This document shows positions 1 to 64,000 of a stretch of 64,000 nt of DNA, one piece after another; position 1 is the stretch's first letter, and every line of letters starts with the position of its first letter. Position numbers and translations under genes: made by a program. The stretch is taken from positions 1 to 64,000 of the forward strand of contig NZ_QWKI01000038.1 of NCBI RefSeq assembly GCF_009911645.1, read 5' to 3'. The notes under the pieces were generated by a model. That model made no database searches. It saw nothing but the letters and a program-made list of their open reading frames with translations, and had not been told where the DNA came from. The stretch comes from Pseudoflavonifractor sp. 60. GTDB lineage: Bacteria > Bacillota > Clostridia > Oscillospirales > Oscillospiraceae.

Positions 1-1
1 T

Positions 2-295
2 ATTGTGCTGGATAACGGCGAGCCTTGTGTATGCGTCCAGAGTATCAGCTATTCGCTTCTCTGCCGCTGGTTCACTGCCGCCGTGCTTCCCCTTGACTGG
101 AAACTGGAAGCCGCCCTACTCCACCGGGCAGAACTGAAACGCTGTACCGAGTGCGGCGGTCAGTTTCTCCCAAAATCCAACCGGGGGAAATACTGCCCCG
201 ATTGTGCCGGACGCATGAAAAGAACCAGAGCCGCACAGCGCAAGCGGAAACAGAGGGGGAAATGTCACGCTTTAGAAAATACAGAACCCCCGTAA
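2..295 (+). CDS. Cysteine-rich VLP-type mobile-element protein (5' end outside the window)
   Basis: The reading frame is open to the left edge, so the N-terminus is missing. The visible part has a DNGEPCVCVQ segment and a C-terminal zinc-ribbon-like stretch, CTECGGQF...CPDC, followed by a very basic tail rich in K and R. This pattern matches the small cysteine-rich VLP proteins carried by Tn1549-like conjugative elements, whose function is unknown; nucleic-acid binding is inferred from the Cys pairs and the basic tail. It lies directly upstream of the element's replication genes on the same strand. The family call is from memory of the motif, not from a search. Confidence 0.7.
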   Translation: MVLDNGEPCVCVQSISYSLLCRWFTAAVLPLDWKLEAALLHRAELKRCTECGGQFLPKSNRGKYCPDCAGRMKRTRAAQRKRKQRGKCHALENTEPP

Positions 296-404
296 ATCAA
301 GGCTTCCCGGCTACTGCTCAACGGGTATGCGGTACATTTATCCTTTACCCCCGGAAAAGCCGTTTTAAATGCGTAACAGAAGCCACAGACAGGAGGTGAA
401 AACC

Positions 405-1145
405 ATAACCGAATACATTACAGCCAACACCACAATGCCGCCCTTTTTCCCCTATCCCCGATTTCTGCTGAAAATGGACTTGTCACAGACTGCAAAGCTG
501 CTCTATGCGCTGCTCCTTGACCGTTTCACCCTCTCACAGAAGAACGGCTGGCAGGACAATGAGGGCAGGACGTATATTGTCTACCCCATAGCAGAGATAG
601 CGGAAATACTGGATAAAAGCACCATGACAATACAGAACTCCCTAAAAGAACTGGATATTGCCGGGCTTTTAGAGAGGGAACGCCGGGGATTTTCCGCGCC
701 GAACCGCCTTTATGTGAAAGTGCCGGAAGTAGTAAAGGTTTCTTTGGATATGACACAAAGAAATCTTGATGTCAGTCCTAAAGAAAACTGTACATCAGAC
801 ACAAAGAAAACTTTACCTATGATACAAAGAAAACTTTACCCTAACCAACTAAATATAAACAAACTAAAAGAGAGCCAACGAATGGGAGCGTGTGGAGAGC
901 CGCCCGCGCCCTATGGCAAATACCAGAATGTTTTCCTCACTGAAAGCGAATATGCGGAGCTGAAGCAGGAATACCCGGACAGCCTTGAACGGCTTATTGA
1001 GGAAATGAGCCGGTATATTGCTTCCAGCGGGAATGACTATGCGAACCATGCCGCCACGCTTTACAGGTGGGCGGACAGGGAGAAAAAGGAGAACCCGAAA
1101 AAGGGAATCCCCGACTATTCTTTCAAAGAGGGCGAGAGCCTTTGA
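405..1145 (+). CDS. RepA-type replication initiator of a Tn1549-like element
   Basis: The N-terminal third resembles the RepA_N/replication initiator A domain found in Firmicute plasmids and conjugative transposons: a PPFFPYPRFLL entry motif, then a winged-helix-like segment with YPIAEIAEIL and NSLKELDIAGLLERERRG. Such proteins start replication of the excised circle. The start is uncertain. AGGAGG at 391-396 sits 8 nt before an in-frame ATA (405), where an ATG would be expected. Other in-frame choices are ATG 369, GTG 396 (overlapping the RBS) and ATG 435 (no RBS). Codons 110-140 are AT-rich and lysine/threonine-rich, like a linker. A DnaC-like gene follows at 1221. Confidence 0.75.
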   Translation: MTEYITANTTMPPFFPYPRFLLKMDLSQTAKLLYALLLDRFTLSQKNGWQDNEGRTYIVYPIAEIAEILDKSTMTIQNSLKELDIAGLLERERRGFSAPNRLYVKVPEVVKVSLDMTQRNLDVSPKENCTSDTKKTLPMIQRKLYPNQLNINKLKESQRMGACGEPPAPYGKYQNVFLTESEYAELKQEYPDSLERLIEEMSRYIASSGNDYANHAATLYRWADREKKENPKKGIPDYSFKEGESL

Positions 1146-1220
1146 CAGCGGAGATAAAACGCCCCGTAAACAGGGCGTACAGACAGGGCAACGAAGCACC
1201 GACAAGGAGGATTTTTTTCT

Positions 1221-2072
1221 ATGAGCGATTATGACAACACTATTTTCCGGCTTGCCACAGCACAGGAAGCAGAGCCGGAGGACTACACAGGCGGGGACGG
1301 GCTTTTATACTGCGGGAGTTGCCGCCAGCCCAAAGAAGCCTACTTCACCGAGGGAAAAGGGCTTTTCGGACGTGACCGCCACCCCAAAGAATGTGACTGC
1401 CAGCGCAAACGCCGGGAAAAGCAGGAAGCCACCGACAGGGAACGCAAGCACCGCGACACCGTGGAGGAATTAAAACGCCGGGGATTTTTCAACGCCGCCA
1501 TGCGCCAGTGGACTTTTGACAATGACAACGGCAAATGCCCCCAAATGGATAAGGCGCACTTCTATGCGGCGAACTGGGAGGAAATGAAAGCGGAAAATAT
1601 CGGCTATCTGCTATGGGGCAAGGTAGGCACAGGCAAGAGCTATTTTGCCGGGTGTATCGCCAACGCCCTTATGGAGCGTGAGGTTTCCGTGTGCATGACA
1701 AATTTTGCCTTGATACTCAATGACCTTGCCGCCAGCTACAAGGGCAGGAACGAATACATAGACCGCCTTTGCCGCTTTCCGCTACTTATCCTTGACGATT
1801 TTGGCATGGAGCGCGGCACGGAATACGGGCTTGAACAGGTATACAACGTGGTTGACAGCCGATACCGAAGCCGGAAGCCGCTGATTGTCACAACGAATTT
1901 GACGCTGGAGGAATTACAGCACCCGGAGGACACCGCCCATGCCCGGATTTATGACCGTCTGCTTGAAATGTGCTGCCCTGTCTGCATTACCGGGGAGAAC
2001 ATCAGGAAAGCCACGGCACAGGGGAAAATGGAACGGTTAAAAGGACTGATGAACGGAAAGGAGCGCCTATGA
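1221..2072 (+). CDS. DnaC/IstB-like AAA+ ATPase, putative helicase loader of the element
   Basis: This 283-residue protein has an N-terminal Cys cluster (YCGSCRQ...CDCQRK, about residues 30-60) and a C-terminal AAA+ core. Walker A is GKVGTGKSYFAG near residue 138 and Walker B is LLILDDFG near 190, with a sensor-like VTTNLTLEEL. Proteins of this kind load the replicative helicase onto the circular form of conjugative elements. The start is an ATG with AAGGAGG upstream. It follows the RepA-type gene and overlaps the next gene by 4 nt (ATGA), which suggests translational coupling and one replication operon. Confidence 0.85.
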   Translation: MSDYDNTIFRLATAQEAEPEDYTGGDGLLYCGSCRQPKEAYFTEGKGLFGRDRHPKECDCQRKRREKQEATDRERKHRDTVEELKRRGFFNAAMRQWTFDNDNGKCPQMDKAHFYAANWEEMKAENIGYLLWGKVGTGKSYFAGCIANALMEREVSVCMTNFALILNDLAASYKGRNEYIDRLCRFPLLILDDFGMERGTEYGLEQVYNVVDSRYRSRKPLIVTTNLTLEELQHPEDTAHARIYDRLLEMCCPVCITGENIRKATAQGKMERLKGLMNGKERL

Positions 2073-2254
2073 ACAATGACACCAGCAAGACCAGCCGCGC
2101 CGCCGCCCCTCTGGACGCGAAGCCCGACCTTGTGAAACGGATAGGGAACACCACCTTTGACGTTCATATCCATTTCAGCGAAACGAGCCGGGAAACCTTT
2201 ACGGATAAGGTAGTGCGGCTTATTGAGAATGACAAGGACAGTGTAACCAACTGA
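2069..2254 (+). CDS. Transposon-encoded TnpW family protein
   Basis: A 61-residue protein starting at the ATG that overlaps the stop of the DnaC-like gene. Its core, IGNTTFDVHIHFS...ETFTDKVVRLI, is the signature of the small TnpW proteins found in Tn1549/CTn elements; their role is not established. A longer in-frame extension to 1970 exists but would overlap the ATPase gene deeply, so the coupled start is preferred. The protein is intact, and the element is broken immediately downstream. Confidence 0.75.
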   Translation: MNNDTSKTSRAAAPLDAKPDLVKRIGNTTFDVHIHFSETSRETFTDKVVRLIENDKDSVTN

Positions 2255-2284
2255 AAAGAAGATACACTTTTTCTTGTTCCCTAC

Positions 2285-3310
2285 TTGACATTACCAAAAG
2301 GGAGCCTCTTGATCGAGGTAGGCCAGCTCCTAAAACGGGGCGAATATAGGATAAAAGTGCTGAATACCATCAATTTTTCCAAATCCATGCGATATAACCC
2401 GTTCGCCTATCTGCACAGCGAAAAGGACATCTTAAAGCTGGTAAACACCATCATCGCCAACACCAAGGGCGACGGCGAAAAATCCGCAGAGGATTTTTGG
2501 GTGAAGTCCGAACGGCTATTTTACACCGCCCTAATCGGCTACATCTGGTACGAGGCCCCGGAGAACGAGAAAAACTTCACCACCCTGCTTGAAATGATAA
2601 ATGCCAGTGAAGCCAGAGAGGACGATGCCGAATTTCAAAGCCCTGTGGATGAAATGTTCGCCCAGCTTGCGGAAAAGGAACCGGAGCATTTCGCCGTCCG
2701 ACAATATCAAAAGTTTCTGCTTTCGGCTGGCAAAACTCGTTCCTCTATCCTTATTTCCTGCGGGGCAAGGTTAGCGCCCTTTGACATCCGGGAAGTCCGT
2801 GAGCTGATGGAAACCGACGAAATGGAGCTGGACGCCCTGGGCGACCGCAAAACGGCCCTGTTCCTTATCATGTCGGACACGGACACGACATTCAATTTCA
2901 TACTGGCGATGCTGCAAAGCCAGCTTATCAATCTGCTGTGCGACCGGGCCGACGACGTGTACGGCGGGAGGCTTCCCGTCCATGTCCGGCTGATACTGGA
3001 CGAGTTCGCCAACATCGGGCAGATACCCAACTTTGACAAGCTGATCGCCACCATCCGAAGCCGGGAAATCTCGGCTTCTATTATTTTGCAAAGTCAATCG
3101 CAGTTGAAAAGCATCTACAAGGATGCCGCCGACATCATCAGCGACAACTGCGACTGTACTTTATTTTTGAGTGGGCGGGGGAAGAACGCCAAGGAAATTT
3201 CCGACGCGCTGGGCCGGGAAACCATCGACAGCTACAACACGTCGGAGAACCGGGGCAGCCAGACCTCCCACGGACTGAATTATCAAAAATTGGGAAAGGA
3301 TATGCCATAA
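2285..3310 (+). pseudogene. VirD4/TraG-type coupling protein fragment, both ends missing
   Basis: This open frame of about 340 codons matches the middle of a conjugative coupling protein: YNPFAYLHSEKDILKLVNTI, the Walker B region VRLILDEFANIGQIPNF and SASIILQSQSQLKSIY. It has no Walker A P-loop and lacks roughly the first 200 residues; homology starts abruptly at LPKGSLLIEVGQLL with only a TTG codon before it. At the 3' end the frame stops after NYQKLGKDMP, short of the usual C-terminal tail. It lies between tnpW and a tnpV stub, positions consistent with internal deletions. It is unlikely to work in DNA transfer. Confidence 0.8.
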
Positions 3311-3421
3311 TACCTTGTGACGAGTTCAGTTGCCCACAAAAATTCACGAACAGGGACACGATCAACTGGACTTTTCGTGGAAAGAATAGGACAATAGGAC
3401 TTGAACACAAGGAGGTTCATT

Positions 3422-3469
3422 ATGGCAAAATTAACCTATACGAGAGTAGGCGACTACTACATCCCAGAT
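3422..3469 (+). pseudogene. 5' remnant of a TnpV-type transposon gene
   Basis: AAGGAGG is followed by ATG and 16 codons reading MAKLTYTRVGDYYIPD, the characteristic start of TnpV proteins of Tn1549-like elements. Homology ends at about 3467-3469. The following DNA reads in the opposite direction as an ECF sigma factor, so this point is the element/chromosome breakpoint. Translation continues out of register into the antisense of the sigma gene, which would give a meaningless fusion ending near 3829. Confidence 0.65.
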
Positions 3470-3769
3470 CAGGCCGTCCCTGGGGTCCTCCCACACCAGG
3501 GTATCCAGAGCGGAAGCGTCCTCCCGGCACCTGCGCCACCAGTGCCTGAGCTGGTCCCGGTACTCGTTTCGGGCTGTGACAATGAGCCACGCCTTTTCGT
3601 GCTCCGGATCACGAAAGGGGGTGTCCCGCTCCATAGCCCTGCGAAAGACGGTCTGGGCGGCATCCTCGGCGTCGGGTACGCTCTTCATCATCACCAGACA
3701 GACCTGATACACCAGCTTAAACTGCCGCCGGTATATCTCCGCTATCTCCTCCTGGGAGTACGCCCCCAT
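3468..3769 (-). pseudogene. ECF RNA polymerase sigma factor, truncated after region 2
   Basis: Starting from an ATG with AAAGGAGG upstream, about 100 residues match sigma-70 region 2 of ECF sigma factors: YRRQFKLVYQVCLVMM, DAEDAAQTVFRRAM and KAWLIVTARNEYRDQLRHWW. Region 4, which contacts the -35 element, is absent. After EDPRDGLIW the frame runs into the reverse complement of the TnpV start. The arrangement implies that insertion or later deletion of the conjugative element removed the 3' half of the gene and whatever lay downstream, such as an anti-sigma partner. It is probably non-functional. Confidence 0.7.
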
Positions 3770-3992
3770 TGCCGCCGCCTCCTTTCTGTCCTTCTGTTTA
3801 TTACACGATCCAGACCAGGATTTTGTTGAGGTGCTCAGAAAAATTTTGGAGGGTATTTTATACTGTTTCTTAATTATAGGTAAAAATATTCAATTACAAA
3901 GCGCATGGAATCCGTCTGTCCAGTCCTGGGAAAACCGCCCAAAAATCTGGTCTCTCCCGTCAGGCGAAGAAACTGGAGTATTTGGACAGCTG

Positions 3993-4028
3993 TCAAAGCC
4001 GGCTGTTTTTACCGCAGCCGGCTTTGTA
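3993..4028. terminator. Hairpin downstream of the 4040-4894 gene
   Basis: AAAGCCGGCTG pairs with CAGCCGGCTTT across a short loop. It lies just past the stop codon of the minus-strand operon. The T-tract is weak on both strands, so it may be a terminator or an RNA-stabilising hairpin. The rest of the 3770-4039 gap shows AT-rich promoter-like DNA but no gene. Confidence 0.45.
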
Positions 4029-4039
4029 TTTGGGGGCAT

Positions 4040-4894
4040 TTACTTTTCGATGCCCCGTTTCTTCATCCATTCGGGCAGCTCATCGGGTTTCAGACCGTTG
4101 TACTTGCAGCCGGGGTAGCGGCAGTTGGCGCAGTTGCCCTTGTTGCCCTTGACGGGAGGCTCGCCCTTGATGTTCTTCTCCAGGAACTCCACCAGGGCCT
4201 TGATATCGGCCTCCTCGCCGTCCACGGCCCAGTAGTGGGCGCCCTCGCTGCTGCCGATGCCACCGGCGCACACCACCTTGGCGTCACAGCGGAACATAGC
4301 TTGGATGGCCTCCACCTCGGTGAGGATGTCGGCGCTGGACAGGCAGTACAGCCCGGGGTCGGCGCCCATGGAGATGTCGATGTGGCTGGCTCCGCCTAGG
4401 GCGCGGCTGGCGGCGGGAACGCTGGGCACCATCTTCTCATAGCCCACAGGGCAGATCCATTTCAGCCCCTTGCTGGTCATATAGCCGATGAAGTTGGGGA
4501 CGGTGCCGCCGTTGAAGCCGGAGGTGATGACCCCCACATGACCGTCCTGGTCGAAGGCGTTAGCCCCTTTGATGATGACGGTGTCGGCGTGGTAGTCCTG
4601 CAACGCCTCGGCAATCGTCTTGTCTACGGGCTGTCCCTTGTAGAACACATTGGGGAAGCTCTTGCGGCTGGAGGGCTCAGTGACGCACAGCAGGCCGTCG
4701 GTGCTGCTGCCCACGGTACACAGGCCGGGCTCCACCTCATAGCCCAGCTCCTGAGCGATAAAGGCGTTGGTGGTGCCGCCGGCCAGCAGGACATAGGCGT
4801 CCTTCCAGGCCTTTTGGAACTCGGGGGTCTGAATGACCGCCTTGGCAATCAGACGGCGGGCCTCGGCAGGGGTCAAAACAAAGGTAGCTTTCAT
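4040..4894 (-). CDS. Conserved protein of unknown function, possible ISOCOT-fold enzyme with C-terminal Cys cluster
   Basis: I do not recognise a named family. The 284-residue protein has glycine-rich segments, VLLAGGTTNAFIAQELG near residue 38 and TVIIKGANAFDQDGHVGV near 108, which resemble the sugar-isomerase/CoA-transferase (NagB/RpiA/LUD-like) fold; this is only a visual similarity. The C-terminus carries CANCRYPGCKYNG, a possible metal site. It has no signal peptide or membrane segment. It is the last gene of a minus-strand operon with an FAH-family hydrolase, a symporter and an aminotransferase, so a role in the same catabolic pathway is inferred. Confidence 0.6.
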   Translation of the reverse strand: MKATFVLTPAEARRLIAKAVIQTPEFQKAWKDAYVLLAGGTTNAFIAQELGYEVEPGLCTVGSSTDGLLCVTEPSSRKSFPNVFYKGQPVDKTIAEALQDYHADTVIIKGANAFDQDGHVGVITSGFNGGTVPNFIGYMTSKGLKWICPVGYEKMVPSVPAASRALGGASHIDISMGADPGLYCLSSADILTEVEAIQAMFRCDAKVVCAGGIGSSEGAHYWAVDGEEADIKALVEFLEKNIKGEPPVKGNKGNCANCRYPGCKYNGLKPDELPEWMKKRGIEK

Positions 4895-4924
4895 GATAAT
4901 CGCTCCATTCTAAACTTTTTGAAA

Positions 4925-4947
4925 TTCCCGCCCCGCTGGAACGGGAA
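4925..4947. repeat. Intercistronic hairpin, copy A
   Basis: TTCCCG(CCCCGCTGGAA)CGGGAA forms a GC-rich hairpin directly after the FAH-family gene stop. A near-identical hairpin follows the symporter gene at 5913-5933. Their shared position after stop codons suggests mRNA processing or stabilisation sites rather than full terminators. Confidence 0.45.
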
Positions 4948-4953
4948 GCTGTT

Positions 4954-5880
4954 TTACGCCTTCTCAGGGTGCTTCTTCAAATCGACCACGGGGTTGAGCA
5001 GGGGCCGCATCTCGAAGCCGTCGGGGCCGACAATGCGGCACTCGGCCATGTCGCCGTCCTGGATGTGGAAGGCCCGGGGGGTTCCGGTGGACAGAATGTC
5101 GCCGGCGTACCAGCCCTGAATACTGCTGTGGAGAGAAACCAGCCGGGCGGGGCGGTGGGTCATGTTGGCCACCACGTTCTTGGCGTAAATCTCGCCGTTG
5201 TGGACGGACTGAACCTCCAGCTTGAGCACGTCGGGCACTTCATCCGAGGTGACCAGCTCGGGACCGAAGGAGAAGAAGGTGGGAAAGTTCTTCACGATGC
5301 ACAGATACCGGGGATTGCCGCTGACATAGTCGTTGCCCTTGAGGATGGATTCCTCCGTCATGTCCAGGATGGTGGTGTAGCCCACAATGGCGTCCTGCCA
5401 GTTCTCCTCGGACACGTCCCGGCAGTCCTTGCCCATGATGACGCCCAGCTCCGCCTCGGCGGTGGTCTTCTGGGCCTCTTTCAGGGTGGGCAGCTTGATA
5501 TCGTCGCCAGGGCCAACCAGGGTATCGGCCATTTTAAAGAAGCTGCCAGGGAAGCCGGTGGGGGCGGCGGAACCGATATCCCCGGCGTGGTCCACGTAGT
5601 TCAGACCGATCCCGAAGATGCGCTTGGGGTTGCGGTACAGGGGGGCGTAGACCACCTCCTCCTGAGGGACCAGGCCAGACAGATTGTTCAGCTCAGCCTT
5701 GCCGCCCTGGTTGTACCAGGCGGTCAGGCCGGGAATTTCACCAGCCTGGATAAGGGACAGCATGTCGGTGCTCCAGGCGGTACCCTTGGCGGCGTTGAGG
5801 GCGGCGATGGGGAACACGCCCTTGGGGGTGACGATACCGGCGATTTCAGCGCCGTTCTTTTTAATGGTAGCGAGACGCAT
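4954..5880 (-). CDS. Fumarylacetoacetate hydrolase (FAH) family protein
   Basis: This 308-residue protein has the FAH C-terminal domain: FGIGLNYVDHAGD near residue 90, the acidic metal site AEAELGVIMGKDC and the third ligand region TTILDMTEESIL. The family cleaves or tautomerises beta-diketo and 2-oxo acids (acylpyruvases, 2-oxopentenoate hydratases, oxaloacetate tautomerase) using Mg2+ or Mn2+. The exact substrate cannot be told. The start is the ATG at 5880, with GGGAGG 7 nt upstream; a TTG two codons earlier is rejected. It lies between a symporter and an unknown gene in the operon that begins with the aminotransferase. Confidence 0.9.
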   Translation of the reverse strand: MRLATIKKNGAEIAGIVTPKGVFPIAALNAAKGTAWSTDMLSLIQAGEIPGLTAWYNQGGKAELNNLSGLVPQEEVVYAPLYRNPKRIFGIGLNYVDHAGDIGSAAPTGFPGSFFKMADTLVGPGDDIKLPTLKEAQKTTAEAELGVIMGKDCRDVSEENWQDAIVGYTTILDMTEESILKGNDYVSGNPRYLCIVKNFPTFFSFGPELVTSDEVPDVLKLEVQSVHNGEIYAKNVVANMTHRPARLVSLHSSIQGWYAGDILSTGTPRAFHIQDGDMAECRIVGPDGFEMRPLLNPVVDLKKHPEKA

Positions 5881-5912
5881 ATTCAATTCCTCCCAAATAA
5901 TTTTTTTAGAGC

Positions 5913-5933
5913 TCCCGCCCCATGGGGGCGGGA
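5913..5933. repeat. Intercistronic hairpin, copy B
   Basis: TCCCGCCCC-ATG-GGGGCGGGA is a perfect hairpin just past the symporter stop. On the minus strand it is followed by an A-rich stretch, so it is not a classic terminator. It is a near-repeat of the 4925-4947 hairpin. Confidence 0.5.
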
Positions 5934-5939
5934 ATCAGC

Positions 5940-7169
5940 TTACTTCCTGGCGGCGGCAACAGGGGGCTCAATCATCTTTTCGCTGCGGGCCACCACCATG
6001 GTGGTGACAACGTCGCCTGTGACGTTGAAGGTGGTATTTGCCATATCAATGAGACGGAAAATACCGGCAATCATGCCCACGATCTCCAGGGGCAGGCCCA
6101 TGTTGGTCAGCAGGATAGTGGTCATAATGATGGCGCCGCCGGGTACGCCGGGACAGCCCATTGCCACCAGTACCGTGGAGATCACAATGTTGACCAGGGC
6201 GGCGGGAGTCAGCTCCATGCCGTAGATCTGAGCGGTCATAACAATGGCCGCGGCATAGTAGATACAGCCGCCGTTCATGTTGATGGTGGCGCCCAGGGGC
6301 AGAGAGAAGGAGGACAGCTCCGGGGACACACCAAAGTCGTCATTGGTAACAGAGGTGGTGATGGGCAGTGAGCCGGCGCTGCTGGTGGTGCTCAGGGTGA
6401 CCACCCACACCTTCCAGATACCCTTGAAAAACTGTCCGATGGGGAACCGGGCCAGCAGAGCGACCATAGGGACGTACATCAGGAAGACCAGAATCACATC
6501 GGAGGCGTAGACGGTGAGGATCAGCTTACCCAGAGGGCCAAAGATCTTCAGTCCATACGCGCCTACCGAGTCAGCCAGCAGGGCACACACGCCGATGGGA
6601 GAAAACTCCATGACAATGGCGGTAATTTTGGACATGACGTCGGAAAAGCTCTGGATAGCGGAGGCGAGACGCTCCCCCTGTTCCCCCATCATAATGAGGG
6701 CGACGCCCAGGAAGATGGAGAAGACGATGATCTGGAGCATATTGGTGTTGACAAAGGACTGGAAGATATTGGACGGGAAAGCGTCCACAATGGTGTCCAG
6801 CACACTGGGCATGGCCTGGGCCTCATACTGGCTGCTTTCTGCCAGGGCGCTCATATCAAAGCCCTGTCCTGGATTGGTGATATTTGCCATCAACAATCCC
6901 AGGGCCACCGAAATAGCGGAGGTGAGGGCGTACAGTCCCACCACCTTCACACCGATGCTGCGCAGCTTACGCAGGTCGCCCAGACTGGCCACGCCGGCGG
7001 TGATGGAGCAGAACACCAGGGGAACCACGATCATTCTGATCATGTTCAGGAAGATGGTGCCCAGGGGCTTCAGGACGGTGGCCTTCTCCTGGAAGATCAG
7101 GCCGATCACGATGCCCAGTCCAAAGCCGATGAAGGTTTTCAGGGCCAGGCTCATCTTTTTCTGTTTCAA
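5940..7169 (-). CDS. Dicarboxylate/amino acid:cation symporter (DAACS/GltP type)
   Basis: This 409-residue polytopic membrane protein has the hallmark motifs of the glutamate transporter family: the serine-rich hairpin loop STTSSAGSLP, LPLGATINMNG (TM7), GVPGGAI (HP2) and DMANTTFNVTGD (TM8). It would import C4-dicarboxylates or acidic/neutral amino acids with Na+ or H+. The start is a TTG with GGGAGG 9 nt upstream; an ATG six codons later is too far from the RBS. It is the second gene of the aminotransferase operon and probably supplies its substrate. Confidence 0.92.
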   Translation of the reverse strand: MKQKKMSLALKTFIGFGLGIVIGLIFQEKATVLKPLGTIFLNMIRMIVVPLVFCSITAGVASLGDLRKLRSIGVKVVGLYALTSAISVALGLLMANITNPGQGFDMSALAESSQYEAQAMPSVLDTIVDAFPSNIFQSFVNTNMLQIIVFSIFLGVALIMMGEQGERLASAIQSFSDVMSKITAIVMEFSPIGVCALLADSVGAYGLKIFGPLGKLILTVYASDVILVFLMYVPMVALLARFPIGQFFKGIWKVWVVTLSTTSSAGSLPITTSVTNDDFGVSPELSSFSLPLGATINMNGGCIYYAAAIVMTAQIYGMELTPAALVNIVISTVLVAMGCPGVPGGAIIMTTILLTNMGLPLEIVGMIAGIFRLIDMANTTFNVTGDVVTTMVVARSEKMIEPPVAAARK

Positions 7170-7198
7170 AGTCTTTGTCCTCCCTCTCTATTCATTTG

Positions 7199-8359
7199 TC
7201 AAGGTTTCTGCTGAAGCTGCTCAACGGCTTTCTTCAGCTGTGCGCATCCCTCCACGATATTGTCATAGCTGTTGGCAAAAGACATCCGCAGATAGCCCTC
7301 GCCGCCGGGGCCGAACACGTCGCCGGGCACTAGGGCAATCTTGGCGTTCTCCAGCAAATAGGCGGACAGATCGGCGGATTTCATATTCAAGGACTTGCAG
7401 TTGATGAAGATGTAGAACGCGCCCTTGGGGCACTCGCAGTGCAGGCCGGGGATCTCGTTGATCGCCTTGACGGCGTAATCCCGGCGGCGCTGGTATTCTT
7501 TCACCATCTCGCTGACCACGTCCCCCTCCTCGTTGAGGGCGGCGATGGCGGCCACCTGGACGAAGTTGGGGGCACAGGTGGTGTTGTGCTGGTGGAACTT
7601 GTTCATGGCCAAAATATATTCCTCGGGAGCGGCTACATAGCCCAGCCGCCAGCCGTCCATGGCGTAGGCCTTTGACATACCGTTCATGGTGAAGGTGCGC
7701 TCCTTCATCCCAGGCAGGGAGGCAATGCTGATGTGCTTGGCCCCGTCGTAGACCAGCCGCTCGTAGACCTCGTCGGAAATGACCATCAGGTCGTTTTTCA
7801 CGGCGATCTCAGCCAGCTCCTTGAGCACATCCTCGGACAGCACACCGCCAGTGGGATTGTTGGGGGTGATGATGACGATGGCCCGGGTCTTGGGGGTGAT
7901 CTTTGCTTTGACCTCCTCCAGGTCCATCTGGAAGCCGGTCTCCTCGGTGAGGCCGTAGGTGACCGCCTTGGCTCCCAGCAGACTGGGAACATTGATATAG
8001 TTGAGCCACACCGGGTCGGGGACCAGAATCTCGTCCCCCTCCTCCAGGATGGTAGCCAGGACGGCAAACACCGCCTCGGACAGGCCCACAGTGACCAGCA
8101 CTTCGGAGGCTTTATAATCCACGATGTTCTCCCGCTTCAGCTTGTCCGCGATGGCCTGGCGCAGCTCCATCAGGCCGAAGTTGGAGGTGTAGTGGACCTT
8201 GCCCTCGGCCAGGGCCTGTTCCGCCGCCTTCTTGATGTACTCCGGGGTGTCGAAGTCAGGCCGCCCGATCTCAAAGTGGAGGACCTTTTCCCCTGCCCGC
8301 TCCATTGCCAGCGCCTTCTCGTTGACCTTGCGGATACCGGATGGCGCCATCCGGTTCAT
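7199..8359 (-). CDS. PLP-dependent class I/II aminotransferase
   Basis: The fold-type I aminotransferase signature is complete: NPTGGV, SDEVYERLVYD, the PLP-lysine motif NGMSKAYAMDGWRLGY and the carboxylate-binding LRMSFANS near the end. The length (386 residues) fits the aspartate/aromatic aminotransferase I-gamma group; the amino donor is not resolved. Start problem: the first ATG is at 8359, but GGAGG (8391-8395) lies 31 nt upstream. The RBS is instead correctly spaced before in-frame ATT (8386)/ATA (8383), which would add IAAKIAAR. This is the first gene of a four-gene operon behind LysR-type operator copy 1. Confidence 0.9.
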   Translation of the reverse strand: MNRMAPSGIRKVNEKALAMERAGEKVLHFEIGRPDFDTPEYIKKAAEQALAEGKVHYTSNFGLMELRQAIADKLKRENIVDYKASEVLVTVGLSEAVFAVLATILEEGDEILVPDPVWLNYINVPSLLGAKAVTYGLTEETGFQMDLEEVKAKITPKTRAIVIITPNNPTGGVLSEDVLKELAEIAVKNDLMVISDEVYERLVYDGAKHISIASLPGMKERTFTMNGMSKAYAMDGWRLGYVAAPEEYILAMNKFHQHNTTCAPNFVQVAAIAALNEEGDVVSEMVKEYQRRRDYAVKAINEIPGLHCECPKGAFYIFINCKSLNMKSADLSAYLLENAKIALVPGDVFGPGGEGYLRMSFANSYDNIVEGCAQLKKAVEQLQQKP

Positions 8360-8444
8360 CCGCGCCGCGATTTTTGCCGCTATAATTTTGCCTCCTTCAA
8401 TTAGGTAAACTTGTTTGAAATGAGCGGTGTTTTCTGCTGTCTTT

Positions 8445-8516
8445 GATACTATTTAGCCATAAAAGTGGGGGAAAGTAAAATACGAAAAAACTGAACACGT
8501 TATATCTGATTTCGTA
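8445..8516 (-). promoter_or_regulatory. LysR-type operator/promoter copy 1 (aminotransferase operon)
   Basis: TACGAAA (8481-8487) and TTTCGTA (8510-8516) form a dyad spanning 36 bp. A -10-like TAGTAT on the minus strand (8446-8451) puts the dyad centre near -60, typical for LysR activators. Aligning this stretch without gaps to 9450-9521 shows conserved blocks and identical spacing. Confidence 0.7.
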
Positions 8517-8545
8517 TAAGCTCTATGCAGGCTGCATAAACACAG

Positions 8546-8578
8546 AAGCCTGGCAAGATTGTCCTGCCAGGCTTCTGC
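8546..8578. terminator. Hairpin terminator after the SDR gene
   Basis: AGAAGCCTGGCA pairs with TGCCAGGCTTCT across a 9-nt loop, downstream of the minus-strand SDR gene and upstream of operator copy 1. The U-tract is modest (TGTGTTTA on the minus strand). Confidence 0.55.
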
Positions 8579-8604
8579 ATGGAAGAAAGAGAAGAAACGC
8601 AATC

Positions 8605-9393
8605 TCAATAGGCCCCGGTCATAGCACCGTCTGCCAGGATCGTCTGGCCGGAGATGTAGGTGTTGGCTTCTGAGCAGAGGAAGGCGGCCAAGCGGCCATA
8701 TTCGTCCACCGTTCCGTAACGGCCCATGGGAAAGGACTTCAAGTCTTCCTTTTCATATTCCTCCACAGAGAGCCCAGCCTTCTCAGCCCGCATGGTGTTC
8801 AGACTGGTAATGCGTTGGGTGCTGATCCGGCCAGGGCCAATCACATTAACCAGGATGTTGTCCCTGCCCACCTCCTTGGCCAGTGTTTTGCTCATACCAA
8901 CCACGCCCATACGCATAGTGTTGGACAGGATCAGGTTGTCCAGGCAGTCTTTCACAGAGGAGCTGGTAGAGTTCAAAATCCGTCCTCCCCCCAGACGGCG
9001 CATGGAGGGGAGTACAGCCCGAATGGTGCGGATGTAGGACAGCAGGCACATCTCGAAGGCGCCCGTCCAGGCCGCATCATCGAAGCTGTCAAAGGGGCCG
9101 GGCCTGGGGCCGGGTCCCATGTTGACCAGGGCGTAGATGTCGCCCAGCGTCTGAACGGTGTGAGCCACCAGAGCCTGGATATCCTCCGCCTTGTTTACAT
9201 CGCACAGAAACACCGCAGGGCGGCTGCCCGTCTCCTGTTCAATGTCTGCCTGGGCTGCGGCCAGCCGCTCCGCATTGCGGCCGCTGAGCATGACCCTGGC
9301 CCCCTCGCGGGCCATCTCCGTGGCGATCCCCTTGCCCAGACCGGCAGCGGACGCCATACACAAAACTACTTTGCCCTTCAATCCAAGATCCAT
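8605..9393 (-). CDS. Short-chain dehydrogenase/reductase with a degenerate active site
   Basis: A Rossmann protein of 262 residues with SDR length and order. The nucleotide motif reads ASAAGLGKG (the first Gly of TGxxxGxG is lost), NNAG is replaced by VNMGPG, and the catalytic Ser is in NSTSSS. The YxxxK site is absent: where YSASK is expected the sequence is LSNTMR. This matches the divergent BKR-like SDR subgroup known to lack the canonical tetrad, so the chemistry is unclear. The start has GGAGG upstream. It is divergent from the LysR gene and carries operator copy 2 in its promoter region. Confidence 0.85.
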   Translation of the reverse strand: MDLGLKGKVVLCMASAAGLGKGIATEMAREGARVMLSGRNAERLAAAQADIEQETGSRPAVFLCDVNKAEDIQALVAHTVQTLGDIYALVNMGPGPRPGPFDSFDDAAWTGAFEMCLLSYIRTIRAVLPSMRRLGGGRILNSTSSSVKDCLDNLILSNTMRMGVVGMSKTLAKEVGRDNILVNVIGPGRISTQRITSLNTMRAEKAGLSVEEYEKEDLKSFPMGRYGTVDEYGRLAAFLCSEANTYISGQTILADGAMTGAY

Positions 9394-9449
9394 AATGATA
9401 CCTCCGAACCCTAATCATTGAAATTGTCTTGTATTTTGCTGACGCTTCT

Positions 9450-9521
9450 GATATTATTTAGCCACCAAGCGGTGGAAATGTAAAATACGAAACGCTTTAA
9501 GAGCCTATATCTATTTTCGTA
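9450..9521. promoter_or_regulatory. LysR-type operator copy 2 (divergent SDR/lysR region)
   Basis: TACGAAA (9486-9492) and TTTCGTA (9515-9521) span 36 bp, with TAATAT (9451-9456) as the -10 on the minus strand for the SDR gene. The dyad ends 15 nt before the lysR start codon, so it could also mediate autorepression. Confidence 0.72.
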
Positions 9522-9536
9522 TAGGGGGACAGCAAA

Positions 9537-10478
9537 GTGACGAATTATAGAGAGTACATCTATGCGGTCTATCAGGAAAAAAGCTTCTCCAAGGCGGCTA
9601 AAAAGCTATTTGTCTCCCAGCCCTGGCTGAGCGCTGCGATTAAAAAAGCGGAACAGGAGTTGGGATTGGCGCTGTTTGACCGAAGCACCAGTCCAATCTC
9701 ACTGACGGAAGCGGGCCGGTACTATATTGCAAAATATGAAGAAATTGCGGCGATTGAGGAGGAGATGAGGGAGCATTTCAGGCAGATACGGGACGTGGAG
9801 CGCACAGAGCTGCACATTGGCAGTTCCATGTTCTTCTGCACCTATGTTCTCCCGGGCCTGATGGAGGAGTTTCAGCTCCTCTATCCCCAGGTGACCCTGA
9901 CGTTAACCGAGGGCGGCAATAAAACGCTTGTAGAAAAGCTTATGAACGGACAGCTTGATTTCCTTCTGGAGGCGGAACGGCCCGCCAACAACCGGGTCCA
10001 CTCCATCCCCTGGGCCTCGGAGGAAATTGTGCTGGCCGTCCCTGCCGGGAATCCTGTCAACGAAAAACTGACCGCGTACCGTTACTGCTTCACTGATTTT
10101 TTGAGCCGTACCCAAACCGGAAACCGCCGTCCCCCGGTACCTTTGGAGGCATTTTCCCAGGAAAAGTTTCTGCTCCTGAAGGAGGGGAACGACATTCACC
10201 AGCGCAGCCTCCAGATGTGTAAACATACAGGATTCTCTCCGAAGGTGTCTCTATACCTGGCTCAGATGATGACCGCCTATTATCTGGTTCTGGAAGGACA
10301 GGGGATCGCCTTCCTTCGTTCCACCATTCCGGCCCATGTTGCGCCAACGGACAGGGTAGTTTTCTATCAGCTGGGCGATCCTCTGGCAGTACGCAGCATT
10401 TATCTCTCCTACACCCCGCAGAACGCCAATCCGGTAAAACAGCATCTCGTTGACTTTATGAAAGACAATATTTTATAA
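9537..10478 (+). CDS. LysR family transcriptional regulator
   Basis: This 313-residue protein has the LysR winged helix at the N-terminus (FSKAAKKLFVSQPWLSAAIKKAEQELGLALFDRS), shown here only to identify the helix-turn-helix region at residues 17-50, and a two-lobed periplasmic-binding-like effector domain to the C-terminus. The start is a GTG with AGGGGG upstream. It is divergent from the SDR gene and flanked by three promoters that carry the same 36-bp dyad, including its own, so it most likely controls the aminotransferase operon, the SDR gene and the downstream reductases. Confidence 0.92.
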   Translation: MTNYREYIYAVYQEKSFSKAAKKLFVSQPWLSAAIKKAEQELGLALFDRSTSPISLTEAGRYYIAKYEEIAAIEEEMREHFRQIRDVERTELHIGSSMFFCTYVLPGLMEEFQLLYPQVTLTLTEGGNKTLVEKLMNGQLDFLLEAERPANNRVHSIPWASEEIVLAVPAGNPVNEKLTAYRYCFTDFLSRTQTGNRRPPVPLEAFSQEKFLLLKEGNDIHQRSLQMCKHTGFSPKVSLYLAQMMTAYYLVLEGQGIAFLRSTIPAHVAPTDRVVFYQLGDPLAVRSIYLSYTPQNANPVKQHLVDFMKDNIL

Positions 10479-10549
10479 AGTTAGTGCCGCTTAGTCAGGT
10501 GATAGAGCTGTTTGGACACAGCGGCCTTATCAAGTTGATACCAACATGA

Positions 10550-10616
10550 TAGGAAAATAGATATAACGTTATCAAGTGATTCGTATTTGCTTGGGAAAGG
10601 CGCCCTCTGATATAAT
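10550..10616 (+). promoter_or_regulatory. LysR-type operator/promoter copy 3 (reductase genes)
   Basis: TAGGAAA (10550-10556) and ATTCGTA (10579-10585) match copies 1 and 2 with one mismatch per arm and the same 36-bp span. The inner AAAATAGATATA and CGTATTT blocks are shared with copy 2. A TATAAT at 10611-10616 gives a dyad centre near -55 for the gene at 10668. Confidence 0.65.
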
Positions 10617-10667
10617 GACGTCACAAAAACACCGCGGCCTGCGGCAAACATTGAGGAGGCAATCCAT

Positions 10668-11213
10668 ATGAGCAAGAAAATCGTAGTCATTACCGGCAGC
10701 CCCCGGAAAAGCGGCAACAGCTTTGCTATGACGGACGCGTTTATCCAGGCGGCCCAGGCCAAAGGGCATACCGTAACCCGGTTCGATGCTGCCATGATGA
10801 AGATTGGCGGCTGTCACGCCTGCGAGACCTGCTACAAGACCGGCAAGGCCTGCTCCTTCGACGACGACTTCAACACCATCGCCCCCGCCATCCTGGAGGC
10901 TGACGCCGTGGTCTTCACCATGCCCGTCTACTGGTACTCCATCCCGGCCCAGATCAAGGGCGTCATCGACCGCCTGTATTCCTTGGTGGTGGGCGGCAAG
11001 GACATTGCGGGCAAGGAGTGCGCCATGATTGTCTGCTGTGAGGAGGCGGAGATGGACGTGATGGATGGAGTCCGCATCCCCCTGGAGCGCTCCGCCGCGC
11101 TGATGAAGTGGAAGATGGTGGGCCAGGTGCTGGTGCCCGGCGTGCTCAACGCCGGCGATATCGCAAAGACAGACGGCTGTGCCCAGGCGGCTGCTCTGGC
11201 AGAGAAATTTTGA
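10668..11213 (+). CDS. NAD(P)H-dependent FMN reductase/flavodoxin-like protein
   Basis: The N-terminus IVVITGSPRKSGNS is the FMN phosphate-binding loop of the flavodoxin-like reductase superfamily, followed by CHACETCYKTGKAC, a Cys-rich segment typical of the iron-sulfur-flavoprotein/multimeric flavodoxin group, and PVYWYSIPAQIKGVIDR. It is cytoplasmic, 181 residues long, and likely reduces quinones, nitro compounds or flavins. An AGGAGG precedes the ATG. It is followed 19 nt later by a paralogue, and its promoter carries operator copy 3, so it belongs to the putative LysR regulon. Confidence 0.88.
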   Translation: MSKKIVVITGSPRKSGNSFAMTDAFIQAAQAKGHTVTRFDAAMMKIGGCHACETCYKTGKACSFDDDFNTIAPAILEADAVVFTMPVYWYSIPAQIKGVIDRLYSLVVGGKDIAGKECAMIVCCEEAEMDVMDGVRIPLERSAALMKWKMVGQVLVPGVLNAGDIAKTDGCAQAAALAEKF

Positions 11214-11232
11214 TCCCAGGAGGCTTTGACTT

Positions 11233-11781
11233 ATGGCAAAGAAAATCGTTATCTTAAACGGCAGTCCTCGGAAAAACGGCAATACATCCGCTCTGGTCAA
11301 AGCGTTAACCCAGGGAGCCGAACACGCTGGACACACCGTGACCGAGTTTTTTCTGGACAGCATGAACATCCACGGCTGTAAGGGCTGCTTCGGCGGACAT
11401 AGCAGCCAGGCGTGTCCCTGCGTTCAGAAGGACGATATGGCTCAGATCTATCCGGCTGTGAAGGAGAGCGATGTGGTTGTGCTGGCCACCCCGCTCTACT
11501 ATTGGAACATGAGCGGCCAGCTCAGGACAGCAGTTGACCGCCTCTTCGCCTTGGAGGAGGGGGACGGCAATCTGCTCCGGGGACAGGGCAGAGCTTCCGC
11601 CCTGCTGATGGCTGCGGAGGGCCATGGATTTGAGGATGTTGTTCTCTACTATGACCATCTGATGGAGCATCTGCGCTGGAACAACCTTGGTCATGTTTTG
11701 GCTGGCGGCAATATGGATGTGGGGGACATTGCAGGCAAGAAGGAGCTCAAAGAAGCCTACGAACTGGGCAGATCTGTTTAA
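11233..11781 (+). CDS. NAD(P)H-dependent FMN reductase/flavodoxin-like protein, second paralogue
   Basis: The 182-residue protein shares the layout of its upstream neighbour: IVILNGSPRKNGNTSALV for FMN phosphate binding, GCKGCFGGHSSQACPC as the Cys-rich segment and TPLYYWNMSGQLRTAVDRL near residue 85. An AGGAGG precedes the ATG and the gap to the upstream gene is only 19 nt, so they are co-transcribed. Tandem paralogues may form a heterodimer or act on different substrates; the sequence does not decide. Confidence 0.88.
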   Translation: MAKKIVILNGSPRKNGNTSALVKALTQGAEHAGHTVTEFFLDSMNIHGCKGCFGGHSSQACPCVQKDDMAQIYPAVKESDVVVLATPLYYWNMSGQLRTAVDRLFALEEGDGNLLRGQGRASALLMAAEGHGFEDVVLYYDHLMEHLRWNNLGHVLAGGNMDVGDIAGKKELKEAYELGRSV

Positions 11782-11816
11782 AGGGTCAGCAATACGTTCA
11801 GCCTGTCCGGGTCCCG

Positions 11817-11933
11817 CAGGGGCGCCTGTTCCTCGTCTCCTCCAGAGCCTTGACCTCCATGACCGACAGCCTGTGCGAGACCTACGGTGTGGGCAGCTAC
11901 GACCAGGCCAAGACTGACCTGGGGGTCAAGTAA
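11817..11933 (+). pseudogene. Possible 3' remnant of a lost gene
   Basis: One frame in the gap after the reductase reads about 38 codons of ordinary protein composition, ending ALTSMTDSLCETYGVGSYDQAKTDLGVK before TAA and then a terminator hairpin. It has no start codon with an RBS, and the reading before 11817 is not protein-like. I do not recognise the source. It looks like the preserved tail of a deleted gene, perhaps once part of this operon. Confidence 0.35.
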
Positions 11934-11955
11934 AACCGCAGCGGGCAACATATAA

Positions 11956-11995
11956 AGCCAGGGGATCGGGCTTCGATCCCCTGGCTATTTTGTTT
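11956..11995. terminator. Terminator of the reductase genes
   Basis: A 13-bp perfect stem, AGCCAGGGGATCG/CGATCCCCTGGCT, with a GGCTT loop and an ATTTTGTTT tail on the plus strand. It also separates the convergent addA gene. Confidence 0.85.
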
Positions 11996-12007
11996 GGAGT
12001 GCTGATG

Positions 12008-15000
12008 TTACAGTTCCACCGCGGTGTCGGTGGCGAAGAACCACAGCACCTGCCGGTTTACCGGTCTGCCCAGAATGGCGGAGAGGGCCTGGCTGTAGGC
12101 GGCCAGCTGTAGGCGGTACTCCTCCGCCCGGGTTCTCTCGCTGCCGGGAGCAATCCGGTCGCTTTTAAAGTCCACCACTGTGATTCGGTCCCCCTCCTCA
12201 AACCAGGCGTCAACGACCCCCTGGAGCAGGACCTCCTCCCCTCTGCCCTGGGGGAAGTAGTCCAGAGCGGAGGCCAGCACCGAAAATTTAAACTCCCTGC
12301 GGCACTTGGGGCCCGCCGCCGCCATAGCCCGGCCCAGAGCGCTGTTCAAAAAGGCGGCCAGCCGCTCCGGCTCCACCGCCTGGCGCTGGAGCTTTGTAAG
12401 AAAGCCCGCTCGGGTCAGCCGGTCCAGCTGATCTGCCACCGCCTCCAGACTGCTGTCTGTATCCAAGGGCAGGTACTGCATGGCCAGATGGAGGGCGGTG
12501 CCCCGCTGAGCCGGGGTGAGGCCCTTCTCCTCCGCGATAAAGTTGGGCCGGGCTATGGGCTGCTTTTTGGGCAGAGGCACAGTGCCCTCCGCCGCCTCCT
12601 GGTCCAAGGCGCGGCCCTTGATCTGGGTCGCAGTCACCTTGGAGGGCAGGTCCGCCGCCGCCAGATGGGGGTAGGTCCAGCTCAGCCGGGCGGCCAAGTC
12701 CCCCACCGCCGCCTCCTGAGGCAGGTCCATATAGCGCCCCGCCGCACTGTGAGCCGGGTTCAGAGGAGCTCCATCCACCCAGCGGATGTCCCAGGCGGGG
12801 CCCAGGTCCTCCGCTGTGATTTCGGGCAGCTTGGCCAGCGCCCGGAGTCCGGCCCCCTCCGGGCGGGTCAGGGCGTGGAGGAGGACCCAGGCCCCTGTGC
12901 TCTGCTGCCGCTCCAGGGCCATGGGGGAGATGGGCAGGGAGAGCCCCTCCCCAATGTGCGCCACGCTGTTCAGACCTCCTGTGAGACCCAGGGTGAGGAT
13001 CAGCTTCTCCCGGGCCCGAGTCATGGCCACGTAGAGCAGCCGCAGCTCCTCCGCCATCATCTCCCGCTCCAGCTGCCGCTTCACCGCCAGCCGGGCCAGG
13101 GTGGGGTACTCCACCATCCTCTCCCGGTCCAGCCCCTTGGGCCCCACCCCCAGCTCCGGGTGGAAGAGCACAGGCCGTGTCAAGTCCTTCCGGTTCAGCT
13201 GATGGTTGAGTCCGCACACCAGCACCACCGGTTTTTCCAGCCCCTTGGACTTGTGGATGGTAAGGATGGACACCCCTTCTCCCTCCGGTCCGTTCCCCGA
13301 GACAGTCCCCAGCTTGGAGTCGGAATTTCTCAGCCGCTCCAGCCGCAGAAGGAATTGGAACAGCGTTCGGCAGCCGCTGTTCTCCAGCTGGCCGGCCAGG
13401 GCGTAGAGGGACAGCAGATTGCCCTGCCGCTCCGCGCCCCCCTCCATGGCGCCGAAGATCCCCAGCAGGTTTGTTTTCTCGAAGATGTGCCACATGAGCT
13501 GCCGGCAGGTGCGATCCCCCGCCCCAAAGCGCAGCTCCTCCAGCTGGTCCAGAAAGTCCTTACAGTCCTGGTCCCCGCGCTCGGCGGCGTGGACCAGGGC
13601 GCTGTAGAAATCCCCTTTGCAGTTTGCCCGGAGCAGAGCCAGCTGGTCTCCGGTAAAGCCGTACACCGGGGAGCGCAGGGCGGCAATGAGGGCCACATCC
13701 TGCCGGGGATTGTCCACGATTTGCAGGATGGACAGGGCCACGTTCACCTCGGTGGTCTCAAAAAAGTTCTCTCCGCCGTCGGCGACCCAGGGGATGCCCT
13801 CCTCGTTGAGGGTCCGGAGGTAGTAGTGGAGCACCGCGCCGGGGCTGCGCATGAGGATCATCACATCAGAGGGCCGCAGAGGGCGCAGACCCTTCCCCTC
13901 CTCCAACAGCAGGGGGGTTTCCAGCAGCTCCCGGATGCGCCGCGCCGCAAATCGGGCCTCCAGCAGGCTCTTGTCGTCCTTCTCCCCCTCCAGGTCCCCC
14001 AGGAAGGACAGGTCCAGTACGTCCAGCTCCAGGGCATAGGGGTCGTCTCCGGTCTCCGGCGCAGGGAAGGACTTTCCCGGCACCAGAGCCTGGTCGGCGG
14101 TGTAGTCCAGCTCGCCGAACTCAACGGACATAATGCTGCGAAACAGGTCGTTGCAGCCCTCCAGCACCTGGGGACGGGAGCGGAAGTTGCGGGACAAAAC
14201 CCACTTTCGGGGGACGCCCTCCTCCGCCTGGTCCCCCTCGGCAAATTCCCGGTACTTGCGCAGGAAGATGGTGGGGTCAGCCAGACGGAAGCGATAGATG
14301 GACTGCTTCACGTCCCCCACCTGGAAGAGCTTCCGCCCTCCGAGGGAGATGGCGTCAAAAATCGCATTCTGTACCTGGTTGGTGTCCTGATACTCATCTA
14401 CCAGGACCTCGTCGTACTTGGCGGCCCAGAACAGGGCCAGCTCACTGGGACTGCCGTCCTCCCGGACCAGCAGCTTTACCGCCAAGTGTTCCAGGTCGGA
14501 GAAGTCTACCAGGCCGCGCCGCCCCTTTTCCCGGGAAAAGGCAGCTTGCAGGTCCAATACCAGGTCCATCAGCGCCTGGACGGCGGGCCGGGACAGGGTC
14601 AGCTCCTCCAACTGACTGGCGGTGGGCGCAAAGGGCTCCTCAATCTTGTCCAAAACGTCCTTGCACTGCTGCCGGAGGGCCTTCACCCGCTCTCTCGTCT
14701 GAACGGCCCGCTCCGTCTCCATGGGGCTGATCTCCATGGAGCGCTTCTGCTTGCGGCCGACGTTGGGGAAGGGGATGGGCAGACGGGCACAGGCCCCGTC
14801 CCAGGTGGTTTCCCGCAGAAAGGCGTCCAGGGCGTCCAGAGTTGCGGAGAGGGAGGGGGCATAGTTGATGGACAGCAGCTCATCCCCCTCCGCCAGCTCC
14901 AGAGCGCGGAGCAGCTGGGAGATACAGTAGCGGGCCTGACGGCGGGCATCCTCCAGCAGCAGCTTACCCCAGGGGGTCAGAGCCAGGTCGGATACCCCCT

Positions 15001-15604
15001 CCAGCTCCCACCGGGCCCGCTCCTCCGTCAGCCAGCGGGCGGGGTCGGGGTGGCTCTGCACCTGGTTGAAGATGGCGGTGGCAATCTTGACCAGCTGGCT
15101 GTCATCCCGCCCGGCGGCCATGGTGTCCACCAGCTGGGCAAAGGGGCTGTCCTCCGTCAGGTCCTCGTAGCGCTTGTCCAGTACCTCCTCCAGAGTCTGG
15201 GCCAGCAGTACCTGGGCCTCCCCCTCGTCACACAGGTGGAAATCGGGGTCCAGGTCCAGCAGATGGCCGTTCTCCCGCAGCAGAGCGGAGCAGAAGGCGT
15301 GGATGGTGGAGATCTGCGCCCGATAGACCAGGGTGGATTGGCGGCGCAGATGGCGGTCGTTGGGAGTCTGGGCCAGACGCTCAGACAGCTCCTGGGCGAT
15401 GCGGCCCCGCAGCTCCGCCGCCGCCGCCTTGGTGTAGGTGATGACCAAAAAACGGTCGATGTCCAGACCCTCCGCCGTAACCCGGTCCAGCAGGCGCTCT
15501 ACCAGGACCCGGGTCTTTCCTGAGCCTGCCGCCGCCGATACCAGCAGCTCTCCGCCCCGGTCGTCTACAATCTTTTGTTGTTCGTCGGTTAATGGAAAGG
15601 GCAT
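12008..15604 (-). CDS. addA: ATP-dependent helicase/nuclease subunit A (AddA)
   Basis: This 1198-residue UvrD-like superfamily 1 helicase has Walker A SAAAGSGKTRVLVERLL (residues 23-40), YTKAAAAELRGRI, VLVDEYQDTNQ (motif II), QVGDVKQSIYRFR (motif III), LTIHKSKGLEKPVV (motif V) and YVAMTRAREKL (motif VI). The C-terminal RecB-type nuclease domain ends with VDFKSDRI and QLAAYSQAL. With AddB it processes double-strand breaks for RecA loading. AAGGAGG precedes the ATG. Unusually, it does not directly follow addB: a kinase gene and a small gene lie between. Confidence 0.96.
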   Translation of the reverse strand: MPFPLTDEQQKIVDDRGGELLVSAAAGSGKTRVLVERLLDRVTAEGLDIDRFLVITYTKAAAAELRGRIAQELSERLAQTPNDRHLRRQSTLVYRAQISTIHAFCSALLRENGHLLDLDPDFHLCDEGEAQVLLAQTLEEVLDKRYEDLTEDSPFAQLVDTMAAGRDDSQLVKIATAIFNQVQSHPDPARWLTEERARWELEGVSDLALTPWGKLLLEDARRQARYCISQLLRALELAEGDELLSINYAPSLSATLDALDAFLRETTWDGACARLPIPFPNVGRKQKRSMEISPMETERAVQTRERVKALRQQCKDVLDKIEEPFAPTASQLEELTLSRPAVQALMDLVLDLQAAFSREKGRRGLVDFSDLEHLAVKLLVREDGSPSELALFWAAKYDEVLVDEYQDTNQVQNAIFDAISLGGRKLFQVGDVKQSIYRFRLADPTIFLRKYREFAEGDQAEEGVPRKWVLSRNFRSRPQVLEGCNDLFRSIMSVEFGELDYTADQALVPGKSFPAPETGDDPYALELDVLDLSFLGDLEGEKDDKSLLEARFAARRIRELLETPLLLEEGKGLRPLRPSDVMILMRSPGAVLHYYLRTLNEEGIPWVADGGENFFETTEVNVALSILQIVDNPRQDVALIAALRSPVYGFTGDQLALLRANCKGDFYSALVHAAERGDQDCKDFLDQLEELRFGAGDRTCRQLMWHIFEKTNLLGIFGAMEGGAERQGNLLSLYALAGQLENSGCRTLFQFLLRLERLRNSDSKLGTVSGNGPEGEGVSILTIHKSKGLEKPVVLVCGLNHQLNRKDLTRPVLFHPELGVGPKGLDRERMVEYPTLARLAVKRQLEREMMAEELRLLYVAMTRAREKLILTLGLTGGLNSVAHIGEGLSLPISPMALERQQSTGAWVLLHALTRPEGAGLRALAKLPEITAEDLGPAWDIRWVDGAPLNPAHSAAGRYMDLPQEAAVGDLAARLSWTYPHLAAADLPSKVTATQIKGRALDQEAAEGTVPLPKKQPIARPNFIAEEKGLTPAQRGTALHLAMQYLPLDTDSSLEAVADQLDRLTRAGFLTKLQRQAVEPERLAAFLNSALGRAMAAAGPKCRREFKFSVLASALDYFPQGRGEEVLLQGVVDAWFEEGDRITVVDFKSDRIAPGSERTRAEEYRLQLAAYSQALSAILGRPVNRQVLWFFATDTAVEL

Positions 15605-15738
15605 TTGCGGTACCTCCTTTTATCCCTGCTGGATGGACCTGACAATACGCTGCACAGGGGACATTTGGGCGGGACGGCTCCGGCCCGCCGGTTGATTCAA
15701 TTCATCGAACATGAGCTTGGTGGCTGACGCGCCCTGAC

Positions 15739-16572
15739 TTATCCGGTCAGAACGCTGAGATACTTTTCAATGCGGATGCCGTTGTTCCGTTCAGCCACGT
15801 CCTGTTCCATGAAAATCAGCCGTTCCAGCAGCTCCACCGCCTTTTTCACCGCCTGAGGCAGGGTTCTGCCCTCCAGCAGCTGGCCGGTGAGCAGGGAGGT
15901 GAAGATATCTCCGGTGCCGGGGAAGTGGGCCCGGATAAAGCGGTAGGGGACGGTGAAGTACTCCCCGGTGTCCCCGTCGAAGCCCCAGACCACATGCCGG
16001 CCCGTCTCCGCCTCCCGCCCACTGGTGATGACCGCAGATTTGGGCCCGCAGTGCAGAAGGCCGTCCAGTACCTGGCGGACCTGGCTGGCGGAAAGGTTTT
16101 CCTCCCCCTGGAACAGCCCGGTCAGAAATTCCCCCTCTGTCAGATTGGGGACAATCACATCCGCCGCCCCGATCAAGCGGCGCATATTTTCCACCGTCTC
16201 CCGGGTGGAGCCGTTGTACAGCTTACCTCCGTCCCCCATGATGGGGTCGGTGACCACCAGGAAGTCCTCCTTCCGCTGGCTGTCGATAAAGTCCCGGAGC
16301 AGGTCCACCTGGGCCGCCGACGCCAGAAAGCCGGTGGTGATGCAGTCGAACTGAAAGCCCAGCTCCTTCCACACCTGAATGGTCTCCTCCATGTACCGGG
16401 TCGTGTCCAGCATGGAGAATTTGCCGTAGTCAAAGTTGTTGGACACCAGGGAGGTGGGCAGGTTGTAAATACTGTGGCCCATGTTGGACAAAATGGGGAG
16501 CATCCCCGCCAGTCCCATCTTGCCGTATCCCGGCATATCGCCAATAATGAGTATGTTTTTGTTGCGTTCCAT
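15739..16572 (-). CDS. Pyridoxal/pyridoxamine kinase-like protein (ribokinase fold)
   Basis: A 277-residue PfkB/ThiD-fold kinase with the PdxK/PdxY pattern: N-terminal IIGDMPGYGKMGLAG, the central DPIMGDGGKLY that contacts phosphate and Mg2+, and the anion-hole/catalytic HFPGTGDIFTSLLTG near residue 215. It probably phosphorylates vitamin B6 vitamers in salvage; hydroxymethylpyrimidine kinase activity cannot be excluded. The start has GAGGAG upstream. It lies between addB and addA on the same strand with no obvious functional tie. Confidence 0.82.
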   Translation of the reverse strand: MERNKNILIIGDMPGYGKMGLAGMLPILSNMGHSIYNLPTSLVSNNFDYGKFSMLDTTRYMEETIQVWKELGFQFDCITTGFLASAAQVDLLRDFIDSQRKEDFLVVTDPIMGDGGKLYNGSTRETVENMRRLIGAADVIVPNLTEGEFLTGLFQGEENLSASQVRQVLDGLLHCGPKSAVITSGREAETGRHVVWGFDGDTGEYFTVPYRFIRAHFPGTGDIFTSLLTGQLLEGRTLPQAVKKAVELLERLIFMEQDVAERNNGIRIEKYLSVLTG

Positions 16573-16608
16573 TAAAATCTCCTCTAGTCCCTCTGTTCAG
16601 CGGGTTAT

Positions 16609-16971
16609 TTACCACTGGTCATCCGCTTCAAAGTCCTGGTAGTAGGCAATAAAGTTTCGGACAATATTTTCTCGAGAATTGACAGACTCGGTCTCAATTC
16701 CCCCGTTTTTCAAACTTTCAATCCACTCTCCATCCACCATACAGCCCACATCCATATTGATCCCATATTTTGCCTGCTCCAGCAGCGGGATATCCGTTTC
16801 ATCTCCAATGCAGTACAGATATCCGCACAGCAGCCGGATATACTCTGAGCTGCCCTCCTGAAAGCCGGCAATCTCCCGCTGAATCAATTCGCGGATCTCC
16901 TGCTTGGGGATAGCGGCAAACTCAAATCCATATGTTTGGATCAATTTCTCCGCTCTCTGTTCATTGGTCAT
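16609..16971 (-). CDS. Small acidic protein of unknown function
   Basis: A 120-residue soluble protein starting MTNEQRAEKL, with YIRLLCGYLYCIGDETDIPLLEQAKYG in the middle, which looks alpha-helical (HEAT-like) by composition. I do not recognise a family. The ATG overlaps the addB stop (ATGA), so translation is probably coupled to addB. A GTG eight codons upstream is rejected because it would overlap addB further. No signal peptide or membrane segment is visible. Confidence 0.65.
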   Translation of the reverse strand: MTNEQRAEKLIQTYGFEFAAIPKQEIRELIQREIAGFQEGSSEYIRLLCGYLYCIGDETDIPLLEQAKYGINMDVGCMVDGEWIESLKNGGIETESVNSRENIVRNFIAYYQDFEADDQW

Positions 16972-19900
16972 GTCTCTTTCTCCACCTGTTCCCAAAATTC
17001 CTGGGGGCTGATCTTGTCCAGCCAGCGCTTGCAGTCGCCCCCCCGGCCCGGTTCGAAGTGGCAGGCGGCGGCGTAGTCGCAGTAGCGGCAGGCATTTTTC
17101 TCCGGACCCCGCCAGAAGGGGTCGGCGGCGATGTTGCCCGCAGCCAGCTCCTGACAGATGTCCTCCAGAATCCGCTGGATGTGCCGGCCCAGCTTGCCCA
17201 GCTGCTCTGCGGAGGCCAGCGCCTCGCCGGTGATCTTGCCGGTGGACTTGCTCACCTTCAGGGGCAGGAAACGGTAACTGCCCTCCACCTGGGGCTCCAT
17301 GGCATCCAGAATCCGGCGGTCGTTCACCACCAGACCCTTGCGCTTCAGCTCCCGGTTTACCTTCCGCTGAAGCTCCTCATCGCTTATGGACCGGCTGCCC
17401 TGAATGACTGCCTCCCGGGCGGGGAGATAGAGGACGCCGTCCCCCTCCACAGGGATGCTGTAAAACTTCTCCCCCTCCTTCTCCAGGGTGAAGAGGTAGA
17501 GCAGCATTTGCAGGCCCAGGCCGTTCCACACCTCGGTCATGTCGAAGGTCTTCCGCCCCGTCTTGTAGTCCACGACCCGCAGGTGGAGGCGGCCGTCCTC
17601 CTCCCAGCCGTCCACCCGGTCCACAAAACCGGTGATGCTGATGGTCACGTCGCCGAAGGTGAGCTCTACGGGGGGCAGCCCCTCCTTTGCGCCAAAGCCC
17701 AGCTCGAAGGAGATGGGCTTGAACTTGGAGCACAGCAGCTCTTCGGCTACGTTATCCACCACCGCCTGGACGGAGCGGAGCAGACGACGGAAGAGGTAGC
17801 GGAACCGGGCGGTCTGACCCTCCAGGCCGCCCAGCTTCTCCTCCACATAGCGGTCCACCGCCTCTCTGGTCAGCCGGCGCAGCCTCTTCTTCCGGGCCTC
17901 CTCGTCCTCCAGAACCCCAGGGATGGTGGTCTGGGAGAACATCTCGTCCTGAAGCACGTGTTCCAGCACATCGTGGACAAAGGTACCATACTCGGGCGCG
18001 GTGAAGCCGGCGGGCTTGCGGGGCTGCGCCTTTAAGCCGTAGCACATGAAGTAGGAGAAGTGGCAGGATTTATATTTGTCCATCCGGGAGGCGGACATGG
18101 CGACCCGTTTGCCGTAGAGCCGGTCCACCGCCGGGCGGGACAGCTTTCCCCGCTCCCAGGCGGCGGCGCGGTCCAGCCGGGCCACCTGCGTCTCAAAGCC
18201 CGGCAGTCCCTCCAGCGCCCGCCGTGCATTCTGGTTCCGCCCCGCCTGCTCCAGGGCGGGCAGGGGGGCCTCCAGCCGGAAGGAGCCGTGGAGGTCCTCC
18301 TCCCGAATGGGGTCCAGGCCGTCAAAGAGCAGCTTCAGCCGGTCCACCAGAAAGCTGGGGCGGCGCTCCTCCCCGCCGGGTCCCTGGATGGGCCAGGTCA
18401 CCGCCAGCTTTTGACTGGGACGGGCGCAGATCTGATAGATGGTGGTCATCTCTCGGTAGAGCAGATCCCGCTGGGACTGGGTCAGCTCCAGGCCGTAGCC
18501 CGCCAGCAGGGCCCGGTCGTCGTCGGACAGCAGCCCCGGGGCGGTCCCCACCTGGGGCAGAGAGGCGTCGTCCGCCCCCAGCAGGAAGAGCACCTTTACC
18601 GGGTGGCCGGTCTGCCGGGTCGTCTCTCCAGCGGTAACCCGGTCCAGAGAGACGGGGATGGTGCCCACATCGTACTGGGAGAGCACCAGCCGGAACAGCT
18701 TGGCAAACTCCTCCAGCTCCATGGGGGTCTCTCCCAGCAGCTGGGCGCACTGCTCCAGACCGCCGCACAGAATGTCCCACAGCTGCCGGTACTCCTCCGC
18801 CAGGGCGGGACTGCCCCGCTGGATCAGCACCTCCATCCGCTGGTTCAGCCGCTCCGGCAGGCCAATCTCCTCCAGAAAGCGGTAGAGGGCGACCGCCTGC
18901 CCCCGTCCCGTCTTGACCTTGTTTTGCCGCAGGGTCTCCAGGGGCTCCGCAGCCCGCCGCCGGGTCTGGTCTGCCTGCGCCAGAAGGACCCTGTCCTCCT
19001 CCTCCCAGGTCATGCCGTAGCCCTTGGGGTGCCAGGTCCAGTCCTTTTTCTGGGTCCAGCGGCTGCCCCGTATGTCCCATTTCAGGACGTAGTTCTCCAG
19101 CAGGTCCACATCCTCCTGGGACAGGTCGGTGAGGCCGGTTTTTAAGTATCGGAATACATCGTCGTAGCGGTAGCCCCCCGCCACCGTCTCCAGGGCGGCG
19201 GTGACCAGAGCCAGCACCGGTTTTTCCAAAATATCCGTCATGGCGGAGGAGAACATCGGCACGCCGTAGCGCCCGAAGACCGACTCCACCAGGTCCCGGT
19301 AGGCCCCGTAGTCCCGGGCCGCCACACCGATTTCCCGGAAGCGGCAGCCCTCCTCCCGCACCAGCTGGAGGATGCGCCCGGCGGTCCACTCCACCTCACT
19401 GCGCAGGGTGGAGGCCTGAAACAGCTCCACCGCCCCGCCACAGGGGATTTTTTGGGGGGTCTGCTCCGAGAAGAGAAATTTTTCCAGGTGGCGCAGGGGC
19501 TCCACTTTGGGGCCGCCGGAGGGGACAAGGTGTTCCACCTCCCAGGGAATCCCCTCCTTCTGGGCCAGCCGCAGCAGCATAGCGGCAGTTCTCCGCGCCG
19601 GGGAGAAGATACCCGCCCCCCCCTCGTCCTCCTCCAGGTGGTCGCAGGTGAGGGCGACGGTCATGGAGTGGGCCTGCCCCATAAGGATGCGCAGCAGCTC
19701 CCCCTGCTGGGGGGTAAAGTCGGTAAAGCCGTCCAGCCAGATCTCCCGTCCCGCTCCCCAGCGGCACTCCCGCAGTTTCTCCGCCGCCCGGGTCAGCCGG
19801 TCCCGGGGGTCCAGCGCAGTGCGGACGGTGAGGGCGTCGTACTCCCCCAGGATCAGCCCCAGATCCAGGAGCTTATCCCCACCAGGACCGGGAGCGTCCC

Positions 19901-20312
19901 GCCCCGCCCGGACCAGCACCTCCGGCAGGACGCAGCAGCTCTTCAGTTCGTCCGCCGTGGCCAGCAGGGAAGAGAGGAAGGCGGGGCGCTTGGAGGGCCG
20001 GCCATAGACCTTCAGCCCGGGGGCCATCTTCTGCACTGCCAGATACATCAGCAGCAGCCGCCCGCCGGCGTCCAGCTCCTCCTCGCCCAGGCCCCCCGCC
20101 CGCTGAAAGATGCGGTTGGCCAGGCGGCTGAAGGAGAGTACCTCCGCCCGCAGATTGATCTGGGGGCCCCCAGTGGCGCACAGGGCCCGCTCCGTCTCGT
20201 GGGACTGCTGTTCCGGTACCAGCAGGATTTGGTCCCCCTCCGACTGGCAGAGCCGGTTCAGCACCGTGGTGGTCTTGCCGGAGCCCGCCCGGCCAATCAG
20301 CAGCTTGAACAT
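16968..20312 (-). CDS. addB: ATP-dependent helicase/nuclease subunit B (AddB)
   Basis: The 1114-residue AddB subunit starts MFKLLIGRAGSGKTTTVL, with Walker A at residues 8-14, and ends in a RecB-type nuclease domain: VVDYKTGRKTF and the iron-sulfur cysteine set ACRYCDYAAACHF near residue 1085. Its inactive helicase half recognises Chi and its nuclease cuts the opposite strand to AddA. The chosen ATG has AAGGAGG upstream; the frame runs 45 codons further but without an RBS. Its stop overlaps the next gene, and addA follows only after two intervening genes. Confidence 0.95.
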   Translation of the reverse strand: MFKLLIGRAGSGKTTTVLNRLCQSEGDQILLVPEQQSHETERALCATGGPQINLRAEVLSFSRLANRIFQRAGGLGEEELDAGGRLLLMYLAVQKMAPGLKVYGRPSKRPAFLSSLLATADELKSCCVLPEVLVRAGRDAPGPGGDKLLDLGLILGEYDALTVRTALDPRDRLTRAAEKLRECRWGAGREIWLDGFTDFTPQQGELLRILMGQAHSMTVALTCDHLEEDEGGAGIFSPARRTAAMLLRLAQKEGIPWEVEHLVPSGGPKVEPLRHLEKFLFSEQTPQKIPCGGAVELFQASTLRSEVEWTAGRILQLVREEGCRFREIGVAARDYGAYRDLVESVFGRYGVPMFSSAMTDILEKPVLALVTAALETVAGGYRYDDVFRYLKTGLTDLSQEDVDLLENYVLKWDIRGSRWTQKKDWTWHPKGYGMTWEEEDRVLLAQADQTRRRAAEPLETLRQNKVKTGRGQAVALYRFLEEIGLPERLNQRMEVLIQRGSPALAEEYRQLWDILCGGLEQCAQLLGETPMELEEFAKLFRLVLSQYDVGTIPVSLDRVTAGETTRQTGHPVKVLFLLGADDASLPQVGTAPGLLSDDDRALLAGYGLELTQSQRDLLYREMTTIYQICARPSQKLAVTWPIQGPGGEERRPSFLVDRLKLLFDGLDPIREEDLHGSFRLEAPLPALEQAGRNQNARRALEGLPGFETQVARLDRAAAWERGKLSRPAVDRLYGKRVAMSASRMDKYKSCHFSYFMCYGLKAQPRKPAGFTAPEYGTFVHDVLEHVLQDEMFSQTTIPGVLEDEEARKKRLRRLTREAVDRYVEEKLGGLEGQTARFRYLFRRLLRSVQAVVDNVAEELLCSKFKPISFELGFGAKEGLPPVELTFGDVTISITGFVDRVDGWEEDGRLHLRVVDYKTGRKTFDMTEVWNGLGLQMLLYLFTLEKEGEKFYSIPVEGDGVLYLPAREAVIQGSRSISDEELQRKVNRELKRKGLVVNDRRILDAMEPQVEGSYRFLPLKVSKSTGKITGEALASAEQLGKLGRHIQRILEDICQELAAGNIAADPFWRGPEKNACRYCDYAAACHFEPGRGGDCKRWLDKISPQEFWEQVEKET

Positions 20313-20342
20313 CCAACCGCCTCCTTGAAATCTGTCCGGTTC

Positions 20343-20371
20343 AGTATAGCACAGCCCGGAGGAAAATGGAA
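20343..20371 (-). promoter_or_regulatory. Candidate addB promoter
   Basis: On the minus strand, TTCCAT (20366-20371), a 17-bp spacer and TATACT (20343-20348). The -35 is poor, so confidence is modest. Confidence 0.4.
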
Positions 20372-20462
20372 GACTCCCAAACTGGAAGATATTTTGCAAG
20401 CCAGCCGGCTCACCGGCAGTCTGTCTTTGCTCCGCTGAGTCCCCCATACCCGTGAACAGTCA

Positions 20463-20500
20463 ACAAAAGCACCTGGACGTACTTGTCCAAGTGCTTTTGT
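20463..20500 (-). terminator. Terminator of guaB
   Basis: ACAAAAGCAC...GTGCTTTTGT stem with one mismatch, extended by TGGAC/GTCCA, directly after the guaB stop on the minus strand. The arm itself supplies the U-rich end. Confidence 0.65.
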
Positions 20501-20508
20501 TATGTTGT

Positions 20509-22274
<1,766 letters not shown>

Positions 22275-22334
22275 CGGGTTTCCTCCTTACAGCTGACTGA
22301 ATGATGTACGGCTCCGGCAGTCCATTTTCCGTTT

Positions 22335-23117
22335 CTAGTGAAAGTGCTCCCGCACATCTTCCACGCATTTTTTCAGCTCCGGGTCCTGGATTCCGGCAAA
22401 AAACGCCTCCGCCGCTTTAGGCAGGGCCTCAAATTTGCAGAAGCTCCAAATCGCTTCCTTTTTATATTCCAAATCCTCCGCCTGCTGAAAGGCCTGGATC
22501 AGCGCCTCTGCGTTCCCAGGCACCTGCCACATGAATTGCCAGGTGGGGTAGATCTCATAGCCCGCCAGCAGCTCGGCGTAAAAATTCTCGTTCCAGTCCA
22601 GAAAGTCAGAGCTGCCCTTGGGCCACATGGGTGCGCAATCGCCATCATAGTCCAGATAGACGATGTGTCCCCGCAGGGGGCCGTTGACAATCAGATGCGC
22701 CTCATAGGTAATGTCCATGCCGCACAGGATTATGGTCCCGGGTTCCTCACGGCGGTGGCCGCCGTAGCGCTCCTTCCACTCCGCCTCGGTCATCACCTGG
22801 GTGAGCTGCTCGGAGATGCCCTGGAGATCTTCATCGTCTCCCCACTCCGGTTTGAAGTCAGAAAAACCCGTCCCCGGCGACGCGCCGCCGCCGCCCACCT
22901 GGGTCAGGTAGTACACATAGTTCTCGGGCAGCTCAATCTTCGCCCGCTTCTCAAAGGCCTCGATCTCGGACAGAGGGACGGTGGGGCTCAGCTTCCAGTG
23001 GTGCCAATTTTTTGCGTAGTAGTCGTCTCTGCGGGCCGGGTCGGCGGCCACCTGCCGGATCATGTCCTTGATTCGGGCGCACTGGGCCAGCCGCTTTGGG
23101 TCGTTCAATTCGTGCAT
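22335..23117 (-). CDS. SMI1/KNR4 (SUKH) domain protein
   Basis: Residues 47-165 match the SUKH fold: PLSEIEAFEKRAKIELPENYVYYLTQVGGGG, given to mark the helix and turn at about residues 48-78, then TIILCGMDITYEAHLIVNGP and HIVYLDYDGD. SUKH proteins are often immunity proteins against contact-dependent or secreted toxins, but also occur as orphan cytoplasmic proteins. A C-terminal helical region (residues 195-260) follows. No toxin gene is adjacent. The stop codon is TAG, which shows that TAG is read as stop here. Confidence 0.75.
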   Translation of the reverse strand: MHELNDPKRLAQCARIKDMIRQVAADPARRDDYYAKNWHHWKLSPTVPLSEIEAFEKRAKIELPENYVYYLTQVGGGGASPGTGFSDFKPEWGDDEDLQGISEQLTQVMTEAEWKERYGGHRREEPGTIILCGMDITYEAHLIVNGPLRGHIVYLDYDGDCAPMWPKGSSDFLDWNENFYAELLAGYEIYPTWQFMWQVPGNAEALIQAFQQAEDLEYKKEAIWSFCKFEALPKAAEAFFAGIQDPELKKCVEDVREHFH

Positions 23118-23135
23118 GGTAGGTCCTCCTGTTCC

Positions 23136-23882
23136 TCACTCAATGGGTGTCTCGCCGAAGAGCAGAGCGGATTCGAAGCGGGGCTTTCCGGTGCCGTCAA
23201 CTCCCCGGACAAACCGGCTGTCCCCCAGGCCGCTGGTCTGGATGGTGAGCACCTCCCCGGGGCGGCACTCAGCCAGGTAGCCAATCTGCATTTCGGCCAG
23301 GTAGCGGTCCTGAGACAGGCACTCCATCCCCACCGCGTCACAGGCGAAATCGGCGTAGCGGGTGTTGTTCACGTGGCCGTTCATGTCGGTATCGCTGTAC
23401 CGCATGGGGCGGCGCTCCGTCTCGGTCAAATCGCCGGGCTGGCGCAGCTTGGCCAGGGTCATGGTCTTGCACAGCGCCCCGCCGCCGGTGCCCGTCAATT
23501 CGGGGATGGCGCTGAGCCGTACCAGCTTGCGGCTGTTGACGTCGGCCAGCACCCAGGCGGACACCGACTCGCCCACCGGCTGACCGTTGGCCAGGATGTC
23601 GTAGTCCCGGTACATGATGGCCCCCTTGCCGCCCCGGTGCCAGGTGCGGACGGTCAGCTTGTCCTCGTAGCGCAGGGGCCGGGACAGGCGGTACCAGGAC
23701 CGGGCCAGCATCCAGAAGACCCCGTACCGCTCCACCAGGGTCTCACGGGAGAAGCCCCCGTCCTCGGCGGCCAGGGTTGCGGCGTTTTGCAGGTGGTTGA
23801 GCAGAGCGGAGGCCTTGCACTGACCCCGTCCGTCCACGTCCAGCCCGTTTAAGCGGGTCTCATACTCAAAAAACATACTCAT
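23136..23882 (-). CDS. Acyl-ACP thioesterase
   Basis: A 248-residue double hot-dog protein of the FatA/FatB-like bacterial family: N-terminal FFEYETRLNGLDVDGRG, WMLARSWYRLSRPLRYED in the first hot-dog, and PMRYSDTDMNGHVNNTRYADFACD, the active-site region with the conserved Asn-His pair, in the second. It releases fatty acids from acyl-ACP. The start at 23882 overlaps the stop of the upstream gene (ATGA), indicating coupling; an earlier in-frame TTG is rejected. Confidence 0.88.
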   Translation of the reverse strand: MSMFFEYETRLNGLDVDGRGQCKASALLNHLQNAATLAAEDGGFSRETLVERYGVFWMLARSWYRLSRPLRYEDKLTVRTWHRGGKGAIMYRDYDILANGQPVGESVSAWVLADVNSRKLVRLSAIPELTGTGGGALCKTMTLAKLRQPGDLTETERRPMRYSDTDMNGHVNNTRYADFACDAVGMECLSQDRYLAEMQIGYLAECRPGEVLTIQTSGLGDSRFVRGVDGTGKPRFESALLFGETPIE

Positions 23883-24490
23883 TTTTCTTCGCCTCGAATT
23901 AAAATTGAAGTTTTGCAGCACAGATCGTCAATGTCGTCGGCGGTGGCGGCGGGAATGCGGTATCTGCCGCCGCACTCCCGGCAGTACAGCTCCACAGAGC
24001 TGAAATGGACGTCAAAGCCCCACTGCCGGCTGCCGCAGGTGCAGGAGATGCCGCCCCGCCGGGCGATATCCCGCAGCTCAGCCAGGATCTCCTCCATGAC
24101 GATCTCGTCCAGGAAAGCCCCGCTTTCGGCGGCGTCATCCCCCAGCTTGTCCATCGCCTGCTCCAGACGGGCGGTGGCGGCATAGACCGGCCCCTCCTCT
24201 CCCACATAGCAGCAGTCCAGCCCGGAGGCGGCGCAGGAGAAGGCCAGGGCTTTTTCCCGGATGAAGGCCCGGGAGGAGCAGGACACGGTGTGTTCCCGCC
24301 CGCAGAACAGGCAGGGGACCGTCAGCTGAACCCGAGTGGGGAGAAACTCGACCCCCAGCTCCGACTTGCCGCAGGGGCACTTGATGTGGGCCGGGGCGGC
24401 GGCCAGGGAGAACAGGTCCCGCTCCACAATCACCGACTGCATACAGTGGGGGCAGATATAGGATAAAAACCGCTTTGTCTCTTGTACCAT
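23879..24490 (-). CDS. Zinc-ribbon protein of unknown function
   Basis: A 203-residue cytoplasmic protein with four CxxC-type pairs: CPHC (residues 13-16), CPCG (38), CLFC (60) and the C-terminal CTCG...CREC (150-170), consistent with two zinc ribbons around a helical middle. I do not recognise a named family; similar arrangements occur in CpXC-like proteins. Its stop overlaps the thioesterase start and it lies one base downstream of glpK, so the three are probably co-transcribed. Confidence 0.65.
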   Translation of the reverse strand: MVQETKRFLSYICPHCMQSVIVERDLFSLAAAPAHIKCPCGKSELGVEFLPTRVQLTVPCLFCGREHTVSCSSRAFIREKALAFSCAASGLDCCYVGEEGPVYAATARLEQAMDKLGDDAAESGAFLDEIVMEEILAELRDIARRGGISCTCGSRQWGFDVHFSSVELYCRECGGRYRIPAATADDIDDLCCKTSILIRGEEK

Positions 24491-24491
24491 A

Positions 24492-25976
24492 TCAACAACT
24501 CCTAACCCGGCGGACCGCGTCCCGCCAGCCGGACAGCAGCGCTTCCCGCTCTGCCGCCTTCAGATTGGGCTGATACAGCCGGTCCAGCGTCCACTGTCCC
24601 CGGATGTCCTCCAGCCCGGACCACACCCCGGTGGCCAGTCCTGCCAGGCAGGCGGCCCCCAGGGCGGTGGTCTCCCGAATTTTGGGGCGGGACAGGGGCC
24701 GGTCCACAATGTCCGCCTGGAACTGCATCAAAAAGTTGTTGGCCGAGGCCCCGCCGTCAACCCGCAGCTCCCGCAGGGGGATGCCGGTGTCCTCCTCCAT
24801 AGCCCGGAGGACGTCGGCGGTCTGGTAGGCGATGGACTCCAGGGCCGCCCGAATGATGTGGTTGCGCCCCGCCCCCCGGGTCAGCCCCAGGATGGCTCCC
24901 CGAGCGTTCATGTCCCAGTGGGGGGCGCCCAGGCCGGTGAAGGCGGGTACCACGTAGACTCCGGCTGTGTCTTTCACCTTCTCGGCGAAGTACTCGGTGT
25001 CGGCGGAGTCGGAGATGAGCCCCATCTCGTCCCGCAGCCACTGGACCACCGCCCCGCCCACGAAGATGCTCCCCTCCAGGGCGTAGGTCACCTTGCCGTT
25101 CAGGCCGATGGCGATGGTGGTAATCAGGCCGTGTTTGCTGACACAGGGTGTCTCGCCGGTGTTCATCAGCAGGAAGCAGCCGGTGCCGTAAGTGTTCTTG
25201 GCCTCCCCGGGTTCAAAGCAGGTCTGACCGAATAGGGCGGCCTGCTGGTCTCCGGCAATGCCGGCGATGGGCACCTCCACCCCCTGGATGTTCACAGAGC
25301 CGTAAATCTCACTGGAGGAGCGGACCTGGGGCAGTATGTTCCTAGGGATGCCCAGCCGTTTGCAGATGCCCTCGTCCCAGCACAGCTCCTTGATGTTGTA
25401 CAGCATGGTACGGCTGGCGTTGGTGCAGTCGGTAACGTGGGTCCTCCCCCCGGTGAGCTTCCAGATCAGCCAGCTGTCCACCGTGCCGAAGAGGAGTTTT
25501 CCCGCCTCTGCCTGTTCCCTCGCACCAGGCACGTTGTCCAGAATCCACTTGATTTTGGTGGCGGAAAAGTAGGCGTCGATGAGCAGGCCGGTGCGGTCCC
25601 GCACGTAATCCACAAAGGCGGGGTCGGCCTTCAGCTCCTCGCACAGCTCCGCGGTGCGGCGGCACTGCCACACAATGGCGTTGTACACCGGACGGCCCGT
25701 GTCCCGGTCCCAGACGATGGTGGTCTCCCGCTGGTTGGTGATGCCCACGCCCGCCAGCTCCCGGACGTCAACCCCGCTCTGGGCCAGCACCTCCATGAGG
25801 ACGCCGTACTGGCTGGACCAGATCTCCATGGGGTCGTGCTCTACCCAGCCGGGTTTTGGGTAAAACTGGGTGAACTCCTTCTGGGCCATAGCCACAATAT
25901 TCTGGTCCCGGTCGAAGAGGATACAGCGGCTGCTGGTGGTCCCCTGGTCCAGGGCGGCAATATAGCGCTTTTCCAT
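24492..25976 (-). CDS. glpK: Glycerol kinase
   Basis: At 494 residues it has the length and motifs of FGGY-family Glp[17 protein letters not shown] (ADP loop 1), [36 protein letters not shown] with the catalytic Asp, and [19 protein letters not shown] at about residue 395. It phosphorylates glycerol to glycerol-3-phosphate. The start at 25976 is chosen because the family begins here ([12 protein letters not shown]) and AGAGGG lies upstream; the frame extends 30 codons further without support. No glpF or glpD is adjacent. Confidence 0.96.
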
Positions 25977-25989
25977 AAATTTTTCCCTC

Positions 25990-26295
25990 TTATCTGATAA
26001 TACTGCCATAGTCCCTTCGACCATATAGGATGCGCCTGATTTGGACGGTGCCGCCGCAGACCACATAGAAAACGATGTAGTTTTTCACGGTCAAGCACCG
26101 GTAGCCCTTGGCGGCCAGCGCCATATCCCGCGGTCTGGGACAGCGCTCAGGCATATGAGACAAACTGGCAATCTCCTCTGTCAGCCTGTCGTAATACTGA
26201 AAGGCTGTTTCAGGCGAAAGTGTGTTAAGATATTCAATAATATCTTGCAGGTCCTGTTTTGCCGTTGGATAAAGTTTGACCTTATATGCTTCCAT
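25990..26295 (-). CDS. RelE/ParE family toxin
   Basis: A 101-residue basic protein with the RelE/ParE fold: [18 protein letters not shown] at the N-terminus, PERCPRPRD in the middle and the [15 protein letters not shown]...[13 protein letters not shown] ending of ParE-type toxins. ParE toxins poison DNA gyrase, while RelE cleaves ribosome-bound mRNA; the absence of the catalytic RelE residues in the tail favours ParE, without certainty. Its start overlaps the upstream antitoxin by 14 nt, the classic arrangement for a toxin-antitoxin operon. Confidence 0.85.
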
Positions 26296-26554
26296 GCACC
26301 GTCTCCCGCAGCCGGCGGGCAGCGGTCAAAAAATCCTCTCCCTCTGCACCGGAGGCAATCTCCTGCTCCGCCACCGCCAGTTTTCCATATAAATCAATCA
26401 AGGCCAATTGGCGCTCATACTCCTCTATGCTGACGACTACCATATCACCGCTGCCGTTTCGTGTGATATAGACAGGCTCACCAGTCTGATGGCAAAAATC
26501 AGAAATCTCATTGGCATTGTTGCGTAAGTCGGAAATTGGACGAATACTGGGCAT
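26282..26554 (-). CDS. Phd/YefM family antitoxin
   Basis: A 90-residue protein: IRPISDLRNNANEISDFC is the N-terminal DNA-binding Phd/YefM motif, VYITRNGSGDMVVVSIEEYE completes the fold, and the C-terminal helices would wrap the toxin. The start at 26554 has GGGGGTGG upstream; a much longer frame reaching into the gamma-glutamyltransferase gene is not used. It is the first gene of the pair and probably autoregulates the promoter at 26577-26605. Confidence 0.85.
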   Translation of the reverse strand: MPSIRPISDLRNNANEISDFCHQTGEPVYITRNGSGDMVVVSIEEYERQLALIDLYGKLAVAEQEIASGAEGEDFLTAARRLRETVHGSI

Positions 26555-26576
26555 AACGCCACCCCCTTGTCCCTTT

Positions 26577-26605
26577 AGTATAGCAAGATATTGAGTAAAA
26601 ATCAA
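26577..26605 (-). promoter_or_regulatory. Toxin-antitoxin promoter
   Basis: TTGATT (26600-26605), a 17-bp spacer and TATACT (26577-26582) on the minus strand, 22 nt before the antitoxin ATG. Confidence 0.65.
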
Positions 26606-26628
26606 TCCGAATTTAACACTGTATTTAC

Positions 26629-28257
26629 TCACCACGCCGCCACGGTTCCGTCGCACCGGGGCTCGGTGCCGCCGATCAGCAGGCCGTTGTCCGTCCGCCA
26701 GATGATCTGGCCCCGGCCCATGTCGATGGGGTCGTCGATGACCTCCACCTCGTGGCCCATGGCGGCCAAGGCTTTGGCAATTTCCGGGGAGATCTCCCGC
26801 TCCAGCTGGATATGCTTTCCGCCGATCCACTGGACCCGGGGGGCGTCCAGGGCCTCCTGGGGGTTCATGTGGTAGTCGATGGTGTTTACCAGAACCTCCA
26901 CGTGGCCCTGGGGCTGCATAAAGGCACCCATCACGCCGAAGGGACCCACCGCCTCCCCGTCCTTCATCAGGAAGCCGGGGATGATGGTGTGGTAGGACTT
27001 TTTCCCGCCCGCCAGACAGTTGTCGCTGTTGGGGTCCAGGGAGAAGTTGGCCCCCCGGTTTTGGAAGGAGATGCCCGTCCCGGGGACGGCAACCCCCGCG
27101 CCGAAAGTGGTGTAGTTGCTCTGAATCCAGGAGACCATGTTGCCCTGGGAATCGGCAGTACACAGGTAGATGGTGCCGCCGCAGGAGGGGGCCCCCGCTT
27201 GGGGCAGGAGGGCCCGGTCCGTTATGAGGGCCCGGCGGCGGGCGGCGTACTCCTCCGACAACAGGTCCTCAACCCGGGTTTTCATGTACCGGGGGTCGGC
27301 CACATAGGTTTTGGTGTCGGCAAAGGCCAGCTTGATGGCCTCCATCATCTTGTGGTAGGTGTCCGCGCTCTCCCGATTCTGGGAAAACTCCAGGCCGTTG
27401 AGGATGTTCAGCGCCATAAGGACGGTGATGCCGTGGCCATTGGGGGGGATCTCACAGACGGTGTAGCCCCGGTAGTTGACAGTAATGGGCTCCACCCACT
27501 CCGGGTGGTAGCTGCGGAAGTCGTCCTCCGAGAAATACCCCCCGGTCTCCCGGCTGAAGGCCAGGATTTTCTCCATCAGAGCCCCCCGGTAATAGCTCTC
27601 GCAGCCGGTGGCGGCCAGCTCCTCCAGGGTTGCGGCGTACTCCTCCCAGCGGAACAGGTCCCCCGCCTCATAGGGGGAGCCGTCCTCTTTCAGGAAGGAC
27701 TGCCGCCACCAGGCGTGGGGGGCAGGATTTTCTTCCATCGCCTGTTTCAGCCGCCGGGCGTCCTTGGCCCACTGCCTGGCCACATTCACCGGGACGGGGA
27801 CCCCCTGGCGGGCGTAGCGAACAGCGGGGGCGAAGAGCTCGGTCAGGGGTTTGGACCCGAAGCGGCGGTTCAGCTCCGCCCAGCCAGCGGGGGCTCCAGG
27901 GACCATGGTGGGCAGCCAGCCCTCCCTGGGCATCTCTGAAAAGCCCATCCCCTTGACAAGCTCCGCGCTGAGCCCCGCCGGGGCCACGCCGCTGGCGTTA
28001 AGGCCGTAGAGCTTCTTTTCCCCCTCGACCCACACCAGGGCGAAGGCGTCGGAGCCCAGCCCGTTTCCGGTGGGCTCAAACAGGGGCATCCCGGCGGCCA
28101 TTGCCACGGCGGCGTCCATGGCGTTGCCGCCAGCTTTCAGCACCTCCAGCCCCACCTGGGCCCCCAGAGGGACTGAGGTGCAGGCCATACCGTTTTTGGC
28201 GAAGACCACATTGCGGCGGGAGGGATAGGTATATTTGTAAGGGTCATACTGGGGCAT
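26629..28257 (-). CDS. Gamma-glutamyltransferase family protein, no signal peptide
   Basis: A 542-residue Ntn-hydrolase precursor of the GGT family. Visible are AGGNAMDAAVAMAAGM near residue 44, PTGNGLGSDAF, CEIPPNGHGITVLMALN and the processing site CGGTIYLCTADSQGN, where Thr would become the N-terminal nucleophile of the small subunit, then NSDNCLAGGKKSYHTI. It cleaves or transfers gamma-glutamyl groups from glutathione-like peptides. Unlike classical secreted GGT, there is no N-terminal signal sequence (MPQYDPYKYTYPSRR), so it should be cytoplasmic, as in the YwrD-like branch. Confidence 0.9.
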   Translation of the reverse strand: MPQYDPYKYTYPSRRNVVFAKNGMACTSVPLGAQVGLEVLKAGGNAMDAAVAMAAGMPLFEPTGNGLGSDAFALVWVEGEKKLYGLNASGVAPAGLSAELVKGMGFSEMPREGWLPTMVPGAPAGWAELNRRFGSKPLTELFAPAVRYARQGVPVPVNVARQWAKDARRLKQAMEENPAPHAWWRQSFLKEDGSPYEAGDLFRWEEYAATLEELAATGCESYYRGALMEKILAFSRETGGYFSEDDFRSYHPEWVEPITVNYRGYTVCEIPPNGHGITVLMALNILNGLEFSQNRESADTYHKMMEAIKLAFADTKTYVADPRYMKTRVEDLLSEEYAARRRALITDRALLPQAGAPSCGGTIYLCTADSQGNMVSWIQSNYTTFGAGVAVPGTGISFQNRGANFSLDPNSDNCLAGGKKSYHTIIPGFLMKDGEAVGPFGVMGAFMQPQGHVEVLVNTIDYHMNPQEALDAPRVQWIGGKHIQLEREISPEIAKALAAMGHEVEVIDDPIDMGRGQIIWRTDNGLLIGGTEPRCDGTVAAW

Positions 28258-28332
28258 GACGGTCAGCTCCTTCCTGTTTTGGTAGTGGAACTATTATACT
28301 CCTTCCCGGGGTCCAGGGCAAGGGAAAGAAAA

Positions 28333-28399
28333 CCCGCAGCCCCCGGAGGGGCGGCCCGACAGGAACTGGTGTCCTTCGGGCCCCTCCGGGGGCTGCGGG
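28333..28399 (-). terminator. Large terminator hairpin of the AGCS gene
   Basis: CCCGCAGCCCCCGGAGGGGC (28333-28352) pairs with its exact complement at 28380-28399 over a 27-nt loop. On the minus strand it is followed by GGTTTTCTTT. The 20-bp perfect stem is unusually long for a terminator. Confidence 0.8.
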
Positions 28400-28415
28400 A
28401 AAGGTGTTTTCAGCT

Positions 28416-29807
28416 TTACTTCTTGCGCTGGAAATAGTCCTTGGTAATTTTGGCCACTACGCCGGACAGGGCCAGCAGAGCTACCAGGTTGGGGATGGCC
28501 ATAGCGCCGTTGAGGGTGTCGGAGATATCCCACATCAGCTGGCCGGAGCCGGTGGCGCCTACGATGCAGAACAGCACGAAGATGACCTTATAGACGGTGA
28601 CAAAAATCCTGTTGTCGCCCGAAATATAGCCCCAGCAGCGCTCGCCGTAGTAGCTCCAGCTGAGGATGGTGGACAGGGCAAAGAAGATCAGGCTGATCTG
28701 AATGATGGTACCCCCCAGAGTCCCGGGGAGGATGGCGTTGAAAGCGGCCACGGCGGCGGCGCCCTTGGTGCCGAAGGCATCCACGCTTCCTGCGTCCAGT
28801 ACGCCGGAGAGGATCACGGCCAGAGAGGTGATGGTGCAGATGACGATGGTGTCGATAAATACCTCAAACACACCCCAGATCGCCTGCTCGCAGGGCTCCT
28901 CGGTGGAGGAGGCGGCGTGGGCGATAGGGGCGGAGCCCAGGCCGGCCTCGTTGGAGAACACGCCCCGGGCAAAGCCGTTCTGCATAGCCCTCATAATGGC
29001 GTAGCCGAAGATGCCGCCCCCCACCGCCTCAAGGCTGAAAGCGCTGGAGAAGATGGCAGCGAAGGCGGCGGGAATCTCAGTGATGCGCAGGATGATGACC
29101 AGAATACCGGCAATAATATAGAAAATAGCCATAAAGGGGACCAGCAGGGAGGTGACCTGACCGATGCGCTGTACGCCGCCGATGACCACAACGGCCACCA
29201 CCACGGTAAGGACGATGCCGCCTGCCAGGGTGGGAATGCCGAACAGGCCGTTGAGAGCGCCGGCGATCTCGCTGGACTGGGCGATGTTGCCGATACCAAA
29301 GGAGGCCAGTCCGCCCAGGATGGCGAAGATGACGGCCAGCCATTTCCAGCCCTTGCCCAGGCCGTTTTCAATGTAGTACATGGGGCCGCCCTTGTGGACG
29401 CCGTTGGCGTCGGTGTTGCGGAATTTCATGGCCAGGGCGATCTCGGAGTACTTGGTACACATACCGAAAAAGGCGGACAGCCACATCCAGAACACCGCCC
29501 CCGGACCGCCGGCGAAGATGGCGCCGGTGACGCCGGCAATGTTTCCGGTGCCCACCGTGCCCGCCAGAGCGGTGGTCACAGCCTGGAAGGGGGACAGATT
29601 GCTGCCGTGGTCTTTTTTGCCGCTCTTGCTGAACAGGGAGCCCACGGTATTTTTCATAATGTAGCCGAACCAGCGCACCTGGATCCAGCCGGTGCGGAAG
29701 GTGAGGAACACGCCGGTGCCCACCAGCAGCACCAGCATAATGGGGCCCCAGACAAAGTTATTGACCGCGCCGTTCACATCGGTGACAATCTTCAGGAACT
29801 TTTCCAT
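28416..29807 (-). CDS. Alanine/glycine:cation symporter (AGCS family)
   Basis: A 463-residue membrane protein with AGCS family motifs: FRTGWIQVRWFGYIMKNTVG after TM1, GTVGTGNIAGVTGAIFAGGPGAVFWMW (Na+/substrate site, residues 90-116), GGPMYYIENGLG, the GLGSAPIAHAASSTEEP loop and YYGERCWGYI near the end. It would take up glycine or alanine with Na+. The start at 29807 has AAGGAGAG upstream. Its leader (29841-30100) holds a tandem glycine riboswitch and a terminator, which fits regulation by its own substrate. Confidence 0.94.
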   Translation of the reverse strand: MEKFLKIVTDVNGAVNNFVWGPIMLVLLVGTGVFLTFRTGWIQVRWFGYIMKNTVGSLFSKSGKKDHGSNLSPFQAVTTALAGTVGTGNIAGVTGAIFAGGPGAVFWMWLSAFFGMCTKYSEIALAMKFRNTDANGVHKGGPMYYIENGLGKGWKWLAVIFAILGGLASFGIGNIAQSSEIAGALNGLFGIPTLAGGIVLTVVVAVVVIGGVQRIGQVTSLLVPFMAIFYIIAGILVIILRITEIPAAFAAIFSSAFSLEAVGGGIFGYAIMRAMQNGFARGVFSNEAGLGSAPIAHAASSTEEPCEQAIWGVFEVFIDTIVICTITSLAVILSGVLDAGSVDAFGTKGAAAVAAFNAILPGTLGGTIIQISLIFFALSTILSWSYYGERCWGYISGDNRIFVTVYKVIFVLFCIVGATGSGQLMWDISDTLNGAMAIPNLVALLALSGVVAKITKDYFQRKK

Positions 29808-29840
29808 AAAAACGCTCTCTCCTTTTTCTCTGGACAAACG

Positions 29841-29867
29841 AAAAAGAGCTGCGGAAATGCCCGCAGC
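29841..29867 (-). terminator. Riboswitch-associated terminator in the AGCS leader
   Basis: GCTGCGG (29848-29854) pairs with CCGCAGC (29861-29867). On the minus strand it is followed by TCTTTTTCGTTT and lies 34 nt before the AGCS start codon. It is the likely expression platform of the glycine riboswitch. Confidence 0.75.
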
Positions 29868-29918
29868 CCAAAAGAAATGCCTTGTCCCGGCGGAGCGCAG
29901 CTCCGCCGTTTCGGCTTC

Positions 29919-30100
29919 TCCTCTGTCCTTTTGCCTGAGAGATTCGCGGTTTGCGCCGCGTTGCACCTTCGGCACCCGGTAAACGAGCTTCTCCAGAGTG
30001 ACATCTGCGCGCAGTCCTCATCCCCTGGGGGACGCCTGAGAGTGTTACTCCTTCGGCAGGCTGCTCCGGCCGTTTTCCTGGGCGCTTCGTCTGTCCCGAT
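29919..30100 (-). ncRNA. Tandem glycine riboswitch
   Basis: Two aptamers lie head to tail on the minus strand. Aptamer 1 contains GCCTGCCGAAGGAGTAACAC and CTCTCAGGCG (about 30015-30095). Aptamer 2 contains GGGTGCCGAAGGTGCAACGC and AATCTCTCAGGCAAAAGGAC (about 29919-30000). These are the conserved cores of the gcvT RNA element. A terminator and an AGCS (glycine/alanine) transporter gene follow. Whether glycine turns expression on or off cannot be read from the sequence; OFF regulation would fit an importer. Confidence 0.92.
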
Positions 30101-30344
30101 TCAATTGTGTCTCTTACTTTATCATAAAACATGGATTCTTGTCAACGCCTGGCGGACAATAATACACTGGACACGGAATTTTCAGCTATATAAACCAACA
30201 AACGAGATTTTTTTTCGAAGAAAGTTTACAATTTGCTCTTTTTTCCCGGGGAAGAGTGTGGTATACTCTACAAGATACATTAAGATGTGTAATTATGTCC
30301 AAAAATCTGCCGGATAAATTACGACCGAAAGGTGTTTGATAGCC

Positions 30345-33101
<2,757 letters not shown>

Positions 33102-33118
33102 TAAGAGACCCCATAAAA

Positions 33119-33150
33119 GCGCGCGCTGGCTGGCCAGCGCGCGTTTTTTG
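33119..33150 (+). terminator. secA terminator
   Basis: GCGCGCGCTGGC...GCCAGCGCGCG stem followed by TTTTTTG, with an outer ACCCCA/TGGGGT extension, 15 nt after the secA stop. Confidence 0.9.
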
Positions 33151-33162
33151 TGGGGTTTATTG

Positions 33163-33190
33163 AAAAGCAGACGCCTGGGGGCGTCTGCTT
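33163..33190 (-). terminator. Terminator of the flavodiiron operon
   Basis: AGCAGACGCC/GGCGTCTGCT stem, followed on the minus strand by TTTTCAATAAA. It lies just past the flavodiiron gene. Confidence 0.8.
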
Positions 33191-33205
33191 GGAGGGCAGT
33201 AGAGT

Positions 33206-34432
33206 TTACTTGGTCTCGCCCTTGACAGAGGCGGCAATGGCGTCGGCCAAGGCGTCGATTTCCGACTCGTTGTCCGCCTTCAGGGAGGAGGTGACCGTCA
33301 TCTCCTCGTCCAGAACGGTCATGTTCTTCAGACGCTCGATCTCCTCCTTCATCAGCGCACCGGAGCGGGGGGCCCAGGAGCCGCTGCCCATAATGGCCAC
33401 GGTGCGCTTTTGCAGGTTGAGGGCTTTCATGTCCATCAGGAAGTTGTGCATGGGCGGGAAGATGCCCAGGTTGTAGGTGACGGAGGCCAGCACCAGGTGG
33501 CTGTACTTGAACAGGTCGGAGATCAGGTAGCTGACGTGGGTCGAGGAAACGTCATACAGCCGGGTGTTGGTGACCCCACGGGCGGTGAGCTTGGCGGCCA
33601 GCACTTCGGCGGCGGCCTCAGTGTTGCCGTACATGGAGGCGTAGACAATCATCACGCCCTTCTCCTCGGGCTCGTAGGTGGCCCAGTGGGTGTACTTGTC
33701 AATAATGTAGCCCAGGTCCTTGCGCCACACCGGACCGTGGAGGGGGCACAGGTACTTGATGTTGTCCAGACCCACGATATTTGCTGCCTTGTTCAGCAGG
33801 GCCACCACCTGAGGGCCGTACTTGCCCACAATGTTGGTGTAGTACCGGCGGGCGTCGTCAATCCACTCCCGGTCGAAGTCGAACTCGTCGGCGAACAGCT
33901 TGCCGTCCAGAGAGCGGAAGGAGCCGAAGGCGTCGGCGGAGAAGAGAACGCCGTTGGTGGTGTCGAAGGTGACCATGGCCTCAGGCCAGTGGACCATGGG
34001 GGCGTAGACGAAAGCCACTGTGTGCTTGCCGAAGCACTTGGTATCCCCCTCGGCCACCTCCTCAATGGCGTTGGGGTCCAGGCCGAAGCCGAACTGGTTG
34101 AGTAGAGTCACCGCCTTGGGGGTTGTGATGATCTTCACCTGGGGCCAGCGCAGGAGGATCTCCTCAATAGAGGCGGCGTGGTCGGGTTCCACGTGGTTGA
34201 TGACCAGGTAGTCCAGGGGGCGGCCATTGAGCACCGCCTTCACGTTGGCAATGAACTGCCGCCCCACCGCCCAGTCGGCGGTGTCAAAGAGGACGGTCTT
34301 CTCGTCCAGCAGGACGTAGGCGTTGTAGGAGACGCCGTGGTACAGGGGGTGGATGTTCTCAAACAGGGCCAGCCGGTGCTCGTCCGCGCCTACCCAGTAC
34401 AGGTCGTCGGTGACCATGCGGTAATTGTACAT
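33206..34432 (-). CDS. Flavodiiron protein (A-type flavoprotein, FprA-like)
   Basis: A 408-residue protein. The N-terminal metallo-beta-lactamase domain has the diiron ligands NHVEPDHAAS (HxExDH), HWPEAMV, SADAFGSF and LHGPVW; the C-terminal flavodoxin domain (from about residue 255) binds FMN through ASMYGNTEAAAE and SGSWAPRSG. These enzymes reduce O2 to water or NO to N2O with electrons from rubredoxin. It is cytoplasmic. It is the third unit of a minus-strand operon whose first unit encodes a rubredoxin domain, so that domain is a plausible electron donor. Confidence 0.95.
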   Translation of the reverse strand: MYNYRMVTDDLYWVGADEHRLALFENIHPLYHGVSYNAYVLLDEKTVLFDTADWAVGRQFIANVKAVLNGRPLDYLVINHVEPDHAASIEEILLRWPQVKIITTPKAVTLLNQFGFGLDPNAIEEVAEGDTKCFGKHTVAFVYAPMVHWPEAMVTFDTTNGVLFSADAFGSFRSLDGKLFADEFDFDREWIDDARRYYTNIVGKYGPQVVALLNKAANIVGLDNIKYLCPLHGPVWRKDLGYIIDKYTHWATYEPEEKGVMIVYASMYGNTEAAAEVLAAKLTARGVTNTRLYDVSSTHVSYLISDLFKYSHLVLASVTYNLGIFPPMHNFLMDMKALNLQKRTVAIMGSGSWAPRSGALMKEEIERLKNMTVLDEEMTVTSSLKADNESEIDALADAIAASVKGETK

Positions 34433-34453
34433 ATAGAGTTTCCTCCTTGTTGT

Positions 34454-35299
34454 TTAATAGCAGTTGTGGTGGACCATCAAAATATCGTCAAAGCGGCGGG
34501 CCTTCAAGTCCTCGGGCTTGATGAAGAAGCAGAAGGTGTCCATTTCCAGGTCGGACGCGTCATCGGGTGGTGTCAGGTCGTATTGAAACAGCAGCTTGGT
34601 ATAGTCGCTCAGGTCCTCGCCGTCCAGTCGGAACTCTCCCTGCCGCAGGGACGGATGGCCTCCCAGCTTGAACCCCCAGTTGCCGAAATCACAGAAAAAT
34701 TGATCCGTATCCTCGTAGCTGTTCTCCAGGTCGTAGACACCCTCTTCCTCTTCGCCGTCCTCATCTTCCTCCCCTGCGGCCTGGAAAATAGGCGTCAGCG
34801 CGTCCTCCAAAAACTCAAAACCCAGGTCGATGGCAAAACCGCCGTCCTCCGCCATAGAAAGTGTGGCGATCTCCTCCGCCGGTTCAAATTCCATGCCGCC
34901 CTCGGGGGAATCTATGCGCCAACGCGCTTCTGGCACGGTATTTTCGCAGGCGGGAACATCCTCGGGAACTTCCGAATAATAGCGGACCTGAAAGAACCCG
35001 GCGTCCTGTTTCCATGTGCAGCCGTCTTCATAGAAAGACTCAAACTTCTCCTCCTCCGTGCAGAGGAAGAATTGCAGCAGGCCCCTATCCGGGAAACCCT
35101 CCAGCGGCGGGACTTGGGCCAAATTGATCTGCGCGAGGAACTCCATCTCCGGCGCTTCGGCCCCGGCGGGGAGGTAAAATGTCCCGCCAAATTTGCTGTC
35201 CGCCGGACCTGCGGCTTTCCCGGGCTCCGGCGTGATATGAACGCAAGGCAGCAGGCTGGGCTGACAGGCGGCAATGATTTTTTCTCGTTCTAGTCTCAT
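34454..35299 (-). CDS. DUF1963 (YwqG-like) family protein
   Basis: A 281-residue soluble protein with the DUF1963 pattern: SKFGGTFYLPAG near residue 36, FLAQINLAQVPPLEGFPDRG near 54, LLQFF, then a C-terminal GGHPSLRQGEFR and CFFIKPEDLKARRFDDI. The family's role is unknown; members often occur with SUKH-type immunity genes. An acidic run (EEDEDGEEEEG) interrupts the middle. It lies between the rubredoxin-containing frame (6 nt gap) and the flavodiiron gene (21 nt gap), so it is co-transcribed with them although no redox function is apparent. Confidence 0.8.
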   Translation of the reverse strand: MRLEREKIIAACQPSLLPCVHITPEPGKAAGPADSKFGGTFYLPAGAEAPEMEFLAQINLAQVPPLEGFPDRGLLQFFLCTEEEKFESFYEDGCTWKQDAGFFQVRYYSEVPEDVPACENTVPEARWRIDSPEGGMEFEPAEEIATLSMAEDGGFAIDLGFEFLEDALTPIFQAAGEEDEDGEEEEGVYDLENSYEDTDQFFCDFGNWGFKLGGHPSLRQGEFRLDGEDLSDYTKLLFQYDLTPPDDASDLEMDTFCFFIKPEDLKARRFDDILMVHHNCY

Positions 35300-35305
35300 G
35301 TCCGG

Positions 35306-35977
35306 TTACTCCTCAACTTCGATGAACGCGTCCACGGTCTCGCCGCAGTGGGGGCAGGTCCAGCCCTCGGGCAGGTCCTTGAAGGCGGTGCCGGGCTTCA
35401 CCTCGTTTTCGGGGTCGCCCTGCATGGGGTCGTACTCGTGGCCGCAGCCGTTGCAGATGTAGAGCTTCCGGGGCTGGTAGACCTTCTTGGGGGCCATTCG
35501 TTTCATCTTGGTCATGGGCGGGGCGGGGAGCTTCTCGCCGGTGTCCAGCGCCTTGGTGAGCAGGGGCAAAATCTCCAGCACGTCGCCCACAATGCCGTAG
35601 TCGCAGTTCTTGAAGATCTTCGCATTGGGGTTGGTGTTGATGGCCACAATGCAGGAGGCGTCCTTGATGCCTTTCAGGTGCTGGATGGCCCCGGAGATGC
35701 CGCAGGCGATGTACAGGTTGCCCTTGAACTTCTGGCCAGACATACCCACATAGCGGTTGATGGGCACATATTTCAGGGTCTCGGCCACGGGACGGCTGGA
35801 GCCAATTGCCGCGCCGGCGGCCTTGGCCAGGTCTTCGATGAGCTTCATGTTTTCCTTGGCCCCGATGCCCTGACCGGCGGAGACGACCCGTTCGGCCTGA
35901 GTGATGGGGGTGTCCATGGGGATGCCCACAGTGAAGTCGTGGCCGTCCTTCTTCAAGTTGGCCACCAGGGCCTCCAC
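35306..35977 (-). CDS. ETF alpha C-domain plus rubredoxin module, downstream half of an interrupted fusion
   Basis: The frame continues that of the acyl-CoA dehydrogenase after one TAG (35984-35986). Residues 25-145 are the FAD-binding C-terminal domain of EtfA: QAERVVSAGQGIGAKEN, SSRPVAETLKYVP, CGISGAIQHLKGIKD, IVAINTNPNAKIF and DYGIVGDVLEILP. Residues 172-215 are a rubredoxin with CNGCG...CPHCG. The EtfA N-terminal domain and any EtfB are absent. If translated separately it could start at GTG 35977 (GGAGA 3 nt upstream; AAGGAGG farther off) by reinitiation. Otherwise it is produced by readthrough or is the dead tail of a nonsense mutant. Confidence 0.8.
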   Translation of the reverse strand: MEALVANLKKDGHDFTVGIPMDTPITQAERVVSAGQGIGAKENMKLIEDLAKAAGAAIGSSRPVAETLKYVPINRYVGMSGQKFKGNLYIACGISGAIQHLKGIKDASCIVAINTNPNAKIFKNCDYGIVGDVLEILPLLTKALDTGEKLPAPPMTKMKRMAPKKVYQPRKLYICNGCGHEYDPMQGDPENEVKPGTAFKDLPEGWTCPHCGETVDAFIEVEE

Positions 35978-35983
35978 CTTCTC

Positions 35984-37219
35984 CTAGACGGTGCCCTCCT
36001 TGAGGATGAGCCGCTTCCGGGCGCCCGTCTCGGGACCGCGAGGACCAGCCGCAGCGGCGGAGGGGGCCTCCTTGGCCGCCCTGCCCAGGATGTGGGAGGC
36101 GATGACCACCCGCTGGATTTCGTTGGTGCCCTCGTAGATAGTGGTGATCTTGGCGTCCCGGTAGAACCGTTCCACCTCCATGCCCTTGATGTAGCCGCAG
36201 CCGCCGAAGATCTGAAGGGCATCGTTGGTGACCTCCAGGGCGATGTCAGAGGCGTACTGCTTGGCCATAGCCGACTCCATGCCGTAGGGGGCGTGGGCCT
36301 GCTTCAGCTCGGCGGCGGAGTACACCAGGAACCGGGCGCAGCGCAGCTTGGTGGCCATGTCGGCAATCTTGAAGGCCACGTTTTGCTGCTGGCAGATGGG
36401 CTTGCCGAACTGGACGCGCTCCTTGGAGTACTCCACGGCGGCCTCGTAGGCCCCCTGCGCGATGCCCAGCGCCTGGGCCGCGATGCCGATGCGACCGCCG
36501 TCCAGGGTCGCCATTGCGATCTTAAAGCCCTGGCCCTCCTTGCCCAGCAGGTTCTCCTTGGGGACCTTCACATTGTTGAAGTTCAGCTGGCAGGTGGCGG
36601 AGGAGCGGATGCCCATCTTGTCATAGTGCTCCTCAAAGGTGAAGCCCTCCCAGCCCTTTTCCACGATGAGGGCGGAGATGCCCCGAGTCCCGATGCCGGG
36701 GGTTGTGACGGCGAAGACCACGTAGGTGTCGGCCTGACCGCCGTTGGTGATGAAGATCTTCTCGCCGTTGAGGAGGTAGTGGTCCCCCATGTCCTCGGCG
36801 GTGGTCTCGGTGCCGCCTGCGTCGGAACCGGCGTTGGGCTCGGTGAGGCCGAAGGCGCCCACCTTTCTGCCGGAGCACAGGTCAGGCAGATACTTTTTCT
36901 TTTGCTCCTCATTGCCGAAGGCGTAGATGGGGTAGGTGCCCAGCGAGGTGTGGGCCGACAGGATCACGCCCACGCCGCCGTCAACCCGGGCCAGCTCCTC
37001 CACGGCGATGGCATAGCTCAGGGCGTCCGCCCCGGCCCCGCCGTACTCCTTGTCGTAGGGCAGGCCCATGATGCCCAGCTCGCCCATCTTCTTGACCACC
37101 TCAGTGGGGAACTGGTTGTTTTGGTCCAGCATGAAGGCGATGGGCTTTACCTCAGTCTCGGCAAATTCCCTTACCTTGGCGCGCAGCTCCTCATGCTCCT
37201 GTAGGGTTTGATACAACAT
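35984..37219 (-). CDS. Acyl-CoA dehydrogenase, upstream half of an interrupted fusion
   Basis: Residues 1-375 are a complete acyl-CoA dehydrogenase: YGGAGADALSYAIAVEELAR, GAFGLTEPNAGSDAGG (acyl-CoA binding), FITNGGQADTYVVFA, RVQFGKPI, IFGGCGYIKGMEVERFYRD and the catalytic glutamate in IYEGTNEIQ. It oxidises acyl-CoA with FAD. After the domain comes a Pro/Ala linker (EAPSAAAAGPRGPETG) and RKRLILKEGTV, then TAG in the same frame as the EtfA-rubredoxin module; read through, the product would be 637 residues. The start has GAGGAGG upstream and a consensus promoter at 37283-37310. Confidence 0.93.
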   Translation of the reverse strand: MLYQTLQEHEELRAKVREFAETEVKPIAFMLDQNNQFPTEVVKKMGELGIMGLPYDKEYGGAGADALSYAIAVEELARVDGGVGVILSAHTSLGTYPIYAFGNEEQKKKYLPDLCSGRKVGAFGLTEPNAGSDAGGTETTAEDMGDHYLLNGEKIFITNGGQADTYVVFAVTTPGIGTRGISALIVEKGWEGFTFEEHYDKMGIRSSATCQLNFNNVKVPKENLLGKEGQGFKIAMATLDGGRIGIAAQALGIAQGAYEAAVEYSKERVQFGKPICQQQNVAFKIADMATKLRCARFLVYSAAELKQAHAPYGMESAMAKQYASDIALEVTNDALQIFGGCGYIKGMEVERFYRDAKITTIYEGTNEIQRVVIASHILGRAAKEAPSAAAAGPRGPETGARKRLILKEGTV

Positions 37220-37282
37220 GCAAATTCGTCCTCCTCTATGCTTTATTTAAAATGCTGCCTTGAAACAGTACTGATTTAGTCC

Positions 37283-37310
37283 ATTATATCATGTCCGTCT
37301 GATTTGTCAA
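37283..37310 (-). promoter_or_regulatory. Promoter of the acyl-CoA dehydrogenase operon
   Basis: TTGACA (37305-37310), a 16-bp spacer and TATAAT (37283-37288) on the minus strand, about 60 nt before the start codon. The remaining gap to 37488 holds a GC-rich imperfect repeat but no gene. Confidence 0.75.
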
Positions 37311-37488
37311 TCCGCCTGGGAAATAAAAGTTTATTTTCGGCATTTTGCCGGGAGAGCCGGTTTTCACGCTGGCAATCAGGTGATCCCCTGAGCCGCCCGT
37401 CCCGCTCCTCCATGCAGGCGGGACGGTTGATTTTTCCCCGGAGAAGAATTATAATAGGGAAAAATCTTTGCGAGAGCAGGTGAGGGCT

Positions 37489-39231
37489 ATGGCCATTATT
37501 GGCATTGACTTAGGCACGACGAACAGCCTGGCGGCGGTATGGCGCAACGGGAAGAGCGAACTGATCCCCAACGCCGCCAGGGAGTACCTGACCCCCAGCG
37601 TGGTCAGCGTGGACGAGGACGGGACTATTTTGGTGGGGGCGGCGGCCCGGGAGCGGCTGATAACCCATCCGGAGTGTACCGCCGCCTGCTTCAAGCGGGC
37701 CATGGGCACCAGCCGCCGGTTTGAGCTGGGGGGCCAGAGCTTCACGGCAGAAGAACTGTCCTCCTTTGTGCTGCGCCGGCTGCGGGAGGACGCGGAGGCC
37801 TACCTGGGCGAGGTGGTGGACGAGGCGGTGGTCAGCGTCCCCGCTTACTTTGCCGAGGCCCAGCGCGCCGCCACTAAGCGGGCTGGTGCGCTGGCGGGGC
37901 TGACGGTGGACCGTCTGGTGAACGAGCCCTCTGCGGCGGCGGTGGCCGGTCACATCGGCGAGGGGGAGGAGGACAAGGTGTGTCTGGTCTTCGACCTGGG
38001 GGGCGGAACGTTGGACGTCTCCCTGGTGGAGCGCTTTGACAACGTGGTCAGCGTCACCGCCGTCAGCGGAGACAACTTCCTGGGGGGCCGGGACTTTGAC
38101 GAGTTCATTGCCCGGGGCTTCTGCCAGGACTGCGGCCTGAATTTTGATACTCTGTCCCGTCCGCGGCAGGAGTCTCTCATCCGCCAGGCGGAGACCTGTA
38201 AAATGGCCCTTACCCACCAGGAGCCGGTGATTATGGCGGTGTCCGACGAGGAGATTTCCGCCTCGCTGCCCCTGACCCACGAGTGGGTGATCCGCAAGAG
38301 CAGCTCCCTGTTCCAGCGGATGCTGGCGCCGGTGCGCAAGGTATTTCTGGACGCAGGCATGGGGGCCAATGAGCTGGACGAGTTGGTGATGGTGGGGGGT
38401 TCCAGCCATATGCCGGCGGTGCGGCGGTATATCGCCAAGGCGCTGAAAAAGGAGCCTGCCGCCGGGACCCGGCCCGATACCGCCATTGCCATCGGGGCTG
38501 GCATCTGCGCCGGTATGAAGGTCCGGGCTCAGGATCTGCGGGGGCTGGTCCTTACCGATGTGTGCCCCTTTACCCTGGGGATCAATGTGCTGAACGAGGC
38601 CCAGCCGGACCGCTGCCTTATGTCCCCCATTATTGAGCGCAACAGCGTCCTCCCCTCCAGCAAGGAGGGGACCTACTGCACCGCCCGGGACAACCAGCGG
38701 GCCATTGATGTGAAGGTGTACCAGGGGGAGCAGCGCTACTGCGACGACAACACCTATTTGGGCCACGTGGAGCTGGCGGTGCCCCCCGCGCCCCGGGGCC
38801 ACCAGTTTGTTAAGGTGCGCTTTACCTACGATATCAACGGCCTGCTGGAGGTGGACGTAACCGGCAAGGACGGCCAGAAGGGGCGGCTGGTCCTCCAGGG
38901 CTCCGGCATGACGGAGGGGGAGGTGGAGCAGCGGCTGAAGGAGCTGGAGGCGCTGAAGCTCCACCCCAGGGACCAGGAGGGCCCCCGCACCCTTATTGCC
39001 CGGGGGGAGCGGCTGTATGCCATGACGGTGGGGCAGCTGCGGGACCAGGTGGCCTATATGCTGGACTGGTACCAGATCCAGCTATCGACCCAGGAGAGCC
39101 TGCGCATTGCCAAGGCCAGCCGCCGGGTCTCGGAGTTTTTTGACCAGGCAGAGGAGTACATCGGAGTGGATGGCCTGCCGCCCCTGGACTTGAATCCTCT
39201 GGCGGATGAAGACGGGGAGGAGGCGACATGA
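37489..39231 (+). CDS. Hsp70 family chaperone (HscC-like)
   Basis: A 580-residue Hsp70. The ATPase domain is complete: IIGIDLGTTNSLAAVW (phosphate 1), FDLGGGTLDVSLVE (phosphate 2), NEPSAAAVAGH and MVGGSSHMPAVRRYI (adenosine loop). The substrate-binding domain follows from residue 370 (DVCPFTLGINVLNE, DNQRAIDVKVYQGE) with a short helical lid. It lacks the EEVD-like tail and is shorter than DnaK. The ATG at 37489 follows AGGTGAGGG. Its stop overlaps the next gene (ATGA), a J-domain membrane protein that is its obvious cochaperone. Confidence 0.92.
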   Translation: MAIIGIDLGTTNSLAAVWRNGKSELIPNAAREYLTPSVVSVDEDGTILVGAAARERLITHPECTAACFKRAMGTSRRFELGGQSFTAEELSSFVLRRLREDAEAYLGEVVDEAVVSVPAYFAEAQRAATKRAGALAGLTVDRLVNEPSAAAVAGHIGEGEEDKVCLVFDLGGGTLDVSLVERFDNVVSVTAVSGDNFLGGRDFDEFIARGFCQDCGLNFDTLSRPRQESLIRQAETCKMALTHQEPVIMAVSDEEISASLPLTHEWVIRKSSSLFQRMLAPVRKVFLDAGMGANELDELVMVGGSSHMPAVRRYIAKALKKEPAAGTRPDTAIAIGAGICAGMKVRAQDLRGLVLTDVCPFTLGINVLNEAQPDRCLMSPIIERNSVLPSSKEGTYCTARDNQRAIDVKVYQGEQRYCDDNTYLGHVELAVPPAPRGHQFVKVRFTYDINGLLEVDVTGKDGQKGRLVLQGSGMTEGEVEQRLKELEALKLHPRDQEGPRTLIARGERLYAMTVGQLRDQVAYMLDWYQIQLSTQESLRIAKASRRVSEFFDQAEEYIGVDGLPPLDLNPLADEDGEEAT

Positions 39232-41552
39232 GCTGGCCTTGGAGTCAGTTGGGGCTGTCCGGTCCCTCCAGCCTGTCAGAGGTGCGCCACGCCTACGCCG
39301 AAAAGCTGAAAACCACTCACCCCGAGGACGACCCGGAGGGCTTTCAGCGGCTCCACTCCGCCTACCAGCTGGCCAGCCGCATAGCCCGGGAGCAAAACCG
39401 GCGCAGCCGGCCCTTCCCCCGGGTTGAGGACAGGCCGCACTCTCGTGTTGGAATGCGGGAGGACGACATTATGGAAATTGAGCGGCCGGAGGAGGATTTT
39501 GACTACGACCAGCTCCTTGGGGGGGAGGGGGAGCCTCCCCGCCGCCCCCGGGAGGAGGAGCGGGATTTCGATTACGACCAGCTCCTGGGGGGAGAGGGGG
39601 AGTCTCCCCGCCGCCCCCGCGAGGAGGAGCGGGATTTTGACTATGACCAGCTCCTTGGGGGAGAGGGGGAGCCTCCCCGCCGCCCCCGGGAGGAGGAGCA
39701 GGATTTTGACTATGACGAGCTCCTGGGGGGAGAGGAGGAGTCCCCCCGCCGCCCCCGGGAGGAGGAGCAGGATTTTGACTTTGACCGTCTCTTTGCCGAG
39801 GGGGAGGCGGAGCGGGCCGAGGCGCGCCGCCGCAGGGGGGAGGAGCGTCGGAAGGCCAAGGAACAGGAGCGGCTCCAGCGCCAGCAGCAGCGCAGCCGCT
39901 ATGAGGAGGACCTGCGCCGGCGCTTTCATCAGGACCAGCGGCGCTGGCAGGACACCGAGACCATCCTCCATACCATTGAGATGATGTATACTGCCGGGGC
40001 GGAGCCGCGTGCTTGGCGAAAATTTTTTGCGAGCCCCCTGTTCCAGCAGAACAAGGGAAGCCTGGACCTGGTGTTCGGCCTGGAGGACTTTGTGGACAGC
40101 CACCCGGAGCTGGACCGGGAGGTCAAAATGGCGTTGTACCAGGTCTACGGCTTTGAGCAGGGCCCCGCCCGGCCAGAGCTGCGGTTTTTATACCAGATGC
40201 TCCTCCCTGCCCGGAAAACGGCGGAGAAGGAGCGGCGGCGGCAGAAATGGAACAAGGTGGGGAGTATCCTGTGCGGTCTGCTGCTGGCCCCCGTGCTGAT
40301 GGCGCTGCTGGCAATGGGCTGGTTTTTCCCTCTGCTGCTTCTGGCGGTGTGCGCTGTGCTGCTCAGGTCTGTCTCCAAGGGGGGCCGGGGGCTGGGACTG
40401 CTCTGGCTGTTGGCCCTGGGGGGATTTACCTGGCTCTGTCTGGACCGGGGCTGGGGGCTGAAGCTCCCCCTGTCCATTCTGGCGGTTGGCGTGGTGTGCG
40501 GTGTGGTCCGGCAGTTGCTCCGCTTGGGCGGCCAGGAGCGGAGCGGGATGTCCAACAGCCGGAAAAGTGAGCGGTGGATTGTAGCCGTTACGGCAGTGTG
40601 TCTGGCTGCGGGTATCTCTATGCTGTTCATGCCCGAGCTGCGCCAGGGGATGGACCGGCTCTCCGCCCCCCGGGACCCCAGAGCGGAGGTCTGCCGCTGG
40701 ATGGAGGAGGACTTCGGGGTGGAGTTCCGTTCCCTCTACAGCGAAAATTCCTCCTCCAGCCGCTTTGACAACGTGTTTTCCCCCAAGGAGGAGCCGAACC
40801 GCCTCTTTTTAGCCGGCCCTGACGGGGCGCGGGACATTGAGGCGGACAGGCCGGGCTACACCACCAATTACTCCGACATGAGGGTCCTGTGGGCCATGGA
40901 GGACTTCGCCGAAGCTCACAATCTCCACGATGTGGACCTGATGAACCGGAACCAGAACCTGGCCAGCTGGGACACCTCGGGGACCTATCTGGTGATCCTG
41001 CCCTTCTGCGGGGCGGGGGATACCATCACAGATTTGGGGGCGCTGCTGGAGGAGCTGGCGGAAGAGGACTGGTATCAGGTCAGCCCCCCCGTTTTCAAGG
41101 TAGTGCTGTGCAGCGAGCAGCTCAACGACGGGCGGCTGATTTTGCAGGAGTACGAGAGCGGGGAGGGGGCCTTTGACGCCCAGGGGCTGCGGGAGCTGTA
41201 TGAGAACTCCTTCGCCCAGGCCTACTGCGCCCAGCTCCTCCGGGACTGTCAGCTGGACCGGGACTTCACCCGCAGCGATTCCGTGGAATTGTACACCCTG
41301 GCCGACGGAGGAGCGGCGCGGATGAAGGGGACGGACTGCTGGAAGCTGGTGGGGCTGGACGCAGGCGGCCAGTCGGTGATGGAGTACTATATTTCGGCGG
41401 ACAGCGACAAAATTTGCAATATTTACTGCGTCCCCGGTGATTTTTGGGAGAAGGGCGGCAGTGAAGATCAGCTCCACTTCTACCGTCTGATCCACCGGGA
41501 GACCGGTCTGGGGCTGGTCTATCTCCACTATCCCTGGCTGATTTCCACCTGA
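39228..41552 (+). CDS. J-domain membrane protein with 23-residue acidic/basic repeats
   Basis: A 774-residue protein translationally coupled to the Hsp70 gene. Residues 1-50 resemble a J domain, with VRHAYAEKLKTTHPEDDPEGF carrying HPE instead of the canonical HPD, as in several Firmicute J proteins; this is an identification of residues 20-40 only. Residues 90-181 are four tandem 23-residue repeats (DFDYDQLLGG...PRRPREEER type), then a charged coiled-coil-like stretch (185-240). About four hydrophobic segments lie between residues 338 and 470, followed by a 300-residue soluble C-terminal region of unknown fold, probably outside the membrane. Confidence 0.8.
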   Translation: MSWPWSQLGLSGPSSLSEVRHAYAEKLKTTHPEDDPEGFQRLHSAYQLASRIAREQNRRSRPFPRVEDRPHSRVGMREDDIMEIERPEEDFDYDQLLGGEGEPPRRPREEERDFDYDQLLGGEGESPRRPREEERDFDYDQLLGGEGEPPRRPREEEQDFDYDELLGGEEESPRRPREEEQDFDFDRLFAEGEAERAEARRRRGEERRKAKEQERLQRQQQRSRYEEDLRRRFHQDQRRWQDTETILHTIEMMYTAGAEPRAWRKFFASPLFQQNKGSLDLVFGLEDFVDSHPELDREVKMALYQVYGFEQGPARPELRFLYQMLLPARKTAEKERRRQKWNKVGSILCGLLLAPVLMALLAMGWFFPLLLLAVCAVLLRSVSKGGRGLGLLWLLALGGFTWLCLDRGWGLKLPLSILAVGVVCGVVRQLLRLGGQERSGMSNSRKSERWIVAVTAVCLAAGISMLFMPELRQGMDRLSAPRDPRAEVCRWMEEDFGVEFRSLYSENSSSSRFDNVFSPKEEPNRLFLAGPDGARDIEADRPGYTTNYSDMRVLWAMEDFAEAHNLHDVDLMNRNQNLASWDTSGTYLVILPFCGAGDTITDLGALLEELAEEDWYQVSPPVFKVVLCSEQLNDGRLILQEYESGEGAFDAQGLRELYENSFAQAYCAQLLRDCQLDRDFTRSDSVELYTLADGGAARMKGTDCWKLVGLDAGGQSVMEYYISADSDKICNIYCVPGDFWEKGGSEDQLHFYRLIHRETGLGLVYLHYPWLIST
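39495..39770 (+). repeat. Four in-frame 69-bp tandem repeats
   Basis: Units start at 39495, 39564, 39633 and 39702, each encoding a variant of DFDYDQLLGGEGE-PPRRPREEER, followed by a degenerate partial unit (DFDFDRLFAEGE). The first three are nearly identical in DNA, so copy number may vary between strains. Confidence 0.9.
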
Positions 41553-41600
41553 GTGCTTTGAGCCCTCCGGCAGCCCAATACCGTTTCGTTCAGGAAAAAA

Positions 41601-41653
41601 CGCCCACCTATTGCCGGTGCAGCGGAAAACTGAGCGGAGGGATACGGTGGGCG
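41601..41653. other. Long hairpin in the gap before the GDH genes
   Basis: CGCCCACC (41601-41608) pairs with GGTGGGCG (41646-41653) around a 37-nt internal region. On the minus strand the right arm is followed directly by TTTTTT, as in a terminator, yet no minus-strand gene lies upstream. On the plus strand ATTTTTTG follows 10 nt later. It may be a terminator for the J-protein operon or a small RNA. The rest of 41553-41852 shows only the GDH promoter. Confidence 0.45.
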
Positions 41654-41778
41654 GCCGGAGGGATTTTTTGTCATTCCGTGGGAAATGTTTACGTCAAAAT
41701 GCCGAAAGTCTTTCGCTGACGGACTATCGCTTTAACGCATTAAACAAAGTTTTGTTTTGCAAGAAATAAATCATTGAC

Positions 41779-43199
<1,421 letters not shown>

Positions 43200-43211
43200 G
43201 GAGGGGAAACT

Positions 43212-44555
43212 ATGAATAACTACGCCTACCGCGTACTGGAACGGCTTCGTCAGAAGTACCCCGGCGAGTCGGAGTACCTCCAATCCGTCCAGACCTGGCT
43301 GGAGATGATCGATCCCGCCCTGGACAACCCCCGCTACGAGAAGCTGGACCTGCTCACCCGCATGGTGGAGCCCGAGCGGATGGTCACCTTCCTGGTGCCC
43401 TGGGTGGACGACAAGGGCAATGCCCACACCAACCACGGCTACCGGGTCCAGTTCAACAGCGCCATCGGTCCCTATAAGGGCGGCCTGCGGTTCCACCCCT
43501 CGGTGAATGAGAGCGTGGTGAAGTTCCTGGGCTTTGAGCAGACCTATAAGAACGCCCTCACCGGCCTGCCCATCGGCGGGGCCTCCGGCGGCTCCGACTT
43601 CGACCCCCGGGGCAAGAGCGACCGGGAGATCATGCGCTTCTGCCAGTCCTTTATGAATGCCCTGTACCGCTATATCGGCGCGGACACCGATATCCCCGCC
43701 GGCGACATCGGCGTGGGCGCCAAGGAGATCGGCTACCTCTACGGTCAGTACAAGCGCCTGCTGGGCAAGGCGGAGAGCTCCGCCCTGACCGGCAAGGGCC
43801 TGACCTACGGCGGCAGCAAGGTCCGCCTGGAGGCCGCCGGCTCCGGCACCGTCTACTTCCTGGCCCGAATGGTGGAGAGCAAGGGGGACACCCTGGAAGG
43901 CAAGACCATTGCCGTGTCCGGCTTTGGCAACATGACCTGGGGCGTGTGCCGCAAGGCGGCTCAGCTGGGGGCAAAGGTAGTGACCCTCTCCGGCCCCGAC
44001 GGCTACGTCTACGATCCCGAGGGCGTCACCACCAGGGAGAAGCTGGACTATCTCCTGGAGATGCGCGCCGCCGGCGGCGACCGGGTGTCCGCCTATGCCC
44101 GCAAGTTTGGCGTGGAGTTCTTCCCCGGCAAGAAGCCCTGGGAGGTGAAGACGGACATTGTGATCCCCTGCGCAACCCAGAATGAGCTGGACGTGGAGGA
44201 CGCCATCAGCATCCTGGCCAACGACGTGCGCTACTACGTGGAGGGCGCTAATATGCCCGCCACCAGCCAGGCTATGAAGCTGCTGCGCCTCAGCCCCAAG
44301 ATCCTCACGGCGGGGGCCAAGGCCTCCGGCTCCGGCGGTGTGGCCGTGTCCGCCCTGGAGATGGCTCAGAACTCCATCCGCTACAACTGGACCCGGGACG
44401 AGGTGGACGACAAGCTGCGCCAGATCATGAGCGCCATCTACGACGCCTCCGCCACTGCCGCTGAGGAATACGGCCTGGGAGACGACCTGATTGCCGGCAA
44501 CGATATCGCCGCCTTCAAGAAGATTTCCGAGGCGATGATTGCCCAGGGACTGTAA
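43212..44555 (+). CDS. Glutamate dehydrogenase paralogue lacking the catalytic lysine
   Basis: A 447-residue protein that aligns along its whole length with the GDH upstream and keeps [31 protein letters not shown] and [13 protein letters not shown]. The catalytic motif, however, reads IGGASGGSDFDP: Ser125 (codon TCC at 43584-43586) replaces the Lys of GGGKGG. AAG to TCC needs three changes, so it is not a single error. The dinucleotide loop is SGFGNMT. The frame is intact, with AAGGAGG upstream, in the same operon. It may be a non-catalytic subunit of a mixed hexamer, or use another substrate. Confidence 0.93.
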   Translation: MNNYAYRVLERLRQKYPGESEYLQSVQTWLEMIDPALDNPRYEKLDLLTRMVEPERMVTFLVPWVDDKGNAHTNHGYRVQFNSAIGPYKGGLRFHPSVNESVVKFLGFEQTYKNALTGLPIGGASGGSDFDPRGKSDREIMRFCQSFMNALYRYIGADTDIPAGDIGVGAKEIGYLYGQYKRLLGKAESSALTGKGLTYGGSKVRLEAAGSGTVYFLARMVESKGDTLEGKTIAVSGFGNMTWGVCRKAAQLGAKVVTLSGPDGYVYDPEGVTTREKLDYLLEMRAAGGDRVSAYARKFGVEFFPGKKPWEVKTDIVIPCATQNELDVEDAISILANDVRYYVEGANMPATSQAMKLLRLSPKILTAGAKASGSGGVAVSALEMAQNSIRYNWTRDEVDDKLRQIMSAIYDASATAAEEYGLGDDLIAGNDIAAFKKISEAMIAQGL

Positions 44556-44563
44556 CTAAATTT

Positions 44564-44596
44564 CAGGGACGCGCCATGGGGCGCGTCCCTGTTTTA
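44564..44596 (+). terminator. Terminator of the GDH operon
   Basis: CAGGGACGCGCC/GGCGCGTCCCTG, a perfect 12-bp stem with a 4-nt loop, followed by TTTT. Confidence 0.9.
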
Positions 44597-44638
44597 CTGT
44601 ATTAAATAATGCTTCCTTATTTGCGCCGGTTTAGGGAT

Positions 44639-45328
44639 TTAGCCCCCTGTTTCCCTGGACTGACTTATCAGCTGGCTGATTTTATTGTCAGCGGCCTGTT
44701 TGGCGGTTTTGGTGGTCTCCTCAACGGTGGGGATGTGAATATCCTTCAGCGCATAGGGGTCGTTGAGCCGCAGGCCGGTACCAGTGAGCATAGCCCGCAC
44801 CTGGGTATAGGTCCACTGCCGCTCAGCGGCCGGCATACTGGCGTCAAAGAAGTCAGACCAGGAGCACTGGTACTTGCCGGCGATGAAGTTCAGCTGGCTG
44901 GGCAGGTCCCGCCCCAGGGGGCTGTGCAGGGCCTCCTGATAGGCGCCGGCGTAGTAGTCCTGGATAGCGCCCACGGCGGTGTCCCGGAACTGGACCGCCT
45001 GGGAGACATAGGAGTCAAAATAGGTTTTGCACCAGATCTGCCCGTCCGGGTCGACGGCGGCGTTCCAGTTGATCTCCAGCTCCTGCTGTTCCAGCTGTGC
45101 CCGAACCGCGGAGATAAATTCCTCTTTTGACATGGAGTCCCAATTGATCCCCAGGGGTTCCCGGCTCTGGCGGGGTTCCAGCTCCGATACAGCCTGACGG
45201 CCCTCCGGGGAGAGCTCCAGCTTGTCCTGGGACTGGTCTCCAGGGGACTGCTGTTCCTCAGCGGCGGCGGAGCGGGCGGTTCGGATCAGCGCCAGCTGAC
45301 TGGTATTGTAGACAGGGGCCACATTCAT
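44639..45328 (-). CDS. Protein of unknown function
   Basis: A 229-residue soluble protein that I do not recognise. The first 60 residues are low-complexity and rich in Gln, Ser and Glu (AAAEEQQSPGDQSQDKLELSPEG), a disordered-looking leader. The rest is mixed helical, with WNAAVDPDGQIWCKTYFDSYV and WSDFFDASMPAAERQWTYTQV. It has no signal peptide or membrane segment. It is convergent with the GDH operon and upstream of none; a GGAGG-like RBS precedes the ATG. The leader resembles the N-termini of flagellar or hook-associated proteins only in composition. Confidence 0.65.
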   Translation of the reverse strand: MNVAPVYNTSQLALIRTARSAAAEEQQSPGDQSQDKLELSPEGRQAVSELEPRQSREPLGINWDSMSKEEFISAVRAQLEQQELEINWNAAVDPDGQIWCKTYFDSYVSQAVQFRDTAVGAIQDYYAGAYQEALHSPLGRDLPSQLNFIAGKYQCSWSDFFDASMPAAERQWTYTQVRAMLTGTGLRLNDPYALKDIHIPTVEETTKTAKQAADNKISQLISQSRETGG

Positions 45329-45377
45329 CGCAGGTTCCTCCCTCGCAGTGATATATAAGAAATATCGGCAGGGAGAT

Positions 45378-45406
45378 GAAAAAAATAAGCGGCGGAGACC
45401 GCCGCT
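45378..45406 (-). terminator. Terminator of rqcH
   Basis: AGCGGCGG/CCGCCGCT hairpin with a 3-nt loop, followed on the minus strand by TATTTTTTTT, 9 nt after the rqcH stop. Confidence 0.88.
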
Positions 45407-45414
45407 TGCTGTGC

Positions 45415-47211
45415 TTATTTTACTCTCAGCCGCTTGGCCAGCTCCCCGTCGGGGGTCACCTGAGCGGTCTCATAGGTGGTGTAGATCACCATGCCGGGCC
45501 GGGCGCCTCCCGGTTTTTTCACATACCGGACGGGGGTGTAGTCCACCGGCACCTTGCTGCTGTCCCGGCCCTGGGAGAACCAGGCGGCCAGGATGGCGGC
45601 CTCATTCAGGCTTTGCAGGTCGGGCTGCCCCCCCTCCGTCCACAAGATGACGTGGGAGCCGTGGATCTTCTGAGTGTGGAACCAGATGTCCCCCTTACCC
45701 GCCAGCTTGCAGGTGAGCAGGTCGTTCTGGCTGTTGTTTTTGCCCACGGAGATGCGCAGGCCGGCGGTGGAGCGGAACTCCATGGGCTTGGAGGCAACCC
45801 GCCTGCCCCGGTCCTTGGCCTTGCCGGGACGGCGAAGGTAGCCGGTGTCCGCCAGCTCCTGCCGGATTTCCGCCAGGTCCCGCTCCCCCTCGGCCAGGGA
45901 GATGGTTTCCAGAACGCTGTTCAGGTAGTCCAGCTCCTTTTGGCCCTTCTCCAGCTGGATGGTGAGCATTTCCTCCGCCTTTTTGGCCCGGTTATAGTCC
46001 TTGTAGTACTTGGCGGCGTTCTGCTGGGGGGTGAGGAGGGGGTCCAGCTTGATCTCGATCTCCCGGCCTTCAGGGTCGTAGAAGTCCACCGTCCGCAGCC
46101 GGGCCATGCCCTTCTCCATCTGGTAGAAGCTGCTGGTGAGAATGTCTCCCAGCTGGCGCAGCCGATCCCGGTCTCGGGTCGCGGCCAGCTCCTTCTCCTG
46201 GTTGCCGATTTTACGGGCGGTGCGGTCCCGGGCGTTGGTGACCGCCTTAATCAGGTCCTGGCCCTTCTGCTTCACCCGGTCCTGGCGCTCCCGCTGCTCA
46301 AAAAAGGCGTCCAGCAGGGGGGAGAAGGCGGGCCACTGGTCCACCTGGGCGGCTCCCTCATACTGGCCCACAGGCAGGAAGGTGAAGTCCTTGGGCCGGC
46401 CCTCCATGGAGATCATGGTGGGGACCCGGGGAGCCTCCCGAAGGGCCTCCAGCTGGTCCAACAGCCGGGCTTGCCCCTCTGGGCCCAGAAGGTTGAGCCG
46501 CACGTCGGCAGCGCCCCCTGCCCGGTGGGCCAGCTCCCGGCAGACGAGGGGGGACAGGCCGCCGAAGGTGTCCAGCAGCCACCGGTCCGCCTGGGCCTCC
46601 TCCGGGGCGGCAGAGAGGAGGGCCTCCAGCCGTGCCCGGTCTGCGGTCAAGGGATTTTCCTTGTTGACCCCCGGAGGGAGATGGTAGAACATCCCCGGCT
46701 GGAGGACACGGTACCGCACTGCGTCGGGCTGGTCTTCCCGCTGGAGAAGCAGCTTGTCCGCGCCGTCCAGCCCCACGTGGCGGATGCAGTCCAGAATGCG
46801 GCCCTCCCCGTCCAGCAGGACCAGATTGGTCTTGTGGCTGATGGCCTCCAGCACCAGGCGGCGCTCTACCCGGTCCCCCAGCTCGTTCAGGGCCTCAAAG
46901 CGCAGGGTCACGACCCGTTCCAGGGGAGTCTGGACCAGCTCCAGCAGCCGGGCCCCGGACAGGTGCTTGCGCAGCAGCATACAGAACATGGGGGGCTTCT
47001 CTGGATTTTCCAGGGGCAGGGTGGTCAGGTGGAGCCGGGGATGGGCCGGGTTGGCCGACAGCAGCAGCCGCACGTTCCCCGCCGCGGGGGAGCGCAGAGC
47101 AAAAATTACCTCGTCACGTCCGGGCTGGTAGATCTTGTCAACCCGCCCTCCGGACAGGGTCGCATTCAGCTCGTGGATGACGCCGGACAGGCACAGCGCG
47201 TCTAAGGGCAT
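45415..47211 (-). CDS. rqcH: RqcH/NFACT family ribosome quality-control protein
   Basis: A 598-residue NFACT protein (also annotated fibronectin-binding protein A). The N-terminal NFACT-N domain includes MPLDALCLSGVIHELN and SGGRVDKIYQPGRDEVIF; a coiled-coil middle (about residues 290-440) is followed by the NFACT-R domain with ISVGKNNSQNDLLTCKLAGKG, IWFHTQKIHGSHVIL and AAWFSQGRDSSKVPVDY. RqcH binds obstructed 50S subunits and directs alanine tailing of stalled peptides. The start at 47211 is where the family begins; the frame extends 25 codons upstream through a palindromic non-coding stretch. Confidence 0.94.
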   Translation of the reverse strand: MPLDALCLSGVIHELNATLSGGRVDKIYQPGRDEVIFALRSPAAGNVRLLLSANPAHPRLHLTTLPLENPEKPPMFCMLLRKHLSGARLLELVQTPLERVVTLRFEALNELGDRVERRLVLEAISHKTNLVLLDGEGRILDCIRHVGLDGADKLLLQREDQPDAVRYRVLQPGMFYHLPPGVNKENPLTADRARLEALLSAAPEEAQADRWLLDTFGGLSPLVCRELAHRAGGAADVRLNLLGPEGQARLLDQLEALREAPRVPTMISMEGRPKDFTFLPVGQYEGAAQVDQWPAFSPLLDAFFEQRERQDRVKQKGQDLIKAVTNARDRTARKIGNQEKELAATRDRDRLRQLGDILTSSFYQMEKGMARLRTVDFYDPEGREIEIKLDPLLTPQQNAAKYYKDYNRAKKAEEMLTIQLEKGQKELDYLNSVLETISLAEGERDLAEIRQELADTGYLRRPGKAKDRGRRVASKPMEFRSTAGLRISVGKNNSQNDLLTCKLAGKGDIWFHTQKIHGSHVILWTEGGQPDLQSLNEAAILAAWFSQGRDSSKVPVDYTPVRYVKKPGGARPGMVIYTTYETAQVTPDGELAKRLRVK

Positions 47212-47238
47212 GGGGGCTACCTTCTTTCGCCAATTTTC

Positions 47239-47264
47239 TTCCTTTTTCTTGAAAGAAAAAGGAA
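47239..47264. repeat. Perfect A/T-rich palindrome upstream of rqcH
   Basis: TTCCTTTTTCTT-GA-AAGAAAAAGGAA has 12-bp arms with a 2-nt centre. It lies between the rqcH start and the next gene. It could be a bidirectional terminator core or a protein-binding palindrome; similar AT-rich DNA lies at 51080-51120. Confidence 0.6.
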
Positions 47265-47301
47265 GCGAAAAAGAACTTTTGCGCAAAACTGCGTTTTGCT
47301 T

Positions 47302-47658
47302 CTATATGTTATCAGAGGGATTTAGGGTTTTTATGATTTCAATTGCTCCAATGATATGGGAGTTGAACTGGTCCAGCCCTTCGGCGGGGATCCAGAGCTC
47401 CTGGTGGTAGGAGCGGCCCACCGTGTGGATTGGATATTTTTTCAGGAAGTGGTCGTCCACCTGAAACCGGGTCACATAGCCCCGGAAGCCGGAGGATGGG
47501 TCCCGGGTATTCCACTTTTCGGCAATTTCCGTGGCGTACTGTTCATTGAGGACAGGGTAGAAGATGGGCTGTTCAGGCAGACGGGGCGGGAAGCGGGTGA
47601 AGCCGCTGGCCTCAATCAGGGCCAGCTCCTGTTCCCCTACGGGTCTATACAGTATCAT
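47302..47658 (-). CDS. Small 'ADP-ribosylation/crystallin J1'-annotated family protein
   Basis: A 118-residue protein beginning MILYRPVGEQELALIEASG, then FPPRLPEQPIFYPVLNEQYA and a C-terminal RSYHQELWIPAEGLDQFNSHIIG. This pattern is seen in short proteins that databases label ADP-ribosylation/crystallin J1; no catalytic activity has been shown for them. It is cytoplasmic. It is adjacent to a SUKH gene, and such pairs are typical of immunity-gene clusters. The call rests on remembered family sequence and is moderate. Confidence 0.6.
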   Translation of the reverse strand: MILYRPVGEQELALIEASGFTRFPPRLPEQPIFYPVLNEQYATEIAEKWNTRDPSSGFRGYVTRFQVDDHFLKKYPIHTVGRSYHQELWIPAEGLDQFNSHIIGAIEIIKTLNPSDNI

Positions 47659-47675
47659 AACGCAGGAGGCCCCTT

Positions 47676-48209
47676 TCAGTAAGGAAACTCGGCGAAATAA
47701 TCTACCTCGTCCCCGTCGGTGAGCCAGCGCTCAAACCAGCCTAAAAAGTCCTGGCGCTGGCAGCAGGGCTGGACGCCCATTTCGCAGAAATGCCAGACCT
47801 CGCCCCGGCAAGGGCCGGTGATGACCAGCTCAAAGGTCTGGGCGCAGCCGATGTCGATGAGCTCCAGCGTTCCGCTGGTGAAGGGATTGCCGAAGGGCGG
47901 CTCCTCGCCCTCCTCCAGATCGTCCCATTCCTCCCAATGTTCCTCATAGCGGAAGGGCTGGGCGTAGTTTTCCACCTCACGCTTTGCTTTAAGAGTCAGA
48001 AGGTCAAAGCCGCCGAACATCTCGCAGCCGTCGCCCACCTCCCCCAGGAAGCGGCGGTAGCCCTCGGGCAGGGTGACCCCATGTTTTTGCTCAAAGGAAC
48101 GGATTTTTTCCTCGGACAGCACCGGCCCCATTTGAATGTCCTGTTTCTGGATTGCCGCCTTGATCCGCGCTAAAACGGCGTCGTATTCTTCCGTCTTGTA
48201 AATTGGCAT
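47676..48209 (-). CDS. SMI1/KNR4 (SUKH) domain protein
   Basis: A 177-residue SUKH protein: LSEEKIRSFEQKHGVTLPEGYRRFL (residues 31-55) followed by VGDGCEMFGGFDLLTL, an insert rich in Glu and Trp, LIDIGCAQTFELVITGP and VWHFCEMGVQP, and a final LGWFERWLTDG. It probably acts as a cytoplasmic immunity or regulatory protein. It lies between the gene at 47302 and mrnC. This is the second SUKH gene in the window; the other is at 22335. Confidence 0.85.
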   Translation of the reverse strand: MPIYKTEEYDAVLARIKAAIQKQDIQMGPVLSEEKIRSFEQKHGVTLPEGYRRFLGEVGDGCEMFGGFDLLTLKAKREVENYAQPFRYEEHWEEWDDLEEGEEPPFGNPFTSGTLELIDIGCAQTFELVITGPCRGEVWHFCEMGVQPCCQRQDFLGWFERWLTDGDEVDYFAEFPY

Positions 48210-48212
48210 GGT

Positions 48213-48614
48213 TTATTCCTCCATCATCACAGAAAAAAGTTCGTTGAGCCGCTCCGTCCGGCCCTGGAGGTACAGCCAGCCGAACAGGGCTTCCAGGCCG
48301 GTAGCGGTCTGGTACTGGGCCCGGCTGGCGGCCTTGGGGATGGAGTGGGGGGCGGTGTTCCGGCCCCGGCGGAAGACGTCGTTTTCCTCCTGGGTCAGCA
48401 GCGGCTGGAGTTTTTCGAACCGCTCCGCCTGGGCGGGGGCGGCCACGTACTGGATGGTGGCCCTGTGCAGGTCCTTGGCCTTGGCCTTGCCGTGGAGCAC
48501 CAGCCAGGAGCGGACCAGCAGCTCATACACCCCGTCCCCCAGGTGGGCCAGCCCCAGGGTTGACAGGGACAGCAGGGCGTTGTGGTCCAGATTCAGGTGA
48601 AAATAGTCGGTCAT
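48213..48614 (-). CDS. mrnC: Mini-ribonuclease III (MrnC)
   Basis: A 133-residue protein consisting of an RNase III catalytic domain without the double-stranded-RNA-binding domain. It has LSLSTLGLAHLGDGVYELLVRSW, carrying the conserved acidic site (residues 12-34), and KAASRAQYQTATGLEALFGWLYL with the second acidic site (E in GLEALFG). Mini-III matures 23S rRNA. The ATG has AAGGAG upstream; an in-frame TTG seven codons earlier is rejected. Confidence 0.9.
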   Translation of the reverse strand: MTDYFHLNLDHNALLSLSTLGLAHLGDGVYELLVRSWLVLHGKAKAKDLHRATIQYVAAPAQAERFEKLQPLLTQEENDVFRRGRNTAPHSIPKAASRAQYQTATGLEALFGWLYLQGRTERLNELFSVMMEE

Positions 48615-48728
48615 AGCGGGCAGCTCCTTTTGCAAAGTGAAGTGATTTTATCACAGTTTCGGGGGAATGGCAAGTGGGGCGTCCCCCTTTCCGATGGGAG
48701 AAGCCTCTCTTGCATTTTTCGTGAACAC

Positions 48729-51077
48729 ATGGTAACCTTGAAGAAAAGCGGAAAGAGGGTTGGGCAGTTGCGTATCCTGGCTACCTTCGCCTTCTCCTTT
48801 GCCGCCGCCGTGTTCTGCGCCGTCTACGGACAGCTGGACGCCTTTCTGCTCCCTCTGGGCGGCGGGCTGGCCCTGGCGGCGGCAGTGTTGGGGATTCTGC
48901 TGCGAAAAAAAGGTCACCGCCGCACCCGGGTCCTGTTGATGTTATTCGGTTTGGCGGCAGGATTTATGTGGACGGCGGTCTACATGGTGATTTTTTTCCG
49001 GCCCGCCCAGGCGCTGGACAACCGAACGGTCCGTCTGAGGGCCACTGTGTCCGACTGGCCCCAGGAGGGGAGCTACGGCGGCTGTACCGTTTTGGTGCGG
49101 GCGGAGACGGAGGGCGGGGTTACGCTGTCCGCCATTCTCTACACCGACCAGCAAGGGGCGGACCTGCGGCCCGGAGATCAAATCGAGACCATTGCCCACT
49201 GTACCCTGGGGGACCGCACCTTTGCCGGGGAGAAGATCACCTACTACACCGCCAAGGGCATATTCCTCCGGGCCACCGCCTACGGACGGCTGGAGGTGGA
49301 GCGCCCGAAGCGGATACCGCCCCGCTGCTATGCCGCCTGGGCTGCCCGGGCGTTGAAGCGCGGCATTGACGCCGCCTTTCCAGAGGACGTCTCCGGCTTT
49401 GTGAAGGCCCTGGTGACGGGCAACCGGGACAGCCTTACCGACGAGTTTACCACCTCCCTGGAGCGCACCGGGCTGAGCCACACGGTGGCGGTGTCCGGGA
49501 TGCACCTGGCCTACCTGTCCGGCGTTCTGACCCGGCTGCTGGGGCGGGGAAAGCGGAGCACCGCCGTGCTGACCATTCTGTGGGCTGCGCTGTTCTGCGG
49601 GATTGCGGGCAACACCCCTTCGGTGCTCCGGGCGGCGGTGATGATTGTGATGCTCCAGCTGGCCCCTCTGCTGTGCCGGGAGCGGGACGGCCCCACCGCC
49701 CTGGCGCTGGCCCTGCTCCTGCTACTGGCGGCCAATCCCTTTGCCGCCGCCCACGTGGGGCTCCAGCTGTCCTTCGCGGCGGTAGCGGGGATTTTGCTGG
49801 TGTCGGACCGGATTCAAGACGGTCTTCTGAGGCGCTTCCACATGGACCGGCTGGGGAAGCCCAAAAGCTGGCGGCAGAGGCTGCTGCGGGCAGGACCGCG
49901 GTTTGCGGTCTCTAACCTGTCCGCAACCCTGGGGGCCTCGGTGCTCACTGTGCCCCTGGTGGCCCTCCATTTTAATATGGTGTCCCTCATTGCGCCCCTG
50001 TCCAACCTGCTCACCCTGTGGGCCATTGGCTACCTGTTTCTGGGGGGCATGGCGGTGGGAGTACTGGCCAACCTTTGGCTGGCGGGGGCGGCGGTCCTGG
50101 CGATTCCCTTTACCGCCCTGGCCCGCTACCTCCAGTGGGTTGTGGCGCTGCTGGCCGGATCTGATCTGGCGGCCCTGTCCCTGAACTCCATCTACTGCCG
50201 GGCCTGGCTGGTGCTGGTGTACGCCCTGCTGCTGGTCTCGGTGCGGATGAAGGGGCGGCGTCCGGTGTGGATGCCCGTTGCCGCCGGAGCTGTAGCGCTG
50301 GGGGCGGCAATCGCCCTGACCCGGGCCGCCTTTTTCTGGGGCGACTTGGGAGTCACGGTGTTGGACGTGGGCCAGGGGCAGAGCGTTCTGGTGCGCACAG
50401 GGGTCTTCCTGACCCTGGTAGACTGCGGCGGCGACAGCCGGGAGGGACCCGGGAAGACGACCGCCGACTACCTCCAGTCCCTGGGGCTGGGCGGGATTGA
50501 CCTGCTGGTGGTGTCCCACTACCACGCCGACCACGCCAACGGGATTGGACAGCTGCTGGAGCGGATTTCGGTCCGGGAAATCGCTCTGCCCGATGTGGAG
50601 GCGGACAGCCCGCTGCGGGCGGAGATTTTAGCTGCGGCCCAGGCGCGGGAGATACCCGTATCCTTCATCCGAGGGGAGAGGACCGTTGACAGCGGGGAAG
50701 ACTGTCAAATAACCCTTCTCCCGCCCGTGCTGGAGGAAGGGACGGCCAATGAGCTGGGGCTGACGGTGCTGGCCGCGGCGGGAGAGGCGGACGTCCTCAT
50801 CACCGGCGATATGGAGGCGGAGGGGGAACACCGCCTGGTGCAGAGGGCGGACCTGCCCGACATTGAGGTGCTGGTGGCGGGACACCACGGCTCCGCCACC
50901 TCCAGTACCCGGGAGCTGCTGGAGCGGGTTAAGCCGGAGTTTGCCCTGATCTCGGTGGGGGCGGGCAACCGGTACGGCCACCCGGACGGGGAGGCCCTGC
51001 TCCGCCTGGACGAGGCGGGGGCCAAAATATATCGCACCGACCTCTATGGCACCATAGAGGTGAAGCTGAAGGGATAA
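48729..51077 (+). CDS. comEC: ComEC/Rec2-type DNA-internalisation channel
   Basis: A 782-residue membrane protein in three parts: an N-terminal DUF4131 region with three hydrophobic segments; the Competence domain (about residues 215-480: SGMHLAYLSGVLTRLLGRG, GNTPSVLRAAVMIV, NPFAAAHVGLQLSFAAV) with multiple TM helices; and a C-terminal metallo-beta-lactamase domain (from about 535) with VSHYHADHANG, ITGDMEAEGEHRL and GHHGSATS. It would translocate single-stranded DNA inward. The start is unsettled: ATG 48729 has no good RBS, and in-frame alternatives reach 48582. Whether the cell is competent is unknown. Confidence 0.92.
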   Translation: MVTLKKSGKRVGQLRILATFAFSFAAAVFCAVYGQLDAFLLPLGGGLALAAAVLGILLRKKGHRRTRVLLMLFGLAAGFMWTAVYMVIFFRPAQALDNRTVRLRATVSDWPQEGSYGGCTVLVRAETEGGVTLSAILYTDQQGADLRPGDQIETIAHCTLGDRTFAGEKITYYTAKGIFLRATAYGRLEVERPKRIPPRCYAAWAARALKRGIDAAFPEDVSGFVKALVTGNRDSLTDEFTTSLERTGLSHTVAVSGMHLAYLSGVLTRLLGRGKRSTAVLTILWAALFCGIAGNTPSVLRAAVMIVMLQLAPLLCRERDGPTALALALLLLLAANPFAAAHVGLQLSFAAVAGILLVSDRIQDGLLRRFHMDRLGKPKSWRQRLLRAGPRFAVSNLSATLGASVLTVPLVALHFNMVSLIAPLSNLLTLWAIGYLFLGGMAVGVLANLWLAGAAVLAIPFTALARYLQWVVALLAGSDLAALSLNSIYCRAWLVLVYALLLVSVRMKGRRPVWMPVAAGAVALGAAIALTRAAFFWGDLGVTVLDVGQGQSVLVRTGVFLTLVDCGGDSREGPGKTTADYLQSLGLGGIDLLVVSHYHADHANGIGQLLERISVREIALPDVEADSPLRAEILAAAQAREIPVSFIRGERTVDSGEDCQITLLPPVLEEGTANELGLTVLAAAGEADVLITGDMEAEGEHRLVQRADLPDIEVLVAGHHGSATSSTRELLERVKPEFALISVGAGNRYGHPDGEALLRLDEAGAKIYRTDLYGTIEVKLKG

Positions 51078-51136
51078 GAAAAAAACGAAGTTTTTTCAAA
51101 AATTTTCTTTCGCTTCCTTACCGCTTCGCGGCACTA

Positions 51137-51182
51137 AGAGCCCCTAAGCTCATGCTGCGCATTCGCTAAGGGGCTCTATGTC
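51137..51182 (+). terminator. Terminator after comEC
   Basis: AGAGCCCCT/AGGGGCTCT stem around a 23-nt loop, followed by ATGTCTTTT. It separates comEC from holA. Confidence 0.65.
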
Positions 51183-51241
51183 TTTTATAAAAGAAAAGAA
51201 GAAACGGGAACGAGAGGAAGACACATAAAGGAGGAGCAGCG

Positions 51242-52276
51242 ATGCCGCCGAAGAAAAAGCCGGATACCGCCGGATTTGACCAGCTGAAAAAGGACCTGAC
51301 CCAGGGGAAGCCGGGACAGCTGTACATCTTCCACGGGGAGGAGACCTATCTGCGGGACAGCTACCTGCGCAAGCTCCAGGAGGCGGTGCTCACCGGCGGC
51401 CTGGGGGAGTTCAACCGCCACGACCTGGGGGCCAAAGACATGTCCCCCCACGCCCTGGGGGAGGCGGTGGACTGCCTGCCCATGATGGCGGAGCGGACCT
51501 ATGTGCAGGTCACCGACTTTGATTTGTTCAAGGCGGGGGAGCGCGACCGGGAGGAGTACGTCCGCATTCTGTCCCACCTGCCGGAGTACTGCTGCCTGGT
51601 GTTCCTGTATGACCTTATCGAGTACAAGCCGGACGCCCGGACCAAGCTGGCGGGGGCGGTGAAGAAGGCGGGGACCGAGGTCAACTTTGCCCGGCAGGAC
51701 CAGGGCCAGCTGGTGAAGTGGATTCGGGCCCATTTCCGGGCGCTGGGCAAGGAGATTGAGCCCCGTCTGTGCGGCGAGCTCATCTTTCTGTGCGGCGACC
51801 TGATGCAGAAACTGGGGCAGGAGATCGAGAAAATCGGGGCCTACGCCAAGGGACCCTCCATCACCTGGGCGGACGTGGAGGCGGTGGCAACCCCCCAGCT
51901 CAGCGCGGTGGTCTTCAAAATTGCAGACGCCATTGGAGAGAAGAACTATGACAGGGCGGCCTCCATCCTGGGGGAGCTGTACCAGATGCAGAAGAAGCCC
52001 CAGGAGATCATGGGGGCCCTAGGCAAGCAGATGCGCCAGTTCTACTCCGCCCAGCTGGCCCAGAGCAGCGGGAAGGGGGCCGACTACGTGGCGCGGCTGT
52101 GGGGGATGAATTACCCGGCCAATCAGCTGATGAACAGCGCCCGCCGGCTGTCCCTGCCCTGGTGCCGCCAGGCGGTGCTGGCCTGCGCCAGGACGGAGAT
52201 GGCCATGAAATCCAGCGGCCAGGACGACCAGGAGCTGCTTACCGCCCTGCTGCTGGAGCTGGCCAATACCAGGTGA
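51242..52276 (+). CDS. holA: DNA polymerase III subunit delta
   Basis: A 344-residue clamp-loader delta subunit. The N-terminal part has GQLYIFHGEETYLRDSYLRKL and MMAERTYVQVTDFDLF; the middle has CCLVFLYDLIEYKPDARTKL and FARQDQGQLVKWIRAH; the C-terminal collar domain includes DAIGEKNYDRAASILGELY. With delta-prime and tau/gamma it loads the beta clamp. Its P-loop is degenerate, as normal for delta. AAAGGAGGAG precedes the ATG. rnmV follows after 10 nt, so the two are an operon. Confidence 0.93.
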   Translation: MPPKKKPDTAGFDQLKKDLTQGKPGQLYIFHGEETYLRDSYLRKLQEAVLTGGLGEFNRHDLGAKDMSPHALGEAVDCLPMMAERTYVQVTDFDLFKAGERDREEYVRILSHLPEYCCLVFLYDLIEYKPDARTKLAGAVKKAGTEVNFARQDQGQLVKWIRAHFRALGKEIEPRLCGELIFLCGDLMQKLGQEIEKIGAYAKGPSITWADVEAVATPQLSAVVFKIADAIGEKNYDRAASILGELYQMQKKPQEIMGALGKQMRQFYSAQLAQSSGKGADYVARLWGMNYPANQLMNSARRLSLPWCRQAVLACARTEMAMKSSGQDDQELLTALLLELANTR

Positions 52277-52286
52277 GGGGGCCGCT

Positions 52287-52877
52287 ATGCTGCGTATTCG
52301 AGAGGCCATTGTGGTAGAGGGCCGGTACGACAAAAACACCTTGTCCCAGGTGGTGGATACCCTGATTTTGGAGACGGGGGGCTTTCAGATTTTCAAGGAC
52401 CCGGAACAGATGGCCCTGCTGGAGCGGGCGGCCCGCCGGCGAGGGCTGGTGGTGCTCACCGATTCCGACGGGGCGGGCTTTGTCATCCGAAACCGGATCA
52501 AGGGGGTCATCCCGGGCCAATTTTTGAAGCACGCCTACATCCCCGACGTCTATGGCAAGGAGCGCCGCAAGCGCCGGCGGGGGAAGGAGGGCAAACTGGG
52601 GGTTGAGGGGATGCCCCCGGAGGTGCTGGAAAAGGTCCTGCGCCGGGCGGGGGCCACCTTTTTGGAGGGGGATGCTTGGGCGGCGCGGCGGAGGCCGGCG
52701 CTGACCAAGGGGGACCTGTTTGCCGCCGGGCTCTCCGGGGGAGCGGACAGCGCCCGGAAGCGCCAGGAGCTGCTGAGGCGGCTGGAGCTGCCGGAGCATA
52801 TGTCGGCCAACGCCCTGCTGGCGGTGCTCAACGGCTGCTATACCAGGGAAGAGGCGGAAGATATTTTAAATATTTAG
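52287..52877 (+). CDS. rnmV: Ribonuclease M5
   Basis: A 196-residue TOPRIM protein: IREAIVVEGRYDKNTLSQ with the catalytic Glu, GLVVLTDSDGAGFVIRN with the DxD motif, and the family-specific IPGQFLKHAYIPDV. It cleaves precursor 5S rRNA. After the TOPRIM domain there is a basic stretch (KERRKRRRGKEGK) for RNA binding and a C-terminal helical domain. The stop is TAG, inside the first base of the terminator stem. It is co-transcribed with holA. Confidence 0.93.
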   Translation: MLRIREAIVVEGRYDKNTLSQVVDTLILETGGFQIFKDPEQMALLERAARRRGLVVLTDSDGAGFVIRNRIKGVIPGQFLKHAYIPDVYGKERRKRRRGKEGKLGVEGMPPEVLEKVLRRAGATFLEGDAWAARRRPALTKGDLFAAGLSGGADSARKRQELLRRLELPEHMSANALLAVLNGCYTREEAEDILNI

Positions 52878-52900
52878 GCGCGGCCATTGGCCGCGCCTTT
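52877..52900. terminator. Bidirectional terminator between rnmV and the DUF2812 operon
   Basis: GGCGCGGCCA-T-TGGCCGCGCC, a perfect palindromic stem followed by TTT on the plus strand, at a convergent gene junction. Confidence 0.75.
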
Positions 52901-52902
52901 CG

Positions 52903-54105
52903 CTATCTCACCATCGCCGCGATTTCCTCCAGGTGTTCCGCCAGATTTCCGCCGCCGGTATAGCGGATGGTGACCGCCCGTTTCCCCGCCGATGCGGCGG
53001 CCAGCTGAAAGCCGCCCACCTCCGAGCGGGCCACGGCCAGGAAGTCCACGCCGTCCCAGGGGATGTAGTCCACCGTCCAGGCGGCGTTTTCGCCGGAACT
53101 CCACCAGATATCCTGGTCCAGCCCCATGTGGACCTCCAGCTGTTCCTTTGCCAGCGGCGCGGCCAGGAAGGACAGCCAGCCAGGCAGACGGTACCACTCA
53201 AGCTCCAGACGGGTCCAGTTTTCCGGCTCAATGCGGTCGGACTGGACAACCCGCCAGTACTCCGGACAGAGGGGGTAGCGCTCCCGGTCGCAGAAGTTGG
53301 CGTAATCCCGTCCTCTCTCCTGGAGGGTCCTGGGGTGGTAGTTCTCACCCTCCAGCGACTCCAGGGTCAGCCTGGGAAAGGCGGTGAGGGCGTCCAGGGG
53401 CTGGAGCCAATCCCTGGAGAAGGGCAGGATGATGTTGCTGAAAAATATCCCCATGAGAAGGAGAAAAAAGAGCAGGTAGAACAGTGCCGGTCCCCACCGG
53501 CGGGGGAGGTAGACCGCATGATGCTCCAGGGGGATGTTCTGTTCCAGCTGGCGGACCAGAAGGGCCAGCCGCTCCACATCGGCCCAGGAAGCGGCCAGCA
53601 GAAAGATCATCAGGACCATCTCAAGCACAATCAGCAGGGCAATAGTGGTGAGAAAGGTGTGGACGGGCATATGTTCGGCCAGCAGGACCATGGACAGCAA
53701 CCAAAGCAGACCGAACAGAGCGGCCAGCTGGCTCAGGAAGCTCCGCCGCTGGGCTTTATACAGCTTTTTCCAGAGCTGACTCTGGAGCGCCGGGTCGGAG
53801 TGGGGCTCCGGGGCGTTCGGGTCCTGGGTTGAGAAGATGAGCAGCTCACTGTTGGTCTGGCAGACACAGTCCCAGCCGAAGTCCCGGTACAGGTCCAGCA
53901 TTGCCTGGGGCGGTTCCGCACCCCAGGACAGGCGGCAGGGCTCCGCACGGTAGCGGGTCTTCCGGGCCGGTCCCTCCTCAAAGGTGGAAAACAGAGGCCG
54001 GATGCGCTTTAAGGCCAGCCCTCGCAGGGCCATATCCTCCAGCCAGCTCTCCACACCCCGGACGTCGTACAGGGATACCAGGGTGATTTGATAGACACGT
54101 TTCAC
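52903..54105 (-). CDS. DUF2812 membrane protein, paralogue 5 of 5
   Basis: A 400-residue protein and the last gene of the PadR operon. The N-terminal DUF2812 domain shows the shared motif YDVRGVESWLEDMALRGL and TRYRAEPC, then DPNAPEPHSDP near residue 97. Four hydrophobic segments lie between about residues 125 and 230 (LSQLAALFGLLWLLSMVLL, FLTTIALLIVLEMVLMIFLL and a pair later). The C-terminal 170 residues are soluble. Function unknown. The start has GGAGA upstream. Its sequence is well diverged from its sisters, suggesting an old duplication. Confidence 0.82.
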   Translation of the reverse strand: MKRVYQITLVSLYDVRGVESWLEDMALRGLALKRIRPLFSTFEEGPARKTRYRAEPCRLSWGAEPPQAMLDLYRDFGWDCVCQTNSELLIFSTQDPNAPEPHSDPALQSQLWKKLYKAQRRSFLSQLAALFGLLWLLSMVLLAEHMPVHTFLTTIALLIVLEMVLMIFLLAASWADVERLALLVRQLEQNIPLEHHAVYLPRRWGPALFYLLFFLLLMGIFFSNIILPFSRDWLQPLDALTAFPRLTLESLEGENYHPRTLQERGRDYANFCDRERYPLCPEYWRVVQSDRIEPENWTRLELEWYRLPGWLSFLAAPLAKEQLEVHMGLDQDIWWSSGENAAWTVDYIPWDGVDFLAVARSEVGGFQLAAASAGKRAVTIRYTGGGNLAEHLEEIAAMVR

Positions 54106-54120
54106 AGGAAGGTCTCCTTT

Positions 54121-55374
54121 CTACTTCAGCGCCGCCGCCAGCATGTCCAGGTGGTCCGTCAGGTTTTCCCGTCCTCCATAGAGCAGCGCCACCACGTGGC
54201 CGTCCCGGCCCGCGGCGGCCATCTGCCACTCCGGGTGATTCTCCGCCCGGGCCACTACCACAAAGTCCAGCTCGGGATGGGACAGCTCCTCATAGCTCCA
54301 GCGCAGATTCATCAGCTCCAATTGGGCCAGCTGGGACATGGCGATGGTGCGGGCCAGCGGGGGGACGAGCAGGTGGAAGTAGACCGCCTCCAGGTCGGGG
54401 GAGTAGACGTACTCCGGTTCACCAGACGGGGAGTAGCCCTGTTTTGACTCCAGGTCCACCGGACTGAGCAGGGACTGTTCCACCGTGTAATAGCTGGGGG
54501 AGAGGAAGGAGAACTTGCGGGTTACGATGTTCTGCCCCCAACTGCTGCCGGAGTGTTTTCTGGGCGGTTCGCCAAACAGCTCCTTATAGGTGACCAGGGG
54601 CTCCGACTCCAGATCCTGAAGGTGGATGTATGGCCGGGAGAAGTGTTCCAGCGGGGCGTTGGGCGGCAAGTCGTACAGGCCGAACAGCTGTCCAGTCCAC
54701 AGAACAACGGCAAGCCCGGCCAGCGGAATGGTGATCCAGAAGGGGATGGCGTGCAGACTCCACCGGGGCCGGGGGCGGGTCTTGGGGGTCACACCCAGTT
54801 CCAGGGAGCGCTGGAGGTCCAGCAGCAGGTGACAATCCCGCTCCTCATCCCGCCAAAACAGGAAGCCGAGAAGCAGAAAAATCAGCGGTGTTCCGGTCAG
54901 GTCGAAGAGGAATAGGGGGATACGGCGTGGGTCCATGCGCCAGAGCAGAACTCCGGCCAGAATAAACAGGCCCAAAATGAGGAAATGCAAAATACGCTGC
55001 TTTTTTCGGGCGCGCTGAACCCGCCCCGTCAGCCACTCCAGGGAGATGCCACGGGTCACCGGGTCGGTGTGGAGCTCCGGGGCCCGGGGGTCGGCGGTGT
55101 AGAAGAGGAAATAGACCTTGCCAACCCTGCCCGCGTACTCCCAGCCCGACTGGCAGTACAGCTCCAGCCGCTCCGGCTCCGCCAGTTCCCGCCCGTTGGA
55201 TACCTCCAGCCGGAAGCGGGTTCCGGGGGCGTGTTCATCCCGGCGGAAGCGGGTAAAGTCGCCGGTGACCTGGATGGGGAACAGACCGGCGTTGGCCTGC
55301 TCCTCCAGCCAGTGCTCTAGCCCCGGAATGTCGTACAGGGACACCGGAGTGGTTATCCAATATTTCCAGAACAT
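54121..55374 (-). CDS. DUF2812 membrane protein, paralogue 4 of 5
   Basis: A 417-residue protein. The N-terminal motif is YDIPGLEHWLEEQANAGLF, with TRFRLEVSN, and DPRAPELHTDP near residue 96. Hydrophobic segments include ILHFLILGLFILAGVLLW, IPLFLFDLTGTPLIFLLLGF and WITIPLAGLAVVLWTGQL; the C-terminal half is soluble. Its start codon immediately precedes the TAA of the upstream paralogue's frame with no gap, and its own stop is TAG. It presumably forms part of the same PadR-controlled system; function unknown. Confidence 0.82.
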   Translation of the reverse strand: MFWKYWITTPVSLYDIPGLEHWLEEQANAGLFPIQVTGDFTRFRRDEHAPGTRFRLEVSNGRELAEPERLELYCQSGWEYAGRVGKVYFLFYTADPRAPELHTDPVTRGISLEWLTGRVQRARKKQRILHFLILGLFILAGVLLWRMDPRRIPLFLFDLTGTPLIFLLLGFLFWRDEERDCHLLLDLQRSLELGVTPKTRPRPRWSLHAIPFWITIPLAGLAVVLWTGQLFGLYDLPPNAPLEHFSRPYIHLQDLESEPLVTYKELFGEPPRKHSGSSWGQNIVTRKFSFLSPSYYTVEQSLLSPVDLESKQGYSPSGEPEYVYSPDLEAVYFHLLVPPLARTIAMSQLAQLELMNLRWSYEELSHPELDFVVVARAENHPEWQMAAAGRDGHVVALLYGGRENLTDHLDMLAAALK

Positions 55375-56601
55375 TTAATTCTCCTTTCCCAGAGCCTCCA
55401 AAAACAGGGGCAGGCAGTTCTCCAGCGCGGTGGGGCCGGCATATTCCACCACCAGAATGTCGTTCCCCCGCAGGGCGGTGAACAGCCAGCGCTCCTGGCC
55501 GCCCCGGCGGAAACGGACCGTCTCCAGGGCGTCCAGGCCGGGGTACTCCCGGGTCTGGAAGGGCTGCAAGTCGGAGACCCGGCTGAGGGGATTGTCGTAG
55601 GACAGGACCGCGTTCAGCTGCCGCACCTCCCGGTCTCGGCGGAGCTGATACACCAGCCGGGCGGTTCCCGGGGAGCGGGCCCGGTCGTACTGAATATACA
55701 CCTGGAGGGGATAGGGGCGGGGAATCTCAATCAGTTCTCCCGGATCTGTGCGAACAGTCCGGCTCCAGTCCATAGATTGGAACTCCTGCACCGGGACCAG
55801 CCAGGAGTGACTGCGCTTCAAATAGCCGTCCACCTCCGGCTCCTCCTCCAGGGGGCGGGGACCGGCCGCCTCCAGCTGGGCCAGAGTGGGCCAGGTGTGG
55901 GAAAGAGGGGCCTCCCCCAGACCGCAGACCTGGGGCCGGTAGCTGGGAATGGCGAAATAGAGCACCAGAAGCAGAGGGACCGTGATGCAGAAGTAGACCT
56001 TCAGGTCTCTGGCCCGGTTCCACCGCCGCCCCGCCTTGGGGGCCAGGGTGCGGCGGACCTTGACCAGCTGCCGGATTTCCCGAATGGGCCGGATGGTGAC
56101 GATGACGAAAACCGCCAGTGAAAAAGCAAATTGGAACAGGTCGCGGGGCTGTTCCATCAAAATCAGCTCCTCCAGCAGCCGTTTCCCAATCAGAGAGAAG
56201 ACCCCGCCCAGAAACAGGATGGAGGCCGCCGTCATGGCGGTCCAGAAACGCGTCTGCTGCTGGATGGTGCTGTTCAGCGCGTAGGCCAGGGTTGCGGGGT
56301 CGGAGTGGAGCTCCGGGGCGTCCGGGTCCTGGCAGGAGTAGACACAATACATCCGGGGCAGGGTGTCCACAAGCGCCCAGCCCATCTGGGCGTAAAGGTC
56401 CGGAAGGTCCTCTTGTTTACCCTTGCCCACCGGGTCCAGCCGGTAGCGCACCAGGCAGGGGGTGTCTGTCACAAACTGGGCGGACTCGATGAGCCGGGAG
56501 AAGCGCTGGAAGAACTTCCCCTGAAGGGCCATCTCGTCCAGCCAGCTCTGTAAGCCCTGAATGTCATAGCGGGAGCAGGGCAGCCAGTGTTTTTCGGTCA
56601 T
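55375..56601 (-). CDS. DUF2812 membrane protein, paralogue 3 of 5
   Basis: A 408-residue protein. The N-terminal motif is YDIQGLQSWLDEMALQGKFF, then VRYRLDPVG and DPDAPELHSDP near residue 92. TM segments occur at about residues 120-205 (FWTAMTAASILFLGGVF, FQFAFSLAVFVIVTI) and 205-235 (CITVPLLLVLYFAIP). The C-terminal domain has RPYPLQVYIQYDRARSPG. The start overlaps the stop of the upstream paralogue (ATGA), showing translational coupling. It is closest in sequence to paralogue 2 (56598-57815), with which it shares FDIQGLQ-type and RYRLDPVG blocks. Confidence 0.83.
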   Translation of the reverse strand: MTEKHWLPCSRYDIQGLQSWLDEMALQGKFFQRFSRLIESAQFVTDTPCLVRYRLDPVGKGKQEDLPDLYAQMGWALVDTLPRMYCVYSCQDPDAPELHSDPATLAYALNSTIQQQTRFWTAMTAASILFLGGVFSLIGKRLLEELILMEQPRDLFQFAFSLAVFVIVTIRPIREIRQLVKVRRTLAPKAGRRWNRARDLKVYFCITVPLLLVLYFAIPSYRPQVCGLGEAPLSHTWPTLAQLEAAGPRPLEEEPEVDGYLKRSHSWLVPVQEFQSMDWSRTVRTDPGELIEIPRPYPLQVYIQYDRARSPGTARLVYQLRRDREVRQLNAVLSYDNPLSRVSDLQPFQTREYPGLDALETVRFRRGGQERWLFTALRGNDILVVEYAGPTALENCLPLFLEALGKEN

Positions 56602-57815
56602 AGGACTTCCTCCTCTCCCAGGGCGTCCAGCAGCAGGGCCAGTCCCCGCTCCAGGGGGGCGGAGCCGGCGCAGCGGACCAGCAGCACGTCATTTCCCCGC
56701 CGCAGGGCGAGGGCCCAGCCGTCCAGGCCGGAGTACCGGTAGGAGGCGGTCTCCAGCACGTCCAGCCCGGGGTACTCCATGGGGACGAAGGGGGTCAGGC
56801 CGGTGATGGACTCGGAGCTGTTGGAGGTGTCGTTGTAGTGTTTGAGGTCCTTCTCCAGCTCCTTTCGCTTCAGATGGTACAGCCGCCGGGCGGCGGAGGG
56901 GGAGGCGGCCTGATAGTACCACACCTTTAAAAGAGGCTTGCCGAAGCCAGCGCCCCGGTCGGTGTAGTGCTCCTGAACGGGGACGGCGGGGGAGCGGTTG
57001 ACGGTCATATAGCTGTAGTGCTCGGGCCGCAGCGCCGGGAGGGGGGCCGTCTCCATCTGAGCCAGACCGGGCCAGGGGTGGGAGAGGGCAGACAGGTCCA
57101 GGTCCAGAAACTCCATGGCGACATAATTCATGGCCAGGCTGCTCAGCAGATTGATTAGAAGCGTAACGGGCAGAAAGATGGCCAGATAGGGCAGATTGGG
57201 CCGCCAGTGCCGCCGTCCCGCCTGGAGGGGGAGGCCGTCGTCCAGGGTGCGGCGCAGCTTGTTCAGCCGGATAACCTGGTACATACCATAGACGGCCAGC
57301 GCCAGAAGCAGCCCCACCAGGAACAGGATGACCAGAGGCTGAAAGGGATGCTCCCACAGAAGGAGATTGGCGCAGAACTCGTTCCAGTTGGCAAGGAGCA
57401 AGAAGGCCAGCAGAGTCGTGGGGGCCAGCACCAGGAGCATATTGTCTTGCCGCTGCCGCCGCACCAGTGTTTTCAGGGCGTAGGACAGGGTTGCGGGGTC
57501 GGAGTGGAGCTCCGGGACCTCAGGGTCGTCACAGGAGAAAAGGTAGAAGGTCCGGGGGATGGCGTCCACAAATTCCCAGCCCATCTGGGCGTAGTTCTCC
57601 TTGCGCTCCACGTCGTTCCAATGTTCTCCCACCGGGTCCAGCCGGTAGCGCACCGGCCGGGGCTCCCCCCGCCGGAAAAAGGCCCGGTCGTTGTGGTAGG
57701 ACAGCCGCTCCAGAAACAGCCCCTGGAGGGCCATCCCGTCCAGCCAATCCTGTAGCCCCTGGATATCAAAAATAGAGCAGGGCAGGGGCTTTTTCACCAG
57801 CTTGTTCCTCTTCAT
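56598..57815 (-). CDS. DUF2812 membrane protein, paralogue 2 of 5
   Basis: A 405-residue protein. The N-terminal motif is FDIQGLQDWLDGMALQGLFL, with VRYRLDPVG and DPEVPELHSDP. Membrane segments include MLLVLAPTTLLAFLLLANW, PLVILFLVGLLLALAVYGMY and LAIFLPVTLLINLLSSLAMN. The start at 57815 is chosen because AAAGGAGG lies 8 nt upstream; the frame begins six codons earlier at 57833. The C-terminal domain parallels that of paralogue 3. Function unknown. Confidence 0.83.
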   Translation of the reverse strand: MKRNKLVKKPLPCSIFDIQGLQDWLDGMALQGLFLERLSYHNDRAFFRRGEPRPVRYRLDPVGEHWNDVERKENYAQMGWEFVDAIPRTFYLFSCDDPEVPELHSDPATLSYALKTLVRRQRQDNMLLVLAPTTLLAFLLLANWNEFCANLLLWEHPFQPLVILFLVGLLLALAVYGMYQVIRLNKLRRTLDDGLPLQAGRRHWRPNLPYLAIFLPVTLLINLLSSLAMNYVAMEFLDLDLSALSHPWPGLAQMETAPLPALRPEHYSYMTVNRSPAVPVQEHYTDRGAGFGKPLLKVWYYQAASPSAARRLYHLKRKELEKDLKHYNDTSNSSESITGLTPFVPMEYPGLDVLETASYRYSGLDGWALALRRGNDVLLVRCAGSAPLERGLALLLDALGEEEVL

Positions 57816-57845
57816 GGAAAAACCTCCTTTCAAAGGGCGGGCAGT

Positions 57846-59009
57846 TTACAGGGAGCGCATCACTTGGGCAAACCGGGGGAGGAACTGGAGCAGGTCCTGG
57901 TCTCCCCGGTACTCCGCCAGAAGAACAGTCCGCCCCTGGCGGAGGATCAGCCGGGCGGTGGGGAGGGAGGCACTCTCCGGGTCAGGCCGGTCCAGAGAGA
58001 GAAGGACCTGGTCCAGTCTCTGGGACAGGCCGCACGCCTCATAGGTCCCGCCGTTGTGATGGATGCGGCTCTGCTCCTGGACCATCTGCCCCGCCAGAAG
58101 GGGCAGGGGATAGCGGTAGATTTGCAGCTTCAGGGCGGGGACGGTGGGGTCGGCGGCGCCGTTGACCCACCGGTGTCTGGCGGTCTGCCAGAAGGACCAG
58201 CGCTCCGGCAAAAACAGTGTGGCGCAGTTGTAGCCGCAATTGTAATAGTCCCGGGTTTGGCTATTGACCTGAACATCCGGCCCGTCCCCCTCCAGGTCGG
58301 CCAGGGTCACAAAGTCGTCGGCAGGATGGAGCTGGGGGTTCAGGCCGGTGATGGGCCAGAGGGTCTCTGTCAGCACCAAAAGCAGAATCAGGGTCCCCGC
58401 CGCCAGCAGAGCGCCACCGCGGCTGTGTCCGGAGGACTTCTGGGCCCTCCGGTACCGGACCAGAGCGGCCAGCCCCAGCAGCCAGGACAGGTCGGTCAGC
58501 GCCAGGCCGAGGATGGACAGAGCGGCGGCAATCACCGGCTGGCGGCTCAGCAGTGTTACGGGAAACCACCGCAGCTCGGACCAGGAGAAGCTGCACCCCC
58601 AGTACAGGGAGAGGAAAACAAAATTCAGCGCCAGCAGCCCAAGCCCGGCCAGCAGCTTCCGGCGGAAGAAACGGCGCAGGGCGTAGTCCCAGACCTCCGG
58701 GTCGGTGTGGGCCTGGGCGTCCAGCTGTTCCGAGGCAAATACCGCGAAGCTGCTGCGGAACAGACCCAGATACCGCCAGCCCGCCTGCTCATAGAGGGCG
58801 TTCAGTTCCGGGTCCAGCCGGTCGGGCTTGTTGGGGGCTGGCTCCAGGTGGAAGCGGAGGGCGGCGGGCTCGCCCCGGGAAAACAGGGTCAAGGGCCCCG
58901 CCGTCATGGAAAAGAGCAGTCCCTTTGCCGCCTGCCGCTCCAGCCAGCCCTCCAGGCCGGGGATGTCATATCCGTTTACCGGGGTCACACGCCAAACCGT
59001 TTTGCTCAT
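57846..59009 (-). CDS. DUF2812 membrane protein, paralogue 1 of 5
   Basis: A 387-residue protein, first of the five after padR. The N-terminal motif is YDIPGLEGWLERQAAKGLLF, with LRFHLEPAPN and a degenerate LDAQAHTDP. Hydrophobic segments include LLAGLGLLALNFVFLSLY, PVIAAALSILGLALTDLSWLLGLAALV and GALLAAGTLILLLVLTETLW. Its start overlaps the padR stop (ATGA), so it is coupled to the regulator. In other Firmicutes single DUF2812 genes commonly follow padR; here the family has expanded to five. Confidence 0.83.
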   Translation of the reverse strand: MSKTVWRVTPVNGYDIPGLEGWLERQAAKGLLFSMTAGPLTLFSRGEPAALRFHLEPAPNKPDRLDPELNALYEQAGWRYLGLFRSSFAVFASEQLDAQAHTDPEVWDYALRRFFRRKLLAGLGLLALNFVFLSLYWGCSFSWSELRWFPVTLLSRQPVIAAALSILGLALTDLSWLLGLAALVRYRRAQKSSGHSRGGALLAAGTLILLLVLTETLWPITGLNPQLHPADDFVTLADLEGDGPDVQVNSQTRDYYNCGYNCATLFLPERWSFWQTARHRWVNGAADPTVPALKLQIYRYPLPLLAGQMVQEQSRIHHNGGTYEACGLSQRLDQVLLSLDRPDPESASLPTARLILRQGRTVLLAEYRGDQDLLQFLPRFAQVMRSL

Positions 59010-59317
59010 TGCCGTTCCTCCTCTCCGTCTGTCACACAGGCGCGCAGCCGCTCCAACTCCTCCTGGAAGACTGCCAGCCCCTTATCTGTAATGCGGTAGG
59101 TCCGCTTGCGGCCGTCCACGCCGGTCTCGGCGATAAGTCCCTCTTCCTGGAACTTGGCCAGCAGGGTGTAGAGGGTCCCCGGCCCCAGCTTGACCCGGCC
59201 CTGGGTCTTTTCTTCCACAAATCCGGTGATCTCGGTGCCGCACCGCTCCCGGCGCAGGAAGGACATGAGCACATAGTACATGGGCTCAGTCAGCGGACCC
59301 TTTTCCCGTCCCGCCAT
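59006..59317 (-). CDS. PadR family transcriptional regulator
   Basis: A 103-residue PadR subfamily-2 protein with the winged helix GPLTEPMYYVLMSFLRRERCGTEI, then VKLGPGTLYTLLAKFQEEGLI and the wing DGRKRTYRITDKG, closing with a short dimerisation helix. It is probably a repressor of its own operon: the promoter at 59365-59393 is overlapped by a 19-bp perfect palindrome. It is the first gene of a six-gene operon with five DUF2812 membrane proteins. The ligand is unknown; PadR proteins often sense small aromatic or antimicrobial compounds. Confidence 0.92.
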   Translation of the reverse strand: MAGREKGPLTEPMYYVLMSFLRRERCGTEITGFVEEKTQGRVKLGPGTLYTLLAKFQEEGLIAETGVDGRKRTYRITDKGLAVFQEELERLRACVTDGEEERQ

Positions 59318-59348
59318 AGCCGGACCTCCTCTCCAATCATCGCCCCTA

Positions 59349-59367
59349 AATATCGTCTGACGATATT
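59349..59367. promoter_or_regulatory. Palindromic operator, likely PadR site
   Basis: AATATCGTC-T-GACGATATT is a perfect 19-bp palindrome. It overlaps the 3' half of the -10 element and the start of transcription, where a bound dimer would block RNA polymerase. The adjacent ACACGATGATATGT resembles a half site. Confidence 0.8.
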
Positions 59368-59393
59368 ATAACACGATGATATGTCCCCGTCAA
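59365..59393 (-). promoter_or_regulatory. Promoter of the padR-DUF2812 operon
   Basis: TTGACG (59388-59393), a 17-bp spacer and TATAAT (59365-59370) on the minus strand, about 48 nt before the padR ATG. It is one of the strongest promoters in the window. Confidence 0.82.
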
Positions 59394-59493
59394 GGGGCCA
59401 TTCCAAAATCCGCCACAAAGCCCTATCAACGATTAGACCTCTTTTTTCCGGTCAAGCTCTTATAATAGGACGTGCCAGGAGGGGGGGAGCGCT

Positions 59494-60372
59494 GTGACCG
59501 TCATCTACATTGATACACTATTTCTCCTCAACGCCCTTGTGGACTATCTGCTGCTCCTTGCCGCCGCCCGGCTGGCAGGGGAGCCTCTGCGACGCTGGCG
59601 GTTTGCCCTGGGGGCGGCCCTGGGCGGGCTGTACGCGGTGGCCATCTTCCTGCCAGGGCTCGACTTTCTCAGCCATCCCCTGTGCCGGCTGGCCTCCGCC
59701 GCTCTGATGCTCCTCACCGCCTACGGGGGCAGCCGCCGCCTGCTGCGACAGGGGATTTTGTTCCTTGCTCTGACCTGCGCCTTCGGGGGCGGCGTGGTGG
59801 CCATCGGCCTTATGGGCGGCACGGGGCTGAGCCTGGGCCGGGGTGTGTTTTACTCCGCCCTGGACCTGAAAATCGTGCTGTTGTCGGCGGCGGTGTGCTA
59901 CGGTGTGCTGACCCTAGTGTTCCAGCGGCTGGCCCAGCATACCGGGACGGCGGGGGAGCTGGCCAGGATCAGGGTGCGCCTGGGTGACCGGGCTGTCTCC
60001 CTGACCGCTCTGGTGGACACGGGAAATACCCTCACCGACCCGGTGAACGGCGCTCCGGTGCTGGTGGCGGAGGGAGAGCGGACCGCCTCCCTCTTTCCCA
60101 TGGACCACCGTCCCAACCCATCCGACCTTCGGGACCCCGCCGCCGGCCTGACTCGCCTGGGCACTGGGGAGTGGCGCTCCCGTTTCCGCCTGCTGCCCTA
60201 TCGCACTGTGGGAGTGGACCGGGGCCTGCTGCTGGCCGTCCGGACGGATGGGGTGGAGGTGAACGGCAAGGGCAGAGGTCCCGTGCTGGTGGCGCTGTCC
60301 CCCACGCCGGTGTCTGACGGGGGCGGCTATCAGGCGCTGATCGGGTCCCTGGACGGAATGTCAGGCTTTTGA
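59494..60372 (+). CDS. spoIIGA: Sigma-E processing peptidase SpoIIGA
   Basis: A 292-residue sporulation-specific aspartic protease. The first 150 residues contain five hydrophobic segments (TVIYIDTLFLLNALVDYLLLL is the first, residues 2-22). The C-terminal domain has the catalytic ALVDTGNTLTDP motif, resembling half of a retropepsin, so it should dimerise. It cleaves the pro-sequence of SigE after the signal from the forespore. The start is a GTG with AGGAGGGGGG upstream. sigE follows after 21 nt, the standard sporulation gene pair. Confidence 0.93.
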   Translation: MTVIYIDTLFLLNALVDYLLLLAAARLAGEPLRRWRFALGAALGGLYAVAIFLPGLDFLSHPLCRLASAALMLLTAYGGSRRLLRQGILFLALTCAFGGGVVAIGLMGGTGLSLGRGVFYSALDLKIVLLSAAVCYGVLTLVFQRLAQHTGTAGELARIRVRLGDRAVSLTALVDTGNTLTDPVNGAPVLVAEGERTASLFPMDHRPNPSDLRDPAAGLTRLGTGEWRSRFRLLPYRTVGVDRGLLLAVRTDGVEVNGKGRGPVLVALSPTPVSDGGGYQALIGSLDGMSGF

Positions 60373-60393
60373 AAGAATAATGAGGTGGTTATC

Positions 60394-61116
60394 TTGAACA
60401 AAGTTTACATAGAGGTAAGGGACCAGCTGCTGGGCTTCCTGGCCCGTCTGGGGCTGCTTCAACCGGGAAAGGTGATGTACATCGGGGGCAGCGACACCCT
60501 TCCCGCCCCCCTGAAGCGGGAGGAGGAGGCTGCCCTCATCGCCCGCCTGGAGGAAGGGGATCCAGAGGCCCGGAATCAGCTCATTGAGCACAACCTGCGT
60601 CTGGTGGCCTACATCGCCCGCCGGTTTGAGAACACGGGCATCCATATTGAGGACCTGATCTCCATCGGCACCATCGGGCTTATCAAGGCAGTGGGCACCT
60701 ACCAGCCCGCCAAGGCCATTAAGCTGGCCACCTACGCCAGCCGGTGCATTGAGAACGAAATCCTGATGTACCTGCGTAAGACCGCCAACCAGAAGACGGA
60801 GCTGTCCTTTGACGAGCCGCTGAACACCGACTGGGACGGCAACGAACTGCTCCTCTCCGACATCCTGGGCACCGACGAGGATCTGGTGGTGCAGCCCCTG
60901 GAGGCGGACGTGGACCGCCAACTCCTGCGCCAGGCCATGGAGCGGCTGGACGACCGGGAGCGGCATATTATAACCCTCCGCTTCGGTCTGGACGGGCGGC
61001 GGGAGTGTACCCAGAAGGAGGTGGCCGACCAGCTGGGCATCTCCCAGTCCTACATCTCCCGGCTGGAGAAGCGGATCATCGCCCGGCTGAAGAAGGAGAT
61101 TGTAAAAATGATGTGA
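60394..61116 (+). CDS. sigE: RNA polymerase sporulation sigma factor SigE (pro-form)
   Basis: A 240-residue sigma-70 family protein nearly identical in layout to Bacillus Sig[18 protein letters not shown]-type region 2.1 (here [20 protein letters not shown]), [52 protein letters not shown] and the region 4 helix-turn-helix [21 protein letters not shown]. The N-terminal 27 residues are the pro-sequence, with [13 protein letters not shown] around the processing site. The TTG at 60394 is preferred because GAGGTGG lies just upstream; a GTG at 60385 overlaps that RBS. It controls mother-cell genes. Confidence 0.94.
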
Positions 61117-61143
61117 GACAGAGCGCTTAGAGCAGGTATTTTC

Positions 61144-61172
61144 TTGCGTTGGAGGCCAAACTATGATATAAT
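61144..61172 (+). promoter_or_regulatory. Promoter of the Uma2-family gene
   Basis: TTGCGT (61144-61149), a 17-bp spacer and TATAAT (61167-61172), about 37 nt before the ATG. Confidence 0.65.
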
Positions 61173-61208
61173 CAAGCCAGATTTTACAGACAGAGGGAGG
61201 AAAAATGG

Positions 61209-61784
61209 ATGAACGACAATCTGGCCTATCAGGAGGAGATCCGAGAGGAGCTGATTCACGGGGAAGTGGTTGCCATGTCGCCCCGGCCTATGTTTAACCA
61301 CAATCGGGTTGCCTTCCGCATTGCCCATTTGTTCGAGAACTATTTGCGGGGCAAGCGCTGTACAGCCATTGCCGACGGCACCGACCTGCATCTGACGGAA
61401 ACGGACTGCTTTGTCCCCGATGTGATGGTGGTCTGTGACCGGGACAAGATCAAGGCCGACGGCGTCCACGGCGCTCCCGACCTGGTGGTGGAGGTGCTGT
61501 CCCCCAGCACGGCCAACCGGGACCGGGGCTATAAGAAGGAGGTCTATGCCCGGTGCGGCGTACGGGAGTACTGGATTGTCAATCCGGCAGACCGGTCTGT
61601 GGAGATCTATCTGTCCAGGGAGAACGACCTGGTGTTCCACCGGGTGTACTCCATTTATCCGGATTTTGTATTGGAAAAGATGACGGAACAGGAGCGGGCC
61701 CAGGTAGCCACTCATTTTCAGTGCAGCCTCTATGACGATCTGGACATTGCGCTGGAGGACATTTTCACCGGTCTGCTTCCATAA
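61209..61784 (+). CDS. Uma2 family (DUF820) PD-(D/E)XK nuclease-like protein
   Basis: A 191-residue protein with the Uma2 pattern: EELIHGEVVAMSPRPMFNHN, FVPDVMVVCDRD, APDLVVEVLSPSTANRDRGYKKEVYARCGVREYW; the last block (about residues 96-125) contains the D...ExL...K arrangement of the restriction-endonuclease fold. Family members are abundant in cyanobacteria and Firmicutes and their biological role is unsettled. GGGAGG precedes the ATG; a second, out-of-frame ATG four bases upstream could reduce initiation. Own promoter and terminator make it monocistronic. Confidence 0.85.
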   Translation: MNDNLAYQEEIREELIHGEVVAMSPRPMFNHNRVAFRIAHLFENYLRGKRCTAIADGTDLHLTETDCFVPDVMVVCDRDKIKADGVHGAPDLVVEVLSPSTANRDRGYKKEVYARCGVREYWIVNPADRSVEIYLSRENDLVFHRVYSIYPDFVLEKMTEQERAQVATHFQCSLYDDLDIALEDIFTGLLP

Positions 61785-61798
61785 ATAGGAAACACACA

Positions 61799-61828
61799 GC
61801 CCCACCGAAGTCTGCGGTGGGGCTTTTC
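61799..61828 (+). terminator. Terminator of the Uma2-family gene
   Basis: GCCCCACCG/CGGTGGGGC stem with a 7-nt loop followed by TTTT. Confidence 0.88.
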
Positions 61829-61839
61829 CACAAAAAAAT

Positions 61840-61868
61840 TTGACAGCCGGGGCGGGATAGAGTAAACT
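61840..61868 (+). promoter_or_regulatory. rex promoter
   Basis: TTGACA (61840-61845), a 17-bp spacer and TAAACT (61863-61868), about 30 nt before the rex ATG. Confidence 0.7.
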
Positions 61869-61898
61869 AGGAAGCAAAGCAGGAAACGGAGCGTATCC

Positions 61899-62552
61899 AT
61901 GAAACGAAACACAAAGGTCTCCACAGCGGTCATTCGCCGTCTTCCCCGCTACTACCGCCAACTGGCGGAGCTCCAGGAGGCAGGGGTGGTGCGCATCTCC
62001 TCCAGCGCCTTGGGCAAGTCCATGGGGCTGACGGCCTCCCAAATTCGCCAGGACCTGTTCTGCTTCGGGGAATTTGGACAGCAGGGCTACGGCTATAAGG
62101 TGGAGCTTTTGAAGGAGGAGATCGGCGAAATTCTGGGCATCAGCCGGGGCCACACCCTGGTCATACTGGGCACGGGCAATTTAGGTCGGGCCATCATCCA
62201 AAACTTTCGCTTCTCCAGCAACGGCTTTCAGCTGCTGGCCGCCTTCGATATCAGCCCTGCGGTGGTAGGCACTGCAATCGCCGGGATTCCGGTCTACCAC
62301 GCCGACCAGCTGGAGGACTTTATTGCTCAACATAAGGTGGACGTAGGGATGCTTACCGTTCCCATCGCCGCCGCCCAGCAGATGGGGGACCGGCTGGTCA
62401 GTGCCGGCGTCAAGGGCATTTGGAATTTTACCAACTATGAGATCACCTGTTCCCAGGAGGATGTGGTGGTGGAGTCTGTCCACTTTTCCGACAGCCTCCT
62501 GGCGCTGAGCTACATGATCTCCCAGCGGGAGGACCCGGAGGAGGACCTATGA
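61899..62552 (+). CDS. rex: Redox-sensing transcriptional repressor Rex
   Basis: A 217-residue Rex. The N-terminal winged helix includes STAVIRRLPRYYRQLAEL and MGLTASQIRQDLFCFGEFGQQGYGY; the Rossmann domain binds NADH through VILGTGNLGRAIIQNF; the C-terminal swapped helix closes the dimer. It represses fermentation and respiration genes until the NADH/NAD+ ratio rises. The promoter lies directly upstream. Its stop overlaps the start of the S-layer-homology gene (ATGA), so that gene is in the same transcript. Confidence 0.95.
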   Translation: MKRNTKVSTAVIRRLPRYYRQLAELQEAGVVRISSSALGKSMGLTASQIRQDLFCFGEFGQQGYGYKVELLKEEIGEILGISRGHTLVILGTGNLGRAIIQNFRFSSNGFQLLAAFDISPAVVGTAIAGIPVYHADQLEDFIAQHKVDVGMLTVPIAAAQQMGDRLVSAGVKGIWNFTNYEITCSQEDVVVESVHFSDSLLALSYMISQREDPEEDL

Positions 62553-63634
62553 ACAAATTTTTGCGCCCCCTGGGGCTGATTGCCGCCATTTCGCTGCTGG
62601 CGGGGGCGGCCTATGCGGCGGCTTCGGAGGATGGGCTGGTCGGCCTGCGCTACTTACAGGACACCTTTATTCCCAAAGCGGTCCAGACCGAGGGGGAGGC
62701 CGCCGGTCAGGCCCTGGAGGAGACCTATGCCAGCGCGAAGCAGCAGCTGGACGCCCTTCTGGGCGGCGCCTCCGATCCTACTGCCGGGCTGTTCAGCAAT
62801 ACACTGGAGCGGAGTATCTGGTCGGATGGACAGATCATCACCCTCTCCACCGGCAGCTGTTTTGTACCCATGGACGGCTCTGCGGATCTGACCCACACCG
62901 GTGCGGTGGTGGATGTCACAGCGGGCACGGAGATCCCCTTCGGGGGGCGGCTGGAGGCCAACCACCGGTACGTTGTGGGGGAGGAGACCCGGGTTGCGCT
63001 TACCGTACGCTCCGGCCAGGCCGCGATTGGGGTACAGGGCAGCTACAGCCTGACCGGAGGCAAAGAGCAGTACACCCCCTTCTTTGATGTGAGTCAGGGG
63101 GATTGGTTTTACGAGCCGGTGAATTACGCCTACCAGCGCAAGCTCTTCTCTGGAGTAGACGCCAACCATTTTTCTCCTGGTTCCTCCATGAACCGGGCCA
63201 TGCTGATGGTGGTGCTCCACAGTCTGGCGGGCAATCCGGCTCCGGCAGCGGAAAACTCCTTTACCGACGTGCCAAACGGCAGCTGGTTCACCAACGCCGT
63301 GGTCTGGGGCGCCAGCCAGGGTATTGCCTCGGGGACAGGGGGCGGAGCCTTTACCCCCGGCGGAGAGATCACCCGGGAGCAGACAGTGCTCATGCTCTAT
63401 AACTATGCCGCCCGCTATCTGGGGAAGGAGATGGCCCCCGGGAGCGATCTGTCAGGCTACGGGGACTATGCCAGCATCAGCGCCTGGAGCCGGGAGGCCA
63501 TGTCCTGGGCGGTAGGTCAGGGCATCCTCAGCGGCGTGGACCGGGGCGGGGTGCGGTACGCCGATCCCCAGCGGGGGGCCTCCCGGGCGGAGATGGCCAC
63601 CATGCTCCGGGTCTTCTGCGAGAAAATTTTATAA
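62549..63634 (+). CDS. Secreted S-layer-homology (SLH) domain protein
   Basis: A 361-residue protein with a signal peptide (MNKFLRPLGLIAAISLLAGAAYA..., likely cut near residue 24). Residues 25-170 are a domain I do not recognise, with LSTGSCFVPMDGSADLTH and a beta-rich stretch. Residues 180-361 are three SLH repeats: FFDVSQGDWFYEPVNYAY, FTDVPNGSWFTNAVVWGAS and YGDYASISAWSREAMSWAV, each followed by a TREQ/SRAEM-type helix. SLH domains bind pyruvylated cell-wall polymers. Coupling to rex by ATGA overlap is odd for a surface protein. Confidence 0.88.
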   Translation: MNKFLRPLGLIAAISLLAGAAYAAASEDGLVGLRYLQDTFIPKAVQTEGEAAGQALEETYASAKQQLDALLGGASDPTAGLFSNTLERSIWSDGQIITLSTGSCFVPMDGSADLTHTGAVVDVTAGTEIPFGGRLEANHRYVVGEETRVALTVRSGQAAIGVQGSYSLTGGKEQYTPFFDVSQGDWFYEPVNYAYQRKLFSGVDANHFSPGSSMNRAMLMVVLHSLAGNPAPAAENSFTDVPNGSWFTNAVVWGASQGIASGTGGGAFTPGGEITREQTVLMLYNYAARYLGKEMAPGSDLSGYGDYASISAWSREAMSWAVGQGILSGVDRGGVRYADPQRGASRAEMATMLRVFCEKIL

Positions 63635-63726
63635 CGGAGGTCACCCATTTCCCTCCTGGGCCATATGATGGAAATGAGAGCGGCAGACAGCCCTCTTAAA
63701 ATTCATAAAACCAGGAGGTACTCAAA

Positions 63727-63891
63727 ATGGGGTGCTGCAATAACAGTTGGGGCGGCAACAGCTGCCTGTGGATCATCCTGCTGATCATCATTCTGTTCAG
63801 CTGCGGCGGCTGCGGCAACAATAACTGCTGCTGCAACAATAACTGCGGCTGCAACAACGGCTGCGGCTGCAATAACGGCTGCGGCTGCTGA
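63727..63891 (+). CDS. 54-residue Cys/Asn/Gly-rich membrane peptide
   Basis: Starting at an ATG with CCAGGAGG upstream, the product is 54 residues: a short MGCCNNSWGGNSC head, a hydrophobic segment CLWIILLIIILFSC, then a tail built only from Cys, Asn and Gly (CGGCGNNNCCC...NNGCGC). Seventeen residues are Cys. It resembles in plan the tiny hydrophobic sporulation/coat proteins of Firmicutes, and its position after the SpoIIGA-SigE region fits, but no family is certain. A terminator follows at 63910. It could bind metal or form disulfide-linked layers. Confidence 0.7.
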   Translation: MGCCNNSWGGNSCLWIILLIIILFSCGGCGNNNCCCNNNCGCNNGCGCNNGCGC

Positions 63892-63909
63892 GACAGCGGA
63901 AACCGGAAG

Positions 63910-63938
63910 GGCGCGGAGGATTTCTCCGCGCCTTTTCG
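63910..63938 (+). terminator. Terminator of the Cys-rich peptide gene
   Basis: GGCGCGGA/TCCGCGCC stem with a 7-nt loop, followed by TTTT. Nothing further is seen to 64000. Confidence 0.85.
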
Positions 63939-64000
63939 TCTGAAAACGGGAGAAAGTCCGCCTGCCCAAGCTCCATGCACCTTCCCCCTGGGGCTTGGCG

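Follow-up and report, generated by a model that had tools for sequence, protein, structure and literature searches.

According to PMC12364357, most bacterial glutamate dehydrogenases (GDHs) of the size class of gdhA and gdhB are homohexamers. PMC9570180 describes the GDH of Thermus thermophilus as a leucine-activated heterohexamer made of an inactive, regulatory GdhA and a catalytic GdhB. A dead paralogue is also described for trypanosomatid deoxyhypusine synthase, where it hetero-oligomerises with its partner and activates it 3000-fold (PMC3663545). Being eukaryotic and of another enzyme family, that pair is an analogue of gdhA-gdhB in logic only.

The pair described here resembles T. thermophilus GdhA/GdhB (PDB 3AOE) in that there are two GDH paralogues, one of them inactive, here as judged from its sequence alone. 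Unlike in T. thermophilus, the putatively dead subunit comes from the C. symbiosum-like NAD branch and its partner is NADP-like. The downstream protein, gdhB, is 28% identical to chain D of 3AOE and 30% to GdhB (3AOG), and belongs to another GDH subfamily. A common subfamily or origin with the T. thermophilus inactive subunit was not found, the identities being 28-30% as against 56-58% to C. symbiosum GDH chains, and the trees holding no Thermus sequence. The closest solved relative of gdhB is the NAD-specific GDH of C. symbiosum (1bgv, 1hrd; 614.5 bits), which is also the nearest by fold, in its K89L mutant 1k89, and has the GFGN and SGPDG motifs in common with gdhB. Unlike the C. symbiosum enzyme, gdhB has no Lys125 and carries T209A, N373G, P368G, G190S, V241M and A374S. 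No published account of the gdhA-gdhB pair was found in the open-licence literature, which was the only kind searched.

The pair lies in the window, by which we mean the whole stretch of DNA analysed (64,000 nucleotides of contig NZ_QWKI01000038.1 of Pseudoflavonifractor sp. 60). Its features are collected in Table 1. Both open reading frames are whole and the second starts 12 nt after the first, as the sequence-only reading of this DNA had stated. Five terminator-like sites were present in the scanned stretch, where 3.2 were expected, and the strongest was the hairpin behind gdhB. No terminator-like site was found on the + strand between the two genes in that stretch, and no promoter-like site was found within 41400-45400. 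Upstream, the neighbours of gdhA are an Hsp70-like gene and a gene for a 774-aa protein without a Pfam match. Downstream of gdhB, the opposite strand encodes a 229-aa protein without a Pfam match and an NFACT/RqcH-type protein. From this picture of terminators, signals and neighbouring genes, the operon most likely consists of gdhA and gdhB alone.

Table 1. Features of the gdhA-gdhB locus and selected codons of gdhB, with positions in the window
Feature	Position	Strand	Remarks
gdhA, complete GDH, 448 aa, catalytic Lys (GGGKGG)	41853..43199	+	intact ORF
gdhA-gdhB gap, 12 nt, with GGAGGGG Shine-Dalgarno immediately 3' of the gdhA stop	43200..43211	+	
gdhB, predicted pseudo-GDH, 447 aa, ATG start, without catalytic Lys	43212..44555	+	intact ORF
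gdhB codon 89, Lys retained	43476..43478	+	42/42 gdhB
gdhB codon 113, Lys retained	43548..43550	+	42/42 gdhB
gdhB codon 125, Ser (TCC) replacing catalytic Lys	43584..43586	+	alignment to 1bgv
gdhB codon 165, catalytic Asp retained	43704..43706	+	42/42 gdhB
gdhB codon 209, Thr to Ala	43836..43838	+	Ala in 42/42 gdhB, Thr in 168/168 others
gdhB codon 368, Pro to Gly	44313..44315	+	Gly in 41/42 gdhB, Pro in 168/168 others
gdhB codon 373, Asn to Gly	44328..44330	+	Gly in 42/42 gdhB, Asn in 168/168 others
Terminator-like hairpin 3' of gdhB, followed by T's; 12 pairs, 10 of them G-C	44564..44591	+	

The codon bias of the two genes is alike. AAG makes up 0.96 of the lysine codons in gdhA and all of them (1.00) in gdhB, GGC makes up 0.82 and 0.81 of the glycine codons, GC3 is 0.88 and 0.90, and the codons AGA, ATA, CTA and TTA are absent from both. 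This bias exceeds that of six compared neighbour genes on four of five measures; on the fifth, the share of two-fold codons that end in C, both are surpassed by the RqcH-type gene. A bias so similar and so strong fits high expression of both genes. The source genome has a third GDH gene, which lies on another contig and has the lysine.

Two neighbouring genes were noted in passing. The 774-aa protein (39228-41552), which stands beside the Hsp70-like gene, has by eye a J-domain-like N-terminus and roughly four acidic/arginine repeats in tandem, of the type ERDFDYDQLLGGEGE-PRRPREE. Close to the RqcH-type gene there is a SUKH-family gene (SMI1_KNR4, 47676-48209), and this family is frequently tied to toxin immunity.

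The AlphaFold2 model of gdhB has the complete GDH fold (mean pLDDT 86.4, pTM 0.87) and falls below 50 solely at residues 158-160 and 188-200, near the cleft; the gdhA control model (mean pLDDT 88.6) has no stretch below 50. The best structural match of the gdhB model, 1k89, was obtained with a Z of 55.1 over 444 of 447 residues at 1.6 A. Both Pfam domains of the Glu/Leu/Phe/Val dehydrogenase fold family are recognised in gdhB, PF02812 with 177.1 bits (cut-off 25.3) and PF00208 with 239.1 bits (cut-off 23.4). gdhA scores 762.2 bits against NCBIfam NF006929, for which the cut-off is 536. Since gdhB also lies above the cut-off of 536 for the NCBIfam NADP-specific GDH, with 612.7 bits, automatic annotation would name it an active enzyme.

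gdhA has its motif lysine at Lys129 in its own numbering, and the corresponding sequence of gdhB is PIGGASGGSDFDP. In the alignment to 1bgv, which covers residues 2-447 of 449, Ser125 of gdhB pairs with Lys125 of C. symbiosum GDH, which confirms the serine codon that had been placed at the lysine site from the DNA letters. None of 42 gdhB orthologues has the lysine of GGxKGG, a mark of active GDHs; the residue there is Ser (21), Ala (17) or Gly (4). The 168 other GDHs with 380 residues or more all have it. These comparison proteins come from all collected loci except L003 and L152-L155 and include near-copies, those of L006 and L125 being identical. The sequence-only reading had proposed to ask if the serine is conserved among tandem pairs and had named orthologues mostly carrying lysine as a refuting outcome. 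The second did not come true, and for the first it is the absence of lysine that is conserved, with serine in only half of the orthologues. At least four changes occurred at position 125 on the gdhB tree, all among Ser, Ala and Gly. Because the site varies only among these three residues, it is lysine that is barred and small size that is maintained, and a conserved Ser125 as such was rejected.

The 42 orthologues are the gdhB of the window, 29 from its own genus, 11 from further genera in the family (probably Oscillospiraceae) and one from an Oscillospiraceae MAG (L004). Of these ORFs 41 are full length, and that of L111, which runs into a contig end, has 394 residues. Not counted among the 42 are another gdhA-gdhB copy of genome G011 and a fragment of 40 residues in G055. 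The search of genome contigs for GDH loci gave at least 80 loci. In all 42 gdhB loci the gene lies directly 3' of gdhA on the same strand, gdhA being cut by a contig end in four. The lysine is present in all 39 tandem gdhA whose codon is uncut; the other three (L099, L102 and L119) are cut by contig ends. Of the 41 gaps measured between the two genes, 37 have 10-16 nt and the remaining four have 24, 53, 170 and 302 nt. At the two longest gaps (302 nt in L118 and 170 nt in L122), palindrome-rich DNA is inserted and a new Shine-Dalgarno-like stretch precedes gdhB.

Within the genus of the window, 64 genomes were compared and 31 have gdhB, recognised in 30 by at least 71% identity and in one by the 40-residue contig-end fragment. 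gdhA is immediately 5' in all 31; the other 33 genomes show no gdhB. In a family sample of 400 genomes it was found in 14, of which 11 lie outside the genus, in five other genera. No gdhB orthologue from outside the family was found in the order sample (394 genomes, E <= 1e-190) or in the class (391) and phylum (398) samples (E <= 1e-195); these thresholds are strict, and more diverged pseudo-GDHs would escape them. G011 has two separate gdhA-gdhB pairs, on contigs C18 and C27, one of which is locus L108. Two plasmid records, NZ_MW509820.1 and NZ_CP048697.1, also contain GDH-like sequence (47% identity over residues 133-447) where the annotation reads VWA domain-containing protein.

The locus had been read as a tandem GDH whose second copy lacks the lysine. 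The trees do not bear out this origin. The gdhB clade is monophyletic in a tree of 190 proteins (SH-aLRT 100, stem 0.62 changes per site) and in a tree of 61 proteins with 12 gdhB (100/100, stem 0.61), and it nests within the NAD-type clostridial GDHs (99/89), on the C. symbiosum-like branch and away from gdhA. We rejected gdhB as a tandem duplicate of gdhA because it nests in this other branch and not beside gdhA. By its place in the trees, gdhB is from the NAD-type branch and two different GDH types are joined in one locus.

The nucleotide-binding motifs go in the same direction. gdhB has GFGN (42 of 42) and SGPDG (41 of 42), as in its NAD-type relatives, and the tandem gdhA have GSGNVA and DS(N/G/A)G in 39 of 39 (in the window GSGNVA and SDSNG, which are NADP-like). 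According to PMC12364357, the turn of NADP enzymes is usually, though not always, GSGXXA. From these motifs and the tree, we infer that gdhA uses NADP and that gdhB descends from NAD enzymes. In an unrelated Clostridiaceae MAG (L016:2287-5338), an A-like GDH gene and a C-like one, both with the lysine, share a strand and are separated by about 370 nt. The two were rejected as an ancestral pair of the gdhA-gdhB type, as the 99/89 node leaves its C-like gene outside gdhB.

If the two proteins touch each other, gdhA may carry traces of it. Ten positions of gdhA are tandem-specific (8, 45, 48, 50, 65, 391, 408, 409, 441 and 445), that is, at least 90% conserved in the 39 tandem gdhA and present in at most 10% of 36 solo A-like GDHs, with L140 and L141 excluded. 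These last two are loci of two genus genomes (G038 and G041) in which a gdhA of the tandem clade has no gdhB behind it. Both gdhA branch from within the tandem-gdhA clade (nodes 98/96 and 95/85), which makes a loss of gdhB in their lineage the most likely history. Each differs at 7 of the 10 tandem-specific positions. At 121 control positions, where solo GDHs are variable as well, the differences number 13 and 16, and Fisher's test, with positions treated as independent, gives p = 6e-5 and 2e-4. The partnered controls, for which the own clade was left out, showed 0-3 changes of 10 or 11 positions in 22 of the 39 tandem gdhA, a gap being counted as a difference, so that L118, cut at its start, adds to the figure. 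L140 and L141 are sisters (85/78), so the pattern is partly a single event and at best one or two losses, and their genomes are 65% and 85% complete. Judging from the different residues that the two take at some positions, their changes are partly independent. We read the pattern as relaxed co-adaptation of gdhA after the loss of gdhB, and as a possible hint that A and B touch. Domain I of gdhB, the assembly domain, was not found to have an excess of A-like sequence; the identities in this domain are 0.72 for A-B, 0.78 for A-C and 0.70 for B-C, and gdhB shares the gdhA residue against the C-type consensus at 3 positions only.

Substitution rates were compared for 38 loci in which both genes have at least 380 residues. 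These give 703 pairs, of which 21 were excluded because dS was not under 1.5 in both genes. Over the remaining 682 pairs, the median omega (Nei-Gojobori) was 0.18 for gdhB and 0.16 for gdhA, which indicates that gdhB is under purifying selection. Neutral drift, which had been named as a second refuting outcome, was thus not seen, and the proposal of a conserved pseudo-subunit encoded beside an active one gains support from this selection together with the clade-wide absence of the lysine. The dN values of the two genes correlate at 0.90 over 703 pairs, which shared ancestry alone could give. By region, for the first 150 of the 682 pairs, the median dN of gdhB and gdhA was 0.140 vs 0.092 in the N-terminus, 0.081 vs 0.034 in domain I, 0.151 vs 0.152 in domain II and 0.068 vs 0.087 in the C-terminal part.

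The sequence-only reading had also taken the substrate pocket to be unchanged apart from the lysine, and in this it was wrong. As a reference we took 122 invariant positions, which have the same residue in at least 95% of both 49 A-like and 99 other GDHs; six GDH fragments of 100-380 residues had been set aside for this count, and shorter ones were no part of it. gdhB retains 104 of them (in at least 95% of gdhB), and 11 are nearly lost: 28, 112, 125, 190, 209, 241, 368, 373, 374, 430 and 431. Among the residues kept are K89, Q110, K113, D165, R205, N240 and S380 in all 42 gdhB, and Ala163 in 41. We take K89, Q110, K113 and S380 to be the ligands of the substrate carboxylate in C. symbiosum GDH, T209 and N240 to be coenzyme (NAD(P)) binding residues, and K125 and D165 to be catalytic. 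Seven of the 11 lost positions (125, 190, 209, 241, 368, 373 and 374) presumably line the hydride-transfer side of the pocket. From the kept and lost residues and these assumed roles, the carboxylate site of gdhB looks whole and its hydride-transfer side changed; the presumed carboxylate ligands are what stands of the claim, and the substitutions at 190, 209, 241, 368, 373 and 374, clade-wide or nearly so, are what it missed. The retained carboxylate residues point to ligand binding by gdhB, short of proof, because their retention is no better than the general level of 104 of 122.

Taken together, we consider it fairly probable that gdhB is a dead, ligand-binding subunit of a mixed hexamer in which it regulates gdhA. 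A mixed, regulated hexamer had also been suggested by the sequence-only reading. Our reading builds on the clade-wide loss of the lysine, the kept carboxylate residues, the purifying selection, the strict linkage to gdhA and the changes of gdhA in the lineage without gdhB. The mixed hexamer is also favoured by the complete predicted fold, the shared codon bias and the T. thermophilus precedent. The operon would then encode an active, probably NADP-type GDH (A) together with a paralogue (B) that is catalytically dead and descends from the NAD type; the two would most likely form mixed hexamers. With its carboxylate site intact, B would probably still bind glutamate or 2-oxoglutarate, perhaps also NAD(H) through its intact Rossmann motif, and would be unable to transfer hydride. 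An occupied dead B site could then tune the domain movements and activity of the adjacent A subunits. Several results weigh against the mixed hexamer: in domain I, gdhB resembles A no more than expected and has about twice the dN of gdhA, the carboxylate residues are kept no better than other invariants, low-confidence stretches near the cleft occur in the B model only, 33 of the 64 genus genomes are without gdhB, and the B-less gdhA sisters come from incomplete genomes.

A bolder form of this reading, which seems to us possible but doubtful, is that gdhB arose independently as an allosteric pseudo-GDH and sits, as a dead subunit of the NAD type, in an NADP-type hexamer. Its pocket, in which K125, N373, T209 and P368 were all made small, would be a receptor for NAD(H) or for another amino or keto acid. 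A second metabolite would then gate nitrogen assimilation through the former active site.

The same small residues could open the amine side of the pocket for another substrate, or for a non-redox reaction on a glutarate-like acid, so that gdhB would be an enzyme with a changed reaction. The changes in the pocket are fixed or nearly so (Ala209 and Gly373 in 42, Gly368 and Ser190 in 41, Ser374 and Met241 in 40 of 42), and together with the kept Asp165 and carboxylate residues they suggest that the pocket was selected for something specific. However, position 125 wanders among Ser, Ala and Gly and so offers no new conserved catalytic side chain. Thr209, which we take to bind NAD(P), is gone, and the strict linkage to gdhA is unexpected for an independent enzyme. 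We consider a changed reaction, the other option named by the sequence-only reading, rather unlikely.

It is unlikely that gdhB is a purely structural or dosage partner, which would dilute or stabilise A in mixed hexamers and sense no ligand. The full fold, the strict linkage and the similar codon bias are what such a partner would have, and the retained pocket residues are kept no better than the other canonical invariants. However, K89, Q110, K113, D165 and S380 are present in all 42 orthologues, in a clade that goes down to 71% identity to the gdhB of the window, and the changed pocket positions are nearly fixed, which would be needless for a mere scaffold.

Some ordinary GDH activity of gdhB by a lysine-independent route would fit the kept Asp165 and presumed carboxylate ligands and the family name that its NCBIfam score would give it, but with Lys125 universal in the other 168 GDHs and T209 and N373 lost alongside it, we regard such activity as very improbable. 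That gdhB is a duplicate in decay, or an artefact of sequencing or assembly, could be argued from the genus genomes without a copy, but this view has practically no chance against conservation in 42 orthologues from separate genomes (41 full-length, one cut by a contig end), an omega of 0.18, conserved spacing and the codon usage of highly expressed genes, in agreement with the earlier view that neither error nor decay explains the missing lysine.

An inactive regulatory GDH subunit is already known from T. thermophilus, and what would be new here is a clostridial-type pair of separate descent. Because gdhB is only 28-30% identical to the T. thermophilus chains and belongs to another subfamily, regulatory pseudo-subunits would have arisen separately, and apparently for the second time, among GDHs. 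A natural pair of an active and a dead subunit, with a pocket that is conserved and specifically altered, would allow testing how the occupancy of one site controls the other sites of a GDH hexamer. For the bacteria that carry the pair, naming gdhB an active NADP-specific GDH would mislead their metabolic models.
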